Shown here: positions 1 through 52,097 of the stretch, in pieces
Layout: every line of letters begins with the position of its first letter
How positions within the stretch are numbered: the first letter of the stretch is position 1
NCBI GenBank assembly: GCA_002722695.1
Contig: PBMS01000014.1
Location: forward strand, 5,486-57,582
DNA length: 52,097 nt
From: Methanobacteriota archaeon
GTDB lineage: Archaea; Thermoplasmatota; Poseidoniia; Poseidoniales; Poseidoniaceae
Direction of reading: 5' to 3'
The notes under the pieces: generated by a model
Told to the model about the DNA's origin: nothing
Seen by the model: the letters and a program-made list of their open reading frames with translations, nothing else
Databases searched by the model: none
Made by a program: the position numbers and the translations under genes

Positions 1-1
1 G

Positions 2-343
2 TTCTTCACCGTGTGGACGGCGTCAAACGCTGTTTTTGCAGCCCTGGCTTGTCTTCTCGCCAGAGGTCATCCGCTCGCAGTGCTGACCGCTGCCTTGGCC
101 TCACCCATTACGTCCCTGAACCCGGCGTTGGCTGCGGGCTGGTTTGCAGGTTATGTCCAACTCAGACTGGCTGAGCCAACCGCCGAAGACCTGCAAAGTT
201 TCCTGAAACTTGAGGAAATTTCCACGATGTGGTCCAACCCAGCAGGAAAGGTGCTCTTTGTGACGGCACTGACCAACGTGGGTTCCATGGTTGGTGCGTG
301 GGCCACGCCGTTCATTTTACTCAACGTTCTCGGGTTGAGTTGA
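2..343 (+). CDS. TraB-family membrane protein, C-terminal part (gene begins before the window)
   Basis: The reading frame is already open at the left edge, so only the last 113 or so residues are visible. They are hydrophobic and contain ARGHPLAVLTAALASPITSL and NPALAAGWFAGYVQ, which match the conserved membrane part of the TraB/PrgY family (archaeal and eukaryotic TraB-domain proteins, distantly related to the enterococcal pheromone-shutdown protein). The N-terminal TraB domain lies outside the window. The last membrane segment ends at the stop codon. The 3' end overlaps the convergent folP gene by about 27 bases. Family placement is good; the physiological role in archaea is not established. 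Confidence 0.75.
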   Translation, partial: FFTVWTASNAVFAALACLLARGHPLAVLTAALASPITSLNPALAAGWFAGYVQLRLAEPTAEDLQSFLKLEEISTMWSNPAGKVLFVTALTNVGSMVGAWATPFILLNVLGLS

Positions 344-1192
344 TGAAACGCTCATGGCGTTGAACAGGTCAACGTGCGCTTGCACGTCGTGGACTCGAAG
401 AAGGTCGATGTGCATCCTGTGGGCAACGGCCGCCAAGCCGAGGGTCCCAGGAAGTCGGTCTGCAGGGTCTGCATGACCTGTTAGGTGGCCCACAACGCTC
501 TTTCTGGAAACGCCCCACAGCACTGGGCCATCGCTCTGCAGGAGACGACGTCCAGCGGCGAGCAACTCAAGGTTGTGCTCGTGCGTCTTGCCAAACCCGA
601 TTCCCGGGTCGATGACGATGAGTTCGGGAGGGTGACCTTGCTCGATGAGCTTCTGTTTGGTTTTAGAGAGAATGGCCGCCACCTCGTCCACCACGTCGGA
701 GTACTGCGGTTCCAGCTGCATTGTTTTGGGTTCGCCCTGCATGTGCATGATGCACACAGCGCAACCTGTGCGCAGCACGAGTTCCATCATCGCAGGGTCG
801 CGCAACCCCGATACATCGTTCACCATGTCGGCACCCGCCTCAATGGCAGCCTCAGCCACTTGGGCGTGTCGTGTGTCGATGGAGATCAAGGCGTCCGGTC
901 GCGCATCACGCAGGCCTTGAATCACGGGCAGCACTCGCCTCAACTCGGTTTCAACGCTGACCGGGGCTGCCCCAGGGCGCGTCGATTCTCCACCGATGTC
1001 CACCCAACTCGCACCCGCATCAACCATCGCGGCACCGCGCTGAGTGGCTTCCTCGTCCATCGATCTGCTGCCTGCGTAGAACGAATCGTCGGTTGTGTTG
1101 AGAATCCCCATGATTCTGGGGCGAGATGCGTACCGAAGTTGACCAATTATGCGGCTTCGGCGGTCCGTGGACGGGCGAAAGTCCGAGGCCAT
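317..1192 (-). CDS. folP: Dihydropteroate synthase
   Basis: This enzyme condenses 6-hydroxymethyl-dihydropterin pyrophosphate with p-aminobenzoate to give dihydropteroate in folate synthesis; it is a cytosolic TIM barrel. The 291-residue product carries the family motifs in order: MGILNTTDDSF (the NxTxDSF pterin loop), DIGGESTRPGA, SIDTRHAQVAEAAIEAGA, NDVSGL, IDPGIGFGKT, GVSRKS and a C-terminal LRVHDV. Length is normal for bacterial DHPS. The first Met is used; the conserved part begins about 25 residues in. It is divergent from the membrane protein starting at 1245 and overlaps the TraB gene at its 3' end. folB lies at 13.4 kb. It is a bacterial-type enzyme in an archaeal context. Confidence 0.95.
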   Translation of the reverse strand: MASDFRPSTDRRSRIIGQLRYASRPRIMGILNTTDDSFYAGSRSMDEEATQRGAAMVDAGASWVDIGGESTRPGAAPVSVETELRRVLPVIQGLRDARPDALISIDTRHAQVAEAAIEAGADMVNDVSGLRDPAMMELVLRTGCAVCIMHMQGEPKTMQLEPQYSDVVDEVAAILSKTKQKLIEQGHPPELIVIDPGIGFGKTHEHNLELLAAGRRLLQSDGPVLWGVSRKSVVGHLTGHADPADRLPGTLGLAAVAHRMHIDLLRVHDVQAHVDLFNAMSVSSTQPENVE

Positions 1193-1244
1193 GAACCACC
1201 CGAGTTCGGCAGGTTTGATAAGTTGTTACGAGGAAGGGGTGTCC

Positions 1245-1889
1245 ATGTCCGAGGCAGGTGCATCCATTGTTGATGACCTCTCCACGGAGTCCCCGTTGAC
1301 TGAAGCAGAGAGTGAGCTTCCCCAAGACTGGGAGTTTGCTGAGCGAATCCTCAAACGATTAAAACCACGCAATCAGCAACACGTCTACGACATGGCTGCG
1401 AAGGACTCCAAGAACGGGGGGATGCTCATCACGCTCATGGTGGTGGTGTGGTGGTTGTTCATCGGGGGCAACAACGACGCGTTGGAAAACGGCGTTTCCG
1501 TGTTCTTTTCTCTGAACTTTGAAGAAGCAGCACTTGCGGTCATGGTTCTCTCCTTGTTTTCTGCACTGCTGACGGAATTCAGCCGAGACATGGGGAAGAT
1601 CTTACCTTCGACAGCCGCCGGGGGCATGCTGATTTTGGCAGGGCTGTACGTGGCCGAACCCTTTGTTGGTGCGCTGTTTGTGAGCAGTGTTGACCTCGAC
1701 GTTCAGACCGGTCTCTGGCGGTCGGCCCGGTTGGGCCTTCTCTGGGGGGGTACGACGTACGGGTCAAACCTCATCGTCAACGCTCTTCTGCTCAAGTGGT
1801 TGATTCGTTTCTTGGACTCCAACGAGTACGATTTTTCTTCTCGCAATGAACCTCAACACCGTCCGATGGTGGCCGAGGTCAACGATTGA
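1245..1889 (+). CDS. Hypothetical four-helix membrane protein
   Basis: No family is recognised. From the chosen ATG the product is 214 residues: an acidic N-terminus (about 60 residues), then roughly four hydrophobic segments (GGMLITLMVVVWWLFIGG, EAALAVMVLSLFSALLT, AAGGMLILAGLYVAEPFVGA, and one near YGSNLIVNALLLKWLI), and a short polar tail. The open frame extends upstream to 1149, but that part would overlap folP. The ATG at 1245 has a good Shine-Dalgarno (GAGGAAGGGG) about 5 bases upstream, so it is preferred. The trm56 gene follows 37 bases downstream on the same strand. Confidence 0.7.
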   Translation: MSEAGASIVDDLSTESPLTEAESELPQDWEFAERILKRLKPRNQQHVYDMAAKDSKNGGMLITLMVVVWWLFIGGNNDALENGVSVFFSLNFEEAALAVMVLSLFSALLTEFSRDMGKILPSTAAGGMLILAGLYVAEPFVGALFVSSVDLDVQTGLWRSARLGLLWGGTTYGSNLIVNALLLKWLIRFLDSNEYDFSSRNEPQHRPMVAEVND

Positions 1890-1926
1890 ACGCTATCCTC
1901 TTGAAGACGAGGTCGGTGGCCAACCC

Positions 1927-2502
1927 ATGAGCAGCGCACCGTTCAACGTGCTGAGGCTCGGTTATCGAAAAGGTCGAGACCCGCGCATCACCACGCACCT
2001 GGCCCTGGTTTCACGAGCCCTTGGCGCCACAAACTTTCTGCTGGCAGGTGACGAAGATCCCGAACTCTTTGCGAACGTGGCGTCGGTGAACGAACGTTTC
2101 GGTGGAGAGATGCGTTGCGAACACGTTTCGGGAGCCGTGGGTTGGCTCAAGCGTTTCACCCAAAACGATGCAGGGGACGGGGAACCGGGTGTCGCCATCC
2201 ATCTCACCATGTACGGTGAACCGTATCGCGAGGTCCTACCGAGGATTCGCCGGGACCGACCCGTTGTGGTGGTGGTTGGGGGCGCAAAGGTGCCCGGCGA
2301 CGTCTTCCAACACGCTCAATACAACGTCGCTGTGGGCAACCAGCCGCATTCGGAGGTCGCAGCGCTTGCCCTGTTCATGGAGGGCTGGTTCGGCCAAGGC
2401 GGTACCGAGCGCCATTTCCCCGGTGCGCGACTGGTCATCGAACCATCCGCACGTGGAAAGTCGGTGGTTGACAAGGACCGAGAAATGGAAGGTGACCAAT
2501 AA
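1927..2502 (+). CDS. tRNA (cytidine(56)-2'-O)-methyltransferase, archaeal Trm56
   Basis: A SPOUT-superfamily enzyme that 2'-O-methylates C56 in the T-loop of archaeal tRNAs. The 191-residue product shows the family hallmarks: LRLGYRKGRDPRITTHLALV near the N-terminus, VAIHLTMYGEP in the middle, then VVVVGGAKVPGDV and YNVAVGNQPHSEVAALALF, which form the SAM-binding knot. The ORF could begin at 1846, but conserved sequence starts within ten residues of the ATG at 1927, so that start is chosen. This gene is a good archaeal marker. It precedes carA by about 110 bases. Confidence 0.93.
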   Translation: MSSAPFNVLRLGYRKGRDPRITTHLALVSRALGATNFLLAGDEDPELFANVASVNERFGGEMRCEHVSGAVGWLKRFTQNDAGDGEPGVAIHLTMYGEPYREVLPRIRRDRPVVVVVGGAKVPGDVFQHAQYNVAVGNQPHSEVAALALFMEGWFGQGGTERHFPGARLVIEPSARGKSVVDKDREMEGDQ

Positions 2503-2567
2503 CCGACTCGGACGCCTGTGAAGTGGTTTCCACGAAAGTGTACGGTTTTACCTCCCCCCCGCCCCAA

Positions 2568-2604
2568 GGAAAGACGCACCCAAGCATTATGGGGGGTCTT
2601 TTCC
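2568..2604 (+). promoter_or_regulatory. Hairpin upstream of or inside the 5' end of carA
   Basis: GGAAAGAC at 2568-2575 pairs with GTCTTTTCC at 2596-2604 with one bulged T, and the helix continues as CxCCC (2577-2581) against a run of G (2592-2596). It is preceded by a C-rich tract (2551-2565). If carA starts at 2616 or later, this hairpin lies in the untranslated leader. Whether it regulates carAB is unknown. Confidence 0.4.
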
Positions 2605-2615
2605 GACAATATTCA

Positions 2616-3923
2616 ATGTTGGGGGGTGGCATCGCGAACACGCGCTCTCTCCCGGCCACGCATCGCCTTTACAATCCGTCCCCCCTGAACATCGAAGACG
2701 CCGCAGACGGACTGGCCGACAAGGCGGCTTTACCGCCCCCTGCTTCCGGAGCAGGCGTGCTTTTGACCGCTGACGGTGGTCGCTACCCGGGGGAATTGTT
2801 TGGGGCTCAGGCCATTGGTTCGGGCGAACTTGTCTTCACCACCGGTATGATGGGGTATCAAGAGTCGCTCACCGACCCGTCCTTTGCGGGTCAAGTCCTG
2901 ACTTTCACCTATCCACTCATCGGGAATTACGGCGTCCACATCGGCGCTTCTGAATCCGCCAACGTGTGGCCCAAGGGGGTCGTTGTTCGCCATGCGATGC
3001 ATCAACCCGACCATCGACATTCAGCCGGAACGGTGGATGAGTTCCTTCGACTTCACGGCGTTCCGGGCATTCACAAGATTGACACACGAGCCATCACCAA
3101 GCGGGTGCGCGAGCTCGGAACGGTGCTGTGCGTCTTTGGACCTGTCGAGCGAGAAGGCGACATGAAAAAGCAACTGAAAAACCTCACCTCTCCCGAACTC
3201 GAGGATTTGGTGGACGAGGTTTCCATCGACAAACCGATCGAGCTGAATCCGGGATCGCTGGACGAACTCGGAGCCCGTAAACCGCGGTTGGGCGTGCTCG
3301 ATTGCGGCGTGAAGTACAACATCCTGCGTCATCTTTGCATGGTTTTTGACGTGGTTTGGTGCCCGCCGGACATGGACTATGGACGTCTGGTAAAGGACCA
3401 CGCCATCGACGCATTGTTTTGCAGTAACGGTCCGGGCGACCCTGCGCACCCCGGCAAAGCCACCTCAGCCCGAAACACGCTCGCTCGCGCCGTGCAGGAC
3501 GGGCTTCCCGTGATGGGCATCTGCCTCGGCCATCAGCTGTTGGGGTTGGCCTCAGGGTTGCAAACCTACAAAATGCGCTACGGCCATCGAGGGGCGAATC
3601 AGCCCGTGGTGGACCTGCAACAGAAAACGGTGGCCATCACCAGTCAAAACCACGGCTTTGCCGTCGCTCATCCCAGCGACGGTATGTTGGCAGCACATCC
3701 AACGGGGGCTGCGTCGCCCCCCATGTCCAACCAGCACGGCTCGGAGGTGGAGGTCCGCTACGTGAACGCCAACGACGGGACCGTGGAGGGGTTGGACGTC
3801 ATCGGTAAACCGTGCTTTACCGTTCAATTTCACCCTGAAGCGTGCCCTGGCCCCCACGATGCGGCCCCACTTTTCCTTCGATTCCGAGCCATGGTGGACG
3901 CCCATTTGGGAGGCGAGAATTGA
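2616..3923 (+). CDS. carA: Carbamoyl-phosphate synthase, small (glutaminase) subunit
   Basis: CarA hydrolyses glutamine and passes ammonia to CarB for carbamoyl phosphate, the precursor of pyrimidines and arginine. The N-terminal CPSase domain begins at GVLLTADGGRYPGELFG, and the class I amidotransferase domain holds the triad: Cys in GICLGHQLLG, then His and Glu in QFHPEACPGPHD. The start is uncertain. The frame is open from a GTG at 2523; ATGs at 2589 and 2616 precede about 45 non-conserved residues; a GTG at 2757 with GGAG just upstream would begin right at the conserved domain. The stop overlaps the carB ATG by one base (TGATG), so the two subunits are translationally coupled. Confidence 0.93.
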   Translation: MLGGGIANTRSLPATHRLYNPSPLNIEDAADGLADKAALPPPASGAGVLLTADGGRYPGELFGAQAIGSGELVFTTGMMGYQESLTDPSFAGQVLTFTYPLIGNYGVHIGASESANVWPKGVVVRHAMHQPDHRHSAGTVDEFLRLHGVPGIHKIDTRAITKRVRELGTVLCVFGPVEREGDMKKQLKNLTSPELEDLVDEVSIDKPIELNPGSLDELGARKPRLGVLDCGVKYNILRHLCMVFDVVWCPPDMDYGRLVKDHAIDALFCSNGPGDPAHPGKATSARNTLARAVQDGLPVMGICLGHQLLGLASGLQTYKMRYGHRGANQPVVDLQQKTVAITSQNHGFAVAHPSDGMLAAHPTGAASPPMSNQHGSEVEVRYVNANDGTVEGLDVIGKPCFTVQFHPEACPGPHDAAPLFLRFRAMVDAHLGGEN

Positions 3924-6900
3924 TGCCGCGTCGTGACGACCTCGAGAGCATCATGGTTCTTGGCAGCGGACCGATCAAGATCGGTCAGGCCGCAGAATTC
4001 GATTTTTCGGGTTCTCAAGCGGTCAGGGCGCTTCGCGAAGACGGCTACAAGGTCATTCTCGTCAATTCGAACCCGGCCACCATTCAGAACGACCCCGAGA
4101 TGGCCGATGTCGTCTACATCGAGCCGTTGTTGCCCGAAACCATTGCAAAAATCCTCGAAAAGGAGCGGCCGTGCGCATTGCTTGCCGGCATGGGCGGGCA
4201 AACCGCCCTCAACATCGCAAGCGAACTCTCGCACAACGGGACGCTGAAACGGCTCGAGGTGGAACTCATTGGGTCGGACCTGGACGCCATCGACAAGGCT
4301 GAGGACCGAGAATTGTTCAATCAGGTTTGCGAATCGATCAATCTGCCCATCAGTCAGGCCGTGGCGTGCAATTCAATCGATGAGGTCATTGCAGCCGCAG
4401 AACTGATCGGCAGCTGGCCCATTCTGATTCGACCTGCGTTCACCCTTGGAGGCCTTGGTGGGGGGACGGCCCGGGACATGGGAGAACTGGTTGAAATCTC
4501 GCAGTTGGGCCTTCGCAACTCTCGGATTTCTCAAGTGCTCATCGAAGAGTCCATTCTTGGTTGGCAAGAGCTTGAGTACGAGGTGATGCGAGACGAAGCC
4601 GACAACGCCACCATTGTTTGCACGATGGAAAACATCGACCCCATGGGCGTTCACACGGGCGAATCAACCGTCGTCGCTCCCCTCCAATCCTTCAGCGACG
4701 CCGACCATCAGCGTCTTCGCAACCAAGCCCTCGCGTTGATTCGTGCGTTGAACATCAAAGGCGGGTGCAACGTCCAGTTTGCATTCAATCAGTTCACCGG
4801 TGAGATACGGGTCATTGAAGTGAACCCTCGTGTGTCTCGCTCCAGCGCTCTCGCCTCAAAGGCGACGGGTTACCCCATCGCTCGCATGGCGGCAAAAATT
4901 GCCGTGGGTTACACCCTTGACGAACTGCCCAACCCAATCACCGGTGAAGGCACGACAGCAGCGTTTGAGCCCACCTTGGACTACTGCGTGGTCAAGATTC
5001 CACGATGGCCCTTTGACAAGTTCAGAACAGCCGATCGCACCTTGGGTACATCGATGAAATCAACCGGCGAGGTCATGGCCATTGGACGAAATTTCGAGGA
5101 AGCCTTCCTGAAGGCTTGGGCTTCGCTTGAGCAAGGGTGTGCGCACCCTCGTCCGCTGACTCGGGCCGATGAATCGGAAGGCGAGGGCATGTCTCAACGA
5201 GCGCACGAGGCCCTTCCCGACGCCGTCTTGGTCGATTGGTTGGCCATCGCAACCGATCGCCGAATGGGCGCTTTATTGGAGGCTTTTCGTCGGGAATGGA
5301 GCGTGGAAAAGGTCCATGAAATAACTCGAATCACCCGCTGGTTTCTCTACGGGTTTGAGCGATTGGCGCAGATGGAACGAAGCATTGTGCAGCGAGGCGT
5401 TTCCCCTGCTGAACTTACGGAAGAGGAGTTGCGATTGTGGAAGAGCCACGGGTTCAGTGACGCTCACATTGCCGACGCTCTTGCGGGTTTTCCCCCTGAG
5501 GGTCTCAAATCTCTGGCGCCGGGTCAAGACGAGCGCGCCGTCATGCAGCGTCGACACCATGTGGAATTGCACCCTGTGTATCGGATGGTGGACTCGTGTG
5601 CGGCTGAATTTGCGGCGAAAACACCCTACTACTATTCGACCTACGAACCCCATGGGGCTTCCGGTATCGACCGGCTACCGGACATGGACAAGCGAACCAA
5701 AGAACGGCTGGTCGCCATCGGTAGCGGGCCGATTCGCATTGGCCAAGGCATTGAGTTTGACTACGGTTGCGTTCACGCCGTGAAAGCCATCCGGGAATCC
5801 GGCAAAGACGCGATTCTCATCAACAACAACCCCGAAACCGTTTCCACCGACTTCGATACGTCCGATCGTTTGTATTTTGACCCGCTCACGCTCGAGTATG
5901 TAAGTGAAATTTTACTTCGAGAACAGGCCCACGGTATCCTGCTGCAATTCGGGGGACAAACCGCCATCAATCTCGCCCTACCCTTGGAGGCACGTCTTCC
6001 CGATTTGGCCTCCAGCGGGTTGGACTTGGCCATCATGGGAACCTCGTGCGACGCCATCGACGAGGCCAGCGATCGAGAGCGGTTCGAAGCCTTTGCACGA
6101 CGAGAAGGTCTGCGAATGCCTCGCGGTGCGACGGGGACCTCGGCCGATGATCTACGTGAAGCCGTCGAGACGATCGGGTACCCCGTCCTCATCCGTCCCT
6201 CCTACGTGCTGGGGGGGCGCGGCATGGAAATTCTGTCCAACCAACAACAACTGGACGGCTATCTTCGAGAGGCCTACCTCGCACCCGACAAGCCGCTGTT
6301 GGTGGATGAATACCTCGGGCACGCCACGGAAATTGACGTTGATGCTGCTTCCGACGGTGAGGAGGTGCTTGTCGGCGCTATCATGGAGCATTTGGAGGAA
6401 GCGGGCATCCACTCCGGTGATTCAACCTGCTTCATACCCGCACAGAACATTTCCACCGAAATGCTTGACCGCATTGCAGACCAGACCCGAACCATCGGTT
6501 TGGGTCTGAAGATTCAAGGCTGCTTTAACATCCAATTTGCTATCCAGGGCGATGATCTCTATGTTCTTGAGGTGAATCCACGTTCGTCTCGAACCGTACC
6601 CTTTGTGGCCAAGGCTTCTGGATTGCCCTTGGCTCGAATTGCTGCTCGCATCACGATTGGACAACCCCTCAAAGACCAACACATCCCGCGGAGAACATCC
6701 GGCCAGGTGTGCGTAAAGGCACCGGTTTTCCCGTTCATCAAACTACGAGGCTTGGACCCAGCCCCCGGCCCAGAGATGAAGTCGACGGGCGAGGTCTACG
6801 GCTCAGACGAGCGTGCCGATTTGGCCTATCTGAAAGCCCGCTTGGCCACAGAGGTTCCCGTGGCCACCGAAGGCGGCGCCTATCTGACGGTCCGAGACGA

Positions 6901-7267
6901 GGACAAGCCAAACCTCGTCCCGGTCGCAAAAGCACTCGTGAACCTTGGCTTCACCCTTTACGCAACGGGTGGAACCGCTGACGCCTTGAGGAGGCACGAC
7001 GTTCCCGTGGCCACGGTGTATCGAATCGCCGAGGGAAAACACCCTGATGCTCTTGACTTGATGCGCCAAGGCAAGGTCAGTTTCATCGTCAACGTGCCCA
7101 CCGTTTCGGGCGGTGCGGTTCGCGATGGTAACATGATGCGCCGCCTCGCTGTTGAACTCAACATACCGTTCGTTACCACCATGCGAGGGGCCGTCATGGA
7201 GGTGGCCGCCATGCGCGCACACATCGAGGAAGACCTCGAGCCTCGCAAGCTCACCGTGCACTACTGA
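3923..7267 (+). CDS. carB: Carbamoyl-phosphate synthase, large subunit
   Basis: CarB phosphorylates bicarbonate, adds ammonia delivered by CarA and phosphorylates carbamate. The 1,114-residue product (E. coli: 1,073) has the normal full architecture. A first ATP-grasp half starts at MVLGSGPIKIGQAAEFDFSG, followed by an oligomerisation region at about 420-590. A second ATP-grasp half starts at VAIGSGPIRIGQGIEFDYG, and a C-terminal MGS-like allosteric domain covers about 990-1,114 (ALVNLGFTLYATGGTADALR). Both halves keep the EVNPR metal/ATP motif. The ATG overlaps the carA stop. It is not the split form found in some archaea. Confidence 0.97.
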   Translation: MPRRDDLESIMVLGSGPIKIGQAAEFDFSGSQAVRALREDGYKVILVNSNPATIQNDPEMADVVYIEPLLPETIAKILEKERPCALLAGMGGQTALNIASELSHNGTLKRLEVELIGSDLDAIDKAEDRELFNQVCESINLPISQAVACNSIDEVIAAAELIGSWPILIRPAFTLGGLGGGTARDMGELVEISQLGLRNSRISQVLIEESILGWQELEYEVMRDEADNATIVCTMENIDPMGVHTGESTVVAPLQSFSDADHQRLRNQALALIRALNIKGGCNVQFAFNQFTGEIRVIEVNPRVSRSSALASKATGYPIARMAAKIAVGYTLDELPNPITGEGTTAAFEPTLDYCVVKIPRWPFDKFRTADRTLGTSMKSTGEVMAIGRNFEEAFLKAWASLEQGCAHPRPLTRADESEGEGMSQRAHEALPDAVLVDWLAIATDRRMGALLEAFRREWSVEKVHEITRITRWFLYGFERLAQMERSIVQRGVSPAELTEEELRLWKSHGFSDAHIADALAGFPPEGLKSLAPGQDERAVMQRRHHVELHPVYRMVDSCAAEFAAKTPYYYSTYEPHGASGIDRLPDMDKRTKERLVAIGSGPIRIGQGIEFDYGCVHAVKAIRESGKDAILINNNPETVSTDFDTSDRLYFDPLTLEYVSEILLREQAHGILLQFGGQTAINLALPLEARLPDLASSGLDLAIMGTSCDAIDEASDRERFEAFARREGLRMPRGATGTSADDLREAVETIGYPVLIRPSYVLGGRGMEILSNQQQLDGYLREAYLAPDKPLLVDEYLGHATEIDVDAASDGEEVLVGAIMEHLEEAGIHSGDSTCFIPAQNISTEMLDRIADQTRTIGLGLKIQGCFNIQFAIQGDDLYVLEVNPRSSRTVPFVAKASGLPLARIAARITIGQPLKDQHIPRRTSGQVCVKAPVFPFIKLRGLDPAPGPEMKSTGEVYGSDERADLAYLKARLATEVPVATEGGAYLTVRDEDKPNLVPVAKALVNLGFTLYATGGTADALRRHDVPVATVYRIAEGKHPDALDLMRQGKVSFIVNVPTVSGGAVRDGNMMRRLAVELNIPFVTTMRGAVMEVAAMRAHIEEDLEPRKLTVHY

Positions 7268-7313
7268 GCGGAGAAAAGCATCCCTTTATCCCAGCCACGA
7301 GCGCCTCGGGGCC

Positions 7314-8996
7314 ATGGGCGAAGCAAGGATGCCGCTGTTGTCGAGCGCTCGTTCGCTTGGTTCGGGCGAAGGACATTTCTCAGCCCGACTTGAGGCGACG
7401 TCCTTCAGCGATGCCGACGCTTGGGTATGGCTTGCCTACGATCAACTGCATGCAAGCATGCTCTCGTCCCTCGCGCTCGATGGAACGGTGGGTGTCATCT
7501 TCATCGAGTCTTCTTTGAAAGCCAAGCGTCGTCCCTATCATCAACAAAAACTGGGCGTGCTGTTGTCCAATCAACGCCATTTCGCCCTTGAACTTCAGGA
7601 CGCAGGCGTCCCCGTGGTTTACCTCAGTTCCACCGAAGGCTACAGCGAGGTTCTGTCGGCGGTGTGCCAAGACATCGGTCCCGTCCACTGCATCAACGCA
7701 GCGGAAAGGGAACTCCGGGAAGAGGTTGCAGCGCTCGTCGACGACGGTCGACTCATCGTGCACGAGCACCCGGGCTGGTTGACGCCCCGTTCATGGTTTG
7801 TTTCAAGTGTTGGAGAGGAGCCTCCGTTTCGAATGGATGCTTTCTATAGAAAAGTGCGCCAAGAGACCGGGTGGATGATGGACGGTGGAAAACCCATCGG
7901 GGGCAAGTACAGCTACGACGCTGAAAACCGATTCCCGTGGAAAGGGGACCCGCCGGCTCCAGAACCGCCCACCTATCAAATCGATGACATCGACCGAGAA
8001 GTTGAGGCCATGGTGAGAACACACTACGGCCATCACCCCGGAGACGTTGACCTCTCAACTCAAGCAACCAGCAAGCACGATGCTGACGCTGCTCTCGACT
8101 TTGCCGTCGCGTGCTTACCCAATTTTGGAACTTACGAGGACGCCATGTCCGAGAAGAGTCGGGGCCTGTTTCACTCCCGTTTGGCCACGCTGGTGAATCT
8201 TCACCGCGTGATGCCCAGCCAGGTGATCGACGCAGCCCTGATCAGCAACGCTCCCATCAACAGCGTGGAAGGATTTGTCCGACAGATGATTTGGAGGGAA
8301 TACGTTCGCCACATTCACGAGGTCACGGACGGGTTTCGCACGCTGACGGTTGAACGTCAACCTTCCACCCGAGGAGCCCGTTGGCCCGGATTTGTTGCTG
8401 AAGACGATTCGCAGCATCCGAACCATCTGAACCAGTCCAACCCGCTTCCAATGGCGTATTGGGGCGAGACCAGCGGCCTCCGCTGCCTCGATGCGTCGGT
8501 GGAATCCGTCATGGAGGACGGATGGACGCATCACATCCCCCGTCTCATGGTTCTGAGCAACGTGGCCAACCTGTTGGACGTTGACCCGAGGGAGCTTACG
8601 GATTGGTTCCACGCCGGCTTTATCGACGCTTACGATTGGGTGGTTGAACCCAACGTCTTGGGCATGGGAACTTTCGCCCTGGGGACAGCCATGATGACCA
8701 AACCCTACGTAGCGGGCTCTGCCTACATCAATCGCATGAGTGATCATTGCAAGTCATGCAGTTTTCATCACAAGAAGACCTGTCCGATGACTCGACTCTA
8801 TTGGGCTTACTTGAACCGGCACGCACCGTCGTTTTCGGGAAACCACCGCATGGCCATTGCCATGAAAAACGTTGAACGACGAGCCGATGAAGAGAAGGAA
8901 AAAGACGCCGCCACCTACGAGCACGTGAAAGCCACGTTGTTGGCGGGCGGTGAGGTCCGACCACCCGGTGAGGGCGATTTGCGAAGCTGGTCATGA
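7314..8996 (+). CDS. Iron-sulfur photolyase/cryptochrome-related protein (DPRP/FeS-BCP family)
   Basis: It belongs to the deoxyribodipyrimidine photolyase-related family, whose studied members (such as PhrB) repair (6-4) photoproducts using FAD, a second chromophore and a [4Fe-4S] cluster. The N-terminal Rossmann-like part is at residues 20-170 and the helical FAD domain at 250-500 (RQMIWREYVRHI, MVLSNVANLL, EPNVLGMGTFA). Four cysteines match the cluster ligands: Cys391 in GLRC, then Cys479, Cys482 and Cys490 in CKSCSFHHKKTC. The last loop is C-x2-C-x7-C, whereas PhrB has C-x2-C-x12-C. The frame is open from 7152 inside carB; ATGs at 7314 and 7329 are both possible starts. The convergent neighbour nei is also a DNA-repair gene. 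Confidence 0.93.
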   Translation: MGEARMPLLSSARSLGSGEGHFSARLEATSFSDADAWVWLAYDQLHASMLSSLALDGTVGVIFIESSLKAKRRPYHQQKLGVLLSNQRHFALELQDAGVPVVYLSSTEGYSEVLSAVCQDIGPVHCINAAERELREEVAALVDDGRLIVHEHPGWLTPRSWFVSSVGEEPPFRMDAFYRKVRQETGWMMDGGKPIGGKYSYDAENRFPWKGDPPAPEPPTYQIDDIDREVEAMVRTHYGHHPGDVDLSTQATSKHDADAALDFAVACLPNFGTYEDAMSEKSRGLFHSRLATLVNLHRVMPSQVIDAALISNAPINSVEGFVRQMIWREYVRHIHEVTDGFRTLTVERQPSTRGARWPGFVAEDDSQHPNHLNQSNPLPMAYWGETSGLRCLDASVESVMEDGWTHHIPRLMVLSNVANLLDVDPRELTDWFHAGFIDAYDWVVEPNVLGMGTFALGTAMMTKPYVAGSAYINRMSDHCKSCSFHHKKTCPMTRLYWAYLNRHAPSFSGNHRMAIAMKNVERRADEEKEKDAATYEHVKATLLAGGEVRPPGEGDLRSWS

Positions 8997-9824
8997 ACCA
9001 CGACGAGCAGGTTGACACGTTGGACAGTAATCCAAACGACGTCCGCCGTAGCGGACACGAACAACGAGGTCGCCGCACGTAAGGCACGGGCGATCGTTGC
9101 GACAAAACACCGCATGGCGCCACATTCTTCGGGGTTCTCCTCGGGCCTTGCTCGCTTCGGCGGTGTCCAAATCGACCGTGATGCCGCCGTGTTCGTACGC
9201 TTGGACGGTGACGGATTTGATGCAGGACGCCCATCGTTCAAGAGTCGCTTCGTCCTGGTCGCACGGTCGGTCGTCGGGATGAACGCCAGCTAGGTGCAGG
9301 ATTTCGGAGCGCAGATAGTTGCCCAATCCGGCAAAACTTCGCTGGTCGAGCATCAACGTAGCCCCTTTTTTTCTCCAGATGCCCTTCGATTTGAGATGGT
9401 TCAACAAATCGTCCTTGGAGATGGATTCGTCGAGCACGTCAGGTCCCAGGCGAGCGAGAAAAGGATGGCCGTTTTCCTCGGGCGTCGGCAACAACACGAT
9501 GTCGGTGGCCGACCACAACCGAACAGCGTGTTTGTCGGTCATGAATTCAGCTCGCAGAGAACGGTTGGATCGCGGGTCGGTGGCTTTCAGATGAACGGTC
9601 CACCGTCCGTAGAGTTGGTTGTGGCTGTACATCGTGTAGCCGCTGCTGAATCGAATCAACATCGCTTTCGCTCGACTGGTCACACTCAGGACCTCGTGGC
9701 CGAGAATGAGGGATTCGGCTTGCTGAAGCGAAGGGAACGGCCAGTTCCCGCCCTCCACGACCTTTCCGACAAGGGCTTTGCCGATTCGGTCGGCTGCACG
9801 ACGTATCTCTGGACCTTCTGGCAC
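8991..9824 (-). CDS. nei: Endonuclease VIII-type DNA glycosylase/AP lyase
   Basis: It removes oxidised pyrimidines and cleaves the AP site. The start MPEGPEIRRAAD is the signature of Nei, with Pro2 as nucleophile after Met removal, Glu3 as general acid and Lys53 in SRAKAML at the same position as in E. coli Nei. SHNQLYGRW, the H2TH region with AGLGNYLRSEIL, and a C-terminal zinc finger (CRNDRPCLTCG then CPTC) complete the family pattern. Length is 277 residues against 263 in E. coli. It overlaps the photolyase gene by six bases tail to tail. This is a mainly bacterial family, so horizontal acquisition is likely. Confidence 0.95.
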   Translation of the reverse strand: MPEGPEIRRAADRIGKALVGKVVEGGNWPFPSLQQAESLILGHEVLSVTSRAKAMLIRFSSGYTMYSHNQLYGRWTVHLKATDPRSNRSLRAEFMTDKHAVRLWSATDIVLLPTPEENGHPFLARLGPDVLDESISKDDLLNHLKSKGIWRKKGATLMLDQRSFAGLGNYLRSEILHLAGVHPDDRPCDQDEATLERWASCIKSVTVQAYEHGGITVDLDTAEASKARGEPRRMWRHAVFCRNDRPCLTCGDLVVRVRYGGRRLDYCPTCQPARRGS

Positions 9825-9941
9825 GATGCGGAACTCATTGCGATGCGTTATGAAAATCTGTTTGAGGCATCGTCTCCACCGAGGAGGAAATCGTCTCGCT
9901 GCTCAGCACGGCGCTCGGCCCGGCCTCGCATCAAACTTCAC

Positions 9942-12812
9942 TCAGGAATCCGATTTGCTGTCGTATCGCTGCCACTCATCGTTCGTGTCTGCGTCTCGGT
10001 ACCAGAAATCGTTGGATTTGGGAGGCCATTCAATCCACTCGTAGCCGTCGTCCACTGCGCCGCTCATGCCAATTGGTGGAGATTGTTTTCCGGAGACCCA
10101 CTCTTCAATCGATTTGCTCGGGGACGTCACTCCGAACATCTGGTCAACGGATTCAGTGTTCCATTTCTCGTCGTCGCCCTTCCGGTTTTTGCCGCTCCTG
10201 AAGATGACGATCAGCATCGAGCAGACCGATACACCAACCGAAGCCATGGCAACGTACAGCACCCACGGGGCGATGGACTCCTCAACAACAACGCTTACTT
10301 GGTCCTGACTTCCCGTGGAATTTTCAGAGGGGCAATCAAACCCGTTGAGCACGATGTAGTTACCATCCGGGCAAATTTGGTACTCGTCTGAGCGATTAGA
10401 ACCCGGGTCAACGATGATGTTGGTGACGTTGGTTTCGTTGGCGATTTGCTTTGATTCTGGACACTCATCGATGTCGTCCACCACGTCCAGCGTGACCGGG
10501 CAAAGGTAGTAGAATTCAACGCCTTCGGGTGCAGTGGTCGTGTTTCCATCGGCATCCGTGCAGCAGTCCAAGTCTTCGGTCGCATCGTGACATCCGTCGC
10601 CGTCCGCGTCGGTGTTCGGGTTTGATATCCAACCCGTCATGCCTCTGGGACACGAATCCACTGCGTCCAGGATGCCGTCGTTGTCGTCATCGTAATCCTC
10701 ATCCGTATCTCGGCACCCGTCTCCATCATGATCGGTCAACGTGCCCGATGGCCACGAAAGCGCGCCTGGATTGCATGAATCTGAGCCGTCGTTCACGCCG
10801 TCGTTGTCGTCGTCAATGTCCTCGCTGTCCTTGCATCCATCTTCATCGGCGTCCGACCCGTAGCCCAGCACACCTCGAGGGCACATGTCGAGGGTGTCCG
10901 CAACACCGTCAGCATCGTCATCGTAGTCTTCGGTGTTGTCTTCGCATCCGTCCAAATCGTGATTCGTGTCAGGGTTGCTCTCCCAATCCAGGTCGCTTGT
11001 TGGGCAAGCATCAGCGTCGTCGGGGATCGCATCGCCGTCGTCGTCAGCGTCGCAAGCGTCTCCTTCACCGTCGCCGTCGTAATCGCTTTGCTCCGGATTG
11101 TAGTCCGAGGGACAATTGTCGCCTTCACCGATTCCATCGCCGTCTCGGTCCACGGCAAAATTCGTGAAAGATTCGTACCACACGTTGTTGATTCGAACCT
11201 CTTCCCAAATCATCAAATCACCGTTCGGGCTTACGGCCAAGGGGTACATGTTGTGGTTCCCCCACGATTCGATCGGCTTGAAATCGAGGACGCCTCCGTC
11301 CTCATGGTCGATGAAGGCGAGTCCTCCGTAGTGCGACGTCCCGTCGGGAAGGACAACGTCGCCTTCTCCGCCGCGACCTTTGAAGTAGGCAGAAAGGTAT
11401 CCGTTTGGGCCGACGACGGGTTTTGCAGCGTAATCGTTGTTGTACGAGTCTGTGTTTTCATAGCCCACGCTTGTGTGCGACTTGTAGGCTCCTTGGGCGT
11501 TGATGGTCACGAACGTCTGATACGTCGAGACCGTAAACTGACCGGGCATGGCGAAGTATTGACCGTCGTAAAAGCCACCGTCAAACGATTGGAAGTGGAA
11601 CGTAACATCACCGTTGTCGTGAGCAAACAACCCTGCAAAGCCCTCATCCCGCTGATCAAAGAAATTCGGTATGTCGTTTCCGCTGCTCGACGTGATCGGT
11701 TCGGCCATGTCCCACACGCCTTGACTGGACAGTTTTGCGATGTAGCCGGTTCGTGCGTTGTGTTCCACCACGGTTCCTGAGAAGTTGCTCTGTGTGTACA
11801 GATCATCCAGCTCCCCGTAGGTTGTTCCCAAAAGGTACATGCTTCCGGAACTGACCAGAGATTCGGTGAACTTCATCGAGGTGTAATTCACCACGACGTC
11901 CTCTTGCTTGATGCCGTTGGAATCAATGCTGAACCATATGTGGCAGTGGTCGTCGATCGAATCCGACGGACATGACACGGTTTGCGAGTCGTATCGAATG
12001 CTCCCCTTGGTGAAGGTGAAGAAGTGAGTCTGCGTACCGTCAACATCAACGAGGACAGGATTGTAATCGTAGGTTGGCCACTCGTGGGAAACTTCGAGAT
12101 TTCGTGCCCATTTGCCGCCGTTTTCATCGAACGCTCGTACGGTGTATTCGTGAAGGCCTCCGTTGCTGTTTTCCTTGAACACAACAATGAGGTTGTTGTC
12201 TGCGTCGACCTCCTGCTTGATGACGTAATCCACCGTCCAGCCTCGGGTTTGAACAGAATCTGCGAATTGCCAACCGTTGAGATTGTGATACGCAACGGCA
12301 AAGCGGTGCCCGTTCACGTCCATCTCAACATCGTCGCCGAGTTCAAATGTGGTGCTGTGATACGTTTGCCAGGTCATGTAGAACGTGTCCTCAGCAATCA
12401 CATGCAAGCCCATCAACCGGCATGAGTTGTGGTTCACGTTGTTGCAGTCGTTTCGAGTGGACGTGATGTTTTTTGTCCACTGAAGAACCCCCGTTGAATC
12501 GTATTTCAGAATGTAAATGCCGCGCTGATCGGATGCGTGCGTTGCGTCTCCTGGATTTGCCGGTTGAATCTGAACGTTTTCATCGACAAAGGCAACGTAA
12601 AAGTTGCCCGAATCATCGTATCCATAACTTCCGTCCCAAAATCTCAGGATATGACTGGAATACAACTGCAGGTCTTCGGAGGCGCGAAGTTTCCAGCCGT
12701 CAATCCATATCTCTGGATCTGGTTCCGGTGTTTCCTCAGCCGAGACAGCAAAGGTCAGTGTGGTGGAACACACCATGAGCAATGCTGCAATGTAAACACC
12801 AATTTTCTTCAT
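9942..12812 (-). CDS. Secreted, membrane-anchored protein with thrombospondin type 3-like calcium repeats
   Basis: The 956-residue product starts with a signal peptide (MKKIGVYIAALLMVCSTTLT, cleavage near VSAEE). Residues 30-550 form a large domain rich in aromatic and beta-strand sequence, possibly a beta-propeller. From about 560 to 780 there are tandem Asp-rich TSP3-like repeats (DRDGDGIGEGDNCP, DYDGDGEGDACD, DDDNDGVNDGSDSC and others) with paired Cys, expected to bind calcium outside the cell. A transmembrane segment (WVLYVAMASVGVSVCSMLIV, about 855-875) and a short Trp-rich cytoplasmic tail follow. Substrate or partner unknown. A TATA box lies about 27 bases upstream of the ATG. Confidence 0.8.
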   Translation of the reverse strand: MKKIGVYIAALLMVCSTTLTFAVSAEETPEPDPEIWIDGWKLRASEDLQLYSSHILRFWDGSYGYDDSGNFYVAFVDENVQIQPANPGDATHASDQRGIYILKYDSTGVLQWTKNITSTRNDCNNVNHNSCRLMGLHVIAEDTFYMTWQTYHSTTFELGDDVEMDVNGHRFAVAYHNLNGWQFADSVQTRGWTVDYVIKQEVDADNNLIVVFKENSNGGLHEYTVRAFDENGGKWARNLEVSHEWPTYDYNPVLVDVDGTQTHFFTFTKGSIRYDSQTVSCPSDSIDDHCHIWFSIDSNGIKQEDVVVNYTSMKFTESLVSSGSMYLLGTTYGELDDLYTQSNFSGTVVEHNARTGYIAKLSSQGVWDMAEPITSSSGNDIPNFFDQRDEGFAGLFAHDNGDVTFHFQSFDGGFYDGQYFAMPGQFTVSTYQTFVTINAQGAYKSHTSVGYENTDSYNNDYAAKPVVGPNGYLSAYFKGRGGEGDVVLPDGTSHYGGLAFIDHEDGGVLDFKPIESWGNHNMYPLAVSPNGDLMIWEEVRINNVWYESFTNFAVDRDGDGIGEGDNCPSDYNPEQSDYDGDGEGDACDADDDGDAIPDDADACPTSDLDWESNPDTNHDLDGCEDNTEDYDDDADGVADTLDMCPRGVLGYGSDADEDGCKDSEDIDDDNDGVNDGSDSCNPGALSWPSGTLTDHDGDGCRDTDEDYDDDNDGILDAVDSCPRGMTGWISNPNTDADGDGCHDATEDLDCCTDADGNTTTAPEGVEFYYLCPVTLDVVDDIDECPESKQIANETNVTNIIVDPGSNRSDEYQICPDGNYIVLNGFDCPSENSTGSQDQVSVVVEESIAPWVLYVAMASVGVSVCSMLIVIFRSGKNRKGDDEKWNTESVDQMFGVTSPSKSIEEWVSGKQSPPIGMSGAVDDGYEWIEWPPKSNDFWYRDADTNDEWQRYDSKSDS

Positions 12813-12835
12813 TGAGGTGAACCATTGGTTCCATC

Positions 12836-12845
12836 GTTTATAGTC
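12836..12845 (-). promoter_or_regulatory. TATA box of the secreted TSP3-repeat protein
   Basis: On the minus strand this reads GACTATAAAC, an archaeal TATA element centred about 27 bases before the ATG at 12812. That spacing puts the transcript start at or next to the start codon, so the mRNA is probably leaderless; no Shine-Dalgarno is visible in between. Confidence 0.55.
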
Positions 12846-12919
12846 GTTTCAAAGGGCCAGTGGGGAATTGACCGTCCGCTTGTGAGAGGTGAAACAACCC
12901 ACCACGAACGACGGCCAAT

Positions 12920-13405
12920 TCACAGGTCTTCTGCGGTGAATCGGTCGTCCAAAGCCGTCAAGCCTGCAGCCTCTGCGCGGGCGGCAATTCGGCGCAGTGA
13001 GCGCATGGCGTCGTCGATCGACTCCACTTGTTCTGCGAATTGGGTTGGTGGCCAACCGCAATCGATGACGTCGGGTTCCACAGTGCTTTCTTCGATCCAC
13101 GCTCCGCAGGCCGAACCGTAACATCTGGCTTTAAACCGGTCAATATCAATCCAGAACGTCGTGCGGTGGCAGACGGGGCAGGTTCTGCATTCAAATTCCG
13201 ACAAAACCGTGATGGCGTCGTCGCCCACGACGTCCACATCCCAGACAGCGATGCTGGCGCGCTCCAGAGGCACTTGGTGAGATTTCTTGAGAAAGGCACG
13301 CAGGACGTTCATGGCCGTCTCTTGCGTGCTGAAGCAACCCATGCCGACCACCGCACCGCCCACCTCAACGGCGCTTGGAACGTAAACACGCCCTGCGATG
13401 ACCAT
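12920..13405 (-). CDS. Hypothetical zinc-ribbon protein
   Basis: No known family recognised. The 161-residue soluble product has a glycine-rich N-terminal half (VGGAVVGMGCFSTQETAMNV) and a Cys cluster at about 74-103 (CRTCPVC, then CYGSAC) that looks like a zinc ribbon. The C-terminus is an Ala-rich helix. It is the last gene of a minus-strand run M28 peptidase, parvulin, folB, this gene, with gaps of 31, 10 and 35 bases, so it is probably co-transcribed with folB. Confidence 0.6.
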   Translation of the reverse strand: MVIAGRVYVPSAVEVGGAVVGMGCFSTQETAMNVLRAFLKKSHQVPLERASIAVWDVDVVGDDAITVLSEFECRTCPVCHRTTFWIDIDRFKARCYGSACGAWIEESTVEPDVIDCGWPPTQFAEQVESIDDAMRSLRRIAARAEAAGLTALDDRFTAEDL

Positions 13406-13440
13406 GTTATGGGCTGAGCGATTCGGCGTTTAAGCCTCGC

Positions 13441-13803
13441 TCAGTTTCGGTGCCAGACGACTTCGATTACCGGCAATCCGCCTGGATGCGGGAGCGGGGC
13501 CTCAGGTTTTTCGATTCGAACACTGACGGATGCAACTGCAGGGCGAGCCGCCAACAGGTCCACGACTCGTTGCGCCATGTCCTCCATCAGTCGGATGGGT
13601 TTGGATGCCTTGAGCACGACCTCATCAACAGCGATCTGGACATCGGCATAATTCAAGGTCTCTTCAATGCCCTCAATTCGTTGGTCGACCGCCAACGTGG
13701 CCCACACGGTGAACACGAACGGCTGGGGCGTTTCGTGTTCGTGTTCATACCAGCCGTGAGCTGCCCTGACCTCGTAGTTCTCAAGACCGACGCGCCACTG
13801 CAT
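13441..13803 (-). CDS. folB: Dihydroneopterin aldolase
   Basis: FolB splits dihydroneopterin into hydroxymethyl-dihydropterin and glycolaldehyde, upstream of FolP. From the ATG at 13803 the product is 120 residues, normal for the family, and begins MQWRVGLENYEVRAAHGWYE. The catalytic pattern is present: Glu in EHETPQPF, Tyr in TLNYADV, Lys in IEKPEAPLP. The open frame runs upstream into the parvulin gene and that extension is discarded. The parvulin stop lies ten bases upstream, suggesting an operon. Confidence 0.9.
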   Translation of the reverse strand: MQWRVGLENYEVRAAHGWYEHEHETPQPFVFTVWATLAVDQRIEGIEETLNYADVQIAVDEVVLKASKPIRLMEDMAQRVVDLLAARPAVASVSVRIEKPEAPLPHPGGLPVIEVVWHRN

Positions 13804-13813
13804 GGATCCCGCC

Positions 13814-14113
13814 TCATCGGTCCTCGTCGCGTTCATGAACCCAGATGAGGTGGTAGCCAAATTGGGTCTTGACGGGCGTTGAAACGGTGGCAACGGGGGT
13901 TGCCCAGACGGCGTCTTCAAACGCCTTCACCATGCGTCCCTTGCGAAACCAACCCAAATCTCCGCCTTTTTGGCTGGACGGACAGGTGCTTTTTTTCCGA
14001 GCAAGTTTTTGGAAATCTTTGAGCTTCCCGACCTTGTCTTTGATTTGCAGGGCTTCGGTTTTTGAAGGAACCAAAATGTGACTGGCCCAAGCGCTCGGTG
14101 CAACCATGTCCAT
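13814..14113 (-). CDS. Single-domain parvulin peptidyl-prolyl isomerase
   Basis: About 99 residues, essentially only the catalytic domain: WASHILVPSKTEALQIKDKV at the start, then FQKLARKKSTCPSSQKGGDL, a WFRKGRMVKAFEDAVWA stretch and PVKTQFGYHLIWV at the end. These are the parvulin active-site elements (His of ASHIL, Cys of TCPSS, Phe-Gly-Tyr-His near the end). It resembles small archaeal cytosolic parvulins such as the Cenarchaeum symbiosum PinA. No signal peptide is seen. The ATG at 14113 or the one at 14107 may start it; the longer open frame upstream is a shadow of the M28 gene. It sits between the peptidase and folB. Confidence 0.88.
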   Translation of the reverse strand: MDMVAPSAWASHILVPSKTEALQIKDKVGKLKDFQKLARKKSTCPSSQKGGDLGWFRKGRMVKAFEDAVWATPVATVSTPVKTQFGYHLIWVHERDEDR

Positions 14114-14144
14114 CCCACCAGAGTCGTTGTCTTGAACCCCACGC

Positions 14145-15890
14145 TCAGTAATCCGAATACGCCAAGAACCGCATGTAGGTGCCGTAGATCGTGACCGAAA
14201 CATCGAGCGATTCTTCGTTAAAGCGATCCATGGTGTCGGCGTAGGTGTGGTACTCCCAACTGCCGCTGCCGTAGCACACCACCGCGCGACCTCGCTCTCC
14301 ACCGCCCAAATCGTAGACGAAGGGTGCGTGGTCGGAGTTGTAGGGCATGCCGTCGGGTTCGCCTCGGTCCCCGGGGAGAGTCCGAACCTGGATGTCGTAC
14401 TGGTTGGCGACCTCCGAGCGTTCGTTCCTGTAGAGCTCTGTGATGCGCTCGATGTGGTCCATGTCGTCCTGTTCGTTGCCAAACAGGGTCACTGTGTTGC
14501 CACGGTTGGACATGTCGGCATCGACGTGATTCATGTCGAGGTTGAGATAGAGACGTAGATTGTCCTGCAGGCTGTTTTGGAAGGCTTGGACGTACGCACG
14601 ACTTCCGTAGAGCCCTTCTTCTTCGCCGCCCCACGTGCAGAACCGAAGCGTGCGCTCGGGCTGACCCGTCTCGTTGACAATGGCGCTGAGTTGTCGACCG
14701 ATTTCCATCACGCTGGCGGTGCCCGACGTGTCGTCAACGGCGCCTTGTCCGTTGTAGACGGTGTCGTGGTGGCCGCCGACGATCACGACCTCCGAGGACT
14801 TACCGCGTATCTCTCCGCACGGGACATAGATCGTGCGTTCTTCGTCGTTGGTGACGTCGATGATCATCTCCAACACGCCCGGTGGTCCGGTGGCGTTGAA
14901 GATCGCCTGCTCGAGAATTTCGCCGGCGTCTTTCGACATGGCGATGAAAGGAAGCTCGCTTGGAACGCTGCCTCCGTTGGCTTCGCTCACCTCGTCGATT
15001 CGACTTCCTTTGAAGATGGGAACGCAGTCGTTGGCTTCGATTTGACCGCAGTTCGCGTCTTTGTTCACGAATATGAGGCCTGCAAGGTTGTTTTCGGCGG
15101 CCAGGGAGAACATGCCCGTGTTGCCGCCCACGTCCGCTCCGCTACGAACGTAGCCGATGCTTCCACCGGCTGAAGCCCACAGGGCGTCGTCGGTTCCGTT
15201 GCCCAAGTCTGTCAGCTGCACGTCTTCTTGGAAGGTGTATGCGGATTGCCCGGAAAAGCCCTGAATGACGTAGTCGATTCGATGCTGGAACTGAACAACC
15301 TGCGAGCCGATGGCCAGCGGACCTTCGCAGGGGCTGTTGCCGCCGAACCCTTGCGTGCAGATTCTCAAACTCGGTTCGCTGTTGACGTGATGCATCGGCA
15401 CCTGATAGGTGTGCTCAGTGACCGACATGCCCATGGCCTCAAACTGCGAAGCGATGTAAGCCGAGGTGTTGGCCTCTTCGACGGTACCGCTCATCCTTCC
15501 CTCCCATTCCGGGTGGCCCAGAGCCACCAAATCCTCGGCGAAGGCGCGTGTTTGGGCCGCATCGTAATCGATGAGGTCGTACTCGTAGTTGGGTGAGAAC
15601 CCAAGCCACGTCGGGCGGAACACAAACACGGCGGTGACCATCAACACCACAACACCGATGGCCATCAGGGCCTGAGGGGTGAGCACGTCGGTGCTGCGCC
15701 ACCAAGGCGTGTCTTCTGTGAGGGGGTCGGCGTCCTGTGCCTCGGGTTCGTCCTCCAGACTCAGCACGGCATCCTGCGCGCTGTTTTTGTCCAACCGTTC
15801 GATGAGTTGGGCCTTTGACCCGCTGACAGGAAGATTCAGTTCTCGAAGCATGCCCTTGAGTTCGGCGACGGTTTTGTCATCCAGCTTCAT
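14145..15890 (-). CDS. Membrane-anchored M28 metallopeptidase with N-terminal SAP domain
   Basis: The 581-residue product has three parts. Residues 1-38 (MKLDDKTVAELKGMLRELNL, then GSKAQLIERLD) form a SAP helix-extension-helix motif, normally a nucleic-acid-binding module. A single transmembrane helix covers about 72-92. The rest is an extracytoplasmic M28 aminopeptidase with a PA-like insert. Zinc ligands are visible: His-Asp in GGHHDTVY (about 373), bridging Asp in AVDDTSG, Glu pair in WGGEEEGLYG (about 423), Asp in LNLDMNH, and His in YHTYADT (about 550). It is predicted to release N-terminal amino acids from peptides outside the cell. The parvulin and folB follow downstream. Confidence 0.88.
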   Translation of the reverse strand: MKLDDKTVAELKGMLRELNLPVSGSKAQLIERLDKNSAQDAVLSLEDEPEAQDADPLTEDTPWWRSTDVLTPQALMAIGVVVLMVTAVFVFRPTWLGFSPNYEYDLIDYDAAQTRAFAEDLVALGHPEWEGRMSGTVEEANTSAYIASQFEAMGMSVTEHTYQVPMHHVNSEPSLRICTQGFGGNSPCEGPLAIGSQVVQFQHRIDYVIQGFSGQSAYTFQEDVQLTDLGNGTDDALWASAGGSIGYVRSGADVGGNTGMFSLAAENNLAGLIFVNKDANCGQIEANDCVPIFKGSRIDEVSEANGGSVPSELPFIAMSKDAGEILEQAIFNATGPPGVLEMIIDVTNDEERTIYVPCGEIRGKSSEVVIVGGHHDTVYNGQGAVDDTSGTASVMEIGRQLSAIVNETGQPERTLRFCTWGGEEEGLYGSRAYVQAFQNSLQDNLRLYLNLDMNHVDADMSNRGNTVTLFGNEQDDMDHIERITELYRNERSEVANQYDIQVRTLPGDRGEPDGMPYNSDHAPFVYDLGGGERGRAVVCYGSGSWEYHTYADTMDRFNEESLDVSVTIYGTYMRFLAYSDY

Positions 15891-15949
15891 CGGCTCACCT
15901 GTCCTCTCCTCGACTTCCTTGTTGAAGAAGTCGGCGGTCCTGTTTCAAC

Positions 15950-16519
15950 TTAGATTTCATTGCCGGTCCATCGTCGCCCGATGGTGTGCTCGTAGCCCAA
16001 CTGGTCGAGGATTCGGGCGATGATGAAGTCGACCATGTCGTCGATGTTTTTTGGGTGATTGTAGAAGCCAGGGGAGGCGGGGATGACGATGGTGCCCCAC
16101 TGGGAAAGTTTGGCCATGTTTTCGAGGTGAACCGTGGCGTAGGGCGCCTCTCGGGGCACGATGATGAGCTTGCGTCGTTCCTTCATGGCGACGATGGCGG
16201 AGCGGGTGACGAGATTGTCGGAGATGCCCGCTGCGAGCTTGCCAATGGTGGTGCCCGAGCACGGGCAAATGACCACGGCGTCGATCTTGGCCGAGCCGGA
16301 GGCGGATTTGGCTCCGACGTTTTTGGCGTTCTCGAGCACGGCGTTGGTGGCCTGGGCCAGCTCTTTGGGGGTGGTGTTGCACTCGTGCTTGAGGGTCAAC
16401 TTGCCCGAATCGGTGACGACGAGACGAACGGTCTTGCCCATTTCGGACAGAACTTCGGTCAGGCGCTTGCCGTAAATGGCGCCCGACGCGCCGGAGATGC
16501 CGATGACGACCTCGCCCAT
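15950..16519 (-). CDS. ubiX: Flavin prenyltransferase, UbiX family
   Basis: It transfers a dimethylallyl group to FMN to make prenylated FMN, the cofactor of UbiD-type decarboxylases. The 189-residue product starts VVIGISGASGAIYGKRL (FMN-binding GASG loop) and carries VVICPCSGTTIGKLAAGISD, VPREAPYATVHLENM and the aromatic IPASPGFYNHPKNIDDMVDF. Length matches the family. No ubiD gene lies in this window. The promoter must lie in the 216-base gap to the next gene, where a TAAATGT element sits about 25 bases upstream of the start. Confidence 0.93.
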   Translation of the reverse strand: MGEVVIGISGASGAIYGKRLTEVLSEMGKTVRLVVTDSGKLTLKHECNTTPKELAQATNAVLENAKNVGAKSASGSAKIDAVVICPCSGTTIGKLAAGISDNLVTRSAIVAMKERRKLIIVPREAPYATVHLENMAKLSQWGTIVIPASPGFYNHPKNIDDMVDFIIARILDQLGYEHTIGRRWTGNEI

Positions 16520-16735
16520 GACTCAAATCCATTGGCTCTTACATTTAGCCTCTTGTTCTTTCTCTCCACGTTTTTTTCACACCTGTCTGTGTGCCTGCGG
16601 TCAGTCACATCGGTATGCACGAAGAGAACGCACGACGAACCCATGTGTTCGTTTGTAATCTTCACAAGGGTGTTGCGGAGAACCCTCATGTAAGAAAGTT
16701 GGAGTTTCTTCATTGCACGAACTCAAATCTCAATT

Positions 16736-19012
16736 TCAACTAAGAAGAAGAAGGCTAAGTTGCATCACAGCGGCTCCAAAGACCGCACCAACGAGCAGAT
16801 GTTTAGGGCGATTTTGTTCTCTCGCTTGTGGAATCAGTTCATTGTATGCAACTACTGTCATGATCCCTCCGACAAATGCCAGCGAGCACCCTACCATGAA
16901 CGGGGTCAAAATCGGACCGAGAATCAACAAAGCGAACAAAGCCCCGAGCGGTTCGGTAAAACCGGTCGCCATTGCGATAAGCGTCGCCTTCATTCGACCG
17001 CCACCGCCTGCTTGTATTGGTGCGGCCACAGCAATGCCTTCGGGGATGTTGTGAAGAGCGATTGCGGCCATGAGCACGACACCGTACTGAGCTGATTCAA
17101 GAACGGCCACGCCCATGGCCAAACCTTCCGGGAAATTGTGAATGGCGAGGGCGATGGCTGTGAGGATGCCAGATTTGTACAATTTTCGTTCCTTTGACAT
17201 CGAGGAGAGATCTTCGTCCTTGTTCGCGTACATGCTCACGGCATAAACGATACCTACTCCCACACCAAACGAGAGCGTGATAGGAAGGAAGCCATTTTCC
17301 ATGGCTTGACCGAACCACAAATCGAGAACGGAAACCAAAAGCATCACGCCAGCGGCCATGGCGAGCAAAAAGGCCATCATTCCCTGACTGATTTCTTTTA
17401 GAACAAACACGATGAGGCCACCAATCCCAGTGGCGAGGCCTGCGAGCAATGCGAGAACAAACGGAAAGACCCAAGATTCAGACTCGCCCTCCAAGCCTGA
17501 AATTTGGATGAGTGGTTCCTCAATGCTCTCATGACCTCCTTGAGCAAGAAGGATTTGGAGGACGATTTCCACTGTCAACGCTAATCCGTCTTGGTGAACA
17601 ACATCTGGAACGTCGGTTGGACGGTGGTATTGTTCGTATTCCCACCCGTAAAACCCGACGGTTGTGGTCCCGTGTTGGTTAAACGAACGATGGTCGCTGT
17701 TTCCACCAAATTCGTTCAGTATGACGTTCGCCTCGTAATCCGCCCATACTTCATGCCCCAACACCGAACGTTGAATCTTGGAAATTGACTCGACAAGGCT
17801 CTGATCTGAGGTTTCAATACCGAGCGTTCCGAGTCCTATCGAGGGATTCAAGTTCGTTGAATCGAGGTTGATGTACAGATCAAGGTTTTCGACTTCTTCG
17901 GTGTAGGATTGTATGTAGGATTGACTCCCCAACAACCCCAGCTCTTCACCGCCCCATGTGGCAAAGGTGACGGTCGATTCAAGATTGAGTTCACTCAATT
18001 GAGTGGCAACCTCGAAAAGTTGGGCCACACCGACGGCGTTGTCTACGGCGCCAGGACTGATGTATACTGAATCATGATGGGCGCCAACCAATATCTCTCC
18101 ATTCCCGTGGCCAGGGAGTTCCCCCGTCACCACTTTCACGCTTCTCATACCAACGTTATTTCCTTCCCAGAATCCGTCCAGAGAAGCATACAAGGTGGGG
18201 TCGCTTGCAGCTTGTTCGATGTAATCATGGAACTTCACTGCAACACTTTCAGCGATGTAGATGTAAGGAATCAATGCATCAGCGTATTGACCGCCATAGG
18301 CATCAGGGAACGGAACGGTTGCACCGTCTTCTTGCACGGTAACGGAGCGAAAGGGAGGTGTCTCGACGCCCTCTGTGTAGATCATGACAACGCCTGCATT
18401 TCGATCAATGGCATCTTTGTAGATTTCAGCGAGACTACGGGTGTTGTCATGGTTAATCATCACGGCGAGGTCCGTCATATCACCAATATTTTCAAAATTC
18501 TCAGCTGACCCGTTGCCGATGAAGGTGAGCATGTTGTCGTGCTTGTGAATTGAACCCGAGTATCCCATGAACGTGAAACTCTCAACGTGATTCAAATCCC
18601 CCGTTTCGTCAATTGCAACCCGACCCGTGCCCGCCGAACCATCCGGCAAGCCTGGGGCATTTTGCACACCCTGCTCCAACTGTGCATGCATCAAAATTTG
18701 GTGGTCTTCTGGCTCCGCGTCAACAAACCATGCTCCAGTCACTTGAAATTCCTCTACTCTGACGTTCTCCAAGCCGATTTCCGTGAAACGCTTACTGATA
18801 TAATCTGAAGCAAGTGTTTCTTCCACTGAACCTGCAACCCTCGGTCCAAGCGAGGCGATGTTCGATACATCTTCCATCATTTTTGAATCATCGATTGCAA
18901 AGGCCACCTCTTCCTCTTCATGGAGGAGAAACTCATACGTAAAACTCGATAACAAAACAATGGTGGAAACAACACCAACCACAGTAAGCATTCGGTCTGA
19001 CGACAGGCCCAT
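16736..19012 (-). CDS. Fusion of an extracytoplasmic M28 peptidase with a ZIP-family metal transporter
   Basis: One uninterrupted 758-residue frame. Residues 8-28 form a signal-anchor helix and about 40-480 an M28 zinc peptidase: GAHHDSVY (about 313), GAVDNAVG (bridging Asp), WGGEELGLLG (about 355), NLDSTN (about 382) and YHRPTD (about 462). From about 510 to the end are eight hydrophobic segments of a ZIP (GufA-like) transporter with both metal-site motifs, AIHNFPEGLAMG (about 626) and ALHNIPEGIAVA (about 656). ZIP proteins have an outside N-terminus, so the peptidase would face outside, as its anchor also predicts. Metal import coupled to a metalloenzyme is an inference. The gene is more AT-rich than its neighbours, and its promoter contains a DtxR-like palindrome. 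Confidence 0.9.
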   Translation of the reverse strand: MGLSSDRMLTVVGVVSTIVLLSSFTYEFLLHEEEEVAFAIDDSKMMEDVSNIASLGPRVAGSVEETLASDYISKRFTEIGLENVRVEEFQVTGAWFVDAEPEDHQILMHAQLEQGVQNAPGLPDGSAGTGRVAIDETGDLNHVESFTFMGYSGSIHKHDNMLTFIGNGSAENFENIGDMTDLAVMINHDNTRSLAEIYKDAIDRNAGVVMIYTEGVETPPFRSVTVQEDGATVPFPDAYGGQYADALIPYIYIAESVAVKFHDYIEQAASDPTLYASLDGFWEGNNVGMRSVKVVTGELPGHGNGEILVGAHHDSVYISPGAVDNAVGVAQLFEVATQLSELNLESTVTFATWGGEELGLLGSQSYIQSYTEEVENLDLYINLDSTNLNPSIGLGTLGIETSDQSLVESISKIQRSVLGHEVWADYEANVILNEFGGNSDHRSFNQHGTTTVGFYGWEYEQYHRPTDVPDVVHQDGLALTVEIVLQILLAQGGHESIEEPLIQISGLEGESESWVFPFVLALLAGLATGIGGLIVFVLKEISQGMMAFLLAMAAGVMLLVSVLDLWFGQAMENGFLPITLSFGVGVGIVYAVSMYANKDEDLSSMSKERKLYKSGILTAIALAIHNFPEGLAMGVAVLESAQYGVVLMAAIALHNIPEGIAVAAPIQAGGGGRMKATLIAMATGFTEPLGALFALLILGPILTPFMVGCSLAFVGGIMTVVAYNELIPQAREQNRPKHLLVGAVFGAAVMQLSLLLLS

Positions 19013-19035
19013 GGTTTAAGTCGAGGGGCTACACT

Positions 19036-19058
19036 TGATAAATTTAGGGCGGCCTAAA
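19036..19058 (-). promoter_or_regulatory. TATA box overlapped by a DtxR-like palindromic operator, promoter of the peptidase-ZIP fusion
   Basis: TTTAGG (19043-19048), GCGG, CCTAAA (19053-19058) form a perfect inverted repeat. Its core TTAGG-N4-CCTAA has the arrangement of the DtxR/IdeR operator core (TTAGG TTAG CCTAA). On the minus strand TAAATTTATCA (19036-19046) lies about 29 bases before the ATG at 19012, the spacing of a TATA box on a leaderless mRNA. A bound repressor would cover the TATA/BRE region. The regulator is not encoded in the window; the assignment rests on the motif only. Confidence 0.5.
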
Positions 19059-19176
19059 AATAAATTGGAATTGGCTGGATGGCAAATTTACAACGGTCCT
19101 TATCGAATCTCAATGCAACGGGTCCTCATCGAAACACGCACGAACACAAGGGTAGCCTTTTGAAGTGGCTCGGATT

Positions 19177-19389
19177 TTATCCCTGCCTTTCCATTGTGAC
19201 CAGAAGGTGTGATGTATGCCCCCATCCACTGGTGATTGGTATGACTGATATCAATCTCCAACCTTCGGAACTGTGTTTTTTGATTCTATCATGCAATTCT
19301 ATTTCGCCCTCATCCATTTTTGGTTCCCATATTTTTTTTTTGAGTTGAAATTTGACATTGAAGGTTTTGTATTCGTATGAATTAGTCAT
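19177..19389 (-). CDS. Small DUF4177-like protein A
   Basis: From the ATG at 19389 the product is 70 residues: SYEYKTFNVKF at the start, HDRIKKHSSEGWRLISVIP in the middle, HLLVTMERQG at the end. This strand-helix-strand pattern with an EGW motif matches DUF4177-like small proteins (usually KWEYK, then LNELGEEGWEL, then a final strand). Function unknown. It is AT-rich, like the rest of this stretch. A second member of the same type lies divergently at 19655, so the two may be an old duplication. The frame is open further upstream to 19458, but similarity begins at this Met. Confidence 0.6.
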   Translation of the reverse strand: MTNSYEYKTFNVKFQLKKKIWEPKMDEGEIELHDRIKKHSSEGWRLISVIPITSGWGHTSHLLVTMERQG

Positions 19390-19560
19390 GTATGTTGCAT
19401 TTGTCGGCGATTTATTTACCCATCTATGGTATGAATAATCAAATCGGACTATTCTCAAGGGTTCATCCTAATACCATTCGAACACAATTGTTGTTCGGAA
19501 CGGTTTTGCGTGGGCCGTTCGCATCGCTACACAAGGATTTACTTTTCCCGAATGTACGAT

Positions 19561-19570
19561 TCTATATAAA
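19561..19570 (+). promoter_or_regulatory. TATA box upstream of DUF4177-like protein B
   Basis: TCTATATAAA is a strong archaeal TATA element. A transcript would begin near 19592, a few bases before the GTG at 19598 and about 60 bases before the ATG at 19655. Confidence 0.5.
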
Positions 19571-19654
19571 ACGAAGAACTCATCATAGGGGCAAGAGGTG
19601 CAGGAAGTGATACGCACAGATATCGTCAAATACAACACTGACTCAGAAAAATCC

Positions 19655-19825
19655 ATGCAGAAGTGGGAGTACAAGATATTGAAGTTCTCGATAAGCCAGG
19701 AATTACCACCTGAGAATTACTTGAATCAACTAGGAGAACAAGGATGGAAAATTTCTGCATCTGGAGGTATGGCCAGAAATCCTGGGGGTCACGGCTGGAT
19801 CATATTGATGAGAGAGAAAATTTAA
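19655..19825 (+). CDS. Small DUF4177-like protein B
   Basis: From the ATG at 19655 the product is 56 residues: MQKWEYKILKFSIS, then LNQLGEQGWKISASGG and HGWIILMREKI. It has the same WEYK, EGW-like and terminal-strand layout as the protein encoded at 19177-19389 and as DUF4177. Function unknown. A GTG at 19598 in the same frame would add 19 residues and lies just after the transcript start predicted from the TATA box, so the true start is open. Conserved sequence starts at the ATG. Confidence 0.6.
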   Translation: MQKWEYKILKFSISQELPPENYLNQLGEQGWKISASGGMARNPGGHGWIILMREKI

Positions 19826-19897
19826 TGATCGCAAGGCGAGATTAACACCATGCCCGACTCATTTCTCCAATTCGTGTAGCGTGATACGGAGTGAGAT

Positions 19898-20116
19898 CTG
19901 TTTCGCAAAATTCGTGAACATAGTATAGGAACGACCCCAGAACCGGTTCGAAAAATCGTTGGTTGGATTCTGCTAATTTTCGGTGCTGTGGCACTGTTGA
20001 GCTTGTACCCCGGGTTTTTGTTCTTCGGGCTCACTGACCTAATGTTTATGATTACACTCTCTGTTGGTATATCTTCAATTGCTTTGGGGAGAATGTTTCT
20101 GAGACATTATGGCTGA
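19898..20116 (+). CDS. Possible small two-helix membrane protein without a standard start codon
   Basis: The frame after the TGA at 19892 reads about 72 codons: a basic start (LFRKIREHSIG), then two hydrophobic stretches (IVGWILLIFGAVALLSLYPG and FGLTDLMFMITLSVGISSIA), a basic LGRMFLRHYG and a stop at 20114. This is a protein-like pattern. There is no ATG, GTG or TTG before the first helix; a CTG at 19898 lies seven bases after GGAG (19888-19891). It may use CTG, be a gene remnant, or be chance. Low confidence. Confidence 0.3.
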   Translation: MFRKIREHSIGTTPEPVRKIVGWILLIFGAVALLSLYPGFLFFGLTDLMFMITLSVGISSIALGRMFLRHYG

Positions 20117-20133
20117 TGAAGTTAGTTTGAACA

Positions 20134-20147
20134 CAAGGGGCCCCTTG
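20134..20147. repeat. Perfect 14-base palindrome
   Basis: CAAGGGGCCCCTTG lies 18 bases after the stop of the small membrane ORF and about 140 bases before the acyl-CoA dehydrogenase. It could be part of a terminator or a protein-binding site; nothing else identifies it. Confidence 0.4.
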
Positions 20148-20220
20148 CGACCCCCGTCCTTTCAATGGGTACCCTCTGCTTGGACCGGCAAATGACTGGT
20201 CGGCGTGGTCGTTACCATTC

Positions 20221-20262
20221 CGAAAATATATTGCTTTATTTGCTGACATGATATACATTAAG
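20221..20262 (+). promoter_or_regulatory. Promoter region of the acyl-CoA dehydrogenase
   Basis: CGAAAATATATTG (20221-20233) resembles a BRE plus TATA box and would give a leader of about 30 bases. A second AT element, GATATACATTAAG (20250-20262), lies 26-38 bases before the ATG and would give a leaderless mRNA. Either could be used. Confidence 0.45.
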
Positions 20263-20287
20263 TGCTAATTATTAGTAGTCCTAAATA

Positions 20288-21439
20288 ATGGCTAAATTTG
20301 GTCTTACTGAAGAGCAAGAGATGCTAATTGAACTTGCTAAACAATTTGCTGATGAGGAGCTGATTCCAAATGCAGAGGAATGGGACCGAAATGGCATTTT
20401 TCCTGAAGATTCGATAAATAATGCCCGGGATTTAGGATTACTCAATTGCACTATACCCCAAGAATACGGAGGCATGGGTTTGAGCTTTTTAGATGAGGTA
20501 ATCATCAATGAGGAATTAGGCAGAGGAGACCCGGGATTTGCAACAATTACGGGCGTTACCATGCTTGCTTGTCATCCACTGATATATGGGGGTACAGAAG
20601 AGCAAAAAAAGGAATATTTAGGCAGAGTTTGTGATGGGAAAATATCCGCTTACTGTGTTACTGAACCAGGTGCTGGGTCAGATGTTAAGGCGATAACTAC
20701 AACTGCAGTGCTTGATGGAGATTCTTATATCCTCAATGGCTCAAAAATGTGGATTGGTGGTGCAGGTCATGCAAACTGGTTCTATGTGCTTGCTAGAACT
20801 GGTAATGACCAATCGCACAAATCCCTTAGTGGATTTATTGTTGAGGCGGATTCAGCCGGATTAGAAGTCGGAAAAAAAGAGGAAAAAATGGGTCAGAGGT
20901 CGTCAGATACACGTTCTGTTACATTTGAAAATGTTATGGTCCCAAAAGAAAATCTCATCGGTGGAGTTGAAGGCAATGGGTGGCTTCAAGCAATGGTTTC
21001 ATTCGATAGATCACGTCCAATGCTTGCCGCTCATGCGCTAGGTAATGCTAGAGGTGCTATGGAAGAAGCTTGGAATTATGCTAACGAGCGTAGAACCTTT
21101 GGCAAACCCATTTTTGAGCACCAATCAATCTCATTCATGCTCGCAGATATGAGTACTAAGATTGAGGCTGCCCGTCTATTGGCGCATAAGGCTGCTAGCC
21201 TGTTAGATAATGGAGAAAGAGCGACTCTAGAGTCAGCACATGCCAAGAGATATGCCGCAGACATTGGTATGGAAATAACAACCGATTCAGTTCAAATCTT
21301 TGGTGGTTATGGATATTCTGAAGAGTTCCCTGCTGCTAGAAGAATGCGTGGAGCAAAGATCTACCAAATCTTTGGTGGCACTAGTCAGATTCAAAGATTA
21401 ATTATTGGCCGAGAAATGAATAAAAATTTCAAACAGTAA
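20288..21439 (+). CDS. Acyl-CoA dehydrogenase
   Basis: FAD enzyme of the acyl-CoA dehydrogenase family (2,3-oxidation of an acyl-CoA, electrons to ETF). The 383-residue length is typical. Family motifs: YCVTEPGAGSDVKA (flavin/substrate), WIGGAGHANWFYVLAR, RRTFGKPIFEHQSISFMLAD, QIFGGYGYSEEFPAARRMRG and YQIFGGTSQIQRLIIGRE. In medium- and short-chain enzymes the catalytic Glu sits in the YEGT motif; here that position is Gly (FGGT). The alternative position used by isovaleryl- and long-chain enzymes (Glu before Arg in helix G) is Ser here (FDRSRP), so the base is not obvious. The gene is clearly AT-richer than its neighbours (sampled 60-base lines 42-50% GC against 58% in nrdA), suggesting transfer. 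Substrate unknown. Confidence 0.9.
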   Translation: MAKFGLTEEQEMLIELAKQFADEELIPNAEEWDRNGIFPEDSINNARDLGLLNCTIPQEYGGMGLSFLDEVIINEELGRGDPGFATITGVTMLACHPLIYGGTEEQKKEYLGRVCDGKISAYCVTEPGAGSDVKAITTTAVLDGDSYILNGSKMWIGGAGHANWFYVLARTGNDQSHKSLSGFIVEADSAGLEVGKKEEKMGQRSSDTRSVTFENVMVPKENLIGGVEGNGWLQAMVSFDRSRPMLAAHALGNARGAMEEAWNYANERRTFGKPIFEHQSISFMLADMSTKIEAARLLAHKAASLLDNGERATLESAHAKRYAADIGMEITTDSVQIFGGYGYSEEFPAARRMRGAKIYQIFGGTSQIQRLIIGREMNKNFKQ

Positions 21440-21477
21440 ATCCCCTTTGCATTTTATTTTCCTATACGAAGGGGATT
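21439..21477 (+). terminator. Inverted repeat with T-rich loop after the acyl-CoA dehydrogenase
   Basis: AATCCCCTT (21439-21447) and AAGGGGATT (21469-21477) form a perfect nine-base-pair stem starting at the stop codon. The loop contains ATTTTATTTTCC. A T-rich tract right after a stop codon fits archaeal termination, and the next gene is convergent. Confidence 0.5.
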
Positions 21478-21523
21478 CGGTGGGCCGATATAGACGCTGC
21501 CCATGGAGATGCCGTTCTATGAC

Positions 21524-22171
21524 TCATTTACCGTCGTTTGACCAGGATTGTCGCATGACCATACCTGCGGCTTCACCGGCGTCCATCGGATCGTAATCGT
21601 GCTCGAAGATGAAGTGCTTCACGAGGTTGTGCTGGGCCACGCTTTCGCCGCACACGGGACAGTCGTACCGGTCGGGTTCTCGTTGGCCTCGGAACGCCGC
21701 TCGCCCCCTTGGCGTCGCCAGACCCGACACAGTTCGAAGCAGTGTGGACATAAACACCAGCGCAAACAACACCATGCAGCACCCCAGTCCGCCGAAAAAG
21801 CCCGATCCTGAACCGTCTTGGGCAAGACGAATGTTCTGCGTCATCTTGCCTTCGCTGGTGTTGCGAAAGGTGTCAAGGTCGATGACGTGAGTAAAGTTCT
21901 CGCCGCGCAACTGGAGGTAGATTTCCGTGCCGTCCTCGTCGTCGTCCACCTCGATGGCGATGAGGAACACGCCCTGTGCGTCGGTGATGGCGCTGGCGCC
22001 GCGGTATTGGTAGCACTCCACGTTGCCGGGGCGGCACTCGACGAAGACGTCGCGCAGCATGACCGGTGTGTTGTCGCTGTAGGTGGCTTGTCCCGAAATG
22101 CGGTACGTCTCAGCGCTGGCCACGGGCAATGCGAGCACGGCCAACACCAGCACCACCAACGCCCTGCGCAT
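21524..22171 (-). CDS. Membrane protein: extracytoplasmic beta domain, one helix, cytoplasmic C2H2-like zinc finger
   Basis: No named family. From the ATG at 22171 the product is 215 residues. A signal peptide (MRRALVVLVLAVLALPVASA) is followed by a beta-sandwich-like domain of about 100 residues resembling carboxypeptidase-regulatory/CNA-B repeats (YRISGQATYSDNTPVMLRDV, TDAQGVFLIAIEV). A transmembrane segment (LGCCMVLFALVFMSTLL) comes next. The cytoplasmic tail holds C-x2-C-x11-H-x4-H, a C2H2-type zinc-binding pattern. The frame extends 21 residues further upstream, but the signal peptide supports this Met. It is divergent from yjbQ. Confidence 0.65.
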   Translation of the reverse strand: MRRALVVLVLAVLALPVASAETYRISGQATYSDNTPVMLRDVFVECRPGNVECYQYRGASAITDAQGVFLIAIEVDDDEDGTEIYLQLRGENFTHVIDLDTFRNTSEGKMTQNIRLAQDGSGSGFFGGLGCCMVLFALVFMSTLLRTVSGLATPRGRAAFRGQREPDRYDCPVCGESVAQHNLVKHFIFEHDYDPMDAGEAAGMVMRQSWSNDGK

Positions 22172-22249
22172 GCCTGAAGGTGCCGGTTGGAACTTATCAA
22201 GGGTTGATTTCGCCCAATCGTTCTTTGACCGCACTGAAAACCCGTGTGC

Positions 22250-22717
22250 ATGGGCACCTTAGTAACCGGAACCGCCGCCACCTACGTGGAGGAACTTCAC
22301 ATCAACACCGAGAAACGCTATGAAATCGCTTGCATCACCCGAGACGTTGAACGGGTCGTCGCCGAAAGCGGCATCCAAGACGGCCTGGTTTTGGTGAACC
22401 CGATGCACATCACAGCCTCGTGCTACGTCAACGACCTCGAGCACGGGTTGCATCAGGACATCATGACCTGGCTTGAGAAGCTGGCGCCGTTTTTCGGCAG
22501 CGACGGTCGTCAGGGGGAGGAATACCACCACCACCGCACGGGGGAGGACAACGGGGACGCTCATCTCAAGCGGCAGTTGTTGGGCCAGCAGGTGACGATG
22601 CCGGTCCGCGACGGACGTTTGCATCTGGGGACGTGGGAGCAGATTCATTACGCTGAGTTTGACGGTCAGCGCAACAAGCGCATTCTGGTAAAAGTTGTCG
22701 GGGTGATGGTCCAGTGA
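22250..22717 (+). CDS. YjbQ/UPF0047 family protein
   Basis: About 155 residues with the family pattern: GLVLVNPMHITASCYVND (the H-x-T-A/S motif), a His-rich stretch near EEYHHHRTGEDNGDAHLKRQ, and VTMPVRDGRLHLGTWEQIHY followed by FDGQRNKRILVKVVG. The family trimerises and some members show weak thiamine-phosphate synthase activity; the true role is unsettled. A GTG six bases upstream (22244) is an alternative start. The stop overlaps the GTG start of the thioesterase (GTGA), so the two are co-translated. Confidence 0.88.
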   Translation: MGTLVTGTAATYVEELHINTEKRYEIACITRDVERVVAESGIQDGLVLVNPMHITASCYVNDLEHGLHQDIMTWLEKLAPFFGSDGRQGEEYHHHRTGEDNGDAHLKRQLLGQQVTMPVRDGRLHLGTWEQIHYAEFDGQRNKRILVKVVGVMVQ

Positions 22718-23130
22718 CGCTTTCCTCGCCACCGGAACCGATCGGCTACGTGGCCGATCTCGGGGTGGAACGCACGCTGTGGACGCCGGGAGCTTCTCGA
22801 CTGGAGCTCACGCTGACCGAGGACCACCTCAACAAGGGCGGTGCGGCTCACGGTGGGATTCACATGATTCTGCTCGATTCGGCCCTGGGCGGTGCGCTCG
22901 TAGCGTCGCTCAAGGTGGAAGAGTGGTGCGCCACCACCCAACTCTCCACGAGTTTCCTGGCCGCAGCTTATCCGGGAGAGCGTCTGGTGGCGGAGGGGCG
23001 CGTGGTCCGTCGAGGTAAGCACGTGGCCCATCTTGCTGGCGAAGTCAAAGTGGGCGATCGGCTCGTCGCCACCGCCACGGGGACGTGGGCGATATGGTCC
23101 AGTCGTCCGCCCTCGCTCTCAAAGGATTGA
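22714..23130 (+). CDS. Hotdog-fold thioesterase, PaaI-like
   Basis: The 138-residue product has the PaaI/4HBT pattern: LNKGGAAHGGIHMILLDSAL (HGG and the following helix with the acidic catalytic residue), STSFLAAAYPGERLVAEGRV, and a final strand VATATGTWAIW. It likely hydrolyses an acyl- or aryl-CoA thioester in the cytosol. It starts at a GTG overlapping the yjbQ stop and ends five bases before the convergent lipB gene. Confidence 0.88.
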   Translation: MTLSSPPEPIGYVADLGVERTLWTPGASRLELTLTEDHLNKGGAAHGGIHMILLDSALGGALVASLKVEEWCATTQLSTSFLAAAYPGERLVAEGRVVRRGKHVAHLAGEVKVGDRLVATATGTWAIWSSRPPSLSKD

Positions 23131-23134
23131 CATC

Positions 23135-23749
23135 TCACCGTTCCAACGCTTTTCGTACGCCAGCGCAGATGGCTTTGATGAACGCCACCTCTGCGATTTC
23201 GTAGCCGAGCTTGGCCAGCGAAGTCGTCGTGTCTGCGGCAAGGCCGCAGCCAGCTACCCCTTCCAAACGACCCGGTGGGGTGTTGAGGTTCACCGAGAAT
23301 CCGTGTCGGCTGACCCAACGAAGGAACGAGAGACCGATGCTGCACACCTTGTAACCGTCCACCCAGACGCCCTGCATGCGTTCATCTCGAACACCTTTGA
23401 CGCCAAATTCGGCGAGGGCATCGATGAGCCACCCTTCGATGATGTGAATGATGTCCGCGACCGAAGCCTCACCTTTCCGTTCGCCCCACTTGACGATGGG
23501 ATAGCCCACCACCTGCCCGGGTCCGTGCCAGGTCAACCCTCCACCTCGATCAACCGCAACCGTTGTGTAGCCCGGGGGCGGCAACACCCCGTCGTTGCGG
23601 GCGCGTGGTCCGACCGTGACCACTTCGGGGTGGGAGAGAATCAGGAGGGTGTCGGGGATCGTCCCCTCGATTCGCTGTTGTTGAAGGTCGCTCATCAGCC
23701 TCTGTGCGTCCTCGTAAGCAACAACGCCGAGCTCTCGAACGTCCAGCAT
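23135..23749 (-). CDS. lipB: Octanoyl-[protein] transferase
   Basis: LipB moves octanoyl groups from acyl carrier protein to the lipoyl domain, before sulfur insertion by LipA. The 204-residue product has RGGGLTWHGPGQVVGYPIVK, GVWVDGYKVCSIGLSFLRWV (catalytic Lys in GYKV) and the acyl-thioester Cys in VAGCGLAADT (PCGL in most homologues, GCGL here). LipB is typical of bacteria; most archaea with lipoate use LplA-type ligases. The dut stop lies 12 bases upstream on the same strand, so the two may share a transcript. lipA is at 34.2 kb. Confidence 0.93.
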   Translation of the reverse strand: MLDVRELGVVAYEDAQRLMSDLQQQRIEGTIPDTLLILSHPEVVTVGPRARNDGVLPPPGYTTVAVDRGGGLTWHGPGQVVGYPIVKWGERKGEASVADIIHIIEGWLIDALAEFGVKGVRDERMQGVWVDGYKVCSIGLSFLRWVSRHGFSVNLNTPPGRLEGVAGCGLAADTTTSLAKLGYEIAEVAFIKAICAGVRKALER

Positions 23750-23761
23750 GGATACACGCCC

Positions 23762-24229
23762 TCAGAACTTGCCGGAGGAACCAAAACCGCCGTCGCCTCG
23801 CTCGGTTCGGTCCAGCCCTTCCATGGTGGTCTCAACCAAATGGACCAGCGGTACAGGTGCGAAGAGCAACTGTGCAACTCGCTCCCCTGCGTTGACCGTG
23901 AACGTGTCCCCCTCGCCGATCCACGTGGCGAGCACCTTGAGTTCACCTCGGTAGTCCGAATCGATGGTTCCAAGACCGTTGGGCATGATCATCCCTTTTT
24001 TGCCAAGGGATGAACGGCAGCGAATCTGCCCCTCCCATCCTTCGGGGATGGCGGTTGCCCAGCCGGTGGAGATGAGAACCGTGGACCCCTTGGGCACGAC
24101 CGTCTCCTCAACGGCGTACAGGTCCCAACCCGCCGCTTGAGCTGACCCTTGGGTCGGTAGCACGGCGCGCTGATCAAGACGGGCGAACGGAATTCGGAGC
24201 GAAATCCGGTCCATGTCCGTACTCACCAT
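23762..24229 (-). CDS. dut: dUTP diphosphatase
   Basis: It hydrolyses dUTP to dUMP, keeping uracil out of DNA and feeding dTMP synthesis. All five trimeric dUTPase motifs are present in a 155-residue product: AAGWDLYA (1), RSSLGKKG (2), GTIDSDYRGELK with the catalytic Asp and Tyr (3), GERVAQLLF (4), and the flexible ERGDGGFGSSG tail (5). The ATG at 24229 is chosen because the frame further upstream is AT-rich non-coding sequence. It is divergent from nrdB, which also serves deoxynucleotide supply, with a 274-base shared upstream region. Confidence 0.95.
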   Translation of the reverse strand: MVSTDMDRISLRIPFARLDQRAVLPTQGSAQAAGWDLYAVEETVVPKGSTVLISTGWATAIPEGWEGQIRCRSSLGKKGMIMPNGLGTIDSDYRGELKVLATWIGEGDTFTVNAGERVAQLLFAPVPLVHLVETTMEGLDRTERGDGGFGSSGKF

Positions 24230-24434
24230 ACATTCCTTTTTGACTGTTGGGATAATGTAAGATTTTACCCACAATCGGTTCCAGTGGAAAACAAGGTGAT
24301 TTTGGCATGAAAAACAAACTTTTAGAAAAAAATTTATCGATGATTTTCGAGACTTCAAAACGAAGCACTGCTCCAATATGCGCGGTGTTCAGCCGGACCG
24401 GAAAAACCCTTCAGTTTAATCCTGCCGAGAGGGC

Positions 24435-24444
24435 ATATATTATA
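24435..24444 (+). promoter_or_regulatory. TATA box of nrdB
   Basis: ATATATTATA is the only strong TATA element in the dut-nrdB intergenic region (24230-24503). It lies about 60-70 bases before the nrdB ATG, giving a leader of some 40 bases. A GGGGGGT run at 24490-24496 may act as ribosome binding site. A weaker AT tract, TAAAATCTTACATTA on the minus strand (about 24246-24260), could serve dut. Confidence 0.5.
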
Positions 24445-24503
24445 GGCGTCCGAGAAGGGCAAACAAAATCCAGCGCGACTGCGAATCACGGGGGGTACTA
24501 AGC

Positions 24504-25538
24504 ATGGTCATAGAACACAGCAAGGACGACGGCTTGAACATCGATTTGTCAAAGGAGCACATCGAGCCGATGTTGCAGGAAAACTTGGACCGATTCGTCC
24601 TCTTCCCGATCGAACACGACGACATCTGGACGTCCTACAAGCAGGCACAGGCATCGTTTTGGACCGCTGAAGAAATCGACCTCGCAGAGGACATGAAAGA
24701 CTGGAAAAACCTGAACGATGACGAACAGCATTTCATCAAACACATCCTTGCGTTCTTTGCTGCCAGTGATGGCATCGTCAACGAGAATTTGGTTGACAAC
24801 TTCAACGCAGAGGTGTGCTGGCCCGAGGCCAGGTGTTTCTATGGATTCCAGATCATGATGGAAAACATCCACGCTGAGACGTATTCATTGCTCATCGACA
24901 CCTACATTGAAGACGAACGAGAAAAGGACCACTTGTTCAAAGCACTTGAAACCGTTCCATCGGTCAAAAAGAAAGGCGATTGGGCCATGCGCTGGCTTTC
25001 GAGGAAGCGCGGGTCGTTCGCCGAGCGCCTCGTCGCCTTTGCAGCGGTTGAGGGTATTTTCTTCTCAGGTTCGTTTTGCGCCATCTTTTGGCTCAAGAAG
25101 CGTGGTCTCATGCCAGGATTGACCTTCTCAAACGAACTCATTTCGCGAGACGAAGGGCTTCATTGCGACTTTGCTTGCTTGCTTCACAGCAAGCTGATTC
25201 GAGGCGCAGGAGAGAACGTCATTCGTCGCATCATCGCCGAAGCCGTGGAAATTGAAATTGAATTCGTGACCAAGGCGCTCCCTGTCAACCTGATTGGAAT
25301 GAACGCTGACCTCATGCAACAATACATTCAATTCGTTGCCGACCGTCTGCTGGTGCAGTTGAACTGTTCCAAGATTTACAACGTCGGAAACCCGTTCCCT
25401 TGGATGGAAATGATCTCCATGCAGGGCAAGACCAACTTCTTCGAGAAGCGCGTCGCTGAGTACCAAAAGGCCGGTGTTATGGACAGCGCATCGCTCGGAA
25501 GCGTCCAACAGCGATTTTCTGTGGACGAAGACTTTTGA
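24504..25538 (+). CDS. nrdB: Class I ribonucleotide reductase, small (R2) subunit
   Basis: It houses the di-iron centre and tyrosyl radical that start ribonucleotide reduction in NrdA. The 344-residue product is close to eukaryotic R2. Metal ligands fall at the spacing of mouse R2: Asp89 (FFAASDG), Glu120 and His123 ([10 protein letters not shown]), Glu183 (AVEGIFFSG), Glu217 and His220 (RDEGLHCDF). The radical Tyr is Tyr127. The C-terminus, FSVDEDF, resembles the eukaryotic R1-binding tail. nrdA follows 58 bases downstream on the same strand. Confidence 0.97.
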
Positions 25539-25596
25539 ACCGTACGCGAACAAAGAAGGTCATCACGCTCTCACATGAACACCGGAGGATTAAGTC

Positions 25597-27990
25597 ATGG
25601 CCATGCAAGTTGTCAACAGAAAAGGCGAGCGAGAAGATGTACGATTTGATGCCATCCACGAAAAACTCGTCAAGCTTTCTGAAGGCCTCAACCCAACGTG
25701 GATCGATCCGGGTCACGTCACGAAGTTGACCATCGAGGGGCTTTACGACGGAGTGACCACTCGCGAGCTGGACCAGCTTGCCGCCGAAACCGCAGCGTCT
25801 CTCGCATCCCACCACCCCGATTACAGTCGCTTGGCTGCTCGCATTTGCGTTGACGATCTTCATCGCTCGACCAAGGATGTTTTTACCGACGTCATCACCG
25901 ACCTTCGTGAGTACATCGATCCAGAATCCAACAAGCACGCTCCCTTGATCTCCGAGGAAGTCTACGACATCATCATGGCCAACGCCGATGTTCTCAACAA
26001 CCACATTGACTACAGCCGGGATCACACCTACGACTATTTTGGATTCAAAACCCTCGAACGTTCCTACCTCCTCAAGCTCGACGGCAAAGTCGCTGAGCGC
26101 CCGCAGCACATGTTGATGCGCGTGGCCGTCGGAATCCACTACGCCAACATCGAGAAGGCGCTCAAGACCTACGACTTGATGAGCCAAGGCTACTTCACCC
26201 ACGCCACTCCAACGCTGTTCAATTCTGGGACACCCATGCCTCAGATGTCCTCGTGTTTCCTTTTGACGATGCAGGACGATTCTCTGGACGGCATCTACGA
26301 CACGCTGAAGCAATGCGCCCTCATTTCCAAGTCAGCAGGTGGCATCGGCCTCTCCATTCACCACGTCCGATCAAAGGGCTCGTACATCAAGGGCACCAAC
26401 GGGACCTCCAACGGAATCGTCCCCATGCTTCGCGTCTTCAACGACACCGCCCGATACGTCGATCAGGGCGGCGGCAAGCGAAAGGGATCCATCGCCGTCT
26501 ACCTCGAACCGTGGCATCCCGACATTCTGCAGTTCCTCGACCTGAAGAAGAATCACGGGAAAGAAGAGATGCGAGCACGCGACCTCTTCTACGCCATGTG
26601 GACGCCTGACCTGTTCATGCAACGCGTTGAGGACAACGCCGATTGGTCGTTTTTCTGTCCGAACGAATGCCCAGGCCTCCAGGACGTTTATGGGGCGGAA
26701 TTCAAGGCCATGTTCGAAGATTACGAACGCCGTGGCATGGCTCGGGAAACCATGCCCGCCCGCGTGGTTTGGGACAAAATTGTGGAAGCCCAAATCGAAA
26801 CCGGAACCCCTTACATGCTCTACAAGGATGCTGCGAACGAGAAATCCAACCAGAAGAATCTGGGCACCATCCGGTCTTCGAACCTCTGCACCGAAATCAT
26901 GGAGTACACCGCCAAGGACGAGGTCGCAGTTTGCAACCTCGCTTCCATCGCTCTTCCCAAATTTGTGAACACGAGCGAAGGCGTGTTTGACCACCAGCTT
27001 CTCTACGACGTAACCTATCACGCAACGGGCAACCTCAACCGGGTCATCGACGTGAATTACTACCCCGTCGAGGAGGCTCGCAATTCCAACATGCGCCACC
27101 GCCCCATCGGCCTGGGTGTTCAGGGTCTTGCCGACGTCTTCGCCATGCTCAAGTTGCCGTTTGAAGGTCCAGCAGCTCGAACGCTCAACAAGGAAATCTT
27201 CGAAACCATCTACTTCGCAGCGTGCACCGCATCCAAGGACGCCGCAGCGGCCGAAGGACCGTACTCCACGTTCAAGGGTTCTCCCGCAAGCGAAGGTCTG
27301 CTTCAGTTCGACCTCTGGGGCATGGACGAGCACAGCGGCCGCTGGGATTGGGACGCACTCAAGGCAGAAATCGTCGACAAAGGGATGAGGAATTCTCTGC
27401 TCTTGGCGCCCATGCCCACCGCCTCCACTTCCCAGATTCTTGGAAACAACGAATGCTTTGAAGCGTTCACATCCAATCTCTACGTCCGACGAACGCTTTC
27501 CGGTGAATTCGTCGTGCTCAACAAGCACCTCGTCAGCGATCTCATCGCCGAGGACATGTGGAGTCTTGAAATGAAGAACGACATCCTGCGACACAAGGGG
27601 TCAATCCAAGGCATCCACAGCATCCCCGAACACATTCGAGATCTCTACAAAACCACGTGGGAAATCAAGCAACGGCACGTGCTCGACATGGCTGCCGACC
27701 GAGGCGCTTACATCGACCAGAGTCAATCGCTCAACATCCACATGGTGGACGCCAACCCCGCCAAGGTCACCTCGATGCACTTCTACGGATGGAAGCAGGG
27801 TCTGAAAACGGGCATGTACTACCTCCGTACCAAGGCTGCAGCTGACGCCATTCAGTTCACGGTCGAAGCATCCACGAAGGAAGACCAAACCGTTGGTGGA
27901 CTTGCCGAACGAGCCGACGACGCCGACAGCCTCGAAGCCATCGCCTGCAGTCTTGACAGTCCCGACGACTGCCTGATGTGCGGCAGTTGA
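25597..27990 (+). CDS. nrdA: Class I ribonucleotide reductase, large (R1) subunit
   Basis: It reduces ribonucleoside diphosphates to deoxy forms. The 797-residue product begins with an ATP-cone regulatory domain (about 1-90). The catalytic barrel carries the redox Cys in PQMSSCFLL, the loop-2 region [20 protein letters not shown], the Asn-Cys-Glu triad in [10 protein letters not shown], the partner Cys in [14 protein letters not shown], and the radical-path Tyr region [13 protein letters not shown]. The C-terminal thiol pair is CLMC. It is a eukaryote-like class Ia enzyme. The Shine-Dalgarno GGAGG lies about ten bases upstream; an ATG six bases inside is an alternative. Confidence 0.97.
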
Positions 27991-28002
27991 AACCGAGGGA
28001 TT

Positions 28003-28021
28003 CCCGCACACGACGTGCGGG
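28003..28021 (+). terminator. Hairpin downstream of nrdA
   Basis: CCCGCAC (28003-28009) and GTGCGGG (28015-28021) form a perfect seven-base-pair stem with a five-base loop, 13 bases after the nrdA stop. No T tract follows, so it may stabilise the mRNA end rather than terminate. Confidence 0.4.
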
Positions 28022-28090
28022 GGTTGAATCGAAGATTCCGTTGCGACGAGCGGAGCAAACCTTAGATGCCCGACGAAAGCACAAACGGCC

Positions 28091-29152
28091 ATGGAAGCCT
28101 TGTCGAAAGTTGGCCTCGATTCAAAGCGAACCACGGCGGCAAGTGTCGCCATCGTTGGTGTTGTGGTTTATCTTGCTCTGGTTCACCTCAAGCCGATTCT
28201 GATGCCGCTGGCCATCGCCGTGTTGTTGTATTTCCTGATCAAACCCCCCGAGCGGTACATCTTCGGGAAGGTGAATCATCGTGGTGTGTCCTACGGCACG
28301 GTGATTTTGGCGTTCATCATCACGATGTACATCGTTTCGATTTTCCTTTACGAGCAGCTTTCCTTGTTCGTCGAAGAGGTCCCGGAGATCACGTCTAAAT
28401 TGGAAGAAAAACGGGCATCTGCGGCCGAATACGACCTCTACGGTTTTGAGACGATTTTTTCGGATTCCAGTTGGGTTGAGGTGTTGGCTTCGCCCAGCAA
28501 CATCGAGACGTTTGTCCTTGCCATTTTGGGCTCCCTGGGCGCCTTCGTGGGCACCATGGTGACCGTGCTCATCTTTCTTCTGTTCATCGTTCTCGAGGAG
28601 CACACCATCGCCAAGCGATTCAACGCTGCGTTTCCTCACTCCACCGGTCGAGCTCGCAACATCGTCAGAGACTCAACAGAATCCATCAGTGCTTACGTCG
28701 TCTCAAAGGTGACGTGCAGCGGGGGCCAGGCCCTGGTCATGACCGTCATCATCTCGCCGATTGGATTCAATATTCCAGGATGGTTCTTGTTCGGTGTCCT
28801 GTGTTTTCTCTTGGATTTCATTCCTATTCTCGGAGCGTTGTTTGCAACCATACCGCCCGTCCTCATTGGTTTCATCATGCTCGAGCCGCTCACGGCCGTT
28901 TTGATGCTGGCGCTGCTCATCGGTAATCAGCAGATGTTTGGCTCGTTGGTCGAGCCCAACCTCTCGGGTGCGAAAATTGGCATCTCACCTTTGGTGCTCT
29001 TGCTCACCGTCATGCTGTTTTCTCAGGTGTGGGGCATCGCCGGTGCAATCATCGGTGCACCCATGATCATCATCGCTCGCCTGGTTCTGGATGAAAACGA
29101 GCGAACACGCCCTGTTGCGGTCATGATGGCCAACGACGTGGAAGAGGAGTGA
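28091..29152 (+). CDS. AI-2E family (PerM-type) membrane permease
   Basis: The 353-residue product has about seven to eight membrane helices in the family order: two near the N-terminus (ASVAIVGVVVYLALVHLKPI, MPLAIAVLLYFLIKP), one at 70-90, then a soluble region of about 60 residues. The second half contains ISAYVVSKVTCSGGQALVM, PGWFLFGVLCFLLDFIPILG and SGAKIGISPLVLLLTVMLFS, which are typical AI-2E motifs. The family includes TqsA and sodium/proton antiporters, so the substrate cannot be named. It is convergent with lpdA, 25 bases away. Confidence 0.88.
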   Translation: MEALSKVGLDSKRTTAASVAIVGVVVYLALVHLKPILMPLAIAVLLYFLIKPPERYIFGKVNHRGVSYGTVILAFIITMYIVSIFLYEQLSLFVEEVPEITSKLEEKRASAAEYDLYGFETIFSDSSWVEVLASPSNIETFVLAILGSLGAFVGTMVTVLIFLLFIVLEEHTIAKRFNAAFPHSTGRARNIVRDSTESISAYVVSKVTCSGGQALVMTVIISPIGFNIPGWFLFGVLCFLLDFIPILGALFATIPPVLIGFIMLEPLTAVLMLALLIGNQQMFGSLVEPNLSGAKIGISPLVLLLTVMLFSQVWGIAGAIIGAPMIIIARLVLDENERTRPVAVMMANDVEEE

Positions 29153-29177
29153 ACGCGTAAAGCGACGCTTGGTTGCT

Positions 29178-30608
29178 TCACATCTTGTGGATGGCATGAC
29201 CCAGCGTGTCGAGCACGCCCTCGTGGGTCATCTCGGTCATCGTTGGGTGTGCGTGGATGGTGTGCGCCACGTCTTCGAGAACGGCGCCCATTTCAAGCGC
29301 TAGGGTCCATTCTCCAACCAGTTCGCTGATGTGCGTCCCTACGCCCTGAATGCCAAGGATGCGATGGTCGTCCTCACGAGCCACCACGCGTACAAAGCCA
29401 CCGGTCTTCTCAGCTTCTTGAGTCAATGAGCGGCCGTTTGCAGCGAGCGGGAACTTGCCGGTGATGACGGGATGGCCCGCTTCTTTGGCTTGGTCGGGAG
29501 ACAACCCCACGGAGACGATTTCCGGTTCGGTGAACACGATGGCGGGCACAGCCACAGGGTCGTAGGCTCGCTTGTGGCCTGCAATCAGTTCAGCCACCAT
29601 CTCACCTTGGAAGGAGGCCACGTGCGCCAGCATTTCCCCAGAATCGCAGAGGTCTCCAATGGCGTACACGCCTCTCATGTTGGTTTCGCATCGCTCGTTG
29701 ACCTTGACGTAGCCGCGTTCATCCATGGAAACGCCGGTTGCCCCAAGTCCTGATGAAGCGGGTTTGCGTCCCACGGTGACCAGAATCTTGTCGGCAACAA
29801 CGTGTTGCATCTTTTTGTCGTCCTTTTCGTCTTTGTCGATGAAATTCAGTTTGACCTTGCCGCCCTTTGCGTCCTCGACGCCTTTGGCAAACACGCCGGT
29901 GTGGACCTTGATCTTGTTTTTCTTGAGGAACAATTCCAGAGGGCGTCGCAGCTCTTTGTCAAAGAGCGGTAACACCGAATCCATGGCTTCCACGATGGTG
30001 ACCTCGGAACCGAGCATGCGGAAGGTGACGCCGAGCTCAAGACCGATGTATCCTCCACCCACCACCACGATGTGGTCGGGTAAGGTTTCCAGCGACAGTG
30101 CTTCTCGGGAGGAGAGCACGTGTTCGCTGAACGGCATGAACGGAAGCTCAACGGGTAATGACCCCTGAGCCATGATGACGTGGTCGGCCTGAATCAAGGT
30201 CGCATCTTTGCCTTCGCCAATCTTGACCGTCTTGGCGTCTTGGAACACGGCCCACCCGCTGACCAATTCAGCGCCCGCATTCTTGAGCAAGGCCTCAACA
30301 CCCTTGTTGAGACGGTCGACGATGCCTTCTTTCCAGCCCACGAGGTTGCCCATGCTGAGTTCGGCAGGGCCGGGAATCGAGATGCCCATGTGGCCGTCCT
30401 TGGCGGTGTGCTTGGCAAGGTTGTGGAAGGTGTGGGCCGCATGGATGAGCGCTTTGCTCGGGATGCAGCCGCGAATGAGGCACGTGCCGCCGGCCCGCTC
30501 GCCTTCAACGATGATGGTGTTCAGCCCGAGCTGAGCTGAACGAATAGCAGCGACGTAGCCTCCGGGGCCAGCACCGATCACGAGAACTTGGCATTGTTTG
30601 GTCTTCAT
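29178..30608 (-). CDS. lpdA: Dihydrolipoyl dehydrogenase (E3)
   Basis: It reoxidises the dihydrolipoyl arm of the E2 subunit, passing electrons via FAD to NAD+. Motifs: VLVIGAGPGGYVAAIRSAQL (FAD), GGTCLIRGCIPSKALIH with the redox disulfide C-x4-C, IVVVGGGYIGLELGVTFRML (NAD), YAIGDL, and the C-terminal HAHPTMTE with the His-Glu proton relay. The 476-residue length is normal. A Met three codons upstream (30617) is an alternative start. It is the last gene of the lipA-E1-E2-E3 operon, about ten bases after the E2 stop. Confidence 0.97.
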   Translation of the reverse strand: MKTKQCQVLVIGAGPGGYVAAIRSAQLGLNTIIVEGERAGGTCLIRGCIPSKALIHAAHTFHNLAKHTAKDGHMGISIPGPAELSMGNLVGWKEGIVDRLNKGVEALLKNAGAELVSGWAVFQDAKTVKIGEGKDATLIQADHVIMAQGSLPVELPFMPFSEHVLSSREALSLETLPDHIVVVGGGYIGLELGVTFRMLGSEVTIVEAMDSVLPLFDKELRRPLELFLKKNKIKVHTGVFAKGVEDAKGGKVKLNFIDKDEKDDKKMQHVVADKILVTVGRKPASSGLGATGVSMDERGYVKVNERCETNMRGVYAIGDLCDSGEMLAHVASFQGEMVAELIAGHKRAYDPVAVPAIVFTEPEIVSVGLSPDQAKEAGHPVITGKFPLAANGRSLTQEAEKTGGFVRVVAREDDHRILGIQGVGTHISELVGEWTLALEMGAVLEDVAHTIHAHPTMTEMTHEGVLDTLGHAIHKM

Positions 30609-30618
30609 TGTACGCACC

Positions 30619-31917
30619 TCACATGAAAATGGTCGCAGGGTGTTCGAGGTAGGATTTCACCAACTGCACCAAACTTGCACCGTCGTGGCCGTCAACGACC
30701 CGATGGTCCCACGACGACGAGAGGTTCATGATGCGGCGGACCACAACCTGACCGTTGTGCACGACGGCTCGGTCTTTTGCGTTGTGAACACCGAGAATTC
30801 CGACCTCGGGTTTGTTGATGATGGGCGTGGCGCCCAGACCACCGAGGCGACCGAGGCTCGTGATGGTGAAGGTGGAACCGGAGAGGTCGTCCACACCGGC
30901 CTTACCGTCTCGGGTGGCCTGGGTTACTCGCATCATCTCAGCGGCGGACTGCCAGATGTCCATGGCTTCCACGTGCATCACGACGGGGACGTACAGCCCT
31001 CGATCGGTTTGAGTAGCGATGCCGAGATTGATGGCTTCGTGTCGGGTTACGACGCCGACATCGTCGTCGTATACGGCGTTGCATTCAGGTCGCTGAGCGA
31101 GCGCTTTGACGAGCGCCTGCATGATGAAAGGCAGGTAGGTAAGTTTGGGAGCCCCTTCGGGTCGAGTGGCGTTCAGGTGTTGACGAAGCGCCTCCAATTC
31201 GGTGACGTCGACCTCTTCGAAATAGGAGAAGTGGGGGATGGTGCTGTAGGACGACATCATGCCATCGGCAATTTTCCGTCGCAAACCGATGACTTTGATG
31301 TCCTCGGTGCCGTTTCGGGCCACCTTGGCAACGCCGCCCATGGGCATGGAGGGCGTGGCCGCTGATGCTCCACCGGCGATGTGGCGGTCGAGGTCAGCGT
31401 GGCTGATGCGTCCCGCTGGGCCGGACCCCGCAACGAGTTGCAGGTCGACGTTGGCCGCTCTGGCTCGCTGGCGAACTGCGGGTGATGCCAGAGCTTTGGT
31501 TCCGGCGGCACGAGCAACGGGTGCGGCTGCGGTCGCCACGGGTGGGGCGGAAGCGGGTTCAGGTTGGTTCGCTTCAGCGACCGGTTCAGGTTTTTCTTCT
31601 TCCGCTGCAGGTTTTTCTTTCTTCGCCGCTGGCTTTTCTTCCGCAGGTTCCGGAGCTTGGCTGGCGTTGCCTTCGCCCTCCACGTCAAAGACGATGCAAA
31701 CGCCGCCAACGGGCAGGATGTCGCCGGCATCACCGACGATGCTGGCGACCGTGCCGTCGCACGGGGAAGGAATTTCCACGGTCGCTTTGTCGGTCATGAC
31801 GGACAAAATCGGGTCGTCTTCCTTGACGGTGTCGCCCACAGCCACCATCCATTCCACGATTTCACCTTCAACGACGCCTTCGCCGATGTCGGGCATTTTA
31901 AACTCAAATTTTCCCAT
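30619..31917 (-). CDS. Lipoamide acyltransferase (E2) of a 2-oxoacid dehydrogenase complex
   Basis: Core of the complex: accepts the acyl group on its lipoyl arm and gives it to CoA. From the ATG at 31917 the 432-residue product has one lipoyl domain (1-78, lipoyl Lys44 in MTDKATVEI), an Ala/Pro/Glu-rich linker, a peripheral subunit-binding domain (ASPAVRQRARAANVDLQLV, RISHADLDRHI), and the catalytic domain ending with SSSWDHRVVDGHDGASLV, which holds the catalytic His-Asp. The start lies two bases past the E1beta stop. The gene set points to a branched-chain 2-oxoacid substrate. Confidence 0.95.
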   Translation of the reverse strand: MGKFEFKMPDIGEGVVEGEIVEWMVAVGDTVKEDDPILSVMTDKATVEIPSPCDGTVASIVGDAGDILPVGGVCIVFDVEGEGNASQAPEPAEEKPAAKKEKPAAEEEKPEPVAEANQPEPASAPPVATAAAPVARAAGTKALASPAVRQRARAANVDLQLVAGSGPAGRISHADLDRHIAGGASAATPSMPMGGVAKVARNGTEDIKVIGLRRKIADGMMSSYSTIPHFSYFEEVDVTELEALRQHLNATRPEGAPKLTYLPFIMQALVKALAQRPECNAVYDDDVGVVTRHEAINLGIATQTDRGLYVPVVMHVEAMDIWQSAAEMMRVTQATRDGKAGVDDLSGSTFTITSLGRLGGLGATPIINKPEVGILGVHNAKDRAVVHNGQVVVRRIMNLSSSWDHRVVDGHDGASLVQLVKSYLEHPATIFM

Positions 31918-31919
31918 GT

Positions 31920-32930
31920 TTAGTCCTCCTGTGTTCTGTGTATTGCTTCCGCAATGCGAGATGGAGTTGGGAGGTAATCCCACTCAGTGGTGTGGGGGAA
32001 CGGGGTGTCCCAGCCCGTGACGCGCTGGATGGGCGCTTCGAGGTGGTAGAAGCAGCGCTCCTGAATCGATGCGCTCATCTCGGCTCCAAACCCGCTGGTT
32101 TTGGGTGCTTCGTGGACGATGACGCATCGCCCTGTTTTCTTGACGGAATCGACCACCGTGTCGCGGTCCCACGGAACCAAGGTTTGGAGATCGATGAGTT
32201 CGCAGTTCACACCTGAATCCTTGATGGCTTGCTCGCAAACGTGGACCATGGCGCCCCATGCTATGACGGTGCATGCGCCGCCTTCCATGACGATGTTTGC
32301 TTGTTCGAGTGGGATGGAGTAGTATTCCTCGGGCACCTCGCCGTCGGGGTGATCGTTCCACGTCGGTACGTTGTGTGGGTCGCCGTAAAACGGTCCGCGG
32401 TAGCAGCGCTTCGGTTCGAAGAAGATGACCGGATCGTTGCATTCAATGGCGCTGGTCAGGAGTCCTTTGGCGTTGCGAGGATTGGAGCAATACACGACCT
32501 TCAGGCCCGGTGTGTGCGTGAACTGAGCCTCGGGAGACTGCGAGTGGTGGTGACCACCTTTGATGCCCCCTCCGGCAGGCGTCCGGAAGGTTACGGGTGC
32601 CGAATATTCCCCGCCTGAGCGGTGTCGAAGTTTGGCAATTTCGTTGACGATTTGGTCGTAGGCCGGGAAGATGTAGTCCGCAAATTGAATTTCAGCAACA
32701 GGGCGGAGTCCGTTGAGGCCCATGCCCATGGCGATGGCTGCGATGCCACCTTCCGCCAGCGGTGAATCGAACACACGGTGGGGGCCGTGTTTCTCCTGCA
32801 GGCCGGCCGTGACCCGAAACACACCGCCGAAATAACCCACGTCCTCGCCAAAAATGACGACGTTGGGGTCGTTTTGCAACTGGTGCTCCAATGCGGAGTT
32901 GAGGGCGGCGATCATGTTCATTTTTGCCAT
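31920..32930 (-). CDS. 2-oxoacid dehydrogenase E1 component, beta subunit (branched-chain type)
   Basis: With E1alpha it performs thiamine-diphosphate-dependent decarboxylation of the 2-oxoacid. The 336-residue product has MIAALNSALEHQLQNDPNVV, FGEDVGYFGGVFRVTAGLQE, FDSPLAEGGIAAIAMGMGL, FADYIFPAYDQIVNEIAKLR and GGHHHSQSPEAQF, the canonical E1beta series. FGEDVGYFGGVFR is closest to BCKDH E1beta. It lies nine bases after the E1alpha stop in the operon. Confidence 0.95.
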   Translation of the reverse strand: MAKMNMIAALNSALEHQLQNDPNVVIFGEDVGYFGGVFRVTAGLQEKHGPHRVFDSPLAEGGIAAIAMGMGLNGLRPVAEIQFADYIFPAYDQIVNEIAKLRHRSGGEYSAPVTFRTPAGGGIKGGHHHSQSPEAQFTHTPGLKVVYCSNPRNAKGLLTSAIECNDPVIFFEPKRCYRGPFYGDPHNVPTWNDHPDGEVPEEYYSIPLEQANIVMEGGACTVIAWGAMVHVCEQAIKDSGVNCELIDLQTLVPWDRDTVVDSVKKTGRCVIVHEAPKTSGFGAEMSASIQERCFYHLEAPIQRVTGWDTPFPHTTEWDYLPTPSRIAEAIHRTQED

Positions 32931-32939
32931 CGTCTCACC

Positions 32940-34181
32940 TCACTTCCCGAGCTCCTCACGCTGTTCTTGCACGTGCCAGGGCACGGTCTCGTACACTTCA
33001 GTAAAAATCGTCGATGCTGGGGGGTACGGACCGGACGCCAAATCTCCGAACTCGCAGGCTTCCTTGTAGGCGGTCATAACGTCGTTGTCGATTTTCTCAG
33101 CCAGAGCCTTGTCCTTCGCTTCGTCCCACTTGCCGATCTTGATCAGGTGGCCTCGCAATCGCTCAACCGGGTCGCCACCGGGCCAGCATTCAAACTCGTT
33201 CCCGGGTCGATAGGCCGACGGGTCGTCGGAGGACGAATGGGCACCAGCGCGGTAGGTGTACACTTCAATGTGCGACGGTCCCAAGCCCGCTGATGCGCGC
33301 TCACGTGCCCACTTTGTCACGCTGTAAAGGGCCAAGAAGTCGTTTCCATCAACTCGGAACGAGGGAATGTCGTAGGCCAGCCCTCGCTCGGCAAATGTTC
33401 GGCCGCCGGTGGCAAGGGAAACGTGGGTTGAGATGGCCCATTGATTGTTGACCACGTTGAGAATAACGGGCGGCTTGAAGGTCGATGCAAAATTCAGGGC
33501 GTAGTGGTAATCGCCCTGCGCAGACGTGCCGTCTCCCAACCAAGAGATGCAGACTTCATCGTCGCCTTTGTAAGCGCTGGCCATGGCAACACCAACGGCC
33601 TGCGAGAACTGCGTGCCGACCGGCGATGAAATTGAGATGAATCGCCCCTCACGCCACGTGTAATGGACGGGCATTTGGCGGCCACGAACATTGTCCTCCG
33701 TGTTTCCGATGCAGTGGCAAATCATGCTCACCATGTCGCGGCCACGAACGAATTGGGCCCCCGGTTGTCGGTAGGATGGGAAGACCCAGTCTTGTTCCTC
33801 AAGCGCCATGGTCTGTGCGATGGCGACGGCCTCTTCGCCGAAGGACCGCATGTAAAACGACAGTTTACCGGTTCGCTGCATTTTCATCATTCGATCGTCG
33901 AAAATCCGCAAGCGCATCATGTATTCCAAGCCCTGAATGAGGGTTTTTTCGTCGAGCTGGGGGTCCCACTCACCGATGGCCTCCCCCTCGTCGTTGAGCA
34001 CCCGAATCAGCCCCTTGGCGTGTTCAGCGGTGTCTTCAGTGCGGCACGTAGCGGGGTCTGGGCGGTTGAGGTCGCCGGGTTGTTCAACGAATGCACCGCC
34101 GAAGGTTGGCTCGTCTCCGGGCCGGAACGGAGCAACGCCGATGGTGTATGGCGTGGTGGTAACCGTGCTACGTTCTGTCAT
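32940..34181 (-). CDS. 2-oxoacid dehydrogenase E1 component, alpha subunit (branched-chain type)
   Basis: Thiamine-diphosphate-binding subunit of E1, 413 residues. The TPP motif runs from LGDGTSAQGDYHYALNFAS to VVNNQWAIST. The loop AHSSSDDPSAYRPG is the counterpart of the BCKDH loop that carries the regulatory Ser in mammals, which favours branched-chain oxoacids over pyruvate. The N-terminal 80 residues (RPGDEPTFGGAF, IGEWDPQLDEKTL) also follow BCKDH E1alpha. It starts nine bases after the lipA stop. No kinase gene is seen. Confidence 0.95.
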   Translation of the reverse strand: MTERSTVTTTPYTIGVAPFRPGDEPTFGGAFVEQPGDLNRPDPATCRTEDTAEHAKGLIRVLNDEGEAIGEWDPQLDEKTLIQGLEYMMRLRIFDDRMMKMQRTGKLSFYMRSFGEEAVAIAQTMALEEQDWVFPSYRQPGAQFVRGRDMVSMICHCIGNTEDNVRGRQMPVHYTWREGRFISISSPVGTQFSQAVGVAMASAYKGDDEVCISWLGDGTSAQGDYHYALNFASTFKPPVILNVVNNQWAISTHVSLATGGRTFAERGLAYDIPSFRVDGNDFLALYSVTKWARERASAGLGPSHIEVYTYRAGAHSSSDDPSAYRPGNEFECWPGGDPVERLRGHLIKIGKWDEAKDKALAEKIDNDVMTAYKEACEFGDLASGPYPPASTIFTEVYETVPWHVQEQREELGK

Positions 34182-34190
34182 TGAATCACC

Positions 34191-35207
34191 TCAGGGCTCG
34201 TCCGCCTTAAGTGGTGTCGGTTCGGGTGTATGGGGTTGAGCAACCCGAACGTACGCCCCCAACATCGTTTCTTGGTTGGTTGGGTCCAGCGTCTTTCGCA
34301 CCAACAAACCGGCTTTGTACGACGAGCGCACGAGGGGGCCGCTGGCGACGCCTGAGAAGCCCAGTTCCATCGCCTTTTGGGCCCATTCATCGTACCGTTC
34401 GGGATCGGGGAATCGGTCGACGGCGAGGTGGTTTTTCGACGGTGCTAGATATTGGCCAACGGTGACGAGGTCAACCCCAGCGTCTCGCAAGAGGCCAAGC
34501 GCTTCGTCGATTTCCTCGTCGGTTTCGCCCACGCCCACCATCAGGGACGATTTTGTGATGATGTCAGGGCGCAGTCGCTTTGCCTCTCGCAGAATGGACA
34601 GGGATTGACCAAACGAAGCTCGAGCGTCTCGGACGGTTGCGTCCAATCGGGGAACGCACTCAACGTTGTGCGCAAACACCACCAGCGGGCTTGCTTCGAG
34701 AAGATGAGCGAGCGCCTCAAGGTCCCCCGCAAGGTCCGAGCAGAGCAGTTCAAGGGTCACCTCGGGAGATGTTTGGGCCACGGCGTCGATGCAGCGTTTG
34801 TAGTGGTCGGCGCCACTGTCGGGAAGGTCATCCCGGTTGACCACGGTGATGACGGCATGGCGCAGCTTCATGGACGAAACCGCTTGAGCCAAGTGCTCAG
34901 GTTCCTCAGGGTCGAGGGGTGGAGGTCGTTTGATGGTTCCAACCGCACAGAAACGACAACCTCGTGTGCACTCCTGGCCGGCGATCATGAACGTGGCATC
35001 ACCGCTGGCCCAACATTCGTGAATGTTTGGGCAGCGAGCCTCTTCGCACACCGTGTGAAGTCGGTTGTCTTTGACCGCTGCTTTGGTGGTGTTAAATGCG
35101 GTTTGCTGGGCGCCGCTGGGCAGGCTGGTTCGGAACCAATCGGGGAGTCGGCGCTTGGGAGCAGCAGGCGTTAACGAAGACGCCATCGGGAGTTGTTTGC
35201 CTGCCAT
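34191..35207 (-). CDS. lipA: Lipoyl synthase
   Basis: Radical-SAM enzyme that inserts two sulfurs into the octanoyl chain on lipoyl domains. The 338-residue product carries the auxiliary-cluster Cys set CEEARCPNIHEC, the radical-SAM set CTRGCRFC, and the C-terminal RSSYKA with the Ser ligand. The start at 35207 has an excellent Shine-Dalgarno (GGGGAGGA) eight bases upstream. The frame stays open for 1.3 kb further upstream, but that part is antisense to the SDR gene and the tRNA and is not coding. It is the first gene of the operon with the lipoylated E2. Confidence 0.96.
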   Translation of the reverse strand: MAGKQLPMASSLTPAAPKRRLPDWFRTSLPSGAQQTAFNTTKAAVKDNRLHTVCEEARCPNIHECWASGDATFMIAGQECTRGCRFCAVGTIKRPPPLDPEEPEHLAQAVSSMKLRHAVITVVNRDDLPDSGADHYKRCIDAVAQTSPEVTLELLCSDLAGDLEALAHLLEASPLVVFAHNVECVPRLDATVRDARASFGQSLSILREAKRLRPDIITKSSLMVGVGETDEEIDEALGLLRDAGVDLVTVGQYLAPSKNHLAVDRFPDPERYDEWAQKAMELGFSGVASGPLVRSSYKAGLLVRKTLDPTNQETMLGAYVRVAQPHTPEPTPLKADEP

Positions 35208-35330
35208 TGTGTCCTCCCCTTGACCGAGCCAGTTGGTGGATGCCAAAAAAGGTGTGTTGGTGCAGCGAAGGCGATGAAGACCCCCGCGTCCGATACGAGG
35301 CTTCATGAATCGGGTTGTTGTGTGTGCACC

Positions 35331-36071
35331 ATGGTAGAGCGAGTGGTCCTTATCACTGGGGCGGGGCAACGTCTCGGGGCAGCCACCGCTGCTCGTCTCA
35401 TGGACGAGGGTTGTCACGTTCTTGTTCATGCGCGCTCCTCCGTGAACGCCGCACAGCAACTCGTTGACGATGCCACGGCCCGAAACGGCGTCGTTCGTGG
35501 CACGGTGGTTCAGGCTGATTTGACGGTCGATGAGGAGGTTGAGTCGCTGATGACCAGCGTACGAGCGCACCCACTCGTGGCTGAGCACGGTTTGTTCGGA
35601 TTGGTTCACAACGCATCGTTCTATCATCAAGGTCCCTTTGAGAGCGTTGATTTGGACACGTATCGCTCCCTCAATCGACTGCACATGGAGGCACCCTATG
35701 TCCTGACTCAATCCCTGCTGCCGCAACTTGAGCAGGGAGGCGGTTCTGTGGTTGCCATCGTCGACACCTCGTGGGGCCGTGCATGGGAAGGGCTGGCTCA
35801 TTACACCTCCAGCAAAGCCGGCCTGCGTCAACTCATGCTGAACCTGGCCGGCGAACTTGCGGAGCGCGTGCGAGTGAACTGCCTCGCTCCCGGCGCCATC
35901 ATGGCCGCTGATTGGGAAGCCGAGCACTTTGCAAAGGTCTTGGAAAAGGTCCCGCTTGGCCGTTCCGGCGAGGGATCCGACATCGCCTCTGGCGTCCACT
36001 TCCTTCTCACAAACGGCACCATCACCGGGAACGTCCTTCACGTCGATGGTGGGTGGACGCTGAACGAATGA
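35331..36071 (+). CDS. Short-chain dehydrogenase/reductase of the pteridine reductase type
   Basis: NADPH-dependent SDR, 246 residues. The cofactor motif is ITGAGQRLG (TGxxxRxG), the form with Arg found in pteridine reductases (PTR1, FolM), followed by VLVHARSS. LVHNASF is the NAS motif. The catalytic part reads IVDTSWGR, then HYTSSKAG: Asp, Tyr 13 residues later and Lys four further on, the spacing of PTR1 Asp181, Tyr194 and Lys198, where Asp takes the place of the usual SDR Ser. Reduction of dihydropterin or dihydrofolate is therefore plausible but not proven. The frame upstream of 35331 overlaps lipA and is not used. A tRNA gene follows. Confidence 0.8.
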   Translation: MVERVVLITGAGQRLGAATAARLMDEGCHVLVHARSSVNAAQQLVDDATARNGVVRGTVVQADLTVDEEVESLMTSVRAHPLVAEHGLFGLVHNASFYHQGPFESVDLDTYRSLNRLHMEAPYVLTQSLLPQLEQGGGSVVAIVDTSWGRAWEGLAHYTSSKAGLRQLMLNLAGELAERVRVNCLAPGAIMAADWEAEHFAKVLEKVPLGRSGEGSDIASGVHFLLTNGTITGNVLHVDGGWTLNE

Positions 36072-36113
36072 GCAGATTCTTTCAAGTGCTCCACCCAAGC
36101 GTGGTTTGTTCAC

Positions 36114-36200
36114 GCAGGGGTGGCTGAGTAGGTCAAAGGCGCCGGGCTTAAGATCCGGTCTCGTATGAGTTCGTGGGTTCGGATCCCACCCCCTGCACCA
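36114..36200 (+). tRNA. tRNA-Leu (anticodon UAA)
   Basis: A full class II cloverleaf is seen by eye. The acceptor arm GCAGGGG (36114-36120) pairs with CCCCTGC (36190-36196). The anticodon stem CCGGG/TCCGG encloses the loop CTTAAGA with TAA at 36149-36151. A long variable arm (36159-36172) and the T arm GTGGG-TTCGGAT-CCCAC follow. The discriminator is A (36197) and CCA is encoded at 36198-36200. The long variable arm with TAA anticodon defines leucine. No intron. Confidence 0.95.
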
Positions 36201-36301
36201 ACATTTCTCTTCGCAGCGGGGCGGTTGAGAAGTCATTTTTGTTGCACAAACCATGCAAAACCGTTTAACACCCCCACCACCACGGCGAATCGGTGGACTT
36301 G

Positions 36302-39253
36302 ATGCTGGTTGGGCAAACCGAAAAGGGCAATCGCACGTTGGCTGCGGGATTGGTGTTCCTGTTCCTGTTTTCGCTGTTGGGTTCAACGGTACCGGCAACC
36401 CCACTCGACCCGTCCGATTCTGTGCTTCAGGACACCACCGTTGTCGCTCCGGTCTCGATTCCGGAGCAAACCTACGAGTTGTATCTGGACGCACCCACCT
36501 CAGAAACCGGCGGACAAGGGTCCATCACGACCATCGAGCCCAACGGCGGTCAAGAGGAAGGCAGCGCCATCGACGGTCTTGAATTTCGAAGCGAGGAAAT
36601 GATCAGTGATCTCTACATCAACGGCAGCGGTGCGTCCAACACCGCACGTCTGTCTCTGTACATTCAATTCCGCGGTTCAGGAAACTCAACGGCCGACGTC
36701 ACGTTCTCGCTCAAGGCAGGCGACACGCAGGTGGCGTCCGAGAGTCGAGACCTCGAAAATCCATGTTCACCCAGTCCTTTCGGCGGTGGCGGATGTTCGT
36801 GGACCGTGATCGAAGTGGATTTCGACATCGGCGCAAACGGGTTTATGGTCCCCAAAGGAAAGCAACTCAAAATCCGAATCGACGCTCAAGCTTCCTGCGA
36901 GGGCAACACCGGTGGCTTTGGCGGGACGGACTGTGCCGTTGACATCGCCTTCGGCAAGATGGAAAGTTCGGGCGGTTATTCTCGTCTTCAAGTGATGACC
37001 AACGCCCTCTCTGGGTCAAGCGTTCGAGTTCACAGCTGCAACGAAGCTTTTGGCTGCAACTGGAACGACGCACAAAAGTTCGAATGGTCCCCGAACCATC
37101 GCCCATCCTTCCGCGAAATGCAATTCTCCATCGAGGTTCGAGACGCCTTCGGACGGGACGATATCGAAGAGGTCAACCTCATCATGGCCACACCCAACGG
37201 GGCCAACGCCGTGTTTGAGAAGAACTTCGACGACGACGATTTGAAACTCGACAACAACGGTTTGGTCGGGAACTACAGTTTCACGTACGAAGCGGACATC
37301 TCTGCGGGGGAATATCCTGTTCGGCTGGAAGTCGAGGACGTTCAGGGCCACTCGGTCATCTTTGAGCACCCGGGCATCACCATGCTTGAAAACGATGTTT
37401 ATCTTTCACTGCCCAGCAACCAACCCGAAGTGGTTCTCTTCGCACCCGGCGCGGTCGTGAACGTGGAATTCCTGGTCGAACACACGGGGTCCTCCTCAAG
37501 CAGCATCGATGTTCTCTTCGATCTCGAGACCAACCTCCCCTCCACGTGGTCGGACCCGCAATGGAGCGCACCCAGCGGGACCTACACGCTCAGCGGTGGC
37601 GGCTCGTCGGTCATTCCTGAGTTGAGTCTTGAAGTGCCCGAGGGCGACCTTGACAGCGCACCCGATTCCTTGGAAATTGAAGCCAGGGTGTATGCGACCA
37701 ACGACCAAGGCCAGGACGAAGAGGTGGCGATTCGAACCATCTCTCTCGACTTTGAGGAAGTGGACGTGTTTGCGCCACCCCGGCTCTTTGTTTACGAGGA
37801 CGACGAACACCAGAAGCAGATTGCAGATTCAACCCGGCCCGAAGCCTACGACGAAACGCTCTCTCACTACGTCGATGCGGACGAGGTGGGTGACTTCTTC
37901 CTCGACGTGTTCAACACCGGTTTCCAAACCGATTCCTTCAAAATACGCGTCCTTGAACAACCCGACGATTGGCAGTATCGATTCTACGACAACGACACCG
38001 GTCTGGAACTGGTTGAGGAGGGCATCTACTCCATGACCCCCGACATCGGGTCCACGCAGATCCTCACCATCCTGATGGAGGTTTACCCGCCAGCCGACCG
38101 AGACGGCGTCGACATCGGCTTGTTCAAGCTGTCCGTAACCAGCAAAGAAGACTCCGAACTCCGCACCGACGTGGCGTTTACGGTCCATCGCACGTTTGGT
38201 ATTCTCGTCGAGGTCATATCCGACAGCGACGGCACAGGCGAAGACAATCCTCTCGGTCAAGTGGGACCCGTCACGGGCTCAGCGTCGGTCTACTTCAATT
38301 TGCGAATCACCGATTCGAGCGACACCGGATCGGGCTCGACCACCTGGAAGATTGTCAACCCTAGGGACGTCGAACAGAACGCTGAAAACAACCCCAAATA
38401 CGCTGCGTGGGACTACACGATTTCCAACGGCAGCAACAGCAACCTCGTCGCCGTGAATTTGGCCCCCGATGAATACATTGACATGCGCTTGGACATAACG
38501 CTTCGAGGTCAGGTTGAGGCTGGTGACCACATCATTTACACGCGCATCATCGAAGAGGGCGTTGACATCGACGACGCACGCTACTTTGACTTACCCGTGA
38601 AGGTCGTCATCCAAGAAGAGGTCATACCGAATCGCTTGGAAATCACCGACAAGAGCGAACGCTCCCGCTTCTCGCCAAGCGAGGAACAAACGCTTCGCTA
38701 CGACATCAGCAACCAGAACAACATCCCGCTTGACGTGGTGATTCGCCTCGATCAACCCGATGGATGGGAAGGCGCAATACGGGCCACATCAAGTCAGCTG
38801 GGCAGCGACTTCTTGATCATCAACCTCCCCGCATACTCCTCAAAGGAATTCAGCGTCTCAATGATCGCCCCTGACAACGTCAAGGACAGCGAAGTTGTCG
38901 ACTTTGAGTTCAGGGTGACGCCCATGAACAACGAGACTCCTTTCGCCGACGAATACGTTCAGAAATTCACGTTTTCCTACATGACGGAATGCACCGGCGT
39001 TTCCTGCTTGGTTGAGGAATTGATCAATCCTGAGCCTCAAACCATGGCGTTCTATGCGGTTCTCGCTGCGCTCCTGTTCTACGCTCGCGGTCGCCGAGGC
39101 ACCTCAAAGGAGGACACCTTTGAGGACGATGAAATGCCGCTGGACGATGCACTGGTCGGTGAGGACGAGGACGACGATCTCCCCCCGCCCGTACGCGCAG
39201 AGGAAGACGACGACGACGAGCTTGAACTGCTCGATGAACTGGACGATCTGTGA
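36302..39253 (+). CDS. Large surface protein with beta-sandwich domains and an acidic cytoplasmic tail
   Basis: About 983 residues; no exact family. An N-terminal hydrophobic signal (TLAAGLVFLFLFSLLG) is followed by about 900 extracytoplasmic residues of beta-rich sequence: a jelly-roll-like part near 50-230, then several Ig/CARDB/NEW3-like domains (for example SPSEEQTLRYDISNQNNIPL near 780). A transmembrane helix (MAFYAVLAALLFYARGRR) near 915-935 leads into a strongly acidic tail (EDEDDDLPPP, EEDDDDELELLDELDDL). Two Cys pairs are near 155-220. The frame opens at a GTG at 36293; the ATG at 36302 is chosen. It is followed by the giant protein 111 bases downstream; they may act together at the cell surface. 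Confidence 0.75.
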   Translation: MLVGQTEKGNRTLAAGLVFLFLFSLLGSTVPATPLDPSDSVLQDTTVVAPVSIPEQTYELYLDAPTSETGGQGSITTIEPNGGQEEGSAIDGLEFRSEEMISDLYINGSGASNTARLSLYIQFRGSGNSTADVTFSLKAGDTQVASESRDLENPCSPSPFGGGGCSWTVIEVDFDIGANGFMVPKGKQLKIRIDAQASCEGNTGGFGGTDCAVDIAFGKMESSGGYSRLQVMTNALSGSSVRVHSCNEAFGCNWNDAQKFEWSPNHRPSFREMQFSIEVRDAFGRDDIEEVNLIMATPNGANAVFEKNFDDDDLKLDNNGLVGNYSFTYEADISAGEYPVRLEVEDVQGHSVIFEHPGITMLENDVYLSLPSNQPEVVLFAPGAVVNVEFLVEHTGSSSSSIDVLFDLETNLPSTWSDPQWSAPSGTYTLSGGGSSVIPELSLEVPEGDLDSAPDSLEIEARVYATNDQGQDEEVAIRTISLDFEEVDVFAPPRLFVYEDDEHQKQIADSTRPEAYDETLSHYVDADEVGDFFLDVFNTGFQTDSFKIRVLEQPDDWQYRFYDNDTGLELVEEGIYSMTPDIGSTQILTILMEVYPPADRDGVDIGLFKLSVTSKEDSELRTDVAFTVHRTFGILVEVISDSDGTGEDNPLGQVGPVTGSASVYFNLRITDSSDTGSGSTTWKIVNPRDVEQNAENNPKYAAWDYTISNGSNSNLVAVNLAPDEYIDMRLDITLRGQVEAGDHIIYTRIIEEGVDIDDARYFDLPVKVVIQEEVIPNRLEITDKSERSRFSPSEEQTLRYDISNQNNIPLDVVIRLDQPDGWEGAIRATSSQLGSDFLIINLPAYSSKEFSVSMIAPDNVKDSEVVDFEFRVTPMNNETPFADEYVQKFTFSYMTECTGVSCLVEELINPEPQTMAFYAVLAALLFYARGRRGTSKEDTFEDDEMPLDDALVGEDEDDDLPPPVRAEEDDDDELELLDELDDL

Positions 39254-39364
39254 TGGCTCCGTCCCTTCAACACCAGCGTCTTCCGGCCCTGCAAGACGGG
39301 TGTTGTATGAACATCGTACCATTTCCCTTATGAGGCATCAGACGCACCCGAACGCGTGAGACTC

Positions 39365-42300
39365 ATGCTGACAGGCTCGAATTCATCCGCTGCCGCCGTT
39401 CGATCAGCACTCGCAGGGAGAAAAAAGGCCCTCAAATCGTTGATGCTCACCAGCCTGATGCTCTTGTCAACCCTCGCATCCATTCAATACGCCGTGGTGG
39501 ACGTTCAAGCGGCGTCAGATCAAGACGGTGACGGGCTTACCTACGGCCTGGAGTACCTCATGAACACCCAACCCAACGACCCGGACTCCGACAACGACGG
39601 CCTGCCGGACGGTTGGGAATGGAAGTACGGCCTCGACCCGCTCTCCTCCACCGGCGCTGATGGCGCCGTGGCCGACCCTGACGGCGATGGAATGTCGAAC
39701 CTTCAGGAATACCTCTACCTTCAGCCCAGCGGATGGGACAACACCAACACAGCCTCCGTGCTCGACAACGGCGTGTGGTGGAACGGGACCGTTCCGGTCA
39801 ACGACTGGAACGAAGAAGGTGCGCTCCAATTCAACCAACCCGCCTGTGGGGATTCGGGCTCAGACGGCACGGGGTCAACCATTCTCTGCGATGAGGACCC
39901 GGTGGGAAACATCTGCACCAACGGTTTTGATGACGACAAAGACGGGTTTGTGGATGGCGCTGATTCAGACAACGATGGCGATGCAGATTGCGCATCTGAT
40001 GACGACGACGGTGACGGCGTTGCTGACGAAGACCCAGCTGGTTGGGACACCGACGGCGACGGTATGCCCGATGGATGGGAAGCAGCCAACGGGCTGAACG
40101 CCACCTCACCGTCCAACGCAGACGGTCCAAACGGGGACCCGGACGGTGACGGTCTCAACAACCTGATGGAGTACGTGAACCCAACGTGGACCACGATGTG
40201 CGGGTCTTCTCCGTGCTTCCGCAACGGACCCGACGGCATCGTCACCGAGACCACTTCACCGTGTGACCCTGTCCAAGGCATCGGCCCCGGTGGTTGCGGA
40301 ACGTTCACCGCAGAGGTTGACGGCATCACGTCCACCGACCCCCAGCGAGCCGACACCGACGGCGACGGCCTCAACGACTCCTACGAGGCTCTGACGCTTC
40401 TGACCGATCCAACCTCGTCCGACACGGACAACGACGGCATCAGCGACGGTGTCGAGGTGAACGGCGCTTACGGCAACCCAGCACAGGCCAGCGACCCCCG
40501 AGACAACAACACGGACGGCGACGCCTTCGACGACGGCGAAGAAGACACCAATTTCAACGGCGTCCTTGATCCGGGCGAAACAGACCCCACTCGGCGTGAA
40601 GACTCGGGCGATGAGGACGAAGACGGCATCCAAAACTGGGAAGAGAACCTCACATGCACCCTGTGGGACGTTGCGGACACCGACTTTGGTGGAATCAACG
40701 ACGGTCAGGAGCGAAACATCAGCCACGGCACGGACCCTTGCGACTCTCTCGTGGACTTTGAAACGAATTTCGTCCAATACTACACCACGAACAGCAGCGT
40801 GGAAGTCGGCGACGGCTCCGGCTTCAACCCCGGTGGTGGCGTGGGATGGTTCAACGTCTCAGGCACGTGGGAATCCTTTGCTTACGCAGCTGTTCAAAAC
40901 AACCTCCTGCGAGGCGTGTCCTCCGGACCGTCCGGTACGGTCAGCGACGTCGCCAACCGAAACGGTTCCTTTTGTCATACCGACGCTGTGGCCTCCGGGA
41001 CGCTTGGAACCACGCAGCAGTATTGTGATGACGACTACGAAGACAGCGACGGCGACGGCCTTGCTGACTGGCAAGAATTGCTGGGCACCTTTGGATGGTT
41101 TTCCAACCCCAGCATAGCGGACAGCGACGCCGACGGTGTGGACGACTTCGGCGAAGTGTCGGACAACACCGACCCGAACGAACCCTGCACCAACCTGCTG
41201 GACGACGACGGGGACGGTATCAACAACTACTTCGAAAACACCACGGGTTGCGACCTGATCTACATCGGAATCACCAACGGCTCTCAAGACGTCTGGGTTA
41301 CAAGCTCAACGAACTTTGACAGCGACCAGGGCGGCGTGGACGACCGGACAGAATACTTTGACGGAACCAACCCAGAAAACGATCCGTCCGACGACATTCA
41401 GCCCGACGACTTTGACGGTGATGGCATCCCCGATGCCATTGAGAATCAGACCGGAACCGACTGGACCAACCCCGACACCGACGGTGGAGGGATGCCGGAC
41501 GGACTGGAATGTCCAGACATGTTTTGGTTCGTCAACTGCGCAGGTGCACCGTACGACCCGTTTGACCCCACCGACGACGTCATGACCAACGGCATCGTGT
41601 TCTATGCCAACAACACCTCAGGTACGGTGGACTTGAACGGTGATCATCGCTGGAGATCCATCACCAACGACTTCTACACCGGGACCAGTTATGCCCACTT
41701 GGAAAGCGTTCATCCAGCACAGACACTGGTGATTCCAGTCTCCAATCTTACGCATCTCGCACCCATTGGTTTTGCAAACTCGACGGTTCAGTGGAACGTC
41801 CAATTCACCCAACCCATCACCACAGGACAGATTCCAGCACCGGCGTACTACTCCAACGTCTCGTTTTATTTCGAGCCATCAGCCAACATAAGCCGAACCA
41901 ACGACACCCACATGCTCACCGTGGTGGAAGGCAGCATTGACCAGATGATTTTCCAGCAACCAGAATACTATTTTGACTGGGCCTCACTCGCTTCAACCAC
42001 TGTAGCCGGTCAAGGCTTCCCGTACGAACTTTTCCTCGACGAGAGGTTCACCAACGACACCTCTGAGTACTCCTACGTTCGAAACGTGACCTTTGGAGTC
42101 ATCAACGATGCAGGTGCAACCGATGCATACACCACGGCGTTGGCGCTCGAAGATTTCATCACAAACGGCAACGCTACGACCGAATTTAAGCGGAACTACA
42201 ACGGCTCGGGCACCAGCAGTCCTGTGGACGTGACCCTCAACGTTCTCGAGGCCCTCAAGGAGGGCTCCTGCCGTGAGTTCAACACGGCCTTCGTCACCAT

Positions 42301-45300
42301 GGCGCGTCTTGCAGGACTTCCGGCTCGCCAAGTCACCGGATACGTCGGCGGAACATGGACCGGCGACGGGTACGCCGTGTATTCAACCGATGCCACCACG
42401 TGGTCCGAAGTGCGCCTCCAGCAGAACAGCGCAAACGGGAACACCGACCTTGGCTGGATTCCCTTCGATCCATGTCCACCTGCAGAGGAAGTTGAGATTG
42501 TCAACCAAACCATCTCAACCATGACGCTCGCCAGGGATGGAACCGAGACCGTCAGCGTCTCCGGCCAGCTTCGATACGTGGCCAACGGCACGCCCGTTCA
42601 AGACATTCGAGTCTTTTCCTACCTCACGCCGGTGGCCGACGCTGAGTTTGTGCCGGGGGCAGGCGCTACGCTTGAGCGCTTGCTCGACGAGAACCTGACC
42701 GACGCCAACGGGAATTTCGTCCTGACCGGTTTCCCCAACGCTCCAACCGCACCCGGCATGCACAACATCGTCATCGAACATCGCCAGTCCGGTTATGTTT
42801 CCAACGATGGGGTTGTGTTTGACGGATTCTTGAACCTCACCGACAACGCCAGCATCAACCACACCGCCCCCCTCGCCATCAACGCCCCTGTTGCCGGCGC
42901 TGGAGCCACAACGGTGCTTGAGGGACGGTTGGCTTTGGCCACCCAACCCACGGATGAAATCTTCAATCTCCCCAACCAGACCGTTTGGTTGTCCTACACC
43001 TCATCGGTGAGCGGTGCCCAGAACCTTTCCACCCAAACCGACGCCAGCGGTTCATGGACCATCACGCTCAATTTGAGCGAGGCTGAGAATCGTGGGAATC
43101 TCGGAGCCACCCTCGGCTTCTCGGGATGGCAAGACACGTCCGTTCCCTCAGCAACTCCGTCCTTGTTCCACCTCAACCCCACGACCACCTCCATCGTCCT
43201 CAACGTCACGGACGCTCCAAACTTGACGGCCACTCTTGAGGGGCCGCTCTCCAACAACAGCATCCTCCTGCTGGGGGACAACGTATGGGTGAACGGCAGC
43301 GCCCAATCGCTGGGCGCCACGCCGGTTGCGTTGACCGGGGACGTGCAGCTTGCGATTCGCGCCAACGGCTCGGGAGACTCGTGGTTTGAGGTGTTCAACG
43401 TAACCATAACCGGCGTGTTTTCAATTCCGTATCAGCTTCCCACCAACGTCGATGTGGCTGCAGGTGAAATTGAGGTGAGGGTCCGCTTCTTCCCAACCAC
43501 GTTGCCGGCAACCGACGACGCCAACATGAGCACGCCCGACCCGTATTTCCTACGTGGCCTGCTGAATTTCGAAGTCCAACCGTCTTCTCAAGTTCGCGGT
43601 CAAAACGCACTTGTTTCGGTTCAAGTCAACGACCACCGCGGCATTCCAGCAGGGGCAGATATCCTCGGAAATTACGACTTTGAGTTCGATGGCACGTGGT
43701 TCAACACCACCGTTGACCCGACCTTCGATCTCCTGGAGGTCACGCTTCTGCTCGATGCCAACCTGCGCTCGGGTGACTACCCCATCGACATCTCGTTCAA
43801 CGGCTCAGACCTCTACCAACCTTCCATCGGCAACGGTTCCATGCGTGTGATGGCCGACATCGGGTGGAACCTGTCCATCGCACAAGATTGGACGTTCATG
43901 GGCAACTCCACCCGGCTGTTTGGCGATGTTTACGACGCAGTCTACCTCAATCCTGTGGTGAACAACACGACGCTGATCACCGTTTCCTTGTTCACCGATT
44001 TCGGGCCCATCGATGTGGCTCAAGCCACGCTGAACAACAGCACGGGTACGTTCGACATTCCCATCACGATGCCCACCAGCCTTCCCTCCAACGCGTATGA
44101 ATTTGCGGTGGATTTCGACTTCTTGACTCAGGCCCCACCGGGCGGAGCCTACTACACCTTCGTCGACCCATCGGTGCCTCCGGCTGCACCAACGCTGATT
44201 TCCACGCTGGGTGGAATCATCACAGAAGTAGCGGTCGAGGCAGAGAGGAGTGCCTACATCGTTGAGATGAACGACACGATCGACTTTACCGCCAAAATCA
44301 CGGACATCGCTGACAATTCAAATGTTAGCGGTGCAGGCGTGGACTTCATTTGGGATTTCGGAAAGACCAACCAGACCCTCGGCGTCGTTGCGAGCAACAG
44401 CGAAGGGAACGCCACGTACTCGTTCACGCCCTCGGGCATTGCTCCGGGGTACTACGATGTTGGCATCGTGGTGCAAGACGACCTCACAGACCCGCTTGTT
44501 GCGGGCAACAGCCAGCGGTACGGTAATTCCACAACCATCAACGTCACCGTCCAGGTCACCAGCGCCATCACCATCGATTCCATTCCCAGCACGGTCACCG
44601 CCGGCCTACCGTTCAACGTCGTGGGCCAGGTTGACGATGCTGAAAACCTCAGTCGTGGTTTAATCTCAGCGGTTCGTTTGAACGTGTTCTGGCTGGAAAA
44701 TCCAGAGGAACTCCTCCTTACCAACTACGCCACAAGCACGAACGGGAGTTTCAACATGACCGTCCCGACGGACACGGCCAACAACGGAACCACACGCGGC
44801 CCACACACGCTGGTCATCAGCGTCGTGAACGACTCCTCTCCGTTCTATCTGACGGCCTCCGCTCAAGCTCCCATCCAAGTGATGGGTGTGTCTCTCCTCG
44901 AAAATCTGCAGCCGCTCAACGCCGTGGTGATCAACCGTGGAAACGACATCAACATGTCCGCCAAACTGGTCGAGGCGTCCGACATGTTTACACCACTCTC
45001 GAATTATGAAGTGGCCTTGCAGTTCCACGAAACGTGGCTCTCATCAACGATCACGGACGGGGAAGGTCTTGCCAATTTCACCTACACCGTTCCCTACGAC
45101 CACCCTCTTGGTCTCATCGTGGTTCAGATGATGTTCAACGGTTCCACCGACCTGCTGTCGACCAACGCCAACCTGACAAGCATCACGGTGCGTTCGTTGA
45201 CGTTCTTGGTCGTGGACAACATCGCCGCCAACCCGGTGGCAGGTGAATCGTTCAACATCAGCGGCCAAATTGTTTCGGACAACGGTTCGGGGCTGGTCGA

Positions 45301-48289
45301 GCGGGACAACACCGTCCTTGCCAACGCCAACATTCTGTTCTCCATCGACGGACAGCCTTCTGGTTTCACAGCCACCGGCGGTGCCGTGGGTGTGGACGGA
45401 TTCTGGAACGCCACCATTCGATTGAGCGAAACCTTCGCAGCCGGCACTCACGCCATGGAAGCAACCTACATCCCCAGCGTCAACTTCTACGTGGGCTCCG
45501 ACAACAACACGACCTTTGATTCACGAGGCTTCTCGGTCATGAACTTCATTCTGCCCTCGCTTGACGGCATTGGGCAACCGTCGCTCAACGACCGTACCGA
45601 ACGAGGAACGCCCGTTGAGTTCTCGGTCTTGCTGAGGGACAATCAGGGTGCTCCGTTGGCCAACCAAAGTGTGATCGTTTCACTGACGGCCACCCTCAAC
45701 GATGTCGCTCCCGTGCAGATAACGGTCCTGACCGCCGCCAACGGTTCCGCTTGGGGCAACCTAACGGTGCCGTCAAACATGACGGTGGGACCAGCGGACA
45801 TTCACGCCGATTACGCAGGCGTGGCGGGAACCACCGGCATCGTCGGAACCAACGCTTCCTCTCGGTTTGTTGTGCTTGGCCAAACCCAGGTCATCATCTC
45901 AGAAGCACCAACGGTTCTTGTCGCAGGCGACACACTCGTTGTAAACGGAACACTCCTCGACGATCTCGACATGGCGTTGCAGGAAAATGGACAGCCCGCC
46001 ACCGCCGTGGTTCACCTCCTCATCGACGGTGTACCGGTGGCGAGCATCGAGACCGACAACCAAACCGGGAGCTACGCCTTCACGTACACCCTCCCCGAAA
46101 ACACAGCAGCCGGACCTCATCAAATCACGGTTGAGTTCCGTGGTGGACGAGAGTGGGTTGACCCTGTGGGCTACGGCGATACAAACAATCCAGAGTATTA
46201 CTTGCCGAGCTCAGACACGGTGGAATTCAACGTCAGTGTGCCCACCAAGATTCTGCTCCTGACGGCGACCGGTGATGCCGACCGAGAGACGACGATGACC
46301 ATTCAAGGTCGGCTGCTCGATGTGGTGGACAACCCGCTCGCCAACCTCACGATCGAAATTTGGCTGGGTGGACAGTGGCTCACCAACACCACCACCGACG
46401 AAACCGGCGAATTCTCTGCCGTCCACCCCGTTCCCGCCGATGCCCCGCTTGGGCCTGTGGTTCTTGAGACCCGCTTCACGGGAACGGTGGCCTATCTACC
46501 AAGCAACGCTTCGGGCTTGTGGGAAATCTTCAGTCCCGTGCTCGTGACCGTTGACATCTCTTCCCCTGTGGCCGTGAATCAGACCGTTGCTATCACCGGT
46601 TCGGTGCTTGACAATCAACTCGACGGCGTCCCCAACCATGAAGTTCAACTCGTGGTGGAGGGCATCGTCATTACGACCTTGACCACAGATGCAAACGGAG
46701 ACTTTGCGTTCGACTGGATTGTCCCGGACATCTTCGACTTTGGCAACCGCACGCTGGTGGCGGAAGTGGCACCTCAGGGCTTCTATCGCAGCGGAGAGGG
46801 CAACGCGACGTTCTTCCTCTCCCATCGCTCGTGGGTCACGCTGGTGTTCGAGGACGGCATTGATGCCACCCGAGGGGACACGTGGGAACTCAGCGGTCGT
46901 CTCTACGACTTTGATACGGTTGATCGAGACGGATTGGTTGGATTCGACCTTCTGGTGAACCTTGACGGTACGACGCTGTTGACCACCACCACCGGAGCCG
47001 ACGGCGCGTGGAGCGCTACGGTACCCGCGACCATGGACTTGAGCCGAGGAGAACACACCATCACCGTGGTGTTTGAGGGAACCCAAGCCCACTTGGCTGC
47101 ACAGGCAGAGAACAGTGTCCGCGTGTGGGCGGACGTGGTGATTCAACTGGACACAGGGACGGATTCCAACGTTGTGACCCGATCCGACGCCACGTTCCAA
47201 GCCGTGTTCTATTCGGGATCGGTGAAGGAAGTGGGCGGCTCCGGAGAGGTGTTTGAAAACCTCGTGCTCTCCATCGGCAACGGCTCGGATTGTTTGGGCG
47301 GTCGTGAGGGTGCACGGTGCTTTGACACCAGCACGGTCTTCTGGAACAACGGCAACTTCTCGCTCAGCGCAACCGCACCGTATTGGCTCGAGGTTGGCTC
47401 GCAATACTTCTTCCTTGATGTATCTCGCAACGATACGTACTACCTCAACGCCGCAAGCACCAGCCAAACCGTGTTTGTTCAAGTGGACGCGGTCATCACG
47501 CCGGTCTTGCTCGAGGTCGTGGAAGACGAACAGGAAGAGGTTGGTGGTTCAATCACCGTCATTGCTCAAGACACCAACACAGGGTTGCCTGACATTGACG
47601 TCGTCGTTTACCTCTACGACTCGAATCAGTCGCAACTGGCCAACATCGGAACCAAAACCGACGAAACGGGGAAGGCCGTGTTCGTCTTCAACGCTGATCC
47701 ACCTTACGGAGACGCCGATGTGTGGGGTCAGTTGACGATGGACATCGTCATCAACGATCCTCGTCTTTCCGCCCGGAGCATCCAAGACTTCAATGCGCTT
47801 CGTGGCGAAGGCTTCGCTCCGCAGTACCAGTTTGCGGAGGAGCAAGCGGATACCCCGTGGTGGTCGTACCTCCTCGTCGTCTTGCTGGCTGCCTTTGTGG
47901 CTGGATGCGTGGTCATGTACCGCCGAAAACAAGCCGCAGACGACCTGCTCAAAGACGCAGCTGAAGTCTTTGCCTACACCGCCGAGTTGCTCGCAGCAGG
48001 TGACGCCACTCGCGAAGCAATTTTCACATGCTACCAAGATTTATGCGGTCTGCTCCAGCAACGCGGCTTCCTTCGACGGGACTTTGAAACGGTGCGAGAA
48101 TTCGAATTTGCCGTACGCCAAGCGCTTCATGGTGTTTCGGATGAGGCGCTCACCGCTCTCGACAACACTTTCGAAATGGCACGGTACAGCCGAGAAGAGA
48201 TGGGGGCTCAACATCAGGACGTTGCGGTGCAGGCTCTGACCCGAATCAGTTCCGAAATAGCTGAGATTCAGTCGATTCCCCAGCGGTGA
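39365..48289 (+). CDS. Giant surface protein: TSP3-like repeats, transglutaminase-like domain, Ig-like repeats, membrane helix and DUF4129-like tail
   Basis: About 2,974 residues in one frame. Order: signal segment (about 25-50); Asp-rich TSP3-like repeats to about 740 (DQDGDGLTYG, DSDNDGLPDGWEWKYG); a transglutaminase-like domain at about 900-1,045; then some 1,700 residues of beta-sandwich repeats resembling CNA-B/Big domains with many N-x-S/T sequons. A transmembrane helix (SYLLVVLLAAFVAGCVVMYR, about 2,835-2,855) leads to a cytoplasmic DUF4129-like domain (AIFTCYQDLCGLLQQRGF, FEMARYSREEMG). Transglutaminase plus DUF4129 is the TgpA-type pairing. Cys in GSCREFNTAF and Asp in WIPFDP are kept, but the usual catalytic His position (DAHxW) is Thr (DATTW). 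A GTG nine bases upstream (39356) is an alternative start. Function unknown. Confidence 0.85.
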   Translation: MLTGSNSSAAAVRSALAGRKKALKSLMLTSLMLLSTLASIQYAVVDVQAASDQDGDGLTYGLEYLMNTQPNDPDSDNDGLPDGWEWKYGLDPLSSTGADGAVADPDGDGMSNLQEYLYLQPSGWDNTNTASVLDNGVWWNGTVPVNDWNEEGALQFNQPACGDSGSDGTGSTILCDEDPVGNICTNGFDDDKDGFVDGADSDNDGDADCASDDDDGDGVADEDPAGWDTDGDGMPDGWEAANGLNATSPSNADGPNGDPDGDGLNNLMEYVNPTWTTMCGSSPCFRNGPDGIVTETTSPCDPVQGIGPGGCGTFTAEVDGITSTDPQRADTDGDGLNDSYEALTLLTDPTSSDTDNDGISDGVEVNGAYGNPAQASDPRDNNTDGDAFDDGEEDTNFNGVLDPGETDPTRREDSGDEDEDGIQNWEENLTCTLWDVADTDFGGINDGQERNISHGTDPCDSLVDFETNFVQYYTTNSSVEVGDGSGFNPGGGVGWFNVSGTWESFAYAAVQNNLLRGVSSGPSGTVSDVANRNGSFCHTDAVASGTLGTTQQYCDDDYEDSDGDGLADWQELLGTFGWFSNPSIADSDADGVDDFGEVSDNTDPNEPCTNLLDDDGDGINNYFENTTGCDLIYIGITNGSQDVWVTSSTNFDSDQGGVDDRTEYFDGTNPENDPSDDIQPDDFDGDGIPDAIENQTGTDWTNPDTDGGGMPDGLECPDMFWFVNCAGAPYDPFDPTDDVMTNGIVFYANNTSGTVDLNGDHRWRSITNDFYTGTSYAHLESVHPAQTLVIPVSNLTHLAPIGFANSTVQWNVQFTQPITTGQIPAPAYYSNVSFYFEPSANISRTNDTHMLTVVEGSIDQMIFQQPEYYFDWASLASTTVAGQGFPYELFLDERFTNDTSEYSYVRNVTFGVINDAGATDAYTTALALEDFITNGNATTEFKRNYNGSGTSSPVDVTLNVLEALKEGSCREFNTAFVTMARLAGLPARQVTGYVGGTWTGDGYAVYSTDATTWSEVRLQQNSANGNTDLGWIPFDPCPPAEEVEIVNQTISTMTLARDGTETVSVSGQLRYVANGTPVQDIRVFSYLTPVADAEFVPGAGATLERLLDENLTDANGNFVLTGFPNAPTAPGMHNIVIEHRQSGYVSNDGVVFDGFLNLTDNASINHTAPLAINAPVAGAGATTVLEGRLALATQPTDEIFNLPNQTVWLSYTSSVSGAQNLSTQTDASGSWTITLNLSEAENRGNLGATLGFSGWQDTSVPSATPSLFHLNPTTTSIVLNVTDAPNLTATLEGPLSNNSILLLGDNVWVNGSAQSLGATPVALTGDVQLAIRANGSGDSWFEVFNVTITGVFSIPYQLPTNVDVAAGEIEVRVRFFPTTLPATDDANMSTPDPYFLRGLLNFEVQPSSQVRGQNALVSVQVNDHRGIPAGADILGNYDFEFDGTWFNTTVDPTFDLLEVTLLLDANLRSGDYPIDISFNGSDLYQPSIGNGSMRVMADIGWNLSIAQDWTFMGNSTRLFGDVYDAVYLNPVVNNTTLITVSLFTDFGPIDVAQATLNNSTGTFDIPITMPTSLPSNAYEFAVDFDFLTQAPPGGAYYTFVDPSVPPAAPTLISTLGGIITEVAVEAERSAYIVEMNDTIDFTAKITDIADNSNVSGAGVDFIWDFGKTNQTLGVVASNSEGNATYSFTPSGIAPGYYDVGIVVQDDLTDPLVAGNSQRYGNSTTINVTVQVTSAITIDSIPSTVTAGLPFNVVGQVDDAENLSRGLISAVRLNVFWLENPEELLLTNYATSTNGSFNMTVPTDTANNGTTRGPHTLVISVVNDSSPFYLTASAQAPIQVMGVSLLENLQPLNAVVINRGNDINMSAKLVEASDMFTPLSNYEVALQFHETWLSSTITDGEGLANFTYTVPYDHPLGLIVVQMMFNGSTDLLSTNANLTSITVRSLTFLVVDNIAANPVAGESFNISGQIVSDNGSGLVERDNTVLANANILFSIDGQPSGFTATGGAVGVDGFWNATIRLSETFAAGTHAMEATYIPSVNFYVGSDNNTTFDSRGFSVMNFILPSLDGIGQPSLNDRTERGTPVEFSVLLRDNQGAPLANQSVIVSLTATLNDVAPVQITVLTAANGSAWGNLTVPSNMTVGPADIHADYAGVAGTTGIVGTNASSRFVVLGQTQVIISEAPTVLVAGDTLVVNGTLLDDLDMALQENGQPATAVVHLLIDGVPVASIETDNQTGSYAFTYTLPENTAAGPHQITVEFRGGREWVDPVGYGDTNNPEYYLPSSDTVEFNVSVPTKILLLTATGDADRETTMTIQGRLLDVVDNPLANLTIEIWLGGQWLTNTTTDETGEFSAVHPVPADAPLGPVVLETRFTGTVAYLPSNASGLWEIFSPVLVTVDISSPVAVNQTVAITGSVLDNQLDGVPNHEVQLVVEGIVITTLTTDANGDFAFDWIVPDIFDFGNRTLVAEVAPQGFYRSGEGNATFFLSHRSWVTLVFEDGIDATRGDTWELSGRLYDFDTVDRDGLVGFDLLVNLDGTTLLTTTTGADGAWSATVPATMDLSRGEHTITVVFEGTQAHLAAQAENSVRVWADVVIQLDTGTDSNVVTRSDATFQAVFYSGSVKEVGGSGEVFENLVLSIGNGSDCLGGREGARCFDTSTVFWNNGNFSLSATAPYWLEVGSQYFFLDVSRNDTYYLNAASTSQTVFVQVDAVITPVLLEVVEDEQEEVGGSITVIAQDTNTGLPDIDVVVYLYDSNQSQLANIGTKTDETGKAVFVFNADPPYGDADVWGQLTMDIVINDPRLSARSIQDFNALRGEGFAPQYQFAEEQADTPWWSYLLVVLLAAFVAGCVVMYRRKQAADDLLKDAAEVFAYTAELLAAGDATREAIFTCYQDLCGLLQQRGFLRRDFETVREFEFAVRQALHGVSDEALTALDNTFEMARYSREEMGAQHQDVAVQALTRISSEIAEIQSIPQR

Positions 48290-48292
48290 TCC

Positions 48293-48763
48293 TCACCACC
48301 GGAGGGTGAGGCGGCCGTGGCTGAAATCAGCCGAAAGCGAACCGGCTGCTTCGGTTGGGAGCGGAAACTCACGAACGAGGTTTGGTCCTTCGGGGTCTCG
48401 GACGTCCAACTTGACCACCGTGGCTTCCTCGGTTTCTTTGACGTGAAGTTGAATGGCTTTTTCCTCGGCCCCCAGCAAGGGTATGGTGAGTCCGTCAGGA
48501 TTCAATCGTCCATTGATGCCGTTCACGACCCACGCAAGAGCTCGCTCCGGGTGTTGTTCGGCCAACCCGGTTTCGGGGAGCATACCCGCCGTCACCAGAA
48601 CTTCAGTGTGTCGAAGCCGTACTTCTTCGAGATGGTTTGCTGAAGTCTCAAAGTTGGCTTGCAGCGTGGATGCGTCGGTTTGGAGACCTTCGTTGGTGGG
48701 TTGAGGTTGCTCTTCGGACAAGGGTTCGTCGGTGGCGATGTCCAGCGGCTTCCATTCTTCCAT
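48293..48763 (-). CDS. Small hypothetical protein with an Hsp20-like C-terminal domain
   Basis: From the ATG at 48763 the product is 156 residues. The N-terminal half is acidic and probably helical (a coiled-coil-like stretch near LQANFETSANHLEEVRLRHT). The last 60 residues (HVKETEEATVVKLDVRD, then REFPLPTEAAG and DFSHGRLTLRW) resemble the end of an alpha-crystallin/Hsp20 domain, where a REFxLP strand is followed by a GxLTLRx strand. The similarity is by eye and weak. The helicase gene ends 43 bases upstream on the same strand, and the giant surface gene ends three bases away, convergent. Confidence 0.5.
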   Translation of the reverse strand: MEEWKPLDIATDEPLSEEQPQPTNEGLQTDASTLQANFETSANHLEEVRLRHTEVLVTAGMLPETGLAEQHPERALAWVVNGINGRLNPDGLTIPLLGAEEKAIQLHVKETEEATVVKLDVRDPEGPNLVREFPLPTEAAGSLSADFSHGRLTLRW

Positions 48764-48806
48764 GAAAGTTGCACAAGCCGAGCCCACATGAACCTTCGGA
48801 CGTGGT

Positions 48807-50924
48807 TCATTCCGTCTCCAACGTGTGGTCCGGGTGGACTTTAGCGAAGAAACGCCGGGCAAATCGGCGAGTGGAATCCGCATCGCTGGAATCGTTCATG
48901 CGCAGGTCGCTCGGGAAACATGCGTTGTAGGTTCGGTCGGTGACGCGTCGGTCCAGAAGGACGATCAGTGCGCGATCACCGATGGAACGAATGGGTCTTC
49001 CCATCGCCTGCATGATGGCGTTTATGGCGGGCTGTGAGACGGTGTATCGCCACGCCAGATTTTTCCCGAAGCGTTCTTCTGCGTAGGTTTTCATTGACTT
49101 GGACAAAACCGACGGGGGTGAGTTGGGTATTCCAATGCAGGCAACGGCGTCCAAAGCACCGCTGTGGTAGTCCACGCCTTCGGAGAGACGAGCGCCGAAG
49201 ACGCCCGCCAACAACACTTTTCGGCCGTTGCGCTTTTGTTCAAGGAGCGTGTCCACGATTTGGTCCAAGTCGCCCTTGGCCCATTCTCGACTTTCTGATA
49301 TCAATCGTGTCCCCTTGAAATGACCTTCCAAAACCACTTCATTCAGCATGGCGTAGGATGGCAGGAACACCGCAACGTTTCCGGGCGCCGAGTCGACGAG
49401 GGCCTGAATGTGTGCACGAATGGCTCGAGTGTTCTCTGGACTTCGCTCGGTGTACTTGGTGGTCACATTTTTTGCGACCACGACCGGTCGTCGCATCGCA
49501 GCAAAGGGGGAAGGATACGCCACCGATGTTGTTCTTTCAGCCGGTAAGGCCAAGATGTTGGCGTACATGCTCGGTGGGTACAATGTTCCCGACATGAGCA
49601 GCCCTCCTGCAGACTGTTCAAACACGGGTTTGGAGACGAGCCCCGGGTCGAGGAGATGCGTGGTGATGCGACCGTCCTTTCCTTTGGTGTCGTAGATCAT
49701 CGTTAACGCGGGCGTGGATCCAAATTTCAGCAAGCAGTCCAGGATTTCAGCAACCTTGTGGGCGTTTGGTTCCATCGGACTCCCGTCGTCTCCGGCTTCC
49801 ATGTCCACATCGACGCTTTCGAGCACGTCTCTGAGTTGGTGAATTCGCACCGCTACGTCGACCTCGGGGTGCTGTGAAGACCGTGCTTGCAATTGTTGCT
49901 GTCCCGATTTTCCTTCAACCATGTCGCATGCGCGATGAAACACGTTCAACACGTCATCTATGTCGACTTCCGCTTCTTCATCTTGGCCCGATAAATTTCG
50001 CATGTACCCGTTGAAGAGGGCGTCAAACCCCCCACGTGAAGCTTTCACCACGTCAAACGCCCATGTCGCAAGACTGTGGGAAGGGGACAGTGCCTCTCCG
50101 CCTGGAACCTTCATCGCTTGGGCGAGAACGCCGGCGTATTCCTCCAGTTCCATTTGCGTGTTGCGAATCATCGTTCGTGTCAGCCGCTTTTCCAGCGTCA
50201 TGCGGATTCGATCGGGGAGATTGTGAGCTTCGTCCACCACGACGATGATGTCGTCCAGTGATAGGTCCATGGCCTTGAGACTCGACTCCCGCACGCCGTC
50301 ATCAAAGAGGTGGTTGTAATCGCCAACGAACACATCCGCGTCGCCGACGGCCTCTCTCGCGGCTTTCCACGGGCAGGTTTGGGCCGGCTCCCCGTGAACC
50401 GTGTGTGTTCGACTGATGTCGACCAGTTCATCGACGTGGAGCGGCGAGGCCAAAATACGCTCTTTCAACCCCGGAGCAGGGGTGATCCACGGCTTGCACG
50501 ACCGAGTCTTTCTGGCTTGGCTGCACAAAAGTGAGAACACGAGGGGGGATTCCTTGGCGAAGGGTTGGACGCACATGCCGGCCTGACCCACCATGTCCAC
50601 CAAGCGAACGGGCATCATCCCCTTTCGTCGTTCGTTGATGCGCCGAACGGTGTCAACCACAATTCGATGTTGGGTTTGACGAGAGGTCAGAAAAAAAACC
50701 GTTTTTTTCTGGGAGGAACGACCGGCCACCTCGAGTGCGGCGGCCAGCGACGCTGCGGTTTTTCCGATACCAGTCGGGGCTGCAGCGAGATGAAAACCTC
50801 CTCGAGAGAGGGCCTCAACACCGTCTTCAATCATCTCGAGTTGACCAGGACGAGGTTTGGAGTGAGCGAGAAAGGCGTGAGTGGAACTCTCCACATCAAC
50901 ACTCTGCTCCTTCATGTCTTCCAT
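48807..50924 (-). CDS. XPD/Rad3-family (DinG-like) superfamily 2 DNA helicase
   Basis: ATP-dependent 5'-3' DNA helicase of the iron-sulfur XPD/DinG group, 705 residues. Walker A is AAAPTGIGKTAASLAAAL, motif Ia FFLTSRQTQHRIV, and the DEAH box VVVDEAHNLPDRIR. Between motifs Ia and II are four cysteines (GMCVQ, LLCSQ, RSCKPW, QTCPW) placed like the [4Fe-4S] ligands of XPD. The C-terminal half has motif V/VI elements (GARLSEGVDYHSGALDAV, QAMGRPIRSIGDRALI). It is probably involved in repair or processing of DNA. A Shine-Dalgarno AGGAGGG lies about ten bases upstream of the ATG at 50924. Confidence 0.93.
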   Translation of the reverse strand: MEDMKEQSVDVESSTHAFLAHSKPRPGQLEMIEDGVEALSRGGFHLAAAPTGIGKTAASLAAALEVAGRSSQKKTVFFLTSRQTQHRIVVDTVRRINERRKGMMPVRLVDMVGQAGMCVQPFAKESPLVFSLLCSQARKTRSCKPWITPAPGLKERILASPLHVDELVDISRTHTVHGEPAQTCPWKAAREAVGDADVFVGDYNHLFDDGVRESSLKAMDLSLDDIIVVVDEAHNLPDRIRMTLEKRLTRTMIRNTQMELEEYAGVLAQAMKVPGGEALSPSHSLATWAFDVVKASRGGFDALFNGYMRNLSGQDEEAEVDIDDVLNVFHRACDMVEGKSGQQQLQARSSQHPEVDVAVRIHQLRDVLESVDVDMEAGDDGSPMEPNAHKVAEILDCLLKFGSTPALTMIYDTKGKDGRITTHLLDPGLVSKPVFEQSAGGLLMSGTLYPPSMYANILALPAERTTSVAYPSPFAAMRRPVVVAKNVTTKYTERSPENTRAIRAHIQALVDSAPGNVAVFLPSYAMLNEVVLEGHFKGTRLISESREWAKGDLDQIVDTLLEQKRNGRKVLLAGVFGARLSEGVDYHSGALDAVACIGIPNSPPSVLSKSMKTYAEERFGKNLAWRYTVSQPAINAIMQAMGRPIRSIGDRALIVLLDRRVTDRTYNACFPSDLRMNDSSDADSTRRFARRFFAKVHPDHTLETE

Positions 50925-50959
50925 CCATTGCCGACCCTCCTAAAGGATTCGCATACGGG

Positions 50960-51220
50960 TGACATGTTCCACTGCATCGAGCAAATGTGCCCAGAAATGT
51001 GGGGGCTGGGCACGGGAACCACCGCATCAACTGACGGGGGTGGAATCTGGGCCTCCCTGGCCGTCGTCCAGGGAAGCGTGTGGGGGTGTTTGGTTGTTGG
51101 AACCAAGGCCAAGGCGTGCACGACGGGCACGCTGATGCAGCGAGACAAAGCTTTGCAGGACAGGCCGGTCCTGCGAAACTCCAAGGGTGGCATCACCGAG
51201 GTTGTATCCCGAGTTTTGCC
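50960..51220 (+). ncRNA. Candidate structured RNA of unknown family
   Basis: The 328 bases between the helicase and the RHH gene hold no convincing gene but an unusual run of perfect hairpins: GTGCCCAG/CTGGGCAC (50987-50994, 51006-51013), TCCCTGG/CCAGGGA (51054-51060, 51068-51074), TTGGTT/AACCAA (51090-51095, 51101-51106), GCGTGC/GCACGC (51114-51119, 51127-51132) and GCAGGAC/GTCCTGC (51155-51161, 51168-51174). CTGCATC (50972-50978) can pair with GATGCAG (51134-51140) and enclose most of them. Four of the five stems extend by a G-T wobble on the plus strand where the minus strand would have A-C, so a plus-strand transcript is favoured. No RNase P or SRP RNA signature was found. Ends are approximate. 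Confidence 0.45.
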
Positions 51221-51252
51221 AATTCATCCCATCCCCTCCAGTCTCTCACCAT

Positions 51253-51627
51253 TCATTCTTGGTATTCGCTGCGTGGTATCGTTGAAGCCCTGGACGCCTC
51301 CAAGGCTTCTTCGAGTGTGCTGTCGATCGGCTGCATTTCTGCAACGGCTCGCTTGATGTAGAGTTTGAGTCCTTCTTGTGCTGCGTGTTCGGGGGTGATG
51401 CCGCCCAACTCGTAGAGCTGTCCAAGTCGCTGTTGATCGGCTCGGCCCAACGGGATTCGAATGGATTTCATGTTCGTTAAGAGCGGCTGATTGTGAAGGA
51501 ATTCCTGAATCGCCAAACGAACAACGTCGGACCGGCTTCGGGCACCGTCCATGCCGATGCGTGCGTCAAGAAGAGCCAAATCCTCATCCGTGATTCTAAG
51601 CGAAACTGCACTGGTTGGCTGGGTCAT
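51253..51627 (-). CDS. Ribbon-helix-helix (CopG/MetJ-type) transcription regulator
   Basis: 124 residues. The N-terminus VSLRITDEDLALLDARIGMD, followed by GARSRSDVVRLAIQEFLHN, is a classical RHH DNA-binding domain (strand, helix, turn, helix). A second half repeats the theme (SIRIPLGRADQQRLGQLYEL, then HAAQEGLKLYIKRAV), so the protein may hold two RHH-like units in one chain. The start has a strong Shine-Dalgarno (AGGAGG) nine bases upstream. A perfect palindrome with an extra half site lies 59-83 bases upstream, suggesting autoregulation. The target set is unknown. Confidence 0.85.
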   Translation of the reverse strand: MTQPTSAVSLRITDEDLALLDARIGMDGARSRSDVVRLAIQEFLHNQPLLTNMKSIRIPLGRADQQRLGQLYELGGITPEHAAQEGLKLYIKRAVAEMQPIDSTLEEALEASRASTIPRSEYQE

Positions 51628-51685
51628 TCAGGTTCCTCCTGTAGGTAGGGACTGGAACAGCCGGTATATGAATGTATTTGATACT

Positions 51686-51710
51686 ATGACATATTGTCAT
51701 TATCTGTCAT
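51686..51710. promoter_or_regulatory. Palindromic operator between the RHH gene and the TerB-like gene
   Basis: ATGACA (51686-51691), TAT, TGTCAT (51695-51700) form a perfect inverted repeat. A further TGTCAT (51705-51710) starts ten bases after the previous one, one helical turn. This is the layout expected for cooperative RHH dimers. The site lies between divergent genes and could control both. An AT-rich TATA candidate for the RHH gene, TTCATATACC on the minus strand, is close by (about 51663-51672). Confidence 0.6.
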
Positions 51711-51776
51711 TTTCAATGAGAAACCGTCTCGCAGGCGGTGGCGAAGTTTCAAGGACGAGCCCATGCATCCGCCATC

Positions 51777-52097
51777 ATGACCCTCGTACCCTCCCGTGGT
51801 CTCTACCTCTATCTCGAAACCCTGCGTGTTGCGTTTGATGACGCCATCGTCACCAATGATGAAGCTCAGATCCTTCGTGTGCTTGCCGGAGCGTTGGGTG
51901 TGGCCCCGTCCGACACCGCAGAATGCCGTTCGGTGGTTGCAGGCGAGGTCGAATGGCCGTTTGCTGAGGAAAGTGAGTTCATCGGCCACCAAATCGGTGA
52001 CGCTACCACCTACCAGTCAGCCCTCATTGCTGCGCTTGACGACGACGTGATCAGCGACGAGGAGTGGGCGATGCTCGACCATTTACGCCGAATCGTG
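51777..52097 (+). CDS. TerB-like helical protein, N-terminal part (gene runs off the window)
   Basis: The frame from the ATG at 51777 stays open to the right edge (107 codons). It contains two similar segments, RVAFDDAIVTNDEAQILRVL and AALDDDVISDEEWAMLDHLR, about 60 residues apart. They resemble the acidic D-x-x-I-x-x-x-E repeats of TerB/DjlA-type helical domains that bind metal ions. No signal peptide. It is divergent from the RHH regulator across a palindromic operator, so it may be a target. The C-terminal part is not visible, which limits the assignment. Confidence 0.5.
   Translation, partial: MTLVPSRGLYLYLETLRVAFDDAIVTNDEAQILRVLAGALGVAPSDTAECRSVVAGEVEWPFAEESEFIGHQIGDATTYQSALIAALDDDVISDEEWAMLDHLRRIV

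Follow-up and report, generated by a model that had tools for sequence, protein, structure and literature searches.

The gene at positions 16736-19012 on the reverse strand of the window (the whole stretch of DNA analysed, 52,097 nucleotides) encodes an M28 peptidase-fold ectodomain and a ZIP metal transporter in one chain. The best explanation, for which a probability of about 0.55 is given, is that the protein is a divalent-metal importer, probably for Fe(II), which is induced by iron starvation and in which the M28-fold ectodomain serves as a receptor or ligand-handling domain.

The gene is a single open frame from ATG to TGA (758 aa), as the sequence-only reading had stated, and it is defined by Pfam matches that passed the curated cut-offs for both halves, by an NCBIfam match and by an AlphaFold2 model. 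The M28 catalytic domain covers residues 295-486 (17555-18130, reverse strand; Peptidase_M28, PF04389, E 2.2e-33, 116.1 against a cut-off of 21.3 bits). In the HMMER alignment to the aminopeptidase 2ek8, the window copy keeps H312, D314, D324, E356/E357, D384 and H463, and the five metal ligands (H312, D324, E357, D384 and H463) and the catalytic Glu (E356) are all present, confirming the complete ligand set claimed earlier. The ZupT-type ZIP importer covers residues 512-757 (16742-17479, reverse strand) and has eight transmembrane helices together with HNFPEG (625-630), HNIPEG (654-659) and TEPLG, so the description of a complete ZIP with both HNxPEG motifs also held. Pfam Zip (PF02535) matched residues 607-752 (E 6e-22, 78.7 against 35.1 bits), and the NCBIfam ZupT model (NF003243) spans 512-757 (E 2.4e-58); since the score of 197.5 bits missed the equivalog cut-off of 252 bits, the fusion ZIP is described as ZupT-like and is not filed as ZupT. 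This half also aligns with the solved BbZIP, and the binuclear-site motifs of TM4 and TM5 (HNFPEG and HNIPEG) occur in all complete copies, with HTIPEG in one genome (G102) as the sole exception. Judged from its sequence, the fusion ZIP would carry divalent metal into the cytoplasm.

The AlphaFold2 model of the full chain, built on 116 aligned sequences (pLDDT 84.6), starts with an N-terminal membrane anchor helix (residues 2-30; 18923-19009, reverse strand), followed by an ectodomain of mixed alpha/beta structure, and ends in eight helices at 515-757. The anchor is also apparent from the residues around it, with a short positive N-terminus inside and an acidic EEEE following the helix. The positively charged ZIP loops (539, 598-613, 673-675 and 731-737) lie where the cytoplasmic loops of a ZIP with an extracytoplasmic N-terminus are placed, and by the positive-inside rule the M28 ectodomain and the ZIP entry are on the same outer side, in agreement with the outward-facing peptidase proposed earlier. 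Like ZupT and other ZIPs (PF02535, NF003243, BbZIP 5tsa), the fusion has eight helices and HNxPEG twice, with 33-40% identity to the listed bacterial ZupTs, but it adds an anchored N-terminal M28 ectodomain of about 500 residues. ZIPs of the LIV-1 subfamily likewise combine a ZIP with an N-terminal extracellular domain, which is not M28-fold; of the two, only that of the fusion is. Among the papers searched, none described a protein that joins M28 and ZIP in this way, as the sequence-only reading had expected. The ZIP and M28 parts are assigned on sequence grounds to already known families. A second M28 protein is encoded at 14145-15890 of the window (reverse strand), with an N-terminal SAP domain, a transmembrane helix and then M28, and many standalone Poseidoniales M28 proteins have a similar SAP-like start.

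The fusion is kept in related marine archaea: of the 294 Poseidoniales genomes examined, which belong to two families, 38 carry it. In the family of the window genome (f1), the M28 half occurs in 20 of 146 genomes at 67-94% identity, and all copies not cut by a contig end are single frames of 757-803 aa. The sister family (f2) has the fusion in 18 of 148 genomes, two copies being present in G448, and here too the copies uncut by contig ends are single frames, of 758-882 aa. Overall, the copies are 47-95% identical, including those of the single-cell genomes AG-461-G23 and AG-404-K16, and dN/dS values of 0.02-0.2 over all parts of the fusion indicate purifying selection on both halves. Split homologues, with M28 and ZIP as separate genes, were looked for in the 294 genomes of the two families and none was found. 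When 84,980 species genomes were scanned, full-length copies among the best 80 came only from Candidatus Poseidoniales and related "euryarchaeote" records, the other matches listed among these 80 being standalone ZupTs at 33-40% identity. A search of 293 genomes of the phylum, evaluated for all frames except one of 589 aa in G178 and one of 598 aa in G154, recognised the fusion in Poseidoniales alone. Two f2 copies (G408 and G411; L301 and L302) branch among the f1 copies in the tree and are 92-94% identical to the window copy, reflecting either transfer between families or binning. No conserved gene neighbourhood was found around the copies, where similarity was patchy, with an acyl-CoA dehydrogenase near a few of them, and gave no functional clue; by eye, there was no clear pattern of mutual exclusion with standalone ZIPs.

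The regulation of the gene is suggested by the palindrome TTTAGGnnnnCCTAAA at 19043-19058, which ends 30 bp before the ATG and merges into the TATA-like AAATTTAT. The published IdeR/DtxR half-site consists of two CCTAA repeats with a 4-bp spacer (PMC10317159), and the TTAGG-N4-CCTAA half-site read upstream of the fusion agrees with it, placing the palindrome in the DtxR/IdeR type. The box stands 3-38 bp ahead of the start in 42 of 43 aligned copies (38 perfect, 4 with one mismatch), the UBA8725 copy being the single exception; because a few genomes are listed under two names, the 43 rows represent about 39 distinct copies. The 1.63 Mb genome of the window holds three perfect sites, including that of the fusion. 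Across 30 genomes, per-genome counts of the forward box total about 120, compared with about 13 for the reversed control, and in random 250-nt stretches of the window the best match had 3-6 mismatches, save in those containing the site itself. The box was not found before 21 standalone Poseidoniales ZIPs or 22 standalone ZupT relatives elsewhere, and in carrying an iron-type promoter box the fusion differs from these relatives. DtxR-family proteins (PF02742) are present in 57 of 59 relatives and in the window genome (G000, contig C11, about 34641), and a repressor of this family is predicted to bind the box. As in IdeR/DtxR iron regulons, iron genes follow the half-site, but the Poseidoniales case is archaeal and its regulator-box pairing is putative. 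In one genome (G060, contig C97, 47660-47866), the fusion is followed at a distance of about 2.5 kb by a second DtxR-family gene. The third perfect box of the window genome (L109, 4424-4439; G000, contig C23) adjoins an ORF that is without a Pfam match and may be spurious.

The genes sharing the box belong largely to iron metabolism. In the window genome, a pair of boxes (one perfect, one with a mismatch) leads a run of genes (L108, 4817-13614; G000, contig C15) encoding a Fea1 lipoprotein, CarboxypepD_reg, a Peripla_BP_2/FecCD/ABC ATPase importer, flavodoxin and CREG/DUF2470. In other genomes, the largest box-led groups were Fea1-type lipoproteins (15) and lipoproteins matching both Phosphonate-bd and Transferrin (8); flavodoxin and an acidic exported protein followed with 7 each, and glutamyl-tRNA reductase (GlutR, hemA) with 6. 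The box was also found ahead of NuoA, the small chain of ribonucleotide reductase and an ABC ATPase that looks like SufC. The gene set behind the TTTAGGnnnnCCTAAA box is an iron regulon, and the presence of the ribonucleotide reductase small chain and flavodoxin points to a metal-sparing part of the response. Among these genes, L181 (3078-5189, G011) follows a double iron box and encodes a lipoprotein of 704 aa that matches Phosphonate-bd and Transferrin (PF00405, E 2.3e-42), while the acidic exported protein (L192, 3073-4872, and six relatives) has only a weak TSP_3 match.

The fusion also co-occurs with Fea1, which was detected in 32 of 38 fusion genomes compared with 21 of 104 others (odds ratio 21, Fisher p 4e-12). 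When fusion status was shuffled within genera, the observed Fea1 count was reached in 0 of 20,000 permutations. The first set of fusion-free genomes was chosen for completeness before Fea1 was looked up, and the fusion-free genomes generally surpass the fusion-bearing ones in completeness, a bias that works against the association. The exceptions are six fusion genomes without detected Fea1 and 21 Fea1 genomes without the fusion, all read from incomplete genomes. As for other iron transporters, FeoB was found in 0 of 65 genomes and FTR1 in 5 of 65, none of them fusion-bearing. In the diatom phytotransferrin system a Fea1 protein goes with a CREG-domain protein (PMC7972479, PMC7883536), and in the window genome both occur in the run behind one box pair; the archaeal system differs in that Fea1 is a lipoprotein, the proposed partner is the ZIP fusion, with no endocytosis involved. 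No paper on phytotransferrin in Marine Group II was found. The pairing of Fea1 with the fusion could also be explained by a common low-iron habitat without direct contact between the two.

The role of the ectodomain is the point at which the main competing explanation enters, in which M28 is an essential peptidase that strips peptide or protein ligands of their metal, iron or another, for immediate import by the fused ZIP. This explanation is possible but judged rather improbable. It draws on the iron-type box and on the M28 ligands, complete in the window copy and in most others, and the ectodomain fold fits active aminopeptidases, since a Foldseek search (with an earlier model from 21 sequences, weak in the ZIP part) placed it nearest the M28 aminopeptidases 2ek8, PaAP (8acr) and BSAP (6hc6), followed by the transferrin receptor and GCPII. 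Compared with these aminopeptidases, the fusion has a transporter attached and an extra invariant His/Glu motif, and its active site is lost in some copies. In the 43-row alignment most copies retain an intact M28 site, but retention is not family-wide: D324 is replaced by K, T or S and H463 by L or Q in G280, G399, G402, G338, G504 and one copy of G448 (G448a), H312 and H463 are lost in G472, and D324, E356, H441 and H463 are lost in the other copy of G448 (G448b). The tree of fusion copies requires at least two losses (with G280/G399/G402, G338/G504/G448a, G472 and G448b as the eroded groups), and the copies concerned keep the fusion, the promoter box, the ZIP motifs and the ectodomain His/Glu motif, with dN/dS mostly at 0.04-0.2. 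Each of the seven genomes concerned (G280, G399, G402, G338, G504, G448 and G472) has Fea1.

Because at least two lineages lost metal ligands or the catalytic Glu and kept the fusion, the box and the ZIP, catalysis is not indispensable, and peptidase activity is likely not what holds the fusion together. For the same reason, the suggestion in the sequence-only reading that the breakdown of peptides is coupled to metal supply is not supported as a general rule. The prevalence of the intact site suggests that catalysis is useful in those copies, and the ectodomain is probably also an active aminopeptidase in most lineages.

A role of the ectodomain beyond peptidolysis is argued for by the His/Glu motif, which is invariant while the M28 site is lost. 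The motif (18536-18691, reverse strand) comprises M108, H109, Q111 and E113, then H142, and GYSGxxHKHD with H156, H158 and D159. In the copy alignment, all 43 rows share H109, E113, H142, H158 and D159, and 42 of them H156. None of 17 standalone Poseidoniales M28 proteins showed HxHD. The fusion-specific His/Glu motif is a candidate second metal or ligand site.

In the favoured explanation, that of an iron-starvation-induced importer, a DtxR-family repressor would, as long as the cell has enough iron, occupy the TTTAGGnnnnCCTAAA box at the promoter, and the fusion gene would be expressed when iron drops. The protein would be held in the membrane by its first helix, with the M28-fold ectodomain outside at the ZIP entry. 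There the ectodomain may dock or strip an iron carrier, most plausibly the co-regulated surface lipoproteins of the Fea1 (phytotransferrin) family or the transferrin-like ones, and hand the metal to the ZIP, perhaps through the conserved His/Glu motif. The C-terminal ZupT-type ZIP would then import a divalent metal, of which Fe(II) is the likeliest. The steps that we infer are the binding of DtxR, the transport of iron in particular, the docking to Fea1 and the transfer of metal through the His/Glu motif.

A more specific and doubtful version would liken the archaeal system to the transferrin cycle, minus endocytosis: Fea1 or transferrin-like lipoproteins would capture ferric iron at the surface and dock on the M28-fold ectodomain, a receptor that shares its fold superfamily with the animal transferrin receptor, and the released iron would enter through the ZIP fused to it. 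The transferrin receptor and GCPII (M28B) resemble the fusion in having an M28-fold ectodomain linked to iron uptake with a dispensable active site. The likeness lies in a fold common to all M28 proteins, with the Foldseek hits 1de4 and 1cx8 ranking behind the bacterial aminopeptidases, and the transferrin receptor is without a transporter domain; the fusion is not called a transferrin receptor.

The identity of the ion leaves two further alternatives. ZupT-type ZIPs are broad and accept Zn, Fe, Mn and Co, and therefore the iron regulon does not fix the transported ion. That the protein takes in manganese (or some other divalent ion) as a replacement during iron starvation is unlikely: ZIPs carry Mn in other organisms, and the box stands in relatives ahead of the metal-sparing ribonucleotide reductase small chain and flavodoxin, but the specific co-occurrence with Fea1-family proteins speaks against it. 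Still less probable is a zinc importer feeding the M28 site or the cell, with peptide breakdown linked to zinc supply. The ZIP/ZupT family includes zinc importers and M28 enzymes use zinc, but the promoter box is common to iron genes, the standalone Poseidoniales ZIPs are without it, and the fusion survives in copies whose M28 zinc site is destroyed. Zinc as the likely metal is unsupported, because the box, the regulon and the co-occurrence with Fea1 all indicate iron. A frameshift or a chimeric assembly or binning artefact, for which the draft state of the window genome might speak (70.7% complete, 50 contigs), was rejected as hardly credible, given the conservation of the fusion across 38 genomes, single-cell genomes included, at 47-95% identity and with both halves under selection.

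Poseidoniales (Marine Group II) are abundant, uncultured archaea of the surface ocean, and no paper settling their iron acquisition was found. The fusion is probably an unrecognised iron uptake route of ocean archaea, and it offers a concrete candidate for a Poseidoniales iron importer where FeoB was found in none of the 65 genomes. The promoter motif marks the regulon of this candidate importer, and the proposed Fea1 lipoprotein partner may be traced in ocean transcriptomes from iron-poor waters. The retention of a peptidase fold on a transporter after decay of its active site would also present a case of an enzyme turned into a receptor or carrier domain.
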